Source of the DNA: Capitulum mitella
Taxonomy: Eukaryota > Arthropoda > Thecostraca > Pollicipedomorpha > Pollicipedidae
DNA: 64,000 nt
Direction of reading: 5' to 3'
Assembly: GCA_030062745.1 (NCBI GenBank)
Contig: CP099849.1
Coordinates: 22,370,144 to 22,434,143 of the forward strand
Part shown: positions 1 through 64,000 of the stretch, in pieces
Layout: the number at the start of each line of letters is the position of its first letter
How positions within the stretch are numbered: position 1 is the first letter of the stretch
The notes under the pieces: generated by a model
What the model was told of the DNA's origin: nothing
Database searches by the model: none
What the model saw: the letters and a program-made list of their open reading frames with translations, nothing else
Translations under genes and position numbers: made by a program

Positions 1-2598
1 TTGTCAAGAGATTGTTTAATCCATGCAACTGCCTCAGTTCTCATTCACAGTTAGACTCCTTAACATGGTGTATATAGCGTCTTTTGAGGCATGCTCTTAA
101 CTGTTTCTGTTGCAGTTTAAGAGTAACTGTCAACATCATTTTGCATCATTTACTTCAAAGAAATGGCAAGTGCTCTGTTGAATCAGTAGCGGTTTGGAGG
201 GTATAATGCATGCCACTTTAGGAAAAGTTAAGTGCAATTTTCAACAGTTTCCATTTTTAGTGCACCTAATGAACAACATTTAGGAAACTATTACCTTGTT
301 TGTCTGACTGCAGACCACTACAAAACTCAAGTTAATGGATTTGCCCACTGTTTCACTGAAGTGCCACTGTTTTTCTTGTTAGCTCTCTTACAGTGCTCAT
401 GCCAAACCATAGTATTTTTGGCCATGCATAGACATATCCAGACTGAGGTTAATATGTGATGCCTTTCCAAATATTAATATAAATAATGGTACAGCTGTAT
501 TATGGATGTAGCAGGTTCATCTAGCAACTGGATCTCTGAAATACACTAAAATCTAGCATATTCTGGATTAGAACACGGCGCAGGGTGGATCCGGATTCTG
601 ATTGCCTGCTGCTGCATCAGGCCACTAGGATGGTGGACAGAACCTGCACAGTGGGCTGGGCAGGTGGCAGGAAGGGAAAACTATCTTTTATCTCAGAGAA
701 ATTTGATATTTATGAACAGTCTGGTTCCATTTGGATTTTGTTCTTTCAGCACATTGTTTAAACTGCAGATTCTAATGACTCCTAGCACTGGCAGCACCAT
801 TTATTCATGCCATCAGAGAAAACAGCATTTTAGGTTCTTTCATTCCTGCATTGCCATTGAGGTAATGTTAACTTTTCATAAGCTAGGGGCAGGCATCCCT
901 TCTGCCTGCCCCCCCTCTTTTTGGCACCACCACTTTCTGCAGTGCTGACAGTATGCCTGTTGCCTCACATGGCAAAATAACTAAACACACAATACACTTG
1001 GAAAAATTGTTATCCTGTGACTATACTGTCTATGCCATTATGCAACATTTGATACACTGCATCATTTAACTGGTGCTTGTGATGGTGCCTTGGCCAGAGA
1101 TTTCTGAAAGTTCTTGGGATGAGGGGTCCACATAAAATTTCAGACTGTTTCTTTCCAGTCATTGCCATAGGTCTAATATTAAAATTCCTGAATATTGGGG
1201 GTCTGGATCCCCAACCCCCTGGGATTTCTGGCCATGGATCATGCAGTCACACCAGAAAAGGTAGCAGTGAGTAATTCAGATGATAAAATTAACAAGTTCA
1301 GCAGGTGAATTAGCAACTTGTATCATATCTGACAATGCACATGATTTAGAAAAATGAGGTATGAACAGAAGTGGTGAGATGAATTAGAAAATGGTGACTG
1401 GTGAGTGGTGGACTGGTGGAATATGAATCTGGTGGAACAATGAGTAAATTCACAGAGGTTTGAGCAAAATCCAGTGAGGTGAAGAATTATTCCCTAAGGC
1501 AAATTGATGGGACACTTAGCATCCTCTCATCTGCTCACTAATGACTAACATGACATCAGGCCATAATGTTCCAGCAACACCTGTCTGCTTCCACCTGTCT
1601 AACACTGAACCAAGTGTTAGAAAATGGAGATGCTTTAGATGCTGCGCACCTATATTTTCATTATTCCTCTGATTTGTTCCGTTATTGGTACGTCCTTGGC
1701 AAGCTGGGTGCATAAAGGACAGCTGGCCAATTTCTGTTGGTTTAAGACATTCCTAGCAGGACATTCAACAAAGTGGCAGTCAGAGGCTGCACTTCCCCAC
1801 AGTCTGAGATGGCCATGGAGTTCCTCAGGGCTTGAGCTTGGATCTTATATCCTCTTTGGTCTGTTCAGTAGTGACGTGCTAGGATCTACAGTACTGTTAC
1901 ACTGGATTCTGAAACTGGCCTGCAGTAGAGCAGCCTGGATACAGTAAGTAGTGTCTTGGGCTGATGACCAGCTTCTTCAGTTTAATAGAGCCTAATGTAA
2001 TGTAAGCTGCACTCTGGCTCTCAAAGTTCCCAGCACATTAATGCTGTGAAGTAATTCCCAACTGAGAAAGATGAGTACTAGAAGGTTGTCAGGTTTGTTC
2101 TTCCAGACAAGTGCACAGGCCTGCCTTGTCACAAGCTCAATGAGAACTCGACTTTCATGCCTAGTAGCCCTCTTAATCCTGAATACCATGAGACAATGTA
2201 TCTTGTGTGACACCTCTTAAATGATTTCTATTTGTTCATCCAGTTTTTATTTAATATGAAAGCCTGTAGTGCAGTGGCGTTTGTAATGTCACCACTTTCC
2301 TGCCAGTAAAACCTCTGAGAGATCATTGGCCAGAGGGCTCTGACATCATCCTTTGGGTTGCACCTTGCATTGCAACGAATACAATCTCTGTTGGATCATC
2401 GCGCCGTTTGAGGTCTCGTGTGCGACGCTCCGAACGCTGATCTGTCGTGTGGATCTGATCTGACACCATAAGGCCTTTTAATCATATTGTGTTCATAAGC
2501 TGATCATCGTAAACAAACCAGCGATGACATTTTCATGCTGTTTTTCGTTTTCATTTTTCTGTGTGCTTTTTTTCATTTTTGCGTTTCTTTCTTTGCAG
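1..2598 (+). other. Intron sequence upstream of the first visible GTPBP10 exon
   Basis: AT-rich, CpG-poor sequence that ends in a splice acceptor (tttgcag) directly before the GTPBP10 exon at 2599. I looked for the expected glycine-rich Obg N-terminus (a GG-x-GG pattern followed by GGKGGD) and did not find it, so the start codon and the first exon or exons probably lie left of the window and this stretch is one long intron. CpG becomes common again only from about 2390. The open frames here carry no recognisable domain. Confidence 0.55.
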
Positions 2599-5425
2599 CT
2601 CAAAGCCTCAGAAAACTAAGAGCGACAAACCCCAGTCAGCGTTTCATCGCTGGGGTTGGAGACCACAGTAGAAAATTCAAGATCCAGGGAGATCCAGGCG
2701 AGGACAAAATAATTCATGTACCACCTGGTGTGCAGGTCACTACTCAAGAAGGCAAAGTGTTAGGTAAATATGATGATGGTTTCTTCCACGTATCGAATGA
2801 CTGGTACGAATTTGATGTTTCAATTGAAAAGTGCAAAATACCTTCTGAAGTGTGTTCACATACAGCTGCAGTTTTGTTCATTGCATCTGTAGCTGTGCTC
2901 TCTTTGCCAAGGAAACGAGCTACTTTTTTGTTGTGATTTCCACAAATGCAATATTACTGAAGTGTGTTCACATACAGCTGCAGTTTTGTTCATTGCATCT
3001 GTAGCTGTGCTCTCTTTGCCAAGGAAACGAGCTACTTTTTTGTTGTGATTTCCACAAATGCAATATTACAATCTGAATCCCGTACGGAATATCAAAGCGA
3101 TTCGTGGTAATTGCAATCATTCGCGAATACACATTTCTGGGCATGCTTCATGATGGCGTTCTGGCCCATTATTGCCCATTAAGCAGACCAAAAGTGACCC
3201 TGCCATCTGCAGGTGACTGTAATGTGGTCGGCGACCGCGTGCTGGGAGCTCGCGGCGGCGACGGCGGTGGGCCCCACACCGGCTACATCGGCCGACCCGG
3301 TCAGGCATGCCAGCTCTACCTCACTCTGAAGCTGATCGCCGACGTCGGTCTGGTGGGGTTTCCAAACGCCGGCAAGTCGACCCTGCTGCGCGCCATATCC
3401 CGCGCCAGGCCCAAGGTTGCCAGCTACCCGTGTGAGTGAGATTTGGTCCGGCTCGGCGCCGTCAGTTAATGCTTCTGCCACGCTTCTGTGCCACTGTGCG
3501 ATGCTTAGGTGAACTCGAGGCTGAAAGATGTCATCATGTGTGAATGAACGTGGAAATTATTTCTCGCTTCAGTGACCGTTCTCGCTGACATTTTCCCTGA
3601 GCTTACCCTCCATGTATAATTTTGGCGGTCGTTTGCGGACGAACGGACACCACCACATCCAGCGGTTGACTTCGCGAATACGTTTTCGCGCCTGGAAGTC
3701 AGTGCACTCGCAGATCGATGGTTGTAACCGGTGCCGTAACGTTCCAGTCACCACCATGTCTCCGGAGCTGGGGACGGTGCACTACCCGGACCTGCGTCAG
3801 ATCTCGGTGGCCGACCTGCCCGGCCTGATCGAGGGCGCCAGCCGGAACGTCGGCCTCGGCCACAGCTTCCTGAGGTAGGCCGTCAGTGGACAGTGGCGTC
3901 CGGAGCTAGCCGCCGCCCGGACCTGCAGGCGCCGCTCGTGGCGTACTGCAGGCGGACATGGGCTCGGGTCCCGAGGGCATGCCGGCTGTTCTCGTTTTGT
4001 GTCGGTTCTTAGCTGACGAGAAGAAGTGGCGCCCCACCTGCATGCGTCTTTGGACGTCATTGTGTTTGGAGACGGGGACACGACGCTTCCGAGACGACTC
4101 AGAGACACGCCCAGGTCATCAAAGAGGTCGGTACAAAACGGAGATAATTTGGATTCCATTAGGATCCAGGCGCATGCCTGTTGACAGGTGCCGCGCGTGT
4201 GGGACCACAATACCCGTGCCGTAGCGTGCAGACTCTGCGCGTGTTAGCGACCTTTGAATCTATCGCACATCCCCTGCTCCCGTGCCTCTAGAACCATCCA
4301 CGGTTAACCAGAGTTTAATTGACATTTTGCTTCTCAGGCACGTGGAGAGGACGAAGCTGCTGCTGTTTGTCGTTGACGTCGGCGGCTTTCAGCTGAGCCC
4401 GGATCGGATCAGGCGGTCCGCTTTTGAGACTGTCGCCATTTTGAATCGGGTACGGCTGCATTTTGTTCTGGCGTGTGCAGGTTGAGCCGCGGTGTAGCCA
4501 GTCTTTGTGAAATGTATTCGGAGAAGGACCAGTGAATATATGTATATAGAGGATGTACTATAAGCTTCAGTGTCTGTCTCAGCCTTATGATCACAAGGCC
4601 TCCTCGACAAATTCTCCTTGTCATGATTGCTTCCCAACGTGGACATTGTTTTGTATTGCTGGTGGACATGTATGTGCGTATTCATCGCCTGATGCTTTCC
4701 ATGTTGGGATTTTCTTTAACGTATCTTGCATGCATCTCTACTATCATTGTTTTAGGGGTCAAGGGTCGTCAGGAAGCTTACTAAACTTTCCTCCGTGAAT
4801 TCTGGTTACTAAACGACCCTCGAGTTGACCGCAGGTTAAGCCTGAAACTAACGAAAAACTCCCTTTAAAATACAGGAAAAAAGGAAATATCGAATGCAGT
4901 GAAAGACATTAAGAACTCACCATTCACGTTACGTCTCTGCGGAATGTGTCTCTTTCTGTACGTGTGTGCCGAACATCTGCTCGCTGAACTCCAGTCAACC
5001 AGCGAAATCCCCGGCAGGAGATCGAGTTATATAAACCGGAGCTGCTGGACAAGCCGGCCATGTTGGTGGTGAACAAGATGGACTCTCCGGCCGCGGGGGA
5101 GGCCTGGTCGCAGCTGAAGGAGCGGCTGGCGGCGGGCCTGGACGCGGCCAGAGACCTTCTGGACGACTGCCGACCGCAGCGGCCTGCCACCTTCGACCAC
5201 GTGATTCCGATTTCGGCCAAGACGGACGCCGAGTCGGTGGAGCGCGTGAAGCAGAAGCTGCGCAGTTGCCTGGACCTGCACGAGGCGCCGGCGCCGGACG
5301 TGGCGGACGTGCGGCAGCGGCTGCGCACCGGCGCCGTGGTGGCGCTCCAGAGTCGCACGGTGGCCATGGACCGCGACCGGTGGCGCCGCCGCCGGCAGGC
5401 GCCCGAACTACCGCGGCTGGTGTGA
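2599..5425 (+). CDS. GTPBP10: GTPBP10, Obg-family GTPase (5' partial, five exons)
   Basis: Exons 2599-2763, 3213-3431, 3748-3874, 4338-4449 and 5018-5425 (TGA) join in frame through GT-AG introns and give 342 residues. By comparison with the usual length of just under 400, about 55-60 N-terminal residues are missing. Exon 1 here gives the end of the Obg domain (QRFIAGVG). Exon 2 carries G1 (GFPNAGKST), with G2 (YPFTT) across the next junction and G3 (DLPGLIEG) in exon 3. Exon 4 has [13 protein letters not shown], and exon 5 has G4 (NKMD) and the G5-like ISA. In the known family this protein binds GTP and helps mature the large mitochondrial ribosomal subunit. The C-terminus ends in an Arg-rich stretch (DRWRRRRQ). 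I saw no canonical AATAAA within the kilobase after the stop. The family call is strong; separation from the paralogue GTPBP5/MTG2 rests on closer similarity to GTPBP10. Confidence 0.9.
2845..3068. repeat. Perfect 112-bp tandem duplication in a GTPBP10 intron
   Basis: Positions 2845-2956 and 2957-3068 are identical by eye, placed head to tail in the intron between the first two visible exons (2764-3212). Each copy contains a cagctgcag that could act as a weak acceptor. The lack of any difference suggests a recent event, an allelic variant or an assembly artefact. Confidence 0.92.
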
Positions 5426-6193
5426 CCCGCCGGCCTGGAGCCTGAGCTCGATGGTCGGCCAAGCGTGCGCCAGATTGGCAGCGAGCCTGGCTAGTTTGAA
5501 GCTGTTATATGAAACTGTGTAATGTGCTTGTCGCGAGAAAATGTATGCTTGAATACAGCGATTTCAGCTGACTGGGCATTGACGGTTGTCTTAGAGATTC
5601 GACGTCCACTGATTCTGTGTTTGCGACCAGTAAACGCTTTCTGCCCAAATTTCAGACTGTTTTGCAACTTGTCATGTTGCATTGCAACTATCATGGTGCG
5701 GAATTTGTTATCCATTTTCATGGAGTTACTGTTATGAAGAAAGAAAAATCATCGGACCCGAATAATCCTACACTGTAAACGTCAGCACAATATTTTCTTG
5801 CCGGAAAGACTGTGACACGTTGTCTTCACTGTTCCGGCATGTCGACTTCGAGCAGCGTGAGGCTGCGTCTTTTACGTCGGTAAACGTAGTCTGCATATCG
5901 CATGCCGACTATGCCTCTCGCCACTCAAATGAGGTTAATTTTGCGTTTTGCGGTGTGGTATGGCAACAGTGACAGAAGTAACGATGTTACAACGCGACCA
6001 TACTCTGAACTGAATGCAGCAATGGAGTGCAGTAAGCTTTGCTCACATGAATCGCACGGCAACGAAAAGCGACGTGATAACGTAGTGTGACGCTAATTGG
6101 ATATGAACGTCAAGTGAATCGGTCGCAAACGCGCTCTTAAACGTAAACCTTACCTCATTGGTTGGGTATCAATCAGACGTGCATGGGTCCTGA
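5426..6193. other. Intergenic, 3' flank of GTPBP10
   Basis: Presumed 3' UTR and downstream DNA. CpG content is ordinary. I see no coding signature, and no AATAAA or ATTAAA close to the stop that would mark the transcript end. Confidence 0.4.
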
Positions 6194-6417
6194 CAGGGAC
6201 GGATCCAGCGAGTCCGTTTGGGGGGTTCAAACCAGAGTTTCCCTGGTCTAGATGGTAGTTCAGGAGTCGTTGACCGGGGGCGGGGTGGAAGACGCTGGCC
6301 ATAGGTTGGATTCGGAGTTATAGCAACTTCAAGCTCTGGTTGAGTAGAAATATCATGCCTTTTAGGGAGGGGGGACCATAACCGAGATACTACCGCTTCC
6401 CCCTGGATCCGCTGGTG
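6194..6417. mobile_element. hAT-type MITE, 224 bp
   Basis: The left end reads CAGGGACGGATCCAG and the right end is CTGGATCCGCTGGTG, whose reverse complement matches the left end at 11 of 15 positions. The flanks are ggtcctga (6186-6193) and gatcctga (6418-6425), an 8-bp target duplication with one mismatch, as expected for hAT transposons. The inside has G-runs near the left end and C-runs near the right end and no transposase. It is a non-autonomous copy sitting between GTPBP10 and SSR3. Confidence 0.72.
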
Positions 6418-7591
6418 GATCCTGATAGAATGCAGGCCCTTTTGCAGGCCCAGGACCCTTTTTGTACTGAACCCTTTGTTGGCGTGGGTGTGCCGCACTT
6501 ACGTCTCGGAAAGGCGTTGTTCCGCCGTAGCAAAATGGTGCCTATGCGACGCAACAAATGCAACTTAGAATCAGGCTAAATTAACTTAGAATCGTGTTAG
6601 ACTGACTTAGAACGTAGCCAATTTTGAGTCGGACGCAAAACGAGGATAGCCTGCATCCCATCGGGATCATGGCGCACTATATCTGGACTATAAAAGTGCG
6701 GCAAATGACATGGGAATAAATGTGACTGGTCGTCAGTTAGTTAACGTTAACTAGCTGTCAGTATATCAAAATCGTCACAGATTTATCTTTATTTTGTTGC
6801 TGCTGTATTTCCGAACTTAACTATCCAACATCGATTGAAACGTTGGAAACGGCAGAGCGCGTGGGACCTGTGTGGATAGGTAACACAGTAACCCCCGCGC
6901 ATTTCGGAAATTCAGCATTTTAGCCTTCCATAGTACAGGCCAAACTGGATTTGAGTTGGGTTTCGCCCCGAAGAACCTCAAAGCGGTTCACCGCTTCTCC
7001 ACGTTTACAACCGACTTCTCAACTTCTGCGAAATTCAATATCATGGTTAAGCATGTTGCGGGGATAAGGTGTTAACAAAAGCATAGCTCTTTGGCGAAAA
7101 ATGAAGCTGCGGGCCATGCAGTAACTTGTAAAACTGAGTTAATTAAAGCAGTTAAAACATTTGAGTTTACCTTGTAAATCACCCATTTTTAATTTCACGG
7201 TTGATTGCTTGCTAACTGAGATAATACTAAATTATCCTCCATCCTAATTCTACTAAAACAGGCTAGTAGAAGCTGACCAAACGAAATCAGTAGTCCAGCG
7301 ATACCACTGTTAAGCTATGCGAGATTTAAAAGGGCTATAAATAATGAAATTTTTCGTTTCGTTTTTCTAAACTAGCGTCACAGAAACTGAATGTGCAAAT
7401 TTTCTTTAGTCTCAATGGGAACGTCACCGAAAACGTGGATGCCAACAAGCTGCCAGTTGCCTGAAGTGCAACGCCAGCTAGCTCCTGCTGGTTTCCATCC
7501 GACCGGCTTGTGTTTACCTCTAGGGTGGTGCATCATCGGTCAAAAGGTCTGCGTTGAATTCAGAAGGCTTACCGCAAAATTGAATACGAAG
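6418..7591. other. Intergenic and SSR3 5' flank
   Basis: It holds three spaced copies of an acttagaa motif at about 6562-6613, roughly 21 bp apart, and a TATAAAA at 6689 that is too far from the SSR3 start (about 900 bp) to assign. The SSR3 5' UTR and promoter must lie in the right part, but I cannot place the start of transcription. Confidence 0.35.
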
Positions 7592-10500
7592 ATGCCTGCC
7601 AGTAACTCTGCTGCTACTGCGAAAAAGTTCAGCAATGAAGAGGAACTCCTCCTTCAGGACTTCAGCCGCAATGTATCAACGAAGTCATCAGCTCTCTTCT
7701 ATGGCAACGCATTTATTGTCTCAGCCATCCCAATTTGTAAGTCGTTTTTATTGTCTTTTGTTTCAGTTTCAGTTAGGTTGCTGTGGAATGTCCCAATGTT
7801 TCTGGCTGCATATTTGGAAGGGAGGGATGCATTTAAATGCGCCTTACTGGTACACTGCTAAAAGTAGCTATATTCTTATTAACATTCATTGGAATGGTAA
7901 TTGGTGCATTCACTGTTTGGTGTGTTCATCATTTATGTTGTGTTGGTTTTACACTGTTTTATGATGTAAATAAGAGAATTGTGTAATAAGCAGGGGCACA
8001 TGTACTCTGTTGGGCATTGTCTGGTTGGTTTCACTAGGGATGCAGCTCATTGTCAGTGGCATCTTTGGTACTATTTCAGTACCAATAATTCCCAAACTTA
8101 GCATTGGGTCTTGGTAACAGAAAGAATGGGCTTCAAAGTGGCATTGAAATTGTTCATAATTGTCCAAATTCAAACCCTCTACTATTGCAGCTCATTGAAC
8201 CCCAGGCATGATTTCAAAAATGCAGAGTAGTAAGCTAATGGAAGTAGCATTTTCCCCTCTTTAAAATCCATTATTTCTTCCAGAGGTGCATGTGAAGAGA
8301 GAGTTCATAACTGGACATATACATTGATCGCAAACAATAATTGGATTACTGGAGGTGTGTCCCATTGATTTTCATAAACAGTGAATGAAATTGATAGTGC
8401 CTGCACCAGTGGCATTTAGTAGTACCTAAAATTTCACCTGTTTATATATTGCAGTTTAGGGGTATCCAGAAAAATGGGGACCAGAGACATTTGCTCTCTG
8501 GCTAATGTGAAGTTCTCCCAGAAATAGCAAAGCCATGGCCACCTGCCCCACTGCCATTTCTATTGCTGTGAAATACTGTAATTTACCAAATGCTGAGGAC
8601 TGAAAATTGTAAAATAGGATAAAATTGAACTGGTATGAAATAATGTTTGTTTTGGCATAATAACTCATAATAGTAATGCAGCTATACCAGTGGTAGTAAT
8701 GCTCATATCCATATTGCATCTCTCCTACTATACTCTTATCTAAACCTTGCTAAATTTTTTTATGGCTATTTTGCCATAGTGTAAAACATCTCCTTTCTTT
8801 CTCATTTTCATCCCTAAAGGTGTTATGGCATGTGACAGAGAAGTATGTGAAATTTCATTTCTACCATGCAACATTTAGTAGGAGATAATTTCCAACCTAA
8901 GTAGTTTATAGTCCTTGCTTTATTGAGTCAATTGCACATTGAGATACTAGGGACTAAAGAAAAGGGATGTGTAAAATGGGCAACATTGCAGTGAATTGTC
9001 TGAAGCTAGTCATCTGAAGCTACTTGTCTGAAACTTGCAGTTAAGTGTCTGAAGCTACTTGTCATTTCATCTGCTTTAAATGTCCATGGCCAACTTAATG
9101 TATAGCATGTCATGTTCGTTAGAAATTAAATGATTTGTTAGAAATATGATGCATAAAAGCGATTTAAATGGAGCTCGGGCATGCATTAATGACATGCTGT
9201 GCATTCTTGGACCTGATGGTAGATCCTAATGCTGTTTCTGGAGCATTTGTGAAAGTTTTGTACCATCAGGATTTTATTCTAGCAAGCTGTAAATTCAACA
9301 ATTTCCTGTCTCAGGGCTGTACTGGAGGATTCATATGATGGAGCTGTACTCCTCCATTCCCATCTTCTTCATTGTCACTCTGGCATCTACCTACCTGGTT
9401 GCCATGGCCTACAAGAACACCAAGTTTGTTCTGAAACACAAGGTATGTTAATTTATATGGTCTGTCTTTGGTCTTGATTGTCATACTGGCAAACTGGAAA
9501 CAACAGTTATGGGCAGTATGCCTGAATTGTTGTCATTCGGTCTGATATTGTAAGCCAGAAATAATAATATGTCCTTTTTAATGAAACTGAATAGGATTAG
9601 CCATTATTATACATGGAATTTCACATTTTTGGAATGGGACTTTGAATTCAATATTGCTTGTGTATATGCATGTGACATCTGAGCTACCATGATCAGTAGC
9701 TCAGTTGGTAGAGCATTGGTCTCCCTGTCCTGGCAAGACTGGTTCAAGTTGCTGGCATTTGATATTTGGCCCATGGGTCAGCTGGCAGCTGGCCAACATA
9801 AGGTCAAGCTGACTACCACATGACCATGTCTTACCCTTGGTGGCACATTAAACTTTTGCCACAAAATCAGCCATTACCAGGAATTGTGCCATTGGGTGTA
9901 GGGGTCAGAGTCTGTGCAATAGGCTCTGCTTGGTGCAGGCTCCAATCCCTAGCAGTATGTTGTAAATGTTGACCTAATATTGAATCCTAACAGTACCCCT
10001 GGATGAAACACAGAAGGAGTTGAGGTAATGATGGTATAAGAATGCATTCTAGAATAAGATTATCACATTTTTATGTCTACCCTTTCCTTGATCAAGATTG
10101 CTGTCAAGCGTGAGGAGGCTGTGACCAAAGAGATGCAGAAGAAGCTTGCAGAAGACAAGAAGATGAGCAAGAAAGAAAAGGATGAGAGGTGATCATACAG
10201 TTACAACAGTGTTCATTGTATGCTGTAGACAATTTGGTTTTTTTGCCTGCTCTAGTAGATATTACTTAAGCTGTGTGAGATGTTTTGTTTATGTCCAGTA
10301 TGTTCACCACATTTTTTATTGATGATCAAATTGAGTTATTCCCATTGTTTACTTTTGAGAAGTTCATTGTGAATATTCTAAACTTTGTGAAATAGTGCTG
10401 CAGTAGGGTTGCTTTTAATTGTCATTTGCTTATTGTTAAAGATTGTAGGTTGTGACAAGGACAGTGTGTATTTGAAGAACAGTGTCGTTAAAATTGTTCA

Positions 10501-10824
10501 GCTTTGTCTCATTTCTATCAGACTGTTCATGCCATTATTGATATTGTGACAGCTGTGTTGTACTCTTGCTATCTGAACACACAAACCACCATACCTCATT
10601 GACAACGACTACGGCGGCCTTGCAGGACGCTGTGGAAGAAGAACGAGGTGGCCGACTACGAGGCCACCACGTTCTCCATCTTCTACAACAACGCCCTGTT
10701 CCTGGCGATCGTCATCGTGGCCAGCTTCTACGTGCTGCGTTCGTTCGCGCCCACCTTCAACTACGTGCTGTCGATGGGCGCCGGCGCCGGCCTGCTGGCC
10801 CTCCTCTCCACGGGCACCAAGTAG
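7592..10824 (+). CDS. SSR3: Translocon-associated protein subunit gamma (SSR3), complete
   Basis: Exons 7592-7736, 9315-9442, 10097-10188 and 10626-10824 (TAG) join in frame through GT-AG introns and give 187 residues, against about 185 in vertebrates. The ATG at 7592 was chosen because the conserved block [12 protein letters not shown] follows at residues 16-27. Predicted membrane segments lie at about 35-53, 61-81, 142-160 and 165-183. A highly charged cytosolic stretch (about 88-128, rich in Lys and Glu, [10 protein letters not shown]) separates the two pairs and is followed by the family signature [21 protein letters not shown] (124-144). In the known complex the four-span gamma subunit sits beside Sec61 in the ER membrane and helps some signal peptides enter the channel. 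Exons 2 and 3 are nearly free of CpG while exon 4 is CpG-rich. It lies between GTPBP10 and KPNB1 on the same strand. Confidence 0.95.
9691..9960 (+). mobile_element. tRNA-derived SINE-like element in SSR3 intron 2
   Basis: The segment at 9691-9755 looks like a decayed tRNA gene. It has an A-box-like tagctcagttggta at 9697, a D-stem match and a B-box-like ggttcaag at 9741, at the usual spacing for an internal RNA polymerase III promoter. About 200 bases of unrelated sequence follow, as in tRNA-headed SINEs. The anticodon and T arms do not fold well, so it is not a working tRNA. The right end is a guess because I see no clear tail or target duplication. Confidence 0.5.
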
Positions 10825-11005
10825 CTGCCGACGGGCCGCCCCTGCTGCCACCTGTTGGCAGATGGTGCAGACGATTTGTGCGGACTGGTGCGTTGCGAGC
10901 CGCGTGGCTGGACGATGTTACTCGGGAGAGCTGGCGGTGTATGATGTTCGTGGACACTGCTGTTGATGCTTTTGTTCGTCTTTTCCGGGACCGTGGGGTT
11001 ATTGT

Positions 11006-11011
11006 AATAAA
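11006..11011 (+). promoter_or_regulatory. Poly(A) signal of SSR3
   Basis: AATAAA lies 182 bases after the SSR3 stop and is followed by a T-rich stretch. It is the first such hexamer downstream and the likely end signal of a short 3' UTR. Confidence 0.65.
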
Positions 11012-11029
11012 TTTTATTTAATGAGGTTT

Positions 11030-12913
11030 TGTTTAGAACAGCTTGCATATATGCTGCCCACGGGTGACCTAGTCAGGCCTCATTTTCGAGCAGAAGGACT
11101 GTTTAGAAGGTATGGTCGACTTCTGCTGGGATCCATGGTTAGTTTACACGTTTGCGCCATCGCTTAGAACGAGAAATTTGTTACATTTTCGTTGACCTCT
11201 AGAACAGACTCGCAACAGATTTACGTTTTGCTATTAATCGACACTTGGTGCGTGGGTGATGTTTCATTGATGTAAGAGCAAACATTATAATACTTATTCG
11301 GGTGCGTGACAGGCGTCGTTCCTAGCTCTATGGTAAAGAGTTCGGCTCAGATCCGATGTTTCGCAGTTAACGAGCTCGATTTAGAAGTAACGTTTGTCGT
11401 CGCTAGGCGGCGCGCTCATTGTAGTATATTACAAGCTCTTCTGCATCGGAGCCTGATCTCAACGCCGTCCATCACAAGAGTTCAAAAAATCCCTGCTCCG
11501 CGATCCACGCAGAAGTTTTTCGTGGTTTGCAATGGGTCCCTGACTTTTCCGGCAGCGGCTGATGACGTGAGCAGGCAGACGGCGCAGACCCTGCCCCCAT
11601 AGTTTCTCAGGACAGACACCAAGCCCCGGGAGTGCCAAAACAGGAAAAGACCCGGGGTCTGAAATCTCCGTCGTTTTGGGACCCTGCCGTTCAGCTCCCG
11701 GTCTCAGCAAATGCAAGGCAAACGGGACCGGACAACAAGGTTGTAGAGTGGATTGGACGTTGGCTTTGGCTGGAAATCCATCCTGACTCGAGTCTTTCCC
11801 ACCAGGTGTGTCACCAGAGACCTTTTGGCGCCTTTCAGCCACGGCTTCCTAGTGCGAATCTCGGCTGTTCATGACGTGCAGAGATTTCAAAACATGTCTA
11901 TGGTGTCCGCAGCCATTCTCGTCCGTCATAGCATTAATCATAGGCTCGTGCAGACTGATGTCCGAGACCTCCAGTCAGAAGGTTTTCGTTTTGTTTTTGA
12001 TAACATGTAAGTACGTCGTCTTCTCCCTTGAGCAGGATGATCTGTCCGACGTGAAATACTTCATCGCCAGATCATATGAACTCAACCGGATCCTTGATAC
12101 GGCTGTCTCTTCTGCACTTAAAAACGTGACCAGAGATCCCGTGTTTGCAATCATTAACTCTTAGGACAACGTGTGCGCCGTTTAGTACCCGTAAGCCATC
12201 GTCGTCTTATGCACAATGCAGGTCGTTCATCCACTTGTGACTTGTGACACGCGTTTCTGCCTTGGCCTCCTGCCTCCACCTTCCTTACATTACGTCGCTG
12301 CCGGGTGGTGTCGAGTAGCGGCGCGTGATGTGCCCGAACTGTCCATAGCGGGAACGCCTGACGTTGAACTATTTCTGCCGTCATCTTGCGGATGAGGCGT
12401 CTGCTGCCTCGGCTTCTGCTTGGAGATTCCAGTTTCCAGGTAGCCGACGGACTGCATACGATGCGCGGAAGCTGATCGTCAAGCCGTCTCTTTGTTCCGA
12501 CGCCCGCGCACTGCTCACGGTTCCAGCAGGACTGTCACGGCCTCCCTCGTCCACCGCTCTCTGCGGCAACCCTTACAGCGGACCCAGGCTGCCTGCGATG
12601 GCGTGTTCTCGGAGCTGTCGGCTGACCTGGTCGGCGGTGAACTGGCACTGACCAGACACCCGCAGCCTAATCTCAGGAAAGTCTCTAACCATTCCCCGTC
12701 CTGCGCGACCACTTGAGACTGAAGCTGTTTAGCAATGGCGCCCGTAAGTGTGGAATATGCCGACAACGTCGCATGCAGACACTGTATAGATGCCTTCATT
12801 TAATTCCAATGCTAGTGGCCTCCATAGCGAATGTCACAGACCTGATGCACATTTAAACTTACTGCTTGTGCAACAGTTAGGTGGGGCCTCCTCAAAATTC
12901 ATGGGGATACAAG
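11030..12913. other. Intergenic between SSR3 and KPNB1, left part
   Basis: CpG content is ordinary. Several short open frames occur on both strands, but none has a recognisable motif or a convincing pair of splice sites. Confidence 0.4.
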
Positions 12914-13185
12914 CAGGGACGTAGCCAAGAGGGGCCATGGGGACCATGCCTGCCCCCTGAGCCAAGCGATCTACACCAGATACATGGCGATTTCGCATGA
13001 ATACGTAATAGTGATCATATATGTGTTGCAAAAGCAAACATCATGTGTTTTCCGGTGCATTAGGTATGAGGTAAATTGCCTAAGATTGCTGCCTTTCTTG
13101 TAAATTTCGTTATATGCCTCTGGCACATGACAAGATTTCACATTTGTCCCCCCTCACCCTGGGGGAAATCCTCGCTACGTGCCTG
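12914..13185. mobile_element. hAT-type MITE, 272 bp
   Basis: The ends are CAGGGACGTAGCC on the left and GCTACGTGCCTG on the right, forming inverted repeats that continue imperfectly inward (ccaagagggg against ccccctcaccc-type sequence). The 8-bp flanks gatacaag (12906-12913) and gatgcaag (13186-13193) differ at one base, matching a hAT target duplication. There is no transposase inside. It resembles the MITE at 6194 in its CAGGGACG start and its G-run/C-run layout, so the two may be distant members of one group. Confidence 0.78.
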
Positions 13186-13193
13186 GATGCAAG

Positions 13194-14906
13194 TGCCATT
13201 TTGAACTCCATGCCGTCTATGCAGCGCCACGGGCGTAATGTCAACCTATTCGACAATATGGGGATGCACGTGCTTTCCCCTGTCCGACGATAGTCCCACG
13301 CAAGGTAACAGCATAGGTCTCCTATTGTCGGCCTTGTTGACATCCATATGGCGTCCATGAAGATTTCATGGACATGGACTTTCACTGTGGATCCGTAGGC
13401 AAGGCGGGAGACATAATTTGTTCCCGCGTGCTACTTGTGTTGATCGCCACCCGCCAGGACGTCACGGACACGACGGAGAAACTGAAGTCGCTGTGCTTCT
13501 CGGCAAGTGGCGAGCGCACGACAACGACTGGCGACCGACGACGTCGCCTGCAAAGCAAGAGGAAACCGGACGAACAAGAGTTTGACCCTTCTCAGTAACA
13601 TCCGCTCCCCGCGCGGGCGCAGGCGGCACGAATTAGATCTTCGAGTAGACGTCGGCCGGCAACAGATGCCGGCGCCGGCCAGAGGACGACCGTGACACGT
13701 TTACGACATGCAGAGTGCTCGGCCGGGGATTAAGCAGACGCGCCCGGCGTTGGACCAGCGCGTTCCCGCTGGAGCGCGCCTGACCGTCTACAGATCCACC
13801 GATCCGTCATGTTCGAACTTCGACGGTTAGTATTGGGGACAAATCCTGCCGTCGTGATCCACCGCGCACGAGTCGTCACGCCCCGTGTTATTTTGCTTGG
13901 CTAGCTGGCGGCGATGACGGCTCGCCTACGTGCCGCTGGCAACCATCGGACAGATCGGGTCGGGTTGATATCCGAGGTTAAATCGGCGAATAGATGCGGG
14001 CGTGTTAAGATGTGGCGGAGTTCGCCTGCAAGAGCATTGCCTGTTTCTATCGCAGGCTGTGGGGCGATTGAATTTTTAAGACATTTCTCCCCTTGCAACG
14101 TCGCCTCATAGTGTGCTGCTGAATTCAGAAGATGCACCATCAGTATATGGAATATGTTGATGGTGCAAACTGAAACTGCCCTTTTGAAGAGCAACGTTTT
14201 ATCCCATGAACGTGGAATGAACAAGCATTAAGCAACGACGCATCCCATGCAACGCATCAATGCAATGAACATGAACGTTCTGAAAGGTGCCAGACAGGAG
14301 AGGCGTTCTCTTAACTTTTACGGAATTTAACATTGCTCTAATAACGTCACACGGCAGGAAAGTATTTAGAAACCTCCACATTGGCCAATGTCAGTTTCTT
14401 TTCCCGCCGATAACGACATTTAATTTTGGTTTGTGTTTTCAAAGAAACCGCCTTATAAGTGATTCTGTTTTGCTACGGTTTGATAGGAAATTGTTTAAAA
14501 GGGTATGAAAATGATAAAAAAAACAAGTCATACACTAACGCTTTATGAAACCAATGATGAGTTAATTCGTAGCCCCATTTCCTTATGACCAAAATTCCTC
14601 ATAGCGCTTTCCAGAGCGGCGTTTGCGGCGGTTATGGCACGGAAGTCGGGAGCGGCGCCGTGCGACACTACCGGCGGTTGGGTGCGCAGCGTGCGTTGGT
14701 CGTGTAGACCGATATCTGCCGTTGGGGAATTGGCCACAAGCACACGCCCGCGGACGATTAGAGTACTTGCCAGTGACTTGCCGGGGACTCATTCGTTTTG
14801 GAACATTCCACTTTCAAGGGAATCTCGCCCGCAACGATTCGCCTAGTCGCCTCACGCAGTACATCCAGATCATAATACGTTAGTTGGGTTTCACATATCT
14901 CTCAGG
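13194..14906. other. Intergenic and KPNB1 5' flank
   Basis: The stretch is CpG-rich around 13440-13930. Directly before the KPNB1 ATG is the sequence tatctctcag-g, which looks like a splice acceptor, so a non-coding 5' exon upstream is possible. No promoter element can be fixed by eye. Confidence 0.35.
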
Positions 14907-17900
14907 ATGATATCGGAGTCAGCAGGACAGCTTATTCAGATTCTAGAGAAGACCGTGTCACCTGGTAAGTAATGATTGATTTCAGTCGTTCACAAGAAAT
15001 TGATTGTCAAAAACACAATATGCTTTTATAGCCATGGATGTTAAGTTCTATGAACCTTTGACTACACCTCTCATGTTTCAGAATGAAATTTAGAGATTTT
15101 TATATTCTTATTAGCTTCATTAGTAGACTTTTTTGTGAGAGTGATATAATTTGGTTTTGTGTGTAAATGATAGGATTTTGTGTTGTCATGAGCACTTTTA
15201 CACAAAAAATTGTGGGATTTTGTTTTGCTGTCCAGACTGCAAACTGGCAGATTTTGGCAAGATTGCAGTGATGCAGCACTCATTGTTGCTGCTCATTATG
15301 CACTTGGTTTGGTTTCTGTGGCATAGTTTGGTGCCCTGGTGCTGTGATGTTTGTCACAATCTTCACTACCATGGCTAGAATCCGAGTTTCTAGAAAGATT
15401 GGCGAAAGCATTATTACTGGAAATGCTCTTGACACTGGAATTTGAGGTTCAAGTTCTTTGATTCCTTTGGAATTATTTTCCTTCACAGCTTGATGACATC
15501 TTTGTAGTAATAGTATGAGTTATCATTGTCAGTTAAATTATATTTCTGCACAGTTAAGCTACACTGTTATAGATATAATACAAGCTCCTGAGGTTACTGA
15601 AATAATTTCTTGGATTCTTACTGTTGCTTTGTTTACTAGGTAAGGGATTGTTTGGAAGAAGTCCATGCTCAAAAGATTGTATAGGGTAAAAGATGGTTTG
15701 GCAAAATATTTTGTGAAAGATCCTTTAGCATGAGGTAATGGCATGACATGAGGTAATGGCCTGAGCTGTGTTCATGAGGTAATACCTAACCTAAAGTAAC
15801 CAGACTTAACTAAATCCAACTTACAGCAACCAGTTACTTTGTTTGTGGCAAATCAATTACAATATGCACAGCAAACCTATTACTCTGCTTACAGTAAGTT
15901 GGCTACTACACCTTCAGAAAACAGATTGATAAACTTATGGCAAGCTGGTAACTATGACAAGCTGATAAGTATACATACAGTGAACCAATTATGGTGCATA
16001 CAGAAAACTGCTTACCACTCCTACAATAAGCCAACTTTTGTACAATCTTCACCCTGCATGATCTTTATCCCATATGATCTTTTGCCATGGTATCTTTTGC
16101 TTGCAACCTTTTGCCATACCATATTTTAACCTGTTACCCAACATTGATGTCATAAAACCAGAGAAAAATAGTTCCAGTAGACCCACAAAATTTTTACTTT
16201 GATTTCTGTGGTGCCATGGTCATTCCCAGCATTTGTGTTTGCACCATAGGGTCTTCCCAGAAACCTTGGATTTTAGTACAGGTGGTGCACTTAATAAAGA
16301 TTACTGCACATACCAGGAGGAATATACACTGGAAAAGAGCAGTATTGCTTGCAAAAGGCACTTGCAACCATGATGCATGTTACTCATTGTCAAGATTCTG
16401 GCCTTCTCAGAGTCTTATTTTTTCACAGTTTGTAGTCTGAATATGCACATTTTTTTTATGGTGGCTTATAAATGTTATGATAACTGAGATGTTAACAATT
16501 TTTTTGGTGGGGTGCTAACTGTTTATCTAAACAGATGGGTGCCACAATGTTTGTCTTTGACTAAGTCTGTTTTCCACATGAAGTAGGTATAATATATTCA
16601 TCATGAAGATTGCTATAAATTTGAGTAATCTTCCTACTCCATCAGCTTGCTTAACCATAAAATCAGTTTAAGGAAGATTTATATGCACTGACAATTAAGA
16701 TATTAGCCACACAGCAGTGTGAGATGACAATTCATTGTTGGGAGCATTGGTCCTTCACTTTTACTCAGGACATTTCTGGCCTTGTGTAGGACATTTTGAC
16801 ATTTTTTGTATCTGCCATCCTTCATGCATTCAATGTCATTTATGATAATGTGTCATTTTTTATTGGCAGTCAATGTAAGACTGTATAACATGCAGTATTT
16901 TGTATCATCTACATTTATTGCTTTAGGATGCAAAGTTTCCTGGTGCATTGCACCAGGAAGTGCCATAATTAAAGTATTTTGATGTTTTTAATCATGAAGT
17001 TGATGAGACAACGTATGACATGTACAGACAATGTACAGGCATTTGGCCTGCATATCAGAATTCCTGTAAGGCTAGCATAATTTTACAACATGTAAAAATG
17101 TTGTGCAAGACAGTGTAAGAGGAAGGAGAAGTCCTTGTGGTCTGAAGACTGAATAGAAAGATATGCTTTCATTGAACATGGACATATCAGATTGTGAACA
17201 TGTAGTATTAGTTTTCTTTTCTCCTGAACATTGGGTGTCCTCATTTGTATCATGGAAATATTTGTGTTCTCTGTATACATCACGACTTCTATTATTGTCA
17301 CTGATAAAGTCATTGCATTAGTGGGTGTTTCTGCAAGTGGGCTTGTGGAATGAACTACACTTGATGCCATGTATGCCATGTGACTATAATGTTGATGAAT
17401 GGGCACCTGAAGGCCCCAAAATAACCTTGTGTAACCTAGTGTTATGTCAGGTAGCCAGTGTATACTGTAGGTTAAATGAGTAAACTGATGTCCTGCCATG
17501 TGTGTAATGACCAGATTAAGTGTTTTGTTGGGGCTGTGTTTCTTAGCTGAGGCTAATTTACTACCTCAGTAGAAAGCATGTTCTTGTTTGTTACTTTTTT
17601 GCCACATGGTTTTATACATTGCTTGCCTTAATTGGTATTACACTCATAACAAACATAGAACAACTGTTATTCAGATAATTGAGTGTGCATATTTCATGTT
17701 AGATATTTAACATATCAAAGCAGCTATAGGATTGTTTGTACTGAAGTCTAAGTACTGTAGTTTATTTTAGCACAGCTCATCATTGGATTCCAGTGCAGTC
17801 TACCAAAACTCCATTGCTGCTGTAATGGTATGCAAAGTATTAAGTGTTGGCCATTTGAAGTTTCTGATTAATCTTACTGTCTCCAGTGCCACTAAAGATA

Positions 17901-20900
17901 TTTCGTTATGGTGTTCCATTCTCTTACTGTAATAGGACCTTTCCTATTAAAATGTCCTTGAAACCTCTTGAAATGTCATTCTCAACATTCATGAACTGCT
18001 GTGCTCTGTTGTCTGTTGTGTCACCATAATGAGTCTTTCATAAATTTTATAACCTCTTTTGTATTTTGTGTCCTGCCTGTAAGCATGACACTGGTGGTAA
18101 ATCCCCTTGGATGTCCATTACACAATTTATGGACTGTCTGGAAATGGATAGAGACCTATGCTGTATACTGTCCATGACCCTGCCACCTGTTTGGGCAGGA
18201 GTTTTAAACCACCAATTTAGTTCAACACTTTGCTGTCAAATCTGCAATAAATGGTCCTACTTTGATGTGTAATGCATCAATGTGATGAGGTATGACTTAA
18301 CCAAGTGGCTTGCCCAGCATTAGACCCTGTGTCTGTAAATCTTTGCAGAATGTGTTGTAGAGCTATCAACTTATGTGTTCCACCATTAGTTTATTTCCAT
18401 CACTGCTGACTGATGACTAGATCAGTTTATTCATTGTCGTATAGTGGTCCCAAGTTTCCAGTTCATGAAGCTTTGATTTTGTGACTCAGTTAAAGCTTTG
18501 ACGTTGTTTCATACATATGAATTGAGAGAAGGTTATGGAATAAAATTACTATTGCTGAAGCATAGGACACTTCATTTTAGAGCAGTCACCACTCACCAAT
18601 GTTTTTGCTCTATAAGATTCGTCTGAATAGGATGTCTTGGGTACTGGCAGTGTGATTGTCATGGAGCTAAATCATTGTTTGTTTTTGTGGGAAGGAGTAT
18701 TGTATATCATGCGCACCTGTCACGTTGAAGACCTGAAACAGTATGAAGCTGTTCATGTCTTGTGGTTTATGGAATATGTGCCTCTTTTCCAGATAAAGCA
18801 GAACTAGAAAGAGCCCAACAATTCCTGGAACAGGCAGCACAGCAAAACTTCGTATGTTCCACTCATGGCTGATATATTCTTTTCCATCATCATTCAGTGC
18901 AACAAAGTAGCTGTCATTCGCGAGAAATCCCATCTTGGCTCGCATGGGTGTCGGTGTTTTTTGCAGTAATAAGCAATTACATTCAAAACTCCATCCCATC
19001 AGAGTATATGTTAGTGGATATTTGGACAGTCCTTCATCTATTTGTTGCCTGCATTGTAACAGTTCAACAGATTTGATCAGATTACTGTGGTCTTTCAACG
19101 ACATCTGGTGCTCACCAACCGTGCGTGTCCACAGCCGGAGTACGTGAAAGCCCTCTCGGACATCCTGTACCATGGCGCCAACAGCCCTGTGGCGAGACTG
19201 GCAGCGGGCCTGCAGCTCAAAAACACCCTCACATCGAAAGATGCGACCGTCAGGCAAATGCACCAGCAGCGCTGGCTGGACTTTCCGCAGGACGTCAAAG
19301 AACACGTGAAACGAAATGTGAGGAGCCGTCCTAAAGATGTGAAACATGTACCTCCTTTGCACCTGTTTATACTTGAGAGCTTTACTTGTCATGCCTGGCA
19401 TGTGATAGATGTACTAGACTCTGACTTGATGCACTAATGTTTGGTACGTGGCATGTTCACTGACAACCTGGTGATGAAACAGTGGCGTTTTCCGGACACG
19501 TGAATGGCAGCTGACTCGGCGCCCGTGCTGACGGCAGATTTTGGCGGCGCTCGGCACCGAGAACAACCGGCCCAGCTCGGCGGCCCAGTGCGTGGCGTAC
19601 ATCGCCATCGTGGAGCTGCCGCAGGGCCAGTGGACCGACCTCATCAGCGTGCTGGTCAACAACGTCATCGGTCCGGGCTCCACCGAGATCGTGCGCGAGG
19701 CCTCGCTGGAGGCCATCGGCTACATCTGCCAGGTGGGCCGCCGCCGCCGGCCGCCGGGCGCTGACGGACTTTATATTGGTGTGGTCTGCGTGATTTGGCG
19801 CCTAGTACTTGGCTTAGTAATTAGTACTTGGCAGGATTAGGTAGTAGTCTGTAGGTTGTTTAGCTTGTTTATGCTGTATGTAGTTCGTTTGGTTTGTTTA
19901 TGCCCCTGTGTTGATTTGCTTTTGGGCGTAAAAACATTGGCATTCATGTCTCGAATACTGTGGCCATCTTATAGACGTAACAACAATTGCCAAACTGTGA
20001 GAAATTTTCCTTGTTATGTGACGTGCTGAAGCGCATCTCACGGCTGGACGTGTTGCAGGACATCGAGGCGGAGGTGCTCGCGTCGCGCAGTAACGAGATC
20101 CTGACGGCCATCATCCACGGCATGAAGCGGGACGAGCCGAGCTCGCACGTGCGGCTGGCGGCCACCAACGCGCTGCTCAACTCGCTCGAGTTCACCAAGT
20201 CCAACTTCGAGAAGGACGTACGTGCCTGCCGCCGGCTGCCGGCGGTGGTCGCTGGGTGGACCGCGAGTGCCGCCATGTGCGCGTGATGCGGCTGTGAGGG
20301 TCGAGAAGGGCAACTTGTCTCTGGGTAGAGACGAGGACGGTTGCCGCTCGAAAGCCCAGAAGGCTTGGAGTGGGGTTGGCTGTTGCTCGGCCTTTGGTAC
20401 CAAAGCATAGAAATGTCTGGGTGGTTTTGTAGTCGAAATAACTGTATGAAAATGAAAAATATCACAAAGCTGAAGCAATATTGAGGAAAAGTTGCCTTCA
20501 GCTGTAACATTTAAGCCTATGCTGTTTATGTTTTGCTGTATGCGTCTGTGGTTCTCAGTCCGGTGTCAATGTCACGGTGACGGAAGATGTTGACCAGGGT
20601 TGATGGGCCTCCTGCGGAGCCGAGTCCTACATCACGCTGACGTCGACTGTCTGCGCCTCTCGCCAGGCCGAGCGTCACTACATCATGGAGGTGACGTGCG
20701 AGGCCACCCAGTCGTCGGACACGCAGATCAGAGTGGCCGCGCTTCAGTGTCTAGTCAAAATCATGACGCACTACTACCAGTACATGGAGACCTACATGGG
20801 CCCAGCTCTCTTCGCTGTGAGTATCTCCGACGCGTTTGAGCCGCTTGGGACGTCATATTTCCCTCCTGACGCTCGCTGTTCCGAAATTGGTTTTGACAGC

Positions 20901-23900
20901 TTTAGCAGTTTATCAGCATTAATTGTCAGTGTTGGCGCTTTTTGGAATCGTGCCCTTTCTTCCCATTTTTATATCCTACCACTGCTGCATTCAGCCAGAC
21001 GTCAGTTGTGGGCAGTGACCGTTCGTCGCGACCTCTGCACTTTTGTACAGGTAATATGTGATGGGTGTTCTTGTCGCACCCATAGCAGAGACTCACCACT
21101 AGCGCTTGACCTCCGCCCGGACGCACCGAACACCAAACGATATCAGCCGCCCTCCGAGGGGTGGCTGATGTCCGGGCAGCCCGGCTGACGTTGCCCGCCC
21201 GTCCAGACCAAGGGTGCCGCCAGCCCGTCCGGTCCCCGCCCGACGTCGGGCCGGGGCTGGGGACTGGGCCTGACACCGGACTATCGCGATGCGCTTCCTG
21301 ATGGTTCCGTTGTTTCCTCTCGCCGCAGATCACGCTGGAGGCCATGAAGTCGGATGTGGACGAGGTGGCGCTGCAAGGCATCGAGTTTTGGTCGTCGGTC
21401 TGCGATGAGGAGGTGGACCTGGACATCGAGGCGCAGGAGGCGGCCGACCTGGGCCGCCCGCCCGAACAGACGAGCCGGTTCTACGCCAAGGGCGCGCTCC
21501 AGTACCTCACGCCGGTGCTCATGGAGAGGCTCACCAAACAGGTGCGTCGGCAGCCGCCGCGTGCGGGATTCCAATACGGCTGCCAGTGCTCATTTGTTGA
21601 ATAAGTATGTACAGGTGCGTCGGCAGCCGCCGCGTGCGGGATTCCAATACGGCTGCCAGTGCTCATTTGTTGAATAAGTATGTTGAAAAATTGAGTTGTT
21701 TTTTTATCAGTATGTGCGTCGTAGAACATCATGTTGTTCTCTCTCTCGAGTGTCTTCATTCTGTTTGCTTATTTTGCACCACAATCAGTATTTTATCAGG
21801 GTTGTGTGTACTTGTTGGCCCCATGGTGCGTAGCGGTAGCCTTGGGTTGCGTTACTTCCTTGTGTTAACGGAACCTGTCACGCTGAGTATTTCCAGCGTA
21901 TTTAGGTTGCCAAGCGCTCACTCGCCGCTGGCGGAGCCGGGCGGAGCTTCGGTCGGAGGACACATGCTGAGCTTGCTGCTGCCGCACCCGCAGGAGGACG
22001 GCGACGACGAGGAGGACTGGAACCCGTCGAAGGCGGCCGGCGTCTCGCTGATGCTGCTGGCCTCCTGCGTGGAGGACGACATCGTGCCGCACGTGCTGCC
22101 GTTCGTCACGCAGCACATCGAGTCGCCCGACTGGAAGTTCCGCGACGGCGCGTTGATGGCCTTTCGGTGAGCTCGCCGGCTTCGTCGGTTCCGACGGCCT
22201 GACGTCCGACCGACGATCCTCAGGCCCCACGTCCCCGCCGGAGACGGGGCCTGAGGCTGGTCGGACGGTATCCTGCTCAGTCTTGTTTCGGGACTTTATG
22301 TTAAGTTTTGACTGCAGCTTGAGTGGATTTCACCTGTCAGAATGGCCTGTTTTCGAAGTTCATTGTATTGACTGGAGTCAGGTCTGATATGGCGTTGGCA
22401 GAGGTGCGTTTCGTTGCAGCTCACAGGGATGTCTGTTTACGATAGGCTCGATACTGGAGGGGCCGGACGCCACCAAGCTGAAGCCGCTGGTGGAGCAGGT
22501 GATGCCGATCCTGATGCAGCTGATGAAGGATCCGGTGGTGGCCGTCAAGGTAGGTGTCCAGGTCGAATGGGTGTGGTGTTGAGACTGAATGCCTTTGTTT
22601 TTTCACACCTTAGAAGTGCTCCTTGGCCGACAAGAATGGCCACACCATGTGAAAAATTGATGTTTGGGCCCGGAATCTGCGCTCAGACTGCAATTTCCCT
22701 GTCGTCGCGCTGGCCCGCGGGCAGCCCCGATCTCACCCCCGACGCCCCGTCACGCCCCGTGACACCCCGACACGCCCCGTGACGGCCGCCCGGCCCCGGC
22801 AGGACACGGCGGCGTGGACGATCGGGCGCGTCTGCGAGCTGATCCCGGACGCGGCGCTGAACGAGGCCCACCTGCCGGCGCTGCTCGAGACGCTGGTGGC
22901 CGGCCTGCAGGCCGAGCCGCGCGTCGCCACCAACGTGTGCTGGGCCATCTCGGCCCTGTCGGAGCGCGCCTACGAGTCGGCGCAGGGCGTCGGCGACGAC
23001 GACGGCACCGACCCGGAGACGTACTGCCTGTCCAAGTACTTCGAGGCGCTGGTGGAGCGCCTGCTGGAGACGACGGGACGTCCGGACGGCAACCAGGTGA
23101 GGCTGCCGCCGCCCGATGAGGGGGATTGCAGGGATGTCGCTGATTGGTTGGCGCGGCGCATTGTCGCGCTTGGATGGTGGGTAAAAATCTGGCCTTGTTC
23201 TGGGCAGAAAGATTCCAGTGGGGAGGACTTGTGTAGGCAGGCGTCTTGAGTCCGAGACAATCCTTGCTTGGGTTGTCCTTTAAAGTCCTGTAAGAAAACG
23301 CTGTCGTGTTTCGATAAATTACATGATGCGTTGCTGATCGTTTTTCGATTGTCCACGCAGTCGTATTGTCTTACCACTGAATGCATAAACTCGCGGCCTT
23401 TGATAATCAGTCGCAATTCCATTTGCACACCGCGTAAACAGCACCTGGTGGGAACGTCATCACTGTTTGGCGAACGTCAGGCGGGGATAGAACCGGTAGC
23501 CGCAACGCGTCACGGTGGCGTCACGTCGCCGCGCCAGACCCGGCGGCGGACCCGCGTGTGCTCTGACCCTGTCCGCGACCTCACCGACAGAGTAACCTGC
23601 GCAGCTCCGCTTACGAGGCACTGATGGAGATGATGAAGAACTCGCCCAAGGACTGCTACGCCACCGTGCAGAAGACGGTGGTGGTGATCCTGGGCCGGCT
23701 GCAGCACGTGCTGAACATGGAGAACCACATTCAGAACAACAGGTCGGTGGATTGTGGCCCAGCTGCGGCCATTTCTGTTTCTTTCCGTTTGATGAGAATT
23801 GCACTTGGTCCAGTGACATCTTTTGAATGTTTGTCAGGCGCACGCACGTACGTTTGAGTAGCTGACTTGTGAACAGACGTCACCGAGGATGCTCTTGCCT

Positions 23901-26900
23901 GAGTGGCAGCGCGATGATCATCCATCTTATGTTAACATGTTTCACAATATCTATTGCTGTCCCTGCGTACCGCGACCGTGGGTGTTCTTGTGACTGGGTC
24001 ACGCCCCGCACGAATCGTGTCTTGCCCGTTTTGGTGTCATGTCTGGCTGTGGTCCGGCCCGTCCGTGCCGGTCTGTGTGTCACGTCTGAGAGTGCGGGCG
24101 TCTATCTGAGCTTCCGCTCTTGTGCGGCAGCGACCGGGCGCAGTACAACGACCTGCAGTCGCTGCTGTGCGCCACGCTGAGCAGCGTGCTGCGCAAGGTC
24201 ACGCCCGAGGACGCGCCGCAGATCTCCGACCAGATCATGACCGCCCTGCTGCAGATGTTCTCGAACCGTGAGTGGCCGGCTGCCGGGGCGCGGCGGACGG
24301 CCGAGGCAGGCGGTCGGGCGGGGAAGGCGGTGGGGGATGTGATGGTGTCTGCCCGATTGAGGCGATGAGAAGGGGAATTTCGGGAGTGACCAGAGAAACG
24401 ATGAGAGAGAAAGTAGTCGAAATAGTGAGGGGAACGGCCCAGTCGAATCTGTTTGTATGGGGAAGTTCAGGTCTCTGGAAGTGTAGGAACTTTAGGTCCG
24501 GGCCGCGTGCGAAGATGTTGAGGTTACCTGACACGTTTTGGAGGTTTGTGAACGATCCAGTCGGACCAGGAACCTCCTCAGGCTCCAGATGTGGCTGGGT
24601 GGGTAAGATGCATTGCGAGGCCTGCCTGTCTCTTCGAACAGGATGTCACGCTTAGTACTTCATGGCATGGCTGAAAGCGTAACCCCTGACTCGGTCTGGA
24701 TCCGTCCGCAGCGCGCGTAGGCAGCGTGCAGGAGGACGCCCTGAACGCGGTCTCGACGCTGGCCGAGGTGCTGGGCGAGCAGTTCATCAAGTACCTGGAC
24801 GCGTTCAAGCCGTACCTGCTGATGGGCCTGCGCAACCACGCCGAGTACCAGGTGTGCTCGGTGGCGGTCGGCCTGGTGGGCGACATCTGCCGGGCGGTGG
24901 GCGCCCGCGTGCTGCCCCACTGCGACGACATCATGAACATCCTGCTGGAGAACCTGGGCGTGAGTGGATTGCAGCCGGTGGCGGCTGCGGCCTGGTCTGG
25001 CTGGCGTGACTGGCTGGTCGCTTGTCGCGACTTCTGTGATTCTTGTTGGAAATCGGAAAGTGAAACAGGCCTTGTTGCTCTGAAAGGGGCAGTGAAGTAG
25101 CGCGTGAAGCGATTTAGATACCAGGCTGTATCACCCAGATATGTCGGTACCGCCAGGGCTAGGGTTAGGGCTCAGGGCTCAGACTGAAATAACGCCAAGT
25201 CACAAAGCGTTGAACAGTATAAATAATGCAGATACCTGATTGCGCCGTAGATTGATTTTTAAACTGGTACTCGCCATCACTTGAGGCGTGTTTTTGCGTC
25301 TTTGCGTTTTAGCAAGTCTTCAGCCTGGCGACTTCCGCTGCATGTATTTTAACAGGAACACCGAAAGAGCCCGAGAACTGAGCGCCAGTGAGCCTCTCAA
25401 CTTCCCTACCCTCCATTGTCTGTGAGCGCGCTCTGCGATGGTGTGGTGTCGACCGTGCGCGGCCGCTGTGTGCCGTGCCGCCGCGCGGCCTGTCTCTGAG
25501 CCCCCCGGTCGGCGCCCGCAGAACCAGTCTGTGCACCGCTCGGTGAAGCCGCACATCCTGACCGTGTTCGGCGACATCGCGCTGGCCATCGGCGGCGAGT
25601 TCAAGAAGTATCTGGACGTGTCGCTGCAGACGCTGATGCAGGCGTCGCAGGCCCAGGTGGACCGGGTGAGTCGGCGCAGGACGCGCGGGGACGACTGGGT
25701 CCTCGGCTGGGTCTTCAGACTTCGGGAAGGGGATGTTGTCGGTTGCGGCATGGAATGGTAGTAATTGTGAAGAAATGTTATCACTGCCTTCGTTAAGTGA
25801 GCTCAGTGGCGTTCTGGCTGGTGGTTCACATTGGGAACGCCGAGAACGTAGACTGTTGATACGCCGTTGTAATTCCTAGCCCGGCCTAATGATCAGTTAT
25901 TTCCATTACTGCCCGTTACTGGCCTGTCCGGAGCTCTGGTGGCCGCGCCGTCTGACCGGCCCTCACCGGACGCCGCATCTGACGCCGTCGGCGCCCGCCC
26001 TCGCCCGCAGTCCGACTACGAGATGGTCGACTACCTGAACGAACTGCGAGAGACTTGCTTGGACGCCTACTCGGGGATCATCCAGGGCCTGAAGGGTGAC
26101 GGCAAAGTGGCCAGTCCGGACGTGCTGCTGCTGCAGCCGCACGTCTCGTACATCATCCAGTTCATCTGCGTGGTGGCCAGCGACCAGGAGCGGTCTGACA
26201 GCAGTCTGGGCGCCGCCGCCGGCCTGCTCGGGTCAGTGGATTGCCCTCGTCGCCCGCGACGAGCGCTGGAGGGGGCTGAAGGGACTGCGGGACTAGAGCA
26301 ACCCGCCAGCTGCTGGAGTACCCGACGGGAGTGGAGGAGATGATGATTTACGGGGAACGCGTTGATGACTGACGACAGTTGAGGGATGGTCGATTCTTGC
26401 CGCATATAGTAGCTGACTGAAGTCGCCGAAATGGCTAACTTGATGGTTCTGTTTTGTTTGCTGCAGATCGTATTTTTATCGTATCTGTCGTCAGTCTGAG
26501 TTGCAGAGAATGGCTGAAGAGGTTCCAGACGGTAGCTAAAGTGTTTCACCGTTTGTACTTATTTCGCTGCAGCCACATGATGGCACTCGACTTTTCACTC
26601 GTCTGTTGGGCGCACGGGTTTTCGGGCGCTCCGCCGTGCTTGAAACTCAGTCCGACTTGACCTGACTGACCCTGATGTGACCGGACCCAAAGTGGGTCGG
26701 ACCAGGCCATGACTGAAGTCTGGCCCGGCCATGACCGGGGTCTGGCCGGCCCTGACCTGACCCGACCCGACCTGACCGCAGTGACCTGCTGTCGGCGTTC
26801 GGGAACGCCATCCTGCCGCTGGTGGACAACGAGTCGGTGCAGGAGATGCTGTCGCAGGGGCGCCGCTCCAAGACGGCTCGCACCAAGACGCTGGCCACCT

Positions 26901-26950
26901 GGGCCTCCAAGGAGCTGCGCAAAATGAAGAGCGCCGCCAGCAGCTGGTGA
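14907..26950 (+). CDS. KPNB1: Importin subunit beta-1 (KPNB1), 16 coding exons
   Basis: Exons: 14907-14964, 18793-18851, 19135-19317, 19538-19732, 20059-20217, 20667-20816, 21329-21541, 21994-22166, 22446-22549, 22803-23096, 23591-23742, 24131-24267, 24712-24959, 25522-25665, 26011-26231, 26782-26950. With one surplus base at exon 8's end ignored, they give 885 residues against 876 in human, all in helical HEAT repeats. The N-terminal importin-beta domain (about 20-100, [11 protein letters not shown]) binds Ran-GTP. The acidic loop [11 protein letters not shown] is at 340-350. Strongly conserved blocks are [64 protein letters not shown] and the end block [12 protein letters not shown]. In the known pathway it carries importin-alpha-bound cargo through nuclear pores and releases it on Ran-GTP. 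Oddities: an extra C at 22165 shifts the frame at exon 8/9, the exon 7 donor is duplicated, and the stop overlaps a donor-like sequence. Confidence 0.95.
14965..18792 (+). other. KPNB1 intron 1, CpG-depleted
   Basis: At 3.8 kb it is by far the longest intron of the gene; the others are about 0.2-0.5 kb, apart from those near 0.5-0.6 kb around exons 14 to 16. It is AT-rich with about ten CG dinucleotides along its length, while TG and CA are frequent. No open frame in it has a known motif. Confidence 0.7.
21538..21683. repeat. Perfect 73-bp tandem duplication copying the KPNB1 exon 7 donor
   Basis: Positions 21538-21610 and 21611-21683 are identical. The unit starts with the last bases of exon 7 (acag) plus the donor gtgcgt, so a second full acag-gtgcgt lies 73 bases downstream. 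Use of the second donor would add 20 codons and then an in-frame TAA at 21602-21604. Confidence 0.92.
26655..26780. repeat. Degenerate short repeats in the last KPNB1 intron
   Basis: Repeated gacctgacc-type units, plus two near copies of a ggccatgac...ggtctggcc block, fill the end of the intron before exon 16. They occupy the place where a pyrimidine tract would be expected, and the tract before the acceptor (ctgaccgcag) is weak. Confidence 0.5.
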
Positions 26951-28104
26951 GTGAGGCCGTGCGGGGCTGGTGGACGGGCGGTGGGACCTCCTGTGCTGGT
27001 ATCAGTCGCCGGGTGTGGGCTAGCTTGGATCGGAGGGATTTTAGCCCGCAGAATGAAGTGCTGGTTGACTTCAAGCGGCGGGGCGTTAAGGGTTGTTGGT
27101 GGGTGGTAGTGTTGGCCGTCGAGTTGGCGCGCTGACTGCTTGTTAGTTGGGAGGGAGGCGCCTTTGTCTCTGTTTCGCTGTTTGTTGTGACTGACAGGAG
27201 CTGCCGCGGCGTTAAACCGCCGGAACTCGTAGCAGACGGCCCCGGCCGTGCCGTCGGGGCGTGTTGGCTGTACATATTAACCGAGGCGGGCCGGGACGGC
27301 CGGAGCGGGTGCCAGTGTGGCCGGCCGGCCGGTGCCGGCGCGCGCGTGACGTGCCCCTGTGTCCGCTCCCCACAGATGGCCGGGCGCCGCTGCCGGGCCC
27401 TGGATACCTAGCACGAGTGGGGCGAGTGGTGTGCGGCGTGAGTGTGAGACACCTGACCCGACAGCCGGTCGCCCGCGGCCGGCGACGACTGACCTGCGGC
27501 CGGCGCGTCTGTGATAGTGGTCGGCAGCGCCGCCGGCCGCCGCCGCAGCGCGCGCGTGCGCGCGCCTGCCACAGATGAGGCCCGTGGCCGGAGGCGCGAG
27601 AAGCGCCCCTCTTGACGGGGCGACGGGGCGGCGGCCGCCGAGGCGGCGCGCCCCGGACACATGTTGTTGTTTTTGTATTCGTGTGGGCTGCCGTGGAAAT
27701 TGTTTGTTGCTCGTGCCATCGGCGCGTCCTCATCTGCAGCACCGTGCGCACCCACGCCAGACCGACCGACGCCGGACGCGACCGTGCCACTGAGCGCGCG
27801 ACACACGGAGCGAGTGAGAGCGCGCCCGAGCGAGAGGCAGAGAATGAGAGTGCGGGCGACTGACTGCGTATGCCGAGTGCGTCGCCGGGCGCGAGGTGGC
27901 TCTAATTTCCTCGTTATCTTCGATATTTGTCTTGCTTGGCTGTCTTTTGGGTCGACTTTTCTTCGCTGCTACTGGCCGATACTATGCCCGATCGGTGTGA
28001 AACTCTGCGTTCATTTTTTTCCGCGCGCGTACTCTATGCAAGCCAGGACTGGTTCTCTGTGACCGGGTCGAAATCTCGCGTTTAGCATTGTACGGAGGAA
28101 AGTT
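26951..28104 (+). other. KPNB1 3' UTR (probable)
   Basis: GC-rich sequence after the stop, very rich in CpG at 27230-27660, running to the first AATAAA at 28105. A cacag acceptor at 27371-27375 could pair with the donor-like gtgagt at the stop codon to remove about 430 bases. Confidence 0.45.
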
Positions 28105-28221
28105 AATAAAAGTTCCTTTCAGTTGGAGAGTGTCTGGATGAATGGTATGCGACCGGAGGTACCCAAATTCAGCGAATGGTCAGCTGAGATGCTGGACAAA
28201 TTGTAACACCGACACAATAAA
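28105..28221 (+). promoter_or_regulatory. Two poly(A) signals, likely of KPNB1
   Basis: AATAAA occurs at 28105-28110 and again at 28216-28221. They are the first such hexamers I noticed after the KPNB1 stop, about 1.15 and 1.27 kb downstream, and would give a 3' UTR of ordinary length. Confidence 0.5.
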
Positions 28222-30574
28222 CTAGTTCTATCCACGAGGAGCCATTTGCGGCGTGGTGCATTTCGCACCTCTGCGGACAAGTGTGGGTGATGTCTGCACT
28301 GCGAAGTAAAATGAACGCTGTATGCTGGGGGCATCCCAAGATGTTTAGGACATGAACGGCGGATACCTGCAGGGTGTGCGCGTAAGCTCCCTGGGGAATA
28401 TGTCCGGAACCTTGGGCCTCATTACTGCGGCATGAGAAAGTGACGGGGTGTTGCAGTCCGTCATGCCTGAATTGGGAGCAGGTAGGTCAATTGCCATCCT
28501 GGCACCGGTATGGCAACGCTCATGAATCATGCGCTGTTGGTTAATTGTATGTTTACGCAGGCGGGCGTCATATTCTGTTACGCTGTTCAATTTCTGACGG
28601 TGCACGAAGGAATCGCAGTCGACGACGATGGTTGATATTAGCATTTGGGAACATGAAGCCGAGAAGATGTGGTTTCCTGAAGCAAAACACTGTACACCGC
28701 GCCTATTTACCTTTCGACCACCGGGCACGGTGCTTCTCTGCGAGTCGACACTGCCGAAAGCTGATTTACGAATGATGTTTTTCACGCAACGCTCACGAAC
28801 GTATTCTTAAATTACACTGCCGCTGGTTTGGTTAGGGAACGCGACCCTGTCCTCCCACCAGCGGTGTACGTGATGCACCTCGAGCACGCCCAGTTTTGAG
28901 CATTATTGGCCGGTGCGTTGGTCTCGATGGATGAGCCGCGAGTGCTGTATTTCGGCCGAGCCGAGGCTGCCTGAAGAATGGTCTCTGCGATATTACATTT
29001 TACAGAATACTTTGCCTCCGCTCCTCAGTTTCTTCGTTAGAACAGTTTTCCGAGTTTTTCTCGTGATAGTGTAACCCGTTTGGCAAGGAACAGTGCCTTG
29101 TGCAGTCATTTTCGCCCGAGAAGCCTTAATCGCAATGCTGGCGGCGTTCGAAATGAAGACAATTGTTGTCAGTGGATCCTGATACACGGGAGAAATCGAC
29201 TGGAAGGACAAACGAAAGTGACATGCGTGGGTCCAAAAACCACCACGCTGATCCACGAAGGCACTGGTCCGGGACAGGAGCCTGCCAGGTCGCTTATGCG
29301 TCGGAGCAAGTGCTAAATCTCGGACTGGTGAACATCGCGGCACTGCCATCAGGCTTCAGGTCGACTGAGAGCTCTCTCTGCGAACCGGCATCGTGGAAAG
29401 CACCGGACCTCGGCGCAGCAAGGCCACCAAGGCCAAGGCCGGAAAAATGAAAGTAGCAGATTCGTTCGGGTGTAGCTCGTGACGTTTGCTTACGCGTTAC
29501 ATCAATTGGTAGTCATGTCTTTTTGATGTCACAGCGGTGGGATCAGGTCATTTCAGAGCTAATGTGACTGCCCCGTCCGTCAACGAACATAGTAACAGAA
29601 CATAGTAATAAAGGAACATAGTAAGCAGATTAAGAAAACCTTCCATAAGAAGTTTAATGGACATTCCACGAATCTTAGCGGAAACAGATTACTGCCATTT
29701 TAAGTGACGACATATGGATATCATAACTTCCCCGAATGCATGTGATTCTTTATGCTTCTTTTTTCGGAGCAAGGAGTGTCGTTACTCTAGTGTACTCACA
29801 CCGCGACATTTATGTTAGTTAATGTCCTCTGCGTCACAGTGACCTGGTGGAGAATCATTCCTGGTCACGTCATGGAAGGCAGACTAAAAAATGCGACGTC
29901 CGAGGCAGATGGCTGTTCACGTCATGATCTTAGTAGCTGCCTTGAGAAACGCGAAGCGGCTGGCACCCGGATGTTCATATCGTCTGTCGTCAGTTCCTGG
30001 CATCTAGAGTCACGTTTCCTCTCGGTGCTGTCAGCTGATGTAAACACTCGCGGTGTTTACTGACGTCCAGCACGACCCCCTGAGCTCTGTGACCTCTGAC
30101 CCGGGACGGTTAGGCCCGGCGCCACGCGGAGGTCGTCATTGACTGGGAGGTCGCGGTTATAATTGATCGTAATGGTTGAAATGCCTTGTGTCAGGAGATT
30201 AGGCTAGAATGGAGTGATAGTTCTGAAGTGACGCGGGAGAGAGGTTCCCGACCAGGGCTGCGCTCTGGTACTGAACAGTTTTTCCTTTGTCTCCATATTG
30301 CCTGTCTTGTGTGGTCTACCTGAGCCCTCGTTTTCTCCAATCCTTCCTCTATGACTCCCATTTACTCTGGAATTCTTTGTTCTGCATTGGCCGTTCTTTC
30401 CCAGCCAGTGCGAAACTGTCTTTTCCCATGTTCTTTTCATTTTATTCCCACCTAGCTTTCTGCCTTTACCTGTATGTTTCTGGTTGACCATCATTCTGCG
30501 TCTGTTCCTGGTATTGTCGACATGTCCATTTGCATGTGCTGTTCTGTCAGCGTTTTTCTGGACCGTTGTCAATG
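28222..30574. other. Intergenic, no gene recognised
   Basis: The longest open frame is 146 codons on the - strand (28345-28785). It has no motif I know and no supporting splice or start context. Three copies of gaacatagtaa lie at 29585-29625. Nothing else stands out. Confidence 0.4.
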
Positions 30575-30735
<161 letters not shown>

Positions 30736-33700
30736 CCCCACCGCACGTTTTGTTTGGCATATATTTTGGCATCTCTTTCCTCTCTCACTCCGAACCTCTC
30801 GTCCTTTCTCCCCCCCCCCCACCTTCTTCTTTGTGTTCCTCTGTCTACGTTCCTCTATCTCCCGCTCATTCTTCCTCTGCCTCTGCTTAAATCTCTTCCT
30901 CCGTCCATTTCTTTTCCCCTCTGTCCTCGCTATCTCTCTGTCTATGCATCTCATCGCTGCCTTTTGACCTGCTTTTCTCTCGTCTCCACTGCCACGTAGT
31001 TTATTAGTCGACACGGGTCCGAGTGAGACATCAGTAGGCTCTCAGACGCTAATCCTTGCGCCTGCCCGCAGATGCCATGACTGGAATGACGGCTGCGCTT
31101 TTCACAGCCGCGACCGGGGCAGTTCCCACGCGTAAAGCGGCCGGAGCGACTTTCCTGGCCGTCATCGCGGTCCAGCCCTCGCATTATCTCGGCCAGACCG
31201 GCCGCTTGTGAAACAAAGGAGAAGACGTCAGGCTCGTGGTCCGATTGTGCGGCAGGCGTCCGGCGGCGGGCAGCTGTAAACAGCGTCCCGGAGGGCTCCT
31301 GGGCCACGGTGAAACCCCGGGAATGACAAAAGTGTTTGTAAGGAGCTTTGGCCGTTGCTGCGAGTGAGGTGTTTGTTGATTGAGCGGACTGCAAGCTGCC
31401 CTTGTCTGTGATGTATAAGATCTAGTGTATGTGTCATAATTATGAAGGAGTCAAATGGTGGCCTGTATAATCGCCAAGGTCAATAAAGCTTTGACATCAC
31501 TTTGCGATATTTCAAGTAAGCAGCGATAGAGAGATCACTGGCTCTAGCGTCAATGGCTCGATGATAAATTACACCCATAGATAAACGGAGGTCAGAGCCT
31601 TACTAGGTTTGATGATGCGGCCATTTGGAGATAATCTGGCGCGTCATAGACGAGTCTGTATTCTCGAAATCTCATGCAGGTCTGAGGTTTGCCGTTCAGG
31701 AACCCAGCCCACATCGGCCTGACAACAGGACATTCATCCATCTCTCTCATATCTCTGCGTTCTGTTGCTCTGCACTGTGCATTTTCTTTGGCTGGTAGAT
31801 ACGTACGATGAGATGTGTCCTTAAATTGACATAAAACCGGGCAACAATGCGGCGATTTTCTGGGTAGTTTCTGACAGAACTGAGCGTTTCGGCAAAAGTA
31901 CATCTTCAGACGTCTTCAGGAAAACTTTCGGGGACGACTTGAGACGTATGACGGCCGAAACGTTCTCTGCAGAAAAAATAACGGCGAACTTAACAGTCTA
32001 GATTTGTGGAAGATAAAAAATGGAACGCTTGTATGTAATCATGTTTGTCTTTTATCTATAAGTACATTTTGTGGTGTTCGCCTGTTGGTGAAAAGTTTAG
32101 ATTTATCTTGGCATGGCAGGGGTAGGGGATACTCATGGAGATAGTCCTTGCTCTGTCATTTACTCCAGCACTCACCTAAATGCTATGTGGGATCGACTGG
32201 CATCTTTGCCCGTCGCCCCTCTACGTCATAGCGGTAACAGCCGCATAGGTGGCGAAATATGCCAGGGTAACAACACAAGACCAGGCGCAGGATTTCATGG
32301 TATCAAATGAACAGACTATGGTCTCCGCTATGATAAGCTGATAAATGTCTCCAACAAATGGGCATGTTTGGCTTAGACGTCAGACGATGTGGTATGACAT
32401 AATCCCTCCCAATCCTTCGACATTTTAATCCTTTGAGTAGCTCTTCATTACTCTCACTTGGATTTTATTCGGCGATCATCGGGCTTATCGAATGATTCTG
32501 GTGACGGGACTGGATCTAGGGTTACTACAATAATAGCATTGCCCCATGAATGACCATAATGTGGAAAAAATTGTCTGCAATATCCAGAGTTTTGCGCTCG
32601 GAGCGTTTCCAACGATATTTATGAAGCAACGGTATATGACATTACTTAGATACCATGCAGTGTTCCAAATCCTCGTGATATTCACATTTTGTGATAAGAA
32701 AACTCGCGGGATTCGTTTAATCATTTCCTAGTGTTTTTGCCTGGCCGACGATGGCGCGACGAATTGGACACTGTCTGAGTAGAACTGTCTTTGATAGCGT
32801 TCTTGAATCACGTCTTTTGATTTGAACTTCATCCGCCTCCTGGACTAGTGCGTTTCAGTATGAGGGACTACGACAAAGCTTGCACAGAAGCATTTTAACT
32901 TCGTTCTGTACTCTTACTGCTGGTTTCGAAAAATCGGTAGCTTTGCGCAACAGCGGGATTTTCGGTAGAGACGTCATCCTCAGACAGCGGAGGCATATCT
33001 GAGATGCCTCCAACGATTCGGGTCGCCGCGGACGGATGTGATATTTCGTCATCGTAACGTGTCTCGAAATCGGAGCGAGTCTTCGCCGTGAAGGCAGGCA
33101 ATGATAAAGCTGATCTTTGTGGGATTTGTCGTTCTGTTTTACGAAGATCTGCGCTGAGCTTTGTTCTGCTTGTACCAAATCCGATTTTGGAGACCGATAG
33201 ATTGTTAAGGTCACCAAAATGGGGAACCCGTTCATTGTCAGCAGTCCGCAGATCCAGCGTTATTACTGATGAGCGACAATTTGTGCTGTAGGTGTAAAGA
33301 AGTAAGATTAGGTTCGAGAGGGATCCCTGAAAAAGAATTATGATGAGTAGGCGCATCGGAAACGGGTGGAGGAAATTCGGACAGCGTTCTTGAACCATCT
33401 TAGCTAGTTACAATGATTTTTTGCCTGGGAAAGGAACCAACTAAATGCGTTTTCCTCCATCCCGGAAACGTTTCGCCACCATCGCCCATAGGCATTCGAG
33501 AGCGTTAGAGCTTAAAAAGTGTACGTTGAGTTCCCAGTTGGGCTGCCGCACCGTTGTTTTGAAAATCGAACTCGAGAATGACGATCAGTGCTTTTGAAAC
33601 ACCCACAAGGTCATTAAATCATGCAATTTGTCACGATCTGGTGCGCACAGGGCCAAATTTCACGGAAGTGTAAACAATCGGACAAGGGACTGGGCATCCA

Positions 33701-36590
33701 CAAGCATGGCAATCTTCATGCCATGGTATTAGGCACAATGCCCTATTTGCCTTTCCTTCTGGCAGCGGTCATCGACAATTACCTCGGGTACTATAGTCTC
33801 GTATCAAGGATTCCAAGAGCAGAAATGTTAGGCTCAACTGAAGGCGTTTGACGCAGCGACTGCAAAAAGACGGCTTCACAGATCGTTGCGTTTATCGGTA
33901 AGGTTATCAAATCTTACAGTCCTTGAATTATCCCAGCCTGAACACGTAATTTTGACTTTACAAAGGATCGAGCGCGATGTTGGTTCCGTACCGTTGTCGG
34001 GGATTCTGCGTTGTGGCGCAGTCGATAAATCACTTTTATCGCTGCAAATGGCCTCATTACCGTCCCCTGATTTGGTAGTCTCGGTAAAGTATTGTCTCGA
34101 GCCGGCTGGGCACGCTCCTAACGTTCGGCGAGCGAGGTGGCGCGTCGATAAGATCACCATTGCTCACGTTTTCGACCGGGTAGCGCCCTTAACGACGCCG
34201 GGCCGGCCGACTCCTGCACGGCGACCGGCACGCCGCCTCGGTTGCGTCAGTGATGGACGATCCTGCGCGCCGCTCCGGGCACGTACTGACGTCTCTCACT
34301 GCTCCCGCTGATCGTCCATAGGTCGGGTGAGGAGCGCCCAGATCAGACTTGATTGGTTCCGTCGTGGGCGGTGGGCGCGATCAGTTAGGATTACGCCTGT
34401 TCAGCAGCCTTTCACTAACGCAATGAGCGAAATTAATGTGATCTGGCTAACATCAGTCACTCCTGAATGCGTCGAGCATTTTCCGAAGCGGTTTGTTGGT
34501 ATCGTGAGGTACAGGATTTGAATTCGGGCAGTTGAAAGGGCTTTTGTTACCACCAAATGGTCGTTACTGAACAAACATTTGTTTGACTCGCGTCATTCGT
34601 CCATGGCAGTGGCCTAAGAGTTTGTCACAATAGGTCTGCAGCGTGGGCCACATTTGCATCATATGTGTCGCTTTACGTCGTAGTGGTCTCTTCATTTCAG
34701 AGCACCGCAATGTCGTTTGATACATGAAAACCTCGCAATGCAAGGGCCCTGCTGTCAGTCCTGTCTTTGAAAAGATTTTCAACTTCTTGGCGCACCACAT
34801 CCTCTTCCTGGAGGCCTCTTGATGACTGCAAGATTCATTATTTCCCAGGGTCCCAGGCTGCGATGCAGTAATTACCTTGCTGGCGTCCCATCACAGATAT
34901 CGTGCCGGCCACAGCTCTCAGCACATCCTTTCTAGGCTCCTTAATCCGTCCCCTCAGGCCTCCGACGCTCGGGGCGTCGTACGTCGGTACTCTCTGTCGT
35001 AGGCGTAGTTGCTCGGTGGTACGTCGGGCTGAGCGGACTGCAGCCGCCTGAAGGTCAGGGTCAGGGTCCTGGGACGCTGGTACGAGAGCCCAGCATCACA
35101 CAGGGCGATAAACGCCACCCTCCGCCGTCCCAGTTCCCCGAGCAGCACGGCTGCACCAGGAAGCGGGCGCGAGGACGTGCGGTAATTGACGATCGGTAAT
35201 GGAGGTGTGCGCGAGAACGGCAGAATCACGGGCCGATTCAGCCGACACAGTTTAGTAAGCCAGCGTACTTCCTGGGAACGGCGGGGCTCTGTCGTTGGCA
35301 AACTCGGCGGTGGGCTGTGCTTTTGAAACAAGAACCAGAGAGAGAAACTCTGGGCCGGAGGAAAAGCGATCGGCTGCCAAACGGCACCGCCATTAGACCC
35401 AATTCGACCATTATCGCACCGCAGACAGCAAAACCACACCGGTCTCTCAGTTCAGGTTAACATTCGCAAACCCTGCCAGTCAGACGGACTGACCGTCTGT
35501 CGCATGAAAGTGGTCGGGATTGCGTCCTGAGCGAAATTCACGCACATTCTAGGCATGTTCAAGTGGATGCCGTAACTGTATGCATCTTTCGAGTCCCATC
35601 GGTGTTAACGTCACGTTGTACGCACGATCGACAAACCATTTACGCGGAAGAACGCCGCTTGTCTCGTTTTGAGGAAACACGCATTCGAGGACGCCATTTT
35701 CGCTTTTGCGACAATATGCGACATTGATCGTGCATGGAATTTAGGCGTTAGACATAGGCGCACAAACCACGTGAGGGTGTCTGAAATACAAAACGGTATT
35801 TGAGTTGCTCGCTCTCACACTGTGAGGTCCAAGATATCAGACTACCCGCGGTCCCAGGAAGCCAAAGCGAAAACAAACCTACCATGCATCAACTCTGGTA
35901 TGCCTCGACAACGCCTCATTAGGCTGCCTAACCGTCAACACCTCATTTTAACCAACCCCTGTTTACCGACTTTGCGCCCTGATGGAGAAGAACGAAGGGC
36001 GAGACCCATTGTAAATTTATGTGAACTTTCTAGCTTTTTTATTTCATATCAGGTGAAGAAATTCGCCCTAACTTCTTCGAACACATGCTGCTCGCTGTCT
36101 GGACTTTCACAGCTGATACCTCAGTTAAACGTTGTCCTCTGGTGGGTGGTAGAGGCTGATAAATAAGATGACATCGCGGCGACTTGGCTCTCAACTGGTA
36201 ATAACTCGAAGGGCGGTCGACGGCGAAACTGGGCCTCTCGTCACCTAATTTCCCTTGACCTGGCTCGTCCAAAGACGAAGTTTTATTGGGCGCCAATTAA
36301 GTGTTATAACCGTTTGTATCCTGTCAGGATTTTAATTTGCCTCTCACTTCACGTCATTCAGGAAAGCGCACGAAGCCCATTTAGACACTTGCGAGACACT
36401 TGTTTATTGTTTGGCTTCAAACGGTGGTGAAAGGTCGAGCGAGCTCAGCATCACTTGGTCGTCGTCTTTATCTGGCATCCTCAAATTATTAACCCATGAC
36501 CCCCGATCATAAACCTTTCTTCCGAGAAACAGCAGGGAAGGGCTCGCGTTTCATGCTCCACCACTTTCCTTTCGGGAAGTTCCTCCGATC
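30736..36590. other. Intergenic, no gene recognised
   Basis: Mixed composition with CpG-rich islets at about 31050-31330 and 34930-35450. A - strand open stretch at 34954-35439 has coding-like base use near its end but no recognisable product. Nothing else is supported. Confidence 0.4.
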
Positions 36591-37170
36591 GAGGATAAAA
36601 CAGCCCCGGTCGGGGTTTCCTGAAGGACGTCACGGGGCGCCTCGTAAGCTGGCGGCCCGGCGAACGCGTCCGTCCGTCTGCGCCGCCGCCCGGTCGACGC
36701 TGCAGAACCCTGGCCTCCGTCCTTGCGTGACCGTACTCCGTCGCGGCGCCGCCGGCGGCCGCCCACTTTGCAGCGGTCGAATCTGCGCGCCGCATGTGTC
36801 GCGGCCGCGAGTGTCTGTCTTCCGGCAGACACGCATAACGGTCGGAAAGCGAGCGCCTCGGCGCCGCCGACCGCGCTCAGAGGTCCGACAGCGGCCGAGC
36901 ACGGTGCACGCAAGGTCGCAGGTAATTGAGTTAGCCAGGCTTCTGCGGGCGGCGCGCGGCCCGGCACGGTCCGTTCGGCCGCCGCGGGTGAAGGGTGGCA
37001 GCCGTTACGGCGGGAGCCGGCTGGCCGCCGGGAGACTGGCGGCTGAATTAAACGGCACTGCCGGACGGCCTGCTGGACCTAATGAGCGGCACTTGGGTAA
37101 CGAGAGCGGACGCTGGCAGCGAGACGGTCGTGTCTGTGGGTCACCCGGCCCACGGGACGAAGCCAAGGTC
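36590..37170. promoter_or_regulatory. CpG-rich block (candidate regulatory region)
   Basis: About 580 bases with a very high density of CG, open in several frames on both strands at once, as GC-rich non-coding DNA tends to be. No start, splice or domain evidence favours any frame. It could be a promoter or enhancer; the call rests on composition only. Confidence 0.3.
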
Positions 37171-37249
37171 GGGTGCAGATGTCATAATACGGAGCACGAG
37201 CTTTCGACACGTGTCTAAGAGGGTTCTTCGTTACTGAGAAATGCTGTAC

Positions 37250-37480
37250 GGACAAGACGAGGAGCTAGATAGAAAAACTGAACGCATCGACAGGAGAAGG
37301 AAAGGAGGAAAGAATGGATAGAAGGCGGGAAACGAGAGAAGGGACCAGAAAAGCGGAAGAGAGGAAAAGAAAGGGGGAAACTAGTCACGAAGAGAGAAGA
37401 GAAGGTGCAAAATGGCGAGAAAAGTCGAACAAACGAGAGTCTTGGTGAAAAGGAGTGAGCGAAAGTCAAGAAAGTAGGTC
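37250..37480. repeat. Purine-rich tract
   Basis: About 230 bases made mostly of A and G on the + strand, without a fixed repeat unit. A run of 13 or more C follows at about 37511. Confidence 0.6.
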
Positions 37481-37619
37481 ATGAAAAATAGCTGTCATGC
37501 GTGGGACTAACCCCCCCCCCCCCATATTACATCAGTGCTTCTAAACTCGAGGGTCTCCATCTCATAACCACTGGAACCAAACATCTTGGGTATAGCGGCT
37601 TTCATAGAGCTAGTAAGGC

Positions 37620-37928
37620 GCATCGCCCGTCCAGCGCCTCAGACTCCGCGCTGGCAGGCCCGGCTGGCCGTCGGCTCAGTACGGTGCGGCATGGCCCGTG
37701 GCGTCCCCGGCGGCGTCCGCCATCTGTCGCGCGCCGGCCGGCCCGGCCGGTACGGCTCGCGGCGTAGACGTCCGCGAACAGGCCTCCGGCACGCTGCGCC
37801 GACGCCCGACGCGGTCTGGGTCCGAGAGGGGAGCGAGGCGTGGTCGGAGAGCGCGGCCGCGGGCCGGCGATGGTCGCAGCGAGCGGCGCCTACCCCCCGC
37901 GGCCGGTCCGTTCAGTGACGTCACGACG
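37620..37928 (+). promoter_or_regulatory. CpG-rich block before a candidate first exon
   Basis: Dense CG sequence ending at a well-placed ATG with a donor shortly after it. The arrangement looks like a CpG-rich promoter and 5' UTR. No TATA or initiator can be singled out. Confidence 0.3.
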
Positions 37929-37949
37929 ATGGAGCGCGGTCCCCTCATC
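37929..37949 (+). CDS. Candidate short first coding exon, unknown gene
   Basis: ATG in good start context (acgacgATGG) opens seven codons, MERGPLI, followed directly by the strong donor GTGAGT at 37950. The frame is closed at a codon boundary (phase 0). Short first coding exons downstream of CpG-rich 5' sequence are common in animals. The same pattern can arise by chance in GC-rich DNA, so this is only a suggestion. The candidate exon at 43366 has a matching phase, so the two could be joined. Confidence 0.22.
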
Positions 37950-38464
37950 GTGAGTACTCGCCGCGGCCCGGCGCCGGTATGTGGCCTATGTGAGAGGAGG
38001 TGAAATTGGCCGTTTGGTTCGATTCTCTTGGCAGGACCACCGTCAGACTAGATATCGGGAGGATATATGAGTAATCCTCGCGCTCCAGAAGACTCCTTGT
38101 TGCTGCATACATTGCTGCCGATGTTGCTTGCTAGTGAGCGTTCACAGTGTGAAAAGAAATAAACATTTCCTCAGGTCAGAATAAGATGGCTGCCACCATG
38201 TTTCAGCCATCAGGGATTTAACTACTATATAGATACGGTTTTCTTCCACAGCAACAGCCGCACGTTAGATTCGGAAGCATAGAAACCGTTGAATGTGATG
38301 TGCCATGTGCACAATGATTGCTTTGCGTCTGGACGTGCGATCTTATTGATTTACAGTCCCATTTAACTTTCAGGTTTTTGGGACTTAGGTTTTATTTACT
38401 TACATACGCTTTTTCCATGATTTTATTTTCCTATGCCTTTTGTCATTTTGAATGCGTTTTTATA

Positions 38465-39827
38465 CAGGATGGTCTGAAAGTTTCTGACCCACCATTACAA
38501 AGTCAGCCCCACAAATATCCGTCCAACTACGTCATTTTCTAACACAACTCGCTTTTCATGTTTATTGGTTTCCAAAGATAATGCAATATTGCCTCATCCG
38601 TCTATGTTTCGTGTGTTCATTATCGCCAGTGGTGTAAAAGTGCGAACTTCCGTCATGCCGCCAGCAACCCTTGAACTTATCAATTTATTCATGCCTTAGC
38701 TGAAGCAAGGTTTCCCAACATTTACACATAAGTAGGAACACCGCGGAGAAATGAGTTCGCATGCCTGATGGAACTGTTACCGGTAAAAAACTTAGTGGAA
38801 GACCAACAAAAGTTGCCCCAAAGACAAAATAGCTGATCACATCTTTGGCAGAAGAGCAAATTGGAGTTGGGACCACAAGATTGGCTAAGAAATTTAACTT
38901 CAGTGATGATTATGTCAGTAGAAACAAAAGGATTGGCGTAACGACTGTGAGGCGGCACGTGGGGCAAAGGGGGCAAAGTATCTTACAGAGAAGGAGTAAC
39001 GCCAATGTTCTCCAACAAAAACATCGATGATCGCCTGAGTTTCTGTACCCGTGTGGTTGAAGGCGGGTTTACTGATGATTCGCAAGAATGGAATATGTTA
39101 CGATCTCACATAATCTTCATAGATGAAAGTTTAGTGGAACTCAACCCAAAGCCGAACAGGCAAAATCGGCGCATGCGCACCAGTGAACCATCTGCCATCC
39201 CTCAAGTACCAGTCCCAAATTCTTCCTTCAAGATTATCGTGGTGGTGGAATATCAAGATAAGGGAAAACCGGCCTCCACATTATTAGGCCAGGAAGGATT
39301 GCTGATGGCCATTACTACAGCATCAAAATATTGGCCTCATACTTTCATTGACTGATGTTAAGGACACAGTTTCCAGAACAAGAGCTGTCGGTCTTTACGC
39401 AAGATATTGCCCGAGCTCACACGGCGAAAGAGACCCTGAAGGTCTCGAGGGACAAGATGAAGTTTTAGGCTGATTGGCCAAGTAACTCGCCAGATCTGAA
39501 TGTTGTAGAGTACGTGTGGGCGCGTTTGAAGAGCGCGATCTTCAATAACCACGCCCCCGAAACGGGAAACAACTGGTCGCCCAAATTGACCGTCCTGCGA
39601 ACAACTGATGTCGGTGACCAATGGGACAACTTGACCTGAGAATACATCAAGGACCTTGTTTAAAGTTTTCCCTCCGGAATAAAAGAGTGCCTACGAAATG
39701 AAGTAACACCACGCACTAATAGTACTCATCGTTTGTTAACAGTAAATCGGTAATGCATTGAAATACACTTTAATTTGATTCCCCTACATCAGCAGAGTCG
39801 TGTGTCAGAAATTTCAGGACCAACCTG
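38465..39827 (+). mobile_element. Dead Tc1/mariner-family element (DD34E), about 1.36 kb
   Basis: The ends form imperfect inverted repeats: CAGGATGGTCTGAAAG with TTTCTGAC on the left, and the reverse complement of the right end reads CAGGTTGGTCCTGAAA with TTTCTGAC. The left flank is the expected TA; the right flank is CA, so the target duplication has decayed by one base. The internal region codes for a broken transposase. It is a single old insertion between CpG-rich blocks. Confidence 0.85.
38700..39663 (+). pseudogene. Tc1/mariner transposase pseudogene
   Basis: The frame is broken by stops and shifts. Recognisable parts are the linker SGRPTK (about 38794), the first catalytic Asp in FIDES (codon 39122), the second in TQDIARAHTA (codon 39403) and the acidic third in SPDLNVVEYVWARLK (Glu codon 39508). 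There are 34 residues between the second Asp and the Glu, the DD34E layout of the Tc1 group. A TAG at 39466 lies between those two residues, and the first Asp is in another frame, so no active enzyme can be made. In life such enzymes cut and paste the element at TA sites. Confidence 0.85.
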
Positions 39828-42800
39828 CAGTTTACCGAGATAACCTCTATTGCAATGACTTTCCCGTTTAGTAGTCCTAGAACGATACGTACGATAATGC
39901 CTTCACATGAGCTTTATCCTGTAATGTATGTATTCCGTTACGAATGGCTGGCGCAGAGAACTGTGTCTGCCAGCGTGGACCGTTATTAATAATGTGGTGG
40001 CTTTAAGTAATTAATTGGGGTGGATTAAGATGAAAAAATAATACGAAGGTGGGGAGTAATAGGGAACTATCTTGACCCTTCTTCACATACCGAAAGTCAG
40101 TGACGTTGCAGCCTAGTTGAGAAAGTACAAAATTGTAACTAATTGGGAATAGCTGGCAAATGTGCCGAATTACAGATAGCATTTACATATAACCTCGCGG
40201 GATTGTTAACATACGCATTGTCAATAGTCCACAGCAGCCACATTTTGGGTTAGGTTTGTTATAAAGATAATTTTTATGCTGTGTACGCACATTTTCCCAG
40301 CACAGTCGTAGCTCATCGCCTCTCCGGATAATCAGAAATGCACCTTTCCAAACGGTTGACACCGATAGCGAAAACGGTCTGTCACACTTTCCTTTTGACA
40401 GTTGACTCCTGCTTCAGAGAGGTCGCTATTTTCTGCATGCATGAGTGCGCGACATGTGTCTGACGTTCAGCAGCGTCGGCCGATCGCCGCCCATGACAGG
40501 TGTGTTGTGAGTTCGAAAAGAAAGCGGGCTTGCTAGTTAACGCTGGTCACGGTTGGACGTCAAGGACGTCTCCATTGCTGCGAAGCCTGAGTTTGAAACT
40601 GCTGTGGCTGTGGTATTTGTTTATAACAGTTGGAACTGTCGGTGAAAGTGTCAAAGGTGCTGTGACCAACAGAAGCCCTGCGTAGTGGGAATCGTGTGAC
40701 ATGGTGGTCGAGAAGCTTCCAGAAGAAAGTGCTTGTTATTTGGGCTCATCCGGATACATATAAGAACATAAATTGGCTGAATTTTTGGTACTAGCTACTG
40801 TTACTAGTACTACTACAACCACTAGTACTTCTACAGGTTTACTTTTAATGGCCTGCGCTTGGCATTGGGAAACCAGTTTGACGTATTGCTGGTAGAGACA
40901 TTCAGATATGGGTAAGGTAGCATGGAGCTCTTAAATCTGGTAACATAACGTTTTATTGCTATATCTTCCTGGTGCGTTTTTTTTATTTTGTTAAGGAAAT
41001 TGTTTTGGCAGTTCCTTACTGACATTTTACTGCGGCGTTGGTTAGTTTTTTTTGGAAAGTACACGAGCAAAAAGTTGTTTTGTGTTATCAAAGAATATGT
41101 ATTTCGGCACAGATTGATATTCATTCGCGTGGTCGTCGCTATTGAAAATGGTTTCCCAATTTATGTCTAATATGCGGGTTTTTTCCTGTGAAAAAGTGCT
41201 TTCCCTCTACTTACACATACTTCGAAAACACTATTATTTTCTTATAAACAACTGCAATCTGCCTCCTAGCGCATGGGCCTTGCCGGCGTTTATTCCGGCA
41301 GCTGCATTCAGTTGTCAATCCTCAGGTGAGATGGCGAACCTTAAAAAATACTTTACAATCCCAAGATAGGTATGTACCCGCCGGCCAGGGCATGTAACAG
41401 GGGCACTCACGTCAATGCGACTCCGCTATTACTGCAATCGCCTCGTCCGGCCGTCCAACGAAAAGGCCGCCGTTCGCCGCGTACCACGAGCCAAGTGATG
41501 CAGCGCCGACCGCGCCAGGCATTGTGTCCGGCATCACGGCCGTCGGATCGTCGGCTGTGTCGTGACTGCACGCTGCGCCGTAATTGTATTATTGTCGGCG
41601 CGGCGCAGCGCCGAAACGGTTGTCGCGCGCGGAGGAGCAAAAGGCACCCTGCGACGGCCCGTGGTACACATGACCGCGACTGAATGGGAGCGGTTCTGCG
41701 GGGTAGATAATGCACAGTTGCGAAAGTCGGGCCCTTGAGTCGCGGACCTGGTGCTTCATATTCCGGTCAGATCCGTTTAATGAAGCTAATTGCAAACGGA
41801 AACTGTCTGAAGTGGTCCAAGACTTCAGTTGCTGCCATGAGGCGAAGATAACTGGGGCGAGTTGGTTGTTTTTGATGAGATATATTTTAACGTTACGCAG
41901 AACTGAAGCTATCCGTGGAATGTGGCGAAATGTTGTGGGTTTTGCTGGCCATCTTTGATAACTCAAACAGAGTTGAAAATGTCATTGTTGTCTTTTGCAG
42001 ACGCTGAATATCGCATTTGGCACACTTGAGAAGACATGTGAGTCCTTGTGAAAAGTCGTGTTTTGGTAATTTAGTGCACATCTGCATAAGTATGCATGTT
42101 TGTATGCGCATAGGCAAGGCAGCAAACCCCCGGTCGGACACTTCTTCCATCAGGCGAGGTCTGTGTTTGTGTTCGTTGGCTGTACCGGTGACGGCGAAGA
42201 ATGCTAATTAGAGCCAAGGACGGACCCCACCTAAAAGAAACTGAGAACAGTTTTCTAGGATTAACGATGCAAACCACCCGTGTTCTCCATTGCTAAGTAG
42301 AATGGAACCGATGGTATACGGAAGCTCTTTTTACATATATGTCATACTCACACCTGTTTTGGAATGAAAAGACATGAAAAGTAAACTCACATTAAATCCC
42401 TTAGCTACTATCATTTCTTTTGCGAGTACAATGCCATTCTCTCCCGTACGACCGACGGGCGATGACAACCCAAACTTCTGTTCGATTTTCCGTGGAGGAG
42501 GCTGACCTACCCCTACCTATTTACGGCCTACCTGGCCCCAGCTCTAGCGCGCACTCCCCGTCGGCGCCCGCCGCCGGCCGGCACGTTTTCGGCGCTGCAA
42601 GGACGCGGAAGAGCGCCCTCGCTCAATTAGCAGTAATGGGCCGGGCGTCGGCCCGCCGTCGCGCCAACCGTCGCCGGCCGATAATGACCGTTGTTTGCTG
42701 CGCGGCACGACCTTCCGTCGCCCCAGCACCCGGCGCGGCCGCTCGGCGAGCCTCGGCACTCCGGCCGCAGTCGCAGCGGAGATTCGGGCTGGTGGTCTGC

Positions 42801-43365
42801 GTCGGAACTGGGGATGAACAGCCGGCTGCGGACCGTTTGACGGGCCGGCGCCGGCCCGTCGAGTGCTCGGTTCGGGCGGCCGTGCGGTCTCAGAGTTGGC
42901 CCATCTGTCCTTGTTTCAGCTGCCGCTGATGCGGGCATTGTTAGAGCTTGAAGGAACGGAAGGACTCTGCTGGCTATTGTCTTTTCTGCGCGTTTTTCCT
43001 GAGCTGCGTTCTGCACGTGACAGCTCACTGTTGTTCTTAAAATCTGGGCGTTACGAAAGGGAAGCTGGTGAAGGTCGCATTTTGCCCGTTAAGTGCCTCC
43101 AGCCGTGGCTATTGTCTCGTGGGGTGGGCGCGACGAACCTGAAGAGTCCTGGTGAGCCGAAAGGCTCCGAATCCTTTGTTGTACGGTGGGAATACATACT
43201 CAGCTGCTCGATGCATAGTTTCTCATATGCTGTACAGGTCGAGTGACAGCATGCTGTAATCGCATGGACGGACATTCGTAAACAACAACGAGGTCAATGT
43301 CTAATTCATTCGTATTTTATTCAGGCGGCCTTTTCGCTTGTTTCACCTGATCCCTGACGTTTCAG
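39828..43365. other. Intergenic, no gene recognised
   Basis: It contains CpG-rich blocks at about 41390-41700 and 42530-42900, each with embedded TAAT/ATTA cores (for example caattagcagtaatg near 42625), and AT-rich sequence between them. I see no exon. Confidence 0.35.
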
Positions 43366-43515
43366 AGCGGCACGACGAGCGGCTCGTCTCGGAGCGGTTC
43401 GACCGCGACGAACGACGGGGCCGGAAGCTCCAGTTCCGGAGACTGGACCGGAAGCATCAGTTCCGGAGGCTCGACGGTGTTCCGGCGCAGCCAGCACTGC
43501 ACGGACGTGTTCATG
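43366..43515 (+). CDS. Candidate internal exon, Ser/Gly-rich, unknown gene
   Basis: An acceptor (cctgacgtttcag, after a fair pyrimidine-rich stretch) and a donor (atg-GTAAGG at 43516) bound 150 bases that are open for 50 codons, phase 0 at both ends. The product is rich in Ser, Gly and Thr (SGTTSGSSRSGS, SSSSGDWTGSISSGG) and ends STVFRRSQHCTDVFM. Codon third positions are GC-rich, as in the KPNB1 exons. I do not recognise a family. A low-complexity linker in a larger protein would fit. A chance open frame is also possible. Confidence 0.35.
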
Positions 43516-46500
43516 GTAAGGGTTTATCTTCCCACTCGATCTTCGCTGAAGCCTGTCGGCGTGCGGCGGGACCTGACGTCACGGTCTTGTGACGTCACCC
43601 GGAGCAACGGCAGGGCACCCACCGGAGCCACGAGACCGCAGACTCTTGTGGAGAGGAACGGGTGAGGGTGCGGCTCACTCATCAATACTTCCGTTACTGT
43701 AAGGTATTGGTATTATTGATGACGCTGGGAATACTAACACCTATCCACGATCATCATTAAAGTGCATCGATGCGTGAAAATGGTGCTGACGCTGGTCCAC
43801 TTGGATAAACATGTGATGCAAAGGGCTTCCATCGACTAATATCACCCGGTTAATGAGATGTATTTTCTTTCTTAGTTTCAAATAAGTAATGTGCCTTTTG
43901 GAGTGTTATGGAAGGTGTAGACAATATGCTTTACTGAGTTGTTCATTCAGAATGTCACGGGTACTATCCAAGTTATCATAAGATTGTGGTCAATTAGTCC
44001 AGATCATTTTGCATATGATTTCAGCATCTCGCTTATGGAGGGTAATGTCGTCTAGATCACAGCGATACAACTCTAATTTTGGCGAGATGATTTGGAAATC
44101 TGGGTCACGTGAAATGTCACCGCGATCTCTGATATACACTATGTCATTTCGGTTGATGACGGTCTAACAACAGGTAGCGACTGATGATTGCGGGAGTTCT
44201 TGAGTAACGACGAGGTATGCATCCTGGCGAATAACGCAGCTCCCCCAGACGGGGGTCACTCTGCGCCCCTCAACCTGCGCCGCCGAGAACAGCGTGCAAA
44301 CCGCGCCGCGAACGCAGCGGGAACCTCACCCGCCCGGCGCACTGCACACGCAGGCGACAATTGGGGTTCTCATGACCTCGCCTGGGGGCGAGGTGACGGT
44401 GCAGGGTTCCGGCGGCCCGTCCCTGAGCTCCTCGGCCGGGAGAAAGGCGGCCGATGCGGGAAGTCCTCCCGCCTTCCGCCGCCCACCCCCAGCTCCGGCA
44501 GCGGGGCCGACCGACCGGCTCTGACTCCCGGGAGGCAATGAACCGAGCTGCGCCTATCGGATGGACGTCAGAGCGCGTTAAATCACGCCGGCGAGGAGCC
44601 ATAAAATGTTGTTTTGGGTTGCAGTTTTATTATCTCCACCGTTGTGGTAGGCATACTGATATCTTAAGACATTTTGTGTGGTATGCAGATGTGCTTTGTT
44701 GGGCACTGTTCGAACGGGGTGAAGTCAGACAGGTTAGCAGCATGCGTCACCCTTGCGGTCGACCGGCCTTGAACTAGAGACGTTCGGACCTGGTACTGGC
44801 TGTGTCTTTCTGGCTGCCCGGACACAGCTGCTTTCCGGATCGCGCCGACCCGTCCGACGTGCATTCAGAAATGTTTTAGAAGTATTTAAAGCTTGTGAAT
44901 CATTCAGTTGGCTGGCCGAATACGCTCTACCTGCCGAAGGCCTCCCCAATATTCAATGATCGTCTTATGAAAGGCCGGTGCACGCGCTATGCCTCAATCG
45001 GTCGTCGATGTCGTCATCGATCCTGGGGAGTGTTGCGACGTCTGCTGTCGCTCGCTGGAACAAGGTCGGCCCGCTGCTCGTGCGTCATGCACCTCCCGCA
45101 AGATCTGCTCCGACCGCCCCCCAGTAAACACGGGCATTCGTCTTGCCCGAAACAAACAGCGACTAATAGAAAACAGCAGGCAGATTGCGGCTCCGGACGC
45201 CCGGCTGATATCAGCGTGACCTATCTGTGACCCGCTGGGAGTGAGCCGGCGCAGTCCGCCGGAAACTGGCATGTTTATGATGGCGGGGAACGACCCGGTT
45301 GCCTCACCGCCGCTGGTGCTACACGCTTACTCTGCGTCGCGCTCTCAGTGATGCGCTGCTGTGCGAGAATGCAGTCTCCGTCGTCGCGGTCGCCGGGGAC
45401 AGGCTGTTGTGCGGAGCTCCAGTCGCGGGCGGTTCTTTGCAATGCTGCCCTGCAGTCTCCGGTTTCGGGGACGTCGATCGTTTGATGAACGCAATGAGTT
45501 TGATGACCTTTAGAGACGAAGACTGATCGTTCGCAGCCATCTGTGGTTCGTTATCCGCGTAAATGGAACCCTTGTGATAATTTAGCCAAGTGTTGTGCCA
45601 GGTTATTAAAATGCAATATGACTGACTTCCGTATTTGCTTATAACTCGCACGGAAATGGAATCAGAGCTTGACACTTAAGTGAACCAAACATTTCAAGTT
45701 GACTGACTTGCGACTTTCGTGGTTATGATTATTTATACTCTTGTTAAAGCAAATCGCATCTGGGTCAAGCTACCCGGAAAGTGACACGATGACTTATTTT
45801 TACCCACGATGCTGTTTGCTGCTGTCAGATAAAACCGGGCTAAATCCATCAGAGGCCGGCCGACTAAATTGCCTAGGTGTTTTGTTGAACACTTGCGGGC
45901 ACAAAACATGCTGAGATTGCATGGCAACTCTGAAAGCCTCAGTTAAATGGACCATTATGTTGGTGATTGGTGGCCGTCGCTGGTGTACTGCCGTGACAAG
46001 AACAGATGCGTCATAGTAACCCTGTTATTCGAATACAGGAAACAGTATACAGGGTACCGGATATGATTCCAGGGTATATTTTTAAATACAGGATAAAGGG
46101 TAGCTCTGCTTTATTTTGCGCTATTTATATGTGATCGTACTGCAGTATGTGACTTTTTGTGTAAATTCATTTTGACGGACATATTTGAGGTTGATGTTTG
46201 AAACCAGTTAGTGCTATTATATAGAACTACTAAGTGATACATTCCAAGTTCTCTGCAATCGTTGCTTTGAGAAAATAAATAGATCTATTTATTGATGATG
46301 TGTATGATAATATATTTGCAACAATAAATAATAACAGTGCTTGAAACATATCTTATGCCATTAACAGAAACACCGGGACACAGTCGCTGTCGCGGACGGA
46401 TGCTTTCCACAAACAACAAAATCGTCCAGATCGCCCATCCCACGATTTGCGTTAATCCCTTTTACCGCACGGGTGACCGCCCGTCCTACGGCGGCCGCAC

Positions 46501-46915
46501 TGCTCGCGGATACGACTGGTCATCGCTGTGGTATTTCCTCCGCACATCACGGAGCGGCGCCGCGCCCCTGGCGGACCCGTTCGCGGTCCGGTGGTTGACG
46601 GCGCAGCTGACTGCAGACGGCCTGCGATGGCCGGAACCGCCTTATCTGGCGGATCGCCTTTGTTAGTAAATTGCGCTCCGGCTCTCAAGGTTGTTTTGGT
46701 CGGCAGTCGTCACCTTGCAGTGTACGCGGATGTGGGGATCTGAGAAGTGTACTATGCGGTAAGAAAGAAGCCAACCGGTGTATCCAGAAATATCCAGATT
46801 CATTGGGACCGATTGGCTTGTATGAAAAAAGGACTAAAAAATCGAGAATATAGAACAATTTGTTTATGGTTCTACTGGAACAGGATCAAAGCTGCCAACT
46901 TCAATTTCGGCCTTT
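43516..46915. other. Intergenic or intronic, no gene recognised
   Basis: AT-rich DNA with CpG-rich blocks at about 44230-44540, 44980-45480 and 46400-46680. Open frames in the blocks overlap on both strands and show no domain. Confidence 0.35.
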
Positions 46916-46919
46916 TTAA

Positions 46920-48109
46920 CCCTATTCCCGGCACATGGGCTGAATCCGCCCCCCTCGGGGTTTTTTCTTCCAAGGTTTTTGACGCAGCGCCACGAAACTT
47001 GGTGACTTTTCCTAGCTATTCTTTCTATGTGTTGTAACAAAATTTCGTAATTCTATTTCGCTCAGGGGCGGAGCCACTTTTTGGAAGGCATCTCAGGCCA
47101 TTTTTGGCCCTGTTGAGGGTGAAAAGAAAATGGCTGTTAAAAGTGGTGTTTTTAAGATAGAAATTAAACTTTGTATGGATGTATAGGTAAACAGTTGGGA
47201 AACATACAAATGCAATTTGGTTAATATGAGGTCACTTCACAAGGCCAGAGCAAGGTCAAAAGTCAAGATTTGGTTTCACAGAAATAATTTTGGCGCTATT
47301 TCTTGAAATGACAAACCCGGAAGAAGTGTGACGTAGAAGGGTGTCCTTTACTTGTGTGCCAAGTTTCAGCTTGATATCAGGTCGGGTCACGGAACTATGA
47401 CCTAAAACGTCAGTTCGCGTACCCTATATCACAACAGCCGTAAGATGGAATTTTCAAAACAGAGTGAATAGAAATGGTTGAAAACGTTTCAAGATAATGT
47501 TAAATTCACACGAGATTATTCCAAGTGACTACAAGGTCGCTGAACGTCATTTAGGGCCAAAGGTCATAAGTTGATCTGAAGAGCATGTGACCATGACATG
47601 TTCCCCTTTTCATGTCCCTGGCACCGTCTGTGTTAACAGTATGCAAACATTGTAATACTATTAGTATTTCTTCGGCATAACATGACTAGTAGAAGCCAAA
47701 AAAGGTGTTTGCACCTTTTTTGTTAATTCGGTTTTTGAAAAGCTAAACCCCTTTTCTGAAACTCTGTGAACGCCTACGAATTTTCCTAAAATCTGAAATG
47801 TATGAGCCAATGGTAAAATTCCCATCCATAATCTCTCGATTCATGCCAGTTTTATCGAAATCGGTTGATAAACAACGGCGTTTTATTAACTCCGAGAATA
47901 TCCCCCATTTTGACTTTTTGCTCCCTGTATCCACTCCTTCCGGAATTTTGAAAACTTCTTTTTATAAAAATGTACTTTAAATCATGGAAAACCGATTGCC
48001 GTTTGTTCCGATGAAATCGGATGTGTAGCTCTTGAGATCCCAAGGGGGCCGAATCCGTCCCCTCCCCTGCCGGGAATCGGCCATACCGTCTAGACCACCG
48101 GAAATAGGG
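46920..48109. mobile_element. Non-autonomous piggyBac-like element, 1.19 kb
   Basis: TTAA (46916-46919) is followed by CCCTATTCCCGG; the right end is CCGGAAATAGGG followed by TTAA (48110-48113). The 12-base ends match at 11 positions when inverted. Further in, GCTGAATCCGCCCCC on the left has an inverted partner around 48047-48064 (ggggccgaatccgtccc). A TTAA target duplication and CCC...GGG ends are hallmarks of the piggyBac superfamily. No transposase frame is present inside (the longest open frames are about 63 codons), so it would depend on an enzyme made elsewhere. Confidence 0.78.
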
Positions 48110-48113
48110 TTAA

Positions 48114-51100
48114 TAAATGCTATGCAGACTTCATTGACAAGTAACTGTACAACAATGTCTTTATCAATCACAGTTCATTACGAACACATCAGTACAATGT
48201 GGTACAATGTGGATAATGCACAGATAAATGCATGTATGTAAAAAGGAATTTTTAATTCGGTTGGAGATTCATGGCAAGCCATAAAAGAATTAGTTTTTTT
48301 GGGCAGTGTCTTTCCTTCCCGTAAAAAGGTTGGTTCCGTTCGTGAACCTTGTACGTAAGGACACAGCAAGAGGACGTACTCGTCTGCAATAAAACACCTT
48401 CTTGCCGTGTACTGGTATTAAATGGCTGAAATGAGACATCCGTGAACATTCGTTCTTTTACAGCACCAGATCACGTCACCTCGCGCTTCTTTAAGACACT
48501 GAACAACCCCAGTGAAAATCTTAGATCAGATATAGCGGGCGAGGTTGTTAGAGAAGAGGAAGGGTGCCTGTTCTCCCTCTCGTCACCCTGTCTCGTGGCG
48601 TCACCGCCCAGCGGCGACCGGTCGGTCGTAACAGAGGTGTCGGCCACGTCAGCATCTGGGACACATTGCCCTACTCCGTGCGGTGCGGGCAGGGACGCGC
48701 AGCCACCCCCTCCCGTGACGTCACGGAAAGGCCTACTGCGTGACCGGTGGTCGGTGGCGGGAGGTGGTGACGTGTGGAGGGCCGAACAGCGCCGCGAACG
48801 CCGCCGTTCGCCGCGTGGTACCTGACACCGTGGGCCGCCCCGGCGAGCTCTGCGGGGTGGGAAATTGAAGGGACTCTGCTGCTGCAATTCAGTGATTTGT
48901 TGCAAATGCGTGGTGCATCGATCATTGTGATTTGCTGCAGAGACTGCCTGCCTCCCGGCATAAATCCTTGTTGAGATAAACTGCAATGTCGTTATCCTAG
49001 TTAGACATTGCACAAACTTCGGAAACGCAGGACATCGGACGCATATCTCATATTTTTCACCAGATATTTCATGTCGCCCTCCATCGACTGCGCGGTACGT
49101 TCTCCTGCGCTTACGTCGGCGCAAGAGTCCATGTAGTTGATGGTTTCAGGTGTTTATGGTCGGGATACGCCTCAATGGCCAGATATAGCGAAGTAATGAA
49201 GATTAGGAAACGCTTCACTGAGTACGTGCCATTCTTTAAACGATGCTAAATCTTGACGTGGCTTGGCTCCGCTCGAGCACGTTTTGACTGCTTGTTCATT
49301 ATGATATCCCTCGCGCTCCAACTGGCCGCCTGCTCACAGCCTCACTCGTCGAACCTGGCCTTCCTCCTGTATACATCACAGGCAGTGTGAGCAGCTCAGG
49401 TGGCTGCGATAGGTGCGCTCTGGCACAACCGCTCGTCATCCTCTCTTGCGTGTCAACCCTTTCTGCGTGGTAACGAACGTCATACGACGTGAGCGTACGT
49501 TCACAGGGCCCCGCACACCCACATAAATTCCTGGCCCCGTCCCGTGATAATACACTTTACATACACGCGGTCACACGTCTTGTCGCCGCGGGTGCCAGGA
49601 GACTGGAGGCGTGGAGGTGAGCCTTTCCGAGTCGTTCGAGCGTGTAGTGCTCCGCGTGTGGGGCGTTAAGCACGGGTCACAGGCGGGGCACAGGGACACC
49701 GCTCCTGTTTGCACCGTGTTTACCGGAGCGACTGGGACGACTCGGGCGAGAAATCGGCCCAGCGAGTGGGCAGCGCGGCAGATGGCGCCTGGGAAGCCAT
49801 GAATTATTCAGACGGCCTCTGCTGCGGTGCAGGATTCGGTAGACCTGCCTGTAGCCGGCGAGACCGGTGAGCCGTATTGAACAGCGCGGAGTGCTGCGGG
49901 TCACAGCCTCCGGCGTAGCGATAAATCAACCGACTAATCCCATTCCCGCAGTATTTGCTTGTGGGAACGCAGCGAAATCCTCGGCTCTGGCGGACGAAAA
50001 TCGGTCGTTGGTGGTAAACGGCACTGTTCGACGTGACGTAACTACGACGGATGTAAAAGTTTTGCCAATGCATCTGCGGGTGTGGTTCTCGACCCAAACT
50101 GCAGACCTGTGGTCATTGTCACATAGGACTGTCGTTGCATTATATGCAGCCCACTGACCTTCACTGTGTGACAGAAGGCGCATAATTCTCGGATGAACGA
50201 GAACATAAAATAACACGATCCCGATTCTAGCATTTAAATAATAGTCAATTCAGCAGCGGGTGCGTGCAGCCCATCAGGCCTGATCCGGACATCACACCAC
50301 ACAGCGTGTGGCTGCACACCGGTCATCCCCCACGCAGGGTCTGCGTGCGTGGTTCTGACCCAGTTGCGAGCCTGCGCCGGTCTGGTACCTTCCTGAGATG
50401 GTTCGACACTGTCGTGATCGGCGCTGGCCGGCATACCCACTCATTACCGCGAGGAGGCCGACAGTTGTCGACCTCGTAGCCCGTCATCTGTGGTCGTTCG
50501 CGCTCGCCTTTCGATAGGCTGAGACATTAGGTCCCGAATTTGGTGCAAGATCCCAGCGCACCTCTGCACTTTCCGACGGCTTAGTGTTAAATACGAGGAA
50601 GATTGGAACGCGTTTTTGGATGTCGAAATCAGTGTAGTATGCTTCTATGTTCTTTGGCGAAGCTCGTTTGGGTCTGCTGATCTTGGTATGTCTCATACCA
50701 GGAATGTTCAGAACGCAGGAATAATTCTAATGCAATAAACTCCTTGTAAGCTCCGTAGCTTTCCATCTATGTGTTGGGCAGGCAAGACAATGAATCATTA
50801 ACACATTTAAATGATTACGTCTCGCATGGTATGGTCGCCGCTCTTACCAGTTTTTGTTTCCTCCAGGTGACCACGTCGTTCAGTGAACGCGTGCAGGGAA
50901 AGCATAACAGAAGCTATCGCCTCTACGTAATTGCAGATCAAAATTGCTTTTTTATCACGAATGCAGTACTTTTCAGTCACATTTCGATCACGCTCCCGCG
51001 TATCATGGCGTCGATGATACTATGCTATCTTCTCAAAAATCAACATGAGGTATTCGGAGCCTGTCTGATACCCGTCGATACTCCGTGAAGAAATGCCTGA

Positions 51101-51590
51101 CACCGGTGTGTGGCGGGGCTCGGCCCGACGATTCACAGGTATTTGTAGAAAGTCGTAAATTCCTCTCGACACAACAGCGATCTTCGCGTGGTACTCATGG
51201 CACCCAGGGACTTTGTGGCTGGCGTCCGCCCTCGCCGAAGAACCAGTGAAAGTCTTGCCATAATTTCCATGCGGCGTTATGTTGAGTTTGCTGACTCGTC
51301 TGGCCGGGCTTCACCGTGTGGCCGACCTGCGGTTAACAGACAAGTTTTATTACGCCGCTGCGTCAATTCGTGGTGTCACGGTGAAGGCGGCCTGTGCTCG
51401 CCGCTGTGACGGCATCCGACTTCGGACTTTGGCTGCCGAATCGGCTTGATGCACATGTCTTTATCGACTCTGGAGCACAGGGCGCTGCGAGAATACCACT
51501 ATGGTACGTCGGAGAGATCAACTGTGATGCAAACGAGCTTGCCGATTGTTGGCACGGGGCCTCCATCGCCTGATCCAGTATGGGCGCGGC
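48114..51590. other. Intergenic or intronic, no gene recognised
   Basis: Mixed AT-rich sequence with CpG-rich blocks at about 48550-48870 and 49590-49870. No exon is supported. Confidence 0.35.
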
Positions 51591-52352
51591 CACTTTCTCG
51601 GCAGCTTAGTTTCGTCTGCATGAGCTCAGCTGGCAGCTCTCTCGCCGATCCTGGTCGGAGCGGACCGCATCTGGCAGAGCCCGGCGTGCCGACACGTCTG
51701 CCGGCCGGCCGGACCCTGACCGACAGTCGTGAGTCGTGAGACGCCTGCCCCCCCCCCGGCCGGCGTGACCCGGCCCCGCAGACGGCGCGGCCCTCGGGAG
51801 TAACCGGAGCTCGACCCGCCGCTGCCGGCGGCCGCTGCCCCTCGCAGCCTTGAGTGGGTCTCGGCGCGTGCCGGCGGCGGCCGCGGTCGGCGCGCGCGGT
51901 CGGCTGGCCGCCAGTGCGGCGGCGGCAGGGGACGGCGACGGCGGCGGCGCTCCGGCGGCAGACGGCGCGTCGGTCGGCGACGCGGTGAAGAGGCGCCCGT
52001 GCGAGCCAGTGCTGCCCGGCGGCCGGCGGCGCGTGAGTCGCTCGCCCGGCGTGCGTGGAGGACGCCACTAGTCGTGCCGTGAGACGCCCACTCGACGCGG
52101 CCGAGCGCCTCTCGAACTCGGCCGAGGGGCGCGCGTTGGGCAAGCGGTGGCCGGGCGCGGCGCCCCGGCGAGGCGGCGGCCCCGGGGAAAGCCGCCCCCC
52201 GCAGTGGACCGAATCGACGGCCTCCGGGCCGGGCCGGGGACTGCGAGTCGGCCGGCGGCCTGACCGCGGCTGGAGCCGCCGGGACGCGGCCGTCGGGCGA
52301 CGAGGGCCGGCGGACTGACGGACCAGGCCGGGAGGACGCGCCTCGTGCCGGC
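51590..52352 (+). promoter_or_regulatory. Strong CpG-rich block before a candidate first exon
   Basis: About 760 bases of dense CG with a C-run at 51748, leading into an ATG at 52353. All frames on both strands are open for long stretches, which reflects composition and not coding. A promoter with a GC-rich 5' UTR for the exon at 52353 is the simplest reading. Confidence 0.4.
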
Positions 52353-52571
52353 ATGACGCGCGACAGCTCGGCCCAGTCGTCGCTGGTGACGTCGTCGTCG
52401 GAGCGGGCGGCCGGCGCCCGGGGCGGGCGCGACGACCCGAAGCGGCGCCGGCGCCGGCTGCGCCGCGTCTCGACGAAGCGGCCCAAGTACCGGCGCCCGG
52501 TCGTGCGGCGCATCAGCACCAAAATTCTCGGCAAGAAGCCGGCCAAGAAGAAGAGCCCGCTGCAGTGGCTG
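52353..52571 (+). CDS. Candidate first coding exon, basic N-terminus, unknown gene
   Basis: ATG in fair context (ccggcATGa) opens 73 codons ending at the donor ctg-GTGAGT (52572), phase 0. The product begins MTRDSSAQSSLVTSSSE, then a strongly basic stretch (DDPKRRRRRLRRVSTKRPKYRR, then KILGKKPAKKKS) and ends PLQWL. This could be a nuclear localisation or membrane-facing basic region. Composition changes sharply to AT-rich straight after the donor, as expected at an exon-intron edge. I do not recognise the family, and the next exon is not identified. Confidence 0.4.
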
Positions 52572-54230
52572 GTGAGTTTCATGTCGCCTCCCTCCCCCCC
52601 CCCGTTTAATTCCATAGACGTGTTCCGTCTTTCGTCAAGAGAGGCACCGCCCGGCTGGTCCATTAAGGTTCCGGGAAACACGGCATCTGGTCGAGCACGA
52701 TCTCGTGACAAACAAGATCATAGAGGAAACCCTAACCAGGGAAAATGGCCAATACTCATGAAACGTTGCGAAAAGGAACATTTACTTAATCATGAAGGAT
52801 ACTACGCAACATGCTGCTGGCTTCCTCGCAGCTTATTTCGTTTGATCCAGTTCGAGATGTTCATTATGTTGCTTATGGGTAGCTTCTCCTCTGCGTTCCT
52901 TAAACGTAACATATTTAGATAAAATGCGTATGGTTAGTTCACTGATAATGTGCATTTTCTCACAGCAACCAGTGCTCTGACTTATGGTTATCTTCCCTGG
53001 GGCCTTTTTCCTACACCGCCATTAAATCTCCGCCTTGTTTCTGATCCTGCAGGCTTCTAAAGATGATAAACATGCGCAAACACGTGTGCGTATGGAAACT
53101 GTTCGCTAGCATACGTACAGCATCTTTCAATTTCTGCTCTTAGACTGTGGTTCTGATTTCGTCAATGCAGACGTGGTAAACGCGGTAAAATGCTGGTTGC
53201 ACGCGACAAAGCTTGGGTTCAAGGCTCCTAAATTGGTTCTCTAGTGGGGCAGGGCCATTATGGTTGCGGAATATTGCATCACTCTAACAGCGTGACTTAT
53301 GTGAAAACTTATCTTGTGATTCTCTTCGATGAAATGGCTAAAAAACAAGTTCATATTTTTGTGACCTACGCAGTGAAGGAATATTCGCACCAGTTGCAAG
53401 TCATGTTTCCATTACTTTGATAAAATGGTAATACTGCCGTGCGTCTTCTATATCGGACTTTTGCGTTTTCCTTTGCATGATCGAGCTGTGAAAACTGAAA
53501 TGCTTGGTGGAAAACTGAAAACTGAAAATTGAAATGGTGCGACTCGACGCGCCTTCTTGTCTCAAGTTCATCGCGACATGCTTAAAGCACATTGCCTAAA
53601 GAACTAATTCATTTTGCTAATTCCTTCGTTTTTAGAATCGTTGTTAATAATTTGTTAGCCGACAGATATGCACTGCTCCATAAAAATATCTCGCCAATGT
53701 CCTCCTGACGTAGCATTGTTTGCTGGCTTGTAAACCAAGGGTGGTCTTTCAGTAAATTGGTGATTGAGCTAATGTGAACAAGACAAACGTATGTTTTGAC
53801 GATTCAAATGTCAGCTGACCTTTCTTTCGTCCGAAATAATGGGGTCCTGGGCACGGAGCATCGACTGACAAAGACAGGGAAGTTCACGTCAGGGAATTCA
53901 GTTTCGAATGACCGAACTTGTACGAAAGGTCTCGTCAATCACGAAGAGGGACTGACACGGGAATCTCGTATGCACTTTAGGTTTGGTATCATTAACTGCT
54001 ACACATGCAGCATCCATTTCACTAAGGTCCTCATCAGGGGGTTCAGTTTGCATCCTTTTGAGAGGGCCCTGGCCCACCCTATATTAATTTTGGCCCTCAA
54101 TATTTTCCGCCGATTTTAAAGGGAAATGAGTAATGATAATGAAAAAAACGACCGCAATAGATAAGAGATACGCAGAAAGTAAAGAATAAAGTCCAAAGCA
54201 ATGTATATACCTATCTTTCTATCTTCTATA
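52572..54230. other. Probable intron or intergenic DNA
   Basis: AT-rich sequence after the candidate donor at 52572. Short tandem aaaactgaaa motifs occur at about 53488-53535. No exon is seen. Confidence 0.35.
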
Positions 54231-54243
54231 TATAAATATATAA

Positions 54244-54301
<58 letters not shown>
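54231..54301. repeat. (TA)n microsatellite
   Basis: A run of TA dinucleotides with a few interruptions at its left end. It creates a spurious Tyr-Ile open frame on the - strand. Confidence 0.95.
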
Positions 54302-54303
<2 letters not shown>

Positions 54304-54835
54304 ACGTGCAAATTTCCATTGGTCGCAATAAAATGGGCTAAATCCGCTGAGAATCCCACATTTGGGAGGAGATTAGGTTATCGGACGCTCGGCTCGGCCC
54401 CCCAGTCATTTACAGAAATCTACGTTCCTGGTTCTCGTGCGTCAGGGCTCGACAGGAATATAATTCCAACCAGTTTCAACCTCTTTAGAACCAATTAATC
54501 AGGCAAAACAAGGCAGTGTTGGTCTTTTTTGCCTGCAGATGCGAAGAATCGAATGGTTTCTACTGAAAAAATGAATTGTATGATAAACTAGAAGAGGCGC
54601 GGAATATCTAAGTCCTGATCGACCACTCATTATATCAACTTGAACATGGCAACCGAATGAAACGTCTCTTTGGTTTGGTCATGCAACTGTCATCGATTGC
54701 AGCGTATTCTGCACGGACTGTGCAAAGTTGACGCCCTTGGAAACGCTTGACAAGTAGACCACTGCCGCGCACACCCGGTCAGTGAAGGTATCCACGTCCA
54801 CGAGAGCAGAGCACGCCCACGTTTCACTGGAGCTC

Positions 54836-54990
54836 AGATTCAGATTCAGATTCAGACATTTATTCAGGTCGTCCACTACACACAGAAGCTATTCAGATCT
54901 CTTGTCGGCAGCTAAAGCAAAAAAAAAAATCACGAAAAAAATCGTGAAAGAATCGAAAAGAAAAAAAGACATTTTGTTGCCTCACAAGCG
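54836..54990 (-). mobile_element. 3' tail of a retroelement (LINE or SINE) on the - strand
   Basis: Read on the - strand, the sequence ends with gaataaatgtctgaatctg and two further ctgaat units. A poly(A)-signal-like AATAAATG followed by short tandem hexamers is typical of some non-LTR retroelement 3' ends. Upstream on the - strand are T-rich runs. No reverse transcriptase is nearby. The 5' limit is unknown. Confidence 0.4.
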
Positions 54991-55305
54991 ACAAAAAAAA
55001 ACGCGTGTGTCATTGTTCATAGACAAAGTCCATGTGATTTCTACCAAGTCAGGTAGAAGCAAAAGGTAACAGTCACACGGCACGCACACTGGTACACGTG
55101 CTGGCCAGTCAGGTGCACGACGCAGGTGATTCACCAGATGGCGGTTGAAAGGCGAAACTGGCCACTCGCTTTCAGTACAAACCAGGCGATCTCAGTCGTG
55201 CTTGCTAGGCTCCAGACATGAGGCTGTAAGAAAATCACTTTGCTGTGTTGCTTCACAAGCGACGAAAGAAACCCGGGTGTCATTATGGATAGACAAAGTC
55301 ACTCT
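54985..55305. repeat. Two diverged direct repeats
   Basis: A segment at about 54975-55030 (cctcacaagcgac ... gtgtcatt ... tagacaaagtc) recurs with changes at about 55245-55300 (cttcacaagcgac ... gtgtcatt ... tagacaaagtc). This may be an internal repeat of the retroelement next to it. Confidence 0.55.
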
Positions 55306-57288
55306 AAGTTGAAAAATAAAGGCACTGCGATGACACCGAATCTTGGTTTTTGACTCAGCGTACTGATGAACTGAATGCCTTGTTACCGGCAGGTAAGATG
55401 ATCTCATTGGCCTAAGATCACCTCATTTCCTTGGTTGCACAGAGGAATCCATTCACAATCAAGTGGACGATCCCTTTGTCACGGGACATACATACTGACC
55501 ATTACGCCAGCCCGAGCGGCGGTTGTGGTATGCCTTGTAACTTACAGTAAAGCGTATGACATCTTTACGTTGCCTTGCATATGCGAGGGCCATGAAGGAG
55601 TCGATGTGTCACGAAACTGGAACAAGCCAAACAGGAAAAGGAAGCTTTCGTCTGTCTCTGATCTTTGCGCCTGTCGCACTTGAGGTAGTGTGCTCATGCA
55701 GCTACGCACTCGGCGCAGTTAGAAGCGCCTCTGAACGTTCTCACAATCTGCAGCCTTCTCCGCGATTCACCCGGAAGATCCCGTTATCGACACCGAGTAG
55801 CAGCCGAGAAACTCTTCTGCTCCCAACAACAACAGTCTCCGCTTCCTACCGTCCCCACCCGTCTCCCAAGACTCCGCCCGCGCCCGGATGGTCCCGCCGG
55901 GAACGCGGGGACCCCGCCGGCGACCTGTCGTCGGCCGCGTCGTCAGCGCGTCCCGCCCGGCCGTGTTTTCTCCGGCGACAAAGCAGGGCGACCCGCCGCG
56001 CCCGCCGGCCATTCAGCCGGCGTGAGCGGTCGCGGGCGGTCGCGAGCGGCCGGCGGCGGGCGGGCCGGACGGCCGCCCTCGCGCTCGTTACTCGGTCCGG
56101 CGCTGATTGGGCCGCTTTGTTGCCGGCGCGGCGGCCGGCGCGCTGAATGCTGTCTCTAAATCTGGCCCGACGACCGCGCGACATTTTATTCATAAAAGGA
56201 AAGCTTTGATAGTCGTGAAATCGATCCTGAAAGGGAGAGAGCACGGGCGCTTTGTTTTGATGGTTTATCCGTGCGCTGTCGGAAAAGAGAAGGCGGAGAG
56301 CGTCTGAGGTGGATGACAATGCTGCCCACCCGCCGCACTGTCCGTGGATGATAACAGGACCCTGTAGTGACGCTCACGGGCGATAGCTTTCCATTACATG
56401 TTGTGGACGAGATCGTGAGGGACGCAGAAGCCCGTCACCGCCGTTGAGACTAACCTCGCATACAATCGACTGCTAATGACGCATGGATGTCGCAAAGTAA
56501 TGCGGCTCGCTTTGCTTCCAAACTGCTTTACAAAGCGTATGAGAGAAGGGGTTCCTGGGCCGGTCGCTGAGAATGGCACGTATTCTTTATCATCTTAAAA
56601 AAGCTTTTCCTTTGGGAAATACAGACAGTACTGCCAGTGAGCCTGTTAATCCGCATGGTATGTATGCAATGCATGAATGAAATCTTCAATAAATCAGGAG
56701 CTTTTTCCAGATTTTACATTCCTATCCCCTGCAACGCTTTTTAGGCATGGTGCATATATCCTACCATTAGCGTAATGCCGGTCAGGAACTTTCATCCGGT
56801 GCGTAATTTATGACAGGCCCTCCCATGTCTAGAAAAATGTGTTTTGTTTTGACTAAAACGATTAGCAATAATCCGTATCAAGTCACGTTTCGTAACCCTG
56901 CGAAAACGAAAGGTACCGGATACTTCATGACGAAGTTTCATTCTTAAAACATGGCTTATTTCTCCTAGTCTTATAAAAACCGGAGGTACCTTAACGCTTC
57001 AAGGCCGAAACGTGACAATGTCCTGCGAAACAGATGTGTGCGGAAGTTGCATCTGGTGCCGTCAATCCTGACGTCGCATTGTAGGCTGCTGTTTCGCCGC
57101 AACAATGTCTTGGAATATATGCTCTGTGCTAGGTGCAGCACCCCCGTCCTGATGCGACAAGCGGTTGAATTTTTTTTTGCGTTGTGGTGTTGTCGTATAC
57201 ACGCTAAATTTGTTGTTTAATAACGTAGCTATACTTGGTTGACTGGAAATCCAATGCGCGACATGACTCAGCTTCCAGCAGTTGAGAG

Positions 57289-57290
<2 letters not shown>
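55306..57290. other. Intergenic or intronic, with a CpG-rich block
   Basis: A dense CG block at about 55850-56150 is followed by an AT-rich ttttattcataaaagg (about 56182) that resembles a Hox/Cdx-type site. No exon is supported in either strand. Confidence 0.35.
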
Positions 57291-57371
<81 letters not shown>

Positions 57372-57382
57372 AGGAGAGGAGA
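57291..57382. repeat. (GA)n microsatellite
   Basis: About 75 bases of pure GA dinucleotides, breaking down into gagagg variants at the right end. It creates spurious Arg-Glu and Leu-Ser open frames. Confidence 0.96.
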
Positions 57383-57482
57383 GAGAGGGATAGAGAGCAA
57401 TTTTTAGAGCGATACGTATCGCATGTGAATGATGTAGGAAACAGGCATCGTGCTCTCATTAATAGCAGTTTCTCATCGGCAG

Positions 57483-57808
57483 GAACCCATATGTTCGTAC
57501 TGTTGGAATAGAGCATGAATCATCTGATATGCTGGCCGATCTTAGTCTCGTATCTACCGCGCTGTCGGAGCAACATCGCGGTACCGATCTCACCTCCAGC
57601 GACGACGGCGGCTTGTACCCCGTCCCATCACTGGACGTGGACGCCTCCTCCAGCACGCAGCCTGGGTCTCTGGGGCGTGGGATCGGCACCCTGCCCTCGT
57701 CCGCCCCCGCCGCGGCCGCCACGCTGCATGTTAACTACCGCTGGCACCGCGAACAAGACTCGGCCGCGCGCGCCATTAACATAATGAGATGGAGTATCCC
57801 TGTAATGG
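57483..57808 (+). CDS. Candidate internal exon, unknown gene
   Basis: An acceptor (ctcatcggcag, 57472-57482) and a donor (atgg-GTGAGG at 57809; a further cag-GTCAGG lies at 57847) bound a stretch that is open in one frame. It starts one base into a codon and ends in phase 1. The product begins NPYVRTVGIEHESSDMLADL and continues as a Ser- and Gly-rich region (SSDDGGLYPVPSLDVD). It ends near HVNYRWHREQDSAARAINIM and RWSIPVM. Codon third positions are GC-rich in the middle. The look is of a real protein segment, but I do not recognise it. Its entry phase does not match the candidate exons at 43366 or 52353, so at least one more exon would be needed between. Confidence 0.4.
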
Positions 57809-57849
57809 GTGAGGGGGTCGGTCGTCCCCCGCCGGCGTGGATGCAGGTC

Positions 57850-60800
57850 AGGGAAAACGGCGTTCTGTTCTCCCAAACGAAGCACGACGGATGGCATTAA
57901 CCACTCGAACTGTTAGGTCCACTCCCCACTGCCTTTACCTGCGACAGGTTTGGTCCGGGGTGCATCCTTGGCCAACAACAGGCCTCATCCTCTTTCCGTG
58001 TCTCTATGCGACTCACGTTCTGTTTAAGTCTGCGTTCTATGCCCTCCACATTTTGTCGGATTTCTGCGGCCTATTGACGGTAGCCGCGCTTACGCAGCAC
58101 ATTTTTTCGCTCGGTACATGGTTTCTGGAGCCGTTGGGTGCTCCACCGTAAACTGCTGGAGACTAGCTCTTGCTTATGAAAGCCACCAGTGTGTGCGGTA
58201 CATTTTCAAATGGCTATCCTGGAAACAGGAATAATTACTGAAGACCTCTGTTCGTGATTTGTTTAACTGATCTGAGTTATTTGGTGACGTTTTCGGTCAG
58301 GTTCGCCTGGACATAGGCAACACATATGCTGCAACTGTTCCCTTTTTGATTTTTGGGAGCTTCCGGGCAATCGTCTCCTCGCGTGCAGGTATGCCTGTCT
58401 TGGTTAACAGGAAATGAACGGCACCAGCTCAGTATGCCATAAATATGAAGCTAAATCGTTGCAATGTGGGCAAGACATTTAACTATGGACACGGTCTGTC
58501 GAGTTTTATACCGCAGACCTATATTTCCTACTCACCGTCTTCAAACCTGCTGCCATATGGGACTATTGAACGGTTTTAGCTCCCTAAATCAACTGTGCAT
58601 TATGGAAAATTTGTCAGCAATGGACTGCTCTGCTGCGTTTGCCATCAGTCAAGCTGAAAAGTTTAGAGCTCGTCAATCTCTCGCGATAACAATGCCTGAA
58701 AAATTTCGGATGGTCCAAGGGAGCTTTGCAGTTTCAGATACAAAACTGTTAAACTACACCCCACAAGCCTGATGCTGAAGAGATGAAAGAGCTGGCTACA
58801 CTTTAGAGCATGTTAGGTTCTTCGCACTCGCATTGTTTCAGTCATTGGACTTAACTTAGCACATGAGGAATCCCGAAAGCTTTGGATATCTTGTGAAAAC
58901 AAAACTAACTGAGGCATTTGCCAAAAAAATTTGGTCTGGAATTAACTTTAGTCCCCGCTTAACATAAGGAAAACTCTAAACAACTGATATAACAACCATT
59001 TTGGAACTACAAAATTCGGAGAGCTTTTTTCGTCTGGACATAAGTAAAGTCGACACCTATGTAGACTGCCGAAAATGTGACCATGCATCTTTTTCATTCC
59101 TTTTCCGGATCTCAAATGGTAACTGCCTATTTTTTGCTCTCCTGTTACTTTAGAAAGCAAATTGCAGCTTTTTTGCACAGTTTTGGATTGGCTCTGTCAC
59201 GATATCGGATCTTCCGTTGCCAGGTGTCTGCAGGTGGCGCCACCAGCCTCACGAGATGGTCTCTAGATGTCGCTGCGGTCCGCGGCATGCTCGTATTTAT
59301 TCCCCAATAACTATCAACTACTTCAACATCTACCTGAAGTTTTTTGCTGTTTAACATGCTGCCTCGTATCTGCGCAATTTTTGCTTCGTTTTGGCTGTTG
59401 CATGGACACTTGATTTCCTATTTGAACTGGTCGATGCATTCTCAACATCGACGTTTTCTACTCTAAGCGATTTTTGAGAGTACGTAACATACCGGTGTTG
59501 TCAGCAGCTGATTTTTGAATAATGCTGGTAGGCTGTATCCTATCAAATATTCTCCCGGAGGCTGGAAAGGGCTTGTATGAATCGGTTGACTTAAAACGGT
59601 TAATGTCCATAACGATATAGAAATGTCTGTCACTAAGGCCAGCCTCTCGCCCTAACAACTTTCCACTCTCACAAGGTGGCAGCACTATTTCCCGCAAGAT
59701 GGCAGCGCTTGCACCATGGCCCGTGGACACAGTCGACCGACGCGCGACAGCAGTGTTCCTCGCATTAATATTCGCCCTCGACAGCGCTCGATTTGACGTG
59801 GCGAGGTCAGAGCGCATGCGAAGCCTTGAACTGTAGGAGATTTGGCTTTTACGGTTGTTTGAATGAAAGGACCACCTGAGAACGCAACAATGCGGCAAAT
59901 TACCACACCACGGTCGTGATATGCATATGGCATGTCTTGATTCTGCCTACAGCGTTTGGTTAGGTAGGATAAGTGAAACCGAGGATCCGTTTTTATGGAT
60001 GAAATACCCTTAATGATTATCATGGCTCTGATGCGAAATGAACCCGATAAAGCTTCTGGTCTTTATTACAGTATGGCTTTACTTTACTGAATCTCGTTAT
60101 GTTACCCATTGAACAGTTTTAAAAAGCAAGTGTCATTTTCCCCATACCTTTGGTGAAATTGCTGTCTGTAAATGCAGGTTATTTTATCGCTCATGGAGCA
60201 TTCATTTAGTTGCACAAAGGAAATATTTAAAGGGAAGTCGTACCCTGCAGTGCTTAACAACGCCCGAAGAACCATATATTTTATATTTGTAGAATCAGAT
60301 AAACTTTTGCTTGCCATGAAAACCTAATATTTCTACATTAAGTCATCACAGAATAAAGACTGTTCTTCCAGACGGTTTAATGACGAAACGTTGAGTCCAA
60401 TGTTAATACATCAATGTAATACAATGTTAATACTTTGACGTGTAAAACCCAGCTTCTGGTATACAAACGTTTTTTTTTTGTTTCCATAATCACACGGAAA
60501 GTCCTAGAGCCAACCAAGACCAGTTTTGACTTCATTAAATATTCCATACCCAAAGCAGTCATTTATCTGTTGCACTGTCACTGTCATCGCGACGTGATGG
60601 TTGGAGGCGTTCTTTCATCCATCACAATTATAGTGAACAGAATGGTGTTCTCGGTTCTAAAATGGAACGCCGTAATGGCCAGATCCCACGTCCAAGGTCT
60701 GTAACTAGGAAGTGACTACTTCATCTGGTCAGCTGTAACCAAGTACAGGCGGCGGTCAAATCAGTGGATGGAAATCGGCCAGCCCGTCGAGAATTGGACT

Positions 60801-62815
60801 TGGCTCCCTCATATGCTCACCTATTTATCACTCTTCAACTTTCAGCCAAGAGACTAGGGACTGATCTGCTTATTGGCATCGGGAAAGAACACAGTGATTT
60901 AATTTTGACTTGGGGTATTTTTTGTGCATACTCATTACGATGCTGTCTCATGACGTCCAATGAAACAATATCTGCATGGGACATACTTCACTCTGTTGCT
61001 GTCAGCTTTTCCCGTTCATTTTTTACAGTCTTCTCACATAACAGATCTGGAATTAGCTACATTTTATCCGGTTTGCCGTATAGAATACAGTTTCATTTTA
61101 ATGTTAGGCCAAGAGATTTATGGAGAAACGTTCCTTAATGAATACAGTTATTTGCTTTCTTAATTGGCATATGACGTATTCGCAATTATACGGAGACTTC
61201 TACAATTTGTATTTATCATCGAATACTTTCGTTCGCCTGTGTAAATTAAACAGCCACCGGATAGATACCGATTTATCCAGTGCCATTTCTTATTTTCAAC
61301 CGGAAACCTACTGGAACTGCGATCTTTTCCAGAGTCCTCCATCTTGATCTGTTAAAAGATAGCCAAAGGACACTCACCCAGACCGTTAACCTTAGCTGTT
61401 ACCATAACCAAAGTTTTCACCGTCACGATTTCAATTGCAAATGATAAAAAAATCAGCCAGAGCCGGTTGATTTACCTCTTCGCAATGATAAATCTGCGGC
61501 ACGCCTCACTGTGGTCCGTTTTTTGCATGGTCTGCGAAGAAAAAAGCTTGCATGAATGACCATGGTTTTGCGTATCGGCAAAGTGCGATTTAAGGTTGTA
61601 AACTTACACAGCAGCTTACAGCAGCGTCCCCTTTCCATCATTTGCCGAATGGCGTTTTCCTCTTGATGATATTCTCGTAATGACCTATCTGGTTTGGCTT
61701 GAGGACATCATGTGTCAAGTCTGATACTGCTAGACAACGTTGACTCAGTTGTCCATTTTAGGACATCGTACTTGGCGCAAACGTAACTGGATCGATAGCA
61801 AACTTACACGCGACCACCAACATCTCGAAACCGTCCGTCCTTGGCACGCTTTACTGCGTGAACTGCAGACCGCTCGCTGCCCACGGCTGACCTCCATTCA
61901 TCGGCTGTCGCTCGGCAACACAACGTTTTCGCTGCCGTCTGGCCTGAGAGCTCTCAATAACGCAGCTCCGCTCACGGCACCCGTCGCCCAGTAACCCACG
62001 GCGGAACGTCGCCCGCCGGACCAGCCAGGGCCGGCGTCTCCTCCGCAGCGCGAGTGGCCCTCGGAATGGTGCCGCCGGGCCAGGAGTCGGCTGACTCGGC
62101 TGGGGAGTTGTCGATGACTCAGGCTGCAGATATCCGCTGTTAGTGGGAGTGACGACGCCGGGGCCGGAACGTGGTAACGGTGTGGGCGCTGGCGCGTCGT
62201 CAGCGCTAACAGAAAACGGCCGCAGGCGGTGGCTCTTAGATAAACGACTATTATATATGCTTTATGGTAGCACCTCTAACAGTTTCTTTGATGCCCCATA
62301 CATTTTGAAATATTTTGATCAGTGTAGTTATTCAGGACATGATATTTCTTTTTTTTCTCACAAGAAGCGTTACTTCATGGAGTGCCTTAAATGACTTGCT
62401 GTAAGATTTTACTACTGGGAGGAGAGTCTTAGAACCTACGGAGTTCGCAAGACATTCCCCCAAAAAAGTGCATGTATCTCTTGCCTCTCTGCTTGTTTTT
62501 AAAATTGAAGAATCTTTATGCAAATGGAAAATCGCCCTGTTTTCCAACGACCAGTGCCACTTGACTGCGCACCAAAGCCGGTTTGACAGAAATATTCTAA
62601 AACTGGATTCGGTGCTCAGGGTCAGATTGGCGGTGACGATGAACGTCTGTCTGAGAAGCGAAACGCAGTTCTCCCGGTGTCCATCTGTGACGGCTGTCAA
62701 CCAGACCCTGTACATGCCGGGATCCCCGCTGGATAAGGGACCGGCAGAAGCCTGTCCCGACAAACGCGTACGCCTTCCATCAAATCATGCCCGCCGGCCA
62801 CGACCAAAAACGGCG
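57850..62815. other. Intergenic or intronic, no gene recognised
   Basis: Mostly AT-rich with moderate CpG. Open frames up to 146 codons occur on both strands, without motifs or supporting splice sites. Confidence 0.35.
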
Positions 62816-63640
62816 ATTATCGAGTGAACACAGAGGCGACCTTCAACCCCGCTTTTCCACCAAACGGCGCTTTGAGCCAGCGACGGCGACCAAGGCCCGG
62901 CCGGTCGGCCGCCGGTGACGTCATCCGACCGGCGGCCAATGGGCGGCGGCGGCGGCCGGCGGCCGGGCCGGGCCGCGCCGGCCGCCGCAGAGCCGGTCCG
63001 TCAGCCGAGATCGGCCCGTCGCGCCGCCGAGCCGTGCCGGCCGCCAGTGAGAGTGGGGCGAGACGAGCCGAGCGCGGGCAGGGAGCGCCGCAGCGCCGAC
63101 GGAGCGGCGCCCAGGTGAGCAGCGGCCGAGCGCTGGCCCGTCGCCGGCGACGGCCGCTTCCGGCGCGGCCGACGGCGCCCGCCGGCCGCCCGTGCCGCGC
63201 GTCGGCATTGTTCGCGCCGCCCGCGCCGCGCCGTAATCCGCGGCGTCACGCAGCGCCGGCGCGCGTCCCGCGTCACGAACGTCCGGCGTCACGAACGCCT
63301 CGTCCGCCTTCGGCGCGGCGGATCGATTTCGGCAGCGAAAGTGGTCTCGGCCGCGCGTTCTCACGCGGCCGCGCGGGCGGCGGCGCCGCCGGAGTCCGGG
63401 GCGGGGAGTGGCCGGCTGACCCAGATCCGACAGGGCAGGGTTGCGCCCGGTTTCGTCACGGCCAGCCGCGCCGGCGATGGCCACCGCGCGACCGGCCGGC
63501 GAAGGCCGAGACGACCTCCGGCCGCCGGCCGGCCGCGACCGCTTTCACTGACGCCGGGAACGACACCGGTTTGCGCCGTCGCCGACTGCGGGCAGCATCC
63601 TGATGCGTCGCGACTGCCGGGTGGACACGGCAGGTGGCTC
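62815..63640 (+). promoter_or_regulatory. Strong CpG-rich block with a candidate non-coding first exon
   Basis: About 800 bases of dense CG. A good donor (gcccag-GTGAGC, GT at 63115) sits inside it, so a non-coding first exon ending at 63114 is possible. The 259-codon open frame across it is low-complexity Arg/Ala/Pro, is mirrored by open frames on the other strand, and is not credible as protein. Confidence 0.35.
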
Positions 63641-64000
63641 TGGGAAGCCCAATGTAGTTTCCGACTGGCACTCTTTTCCGTGGTAGCGAACCCGTTCAGG
63701 ACACGATGGTGTGACCGGCCGATCGGGGATACCCCAACTCGTACTTCAGTGCTCCAGTTGTCGGTGGTTTACTGAAATCGTGTTCAACGCCATGTTGCCG
63801 GAGTAAGCGATCACTGCGAACTGTTACGTAGCCCCTGATACTCAGGAAACCAATGCAACTTTCAGCGGACGGTGGTGGTTTTGCTAGTGCCGCATCACAC
63901 TATGTACTTTCTTGCGGTGATAATGTTTTGATGCTGTCACGAGACGGGCCGCACCGCTTTATGTGGCGGGGCGACCTGGCATAAACTCCACCGCCCTCAT

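Follow-up and report, generated by a model that had tools for sequence, protein, structure and literature searches.

The window, a 64,000-nucleotide stretch of Capitulum mitella contig CP099849.1, contains three recognisable animal genes, all on the plus strand.

2599-5425, plus strand: part of GTPBP10 (a mitochondrial Obg-type GTPase), modelled with at least five exons
7592-10824, plus strand: SSR3 (TRAP-gamma), four exons, the first placed by Pfam
14907-26950, plus strand: importin beta-1 gene KPNB1, 16 coding exons, from an exon model and phmmer matches to PDB chains of importin beta-1

All modelled junctions of the two smaller genes are in phase (4 of 4 in the GTPBP10 part, 3 of 3 in SSR3). 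In an unsystematic look, the N-terminal exon of GTPBP10 was not seen. SSR3 has an intact frame, and its exon 3 uses an AAG acceptor; exons 2-4 of this gene were placed by eye from the protein sequence. At 9690-9760 lies a stretch that by eye resembles a tRNA-derived repeat in its motifs (tagctcagttggtagagca, then ggttcaagt); ARAGORN found no tRNA in the window, and Rfam found nothing there. A perfect 112 bp tandem duplication occupies 2845-3069 in a GTPBP10 intron, and at 30584-30736 a long array of (CT)n repeats extends for about 150 bases.

KPNB1 has a coding length of 2,659 bases across its 16 modelled exons. Its composition changes sharply within the gene, from 44-47% GC in exons 1-2 to 57-73% in exons 3-16, and third positions are 91% G/C across the whole gene. 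We built an exon model and found that 14 of the 15 junctions are in phase, while that between exons 8 and 9 alone fails, by one base. This agrees with the initial annotation, which had singled out the same join as the only one out of phase and whose coordinates proved right. The elements around the junction are as follows.

21994-22166, plus strand: exon 8, ending GCC TTT CG before gtgagc (exon model)
22162-22166, plus strand: TTTCG, which holds the one surplus base, most likely in the T-run (reading frame, Phe codon usage and Phe-Gly pairs)
22167-22445, plus strand: intron 8, GT-AG (exon model, donor/acceptor pairing)
22206-22268, plus strand: GC-rich inverted repeat with 23-nt arms at 22206-22228 and 22246-22268, 87% complementary (repeat listing, folding)
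22414-22419, plus strand: ttgcag, an alternative in-frame acceptor proposed in the initial annotation, with which the exon would start at 22420 (exon model, acceptor pairing)
22420-22424, plus strand: CTCAC, a motif resembling a branch point, whose A is at 22423, 22 nt upstream of native exon 9 (motif scan)
22446-22549, plus strand: exon 9 as defined by the native acceptor (gatag), with first bases GC TCG ATA CTG (exon model, homology)

The conserved segment AF-G-SILEGP calls for one exon 8 base after the Phe codon, and two are present, just as had been read from the ttt-cg before GTGAGC. When the acceptor at 22446 is used, the downstream frame is lost, again as proposed, and the reading of the spliced message ends at codon 531, within exon 11, leaving five junctions downstream of the stop.

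The claim of one extra base where exon 8 ends thus stood, whereas its assignment to the C at 22165 is the less likely choice, because codon usage fits a surplus T better. Apart from the focal codon, the Phe codons of KPNB1 are TTC in 16 cases and TTT in 2 (14 and 1 in exons 4-16), and the two other Phe-Gly pairs of the protein are written TTC GGC and TTC GGG. TTT(C)G and TT(T)CG cannot be separated by the sequence alone. Since lengthening a short T-run by one T would also be the easier error, the surplus base is more likely the third T of TT(T)CG (22162-22164) than the C. A working gene would then read GCC TTC G|GTGAGC, and splicing to 22446 would give the conserved AF-G-SILEGP.

The rest of the gene is intact on both sides of the break. 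In phmmer searches against importin beta-1 of the PDB, exons 1-8 matched their best chain at 588.5-588.9 bits over 391 aligned residues, and exons 9-16 matched theirs at 696.8-697.1 bits over 483. The homology to importin subunit beta-1 (PDB 2p8q, 1qgk) extends over nearly the whole protein, the difference being that a single surplus base next to the exon 8 donor breaks the frame of this gene. Because conservation is as good in exons 9-16 as in exons 1-8, KPNB1 is not decaying. A DNA query of 596 bases around the junction, run against the window's own genome (477,042,490 bases in 16 contigs), matched, among the best candidates scored, only this locus and a short inverted stretch within it, and no close second copy able to cover the loss was found. 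Searches with the exon 8 protein in genome_contigs and viral_contigs, prokaryotic or viral collections from which little was expected, gave 80 and 8 pattern matches, respectively, none of them a confirmed relative.

These results suggest that the surplus base closing off KPNB1 exon 8 entered the assembled sequence through a sequencing or assembly error, to which we assign a probability of about 0.7; the odds given here to all four readings are judgements, not computed values, and a small remainder is left unassigned. We prefer a consensus error because it explains everything with the fewest assumptions, and we infer it, rather than a real allele, behind a frame break that is plainly visible in an otherwise intact gene. 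The extra T would have entered the short T-run while the consensus was being made. Frame-breaking indels of a single base have been documented as errors in long-read assemblies; in one report, a figure shows a 1-base deletion leading to a frameshift, in a comparison in which a polished rice ONT assembly carried 1.06 errors (substitutions and indels) per kb (PMC7736813). The present case resembles such errors (PMC7736813, PMC8337076) in being an isolated one-base indel that breaks one frame and leaves its surroundings intact. It differs in that the T-run is only three bases long. Several points count against an error: the assembly is chromosome-scale (477 Mb, 16 contigs), a run of three T is short for a homopolymer error, and well-polished nanopore assemblies can contain very few coding indels (PMC8337076). 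The in-phase junctions of SSR3 and of the GTPBP10 part agree with an isolated error; a single break in about 4.25 kb of modelled coding sequence also means that nothing else points independently to a high error rate.

The immediate surroundings of the junction offer a possible cause of local sequencing trouble. The inverted repeat at 22206-22268 starts 40 nt past the end of exon 8, inside intron 8, and its arms are the longest among the three inverted repeats that the listing gave for the 12.5 kb gene region (arms of at least 16 bases, at most 120 bases apart). The stretch that contains it folds as single-stranded DNA at -25.9 kcal/mol (z -3.35), and 1 of 200 shuffled sequences folded equally well. 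A hairpin of this kind can locally lower read quality or the success of short-read polishing, and it may have done so here. Farther upstream, at 21538-21683, 73 bp are duplicated perfectly in tandem (100% identity); the duplication takes in the donor of exon 7 with the four exonic bases before it, so that this donor occurs twice. The duplicated donor was considered as a compensating shift and rejected, because 73 bases add one more base to the frame and exon 8 would be read out of frame. This duplication and that of 112 bp in GTPBP10 may be real or may be further marks of assembly.

Were the extra base real, one haplotype could carry a true loss-of-function allele, whose message would be a target of nonsense-mediated decay while the animal lives on its other copy. 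The frame break itself and the stop in exon 11 with five junctions downstream fit such an allele, and Drosophila with one imp-beta null allele (imp-beta0) serve in genetic tests (PMC3276186). Exons 9-16, however, bear no other sign of decay. Importin beta is essential, so null alleles should be rare, and we regard this explanation as unlikely.

A species-specific change of splicing would instead keep the extra base, join exon 8 to 22420 and add RSQGCLFTI inside a HEAT repeat. As the initial annotation had noted, the ttgcag acceptor restores the frame exactly: the result is an open protein of 894 residues with the nine inserted. The rescue is not unique, because the AG acceptor at 22402, with the donor at 22166 unchanged, also leaves the frame open, with 15 extra residues, and scores slightly higher than 22420; an in-frame AG close by is therefore no strong evidence. 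We scored the acceptors with a matrix built from the 14 sister introns of KPNB1, which gave -0.25 for 22446, 2.49 for 22420, 3.02 for 22402 and 3.53 for 22427. By this measure 22420 is at least as good as the native site, although two sister acceptors, each left out of its own matrix, fall below 22446 (-4.86 and -2.76). Also in favour of a splice change, 22446 ends in TAG and is the only one of the gene's 15 acceptors that is not CAG; among the eight acceptors modelled in SSR3 and GTPBP10, seven end in CAG and the eighth in AAG.

Branch-point-like motifs point the other way. The motif CTSAC occurs 18-28 nt upstream of 8 of the 14 sister acceptors, compared with 9 of the 437 decoy AGs taken from these introns (6 of 228 when intron 1 is left out), and the looser YTNAY upstream of 10 of 14, compared with 102 of 437 (31 of 228), in a range of distances that was picked after these distances, including that of 22446, had been seen. 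The native acceptor has CTCAC at 22 nt, whereas the other four AGs tested as candidates (22402, 22404, 22420 and 22427) lack even a YTNAY at 18-28 nt. When the range was widened to 10-60 nt, three YTNAY motifs preceded 22420, at 32, 48 and 57 nt, the nearest being CTGAT at 32 nt with two AGs in between. CTSAC is a habit of KPNB1 and not of the window, because the acceptors of SSR3 and GTPBP10 have it in 0 of 8 cases (YTNAY in 4 of 8) at 18-28 nt. One AG intervenes before the native site, at 22425-22426, two bases beyond the putative branch A at 22423; AGs very near a branch point can be bypassed (PMC1431707).

The insert itself resembles intron sequence in composition. Only 4 of its 9 third positions are G or C; a share that low was seen in none of the 769 nine-codon runs of exons 4-16 and in 29 of 869 over the whole of KPNB1. 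With the insert, the match to importin beta chain 2p8q dropped by about 20 bits, from 257.9 to 238, and the best HEAT_EZ match fell from 68.2 to 59.2 bits with the loss of the first five profile positions; RSQGCLFTI would split a HEAT motif. Homology to importin beta resumes exactly at 22446, and once the Gly is written in, the top importin beta-1 chains of the PDB align across the insertion point without a gap in the three alignments listed. The rescue acceptor at 22420 is thus disfavoured on branch-point, composition and homology evidence, with the acceptor matrix pointing to the opposite choice, and we consider a splice change quite improbable. Among the options that the initial annotation had left side by side, then, the error is favoured and the splice change is not. 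We also paired GT and GC donors at 22100-22440 with AGs up to 22540 and examined the best 15 frame-keeping pairs; 13 of them delete or replace conserved residues, and the top two are the donor at 22166 with 22402 or 22420. A GG-AG intron at 22165, which would give AF-R-SILEGP, was put aside because GG donors are not known to be in regular use.

Finally, a real and fixed insertion might be corrected during translation, if a P-site tRNA-Phe slipped +1 from UUU to UUC at GCC_UUU_CGG_C and left AF-G-SILEGP unchanged. A shift after UUU yields MAF-GSILEGP exactly, and a slippery UUU_CG core in the zero frame is indeed followed by conserved protein in the +1 frame, but any T added to TTC-GG creates the UUU_CGG core automatically. 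The site shares this in-frame core, with a +1 shift leading to the next open frame, with the programmed frameshifting site of vertebrate PLEKHM2 (UCC_UUU_CGG; PMC12551717); it also resembles the PA-X site (PMC3498833), and corrective frameshifting on single-base insertions has been proposed for mitochondrial ND3 of birds and turtles (PMC7814300). The codon before the core is UCC in PLEKHM2 and GCC in KPNB1, and KPNB1 would need the shift for every full-length molecule. Shifting reached about 1.3% at the PLEKHM2 site in HEK293T cells (PMC12551717); the PA-X site gave about 1.3% when assayed in lysate and 0.74% with a dual reporter, and a change of its CGU to CGG halved shifting (PMC3498833). 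An efficiency of about 1% at such sites is too little for an essential gene, and slippage is therefore a very improbable explanation.

If the surplus base is a consensus error, as we favour, it matters for annotation only, in that the annotated gene would end early or contain a spurious insert of nine residues. If the base were real and fixed, KPNB1 would be a rare example of a frameshift tolerated in an essential nuclear gene of an animal.
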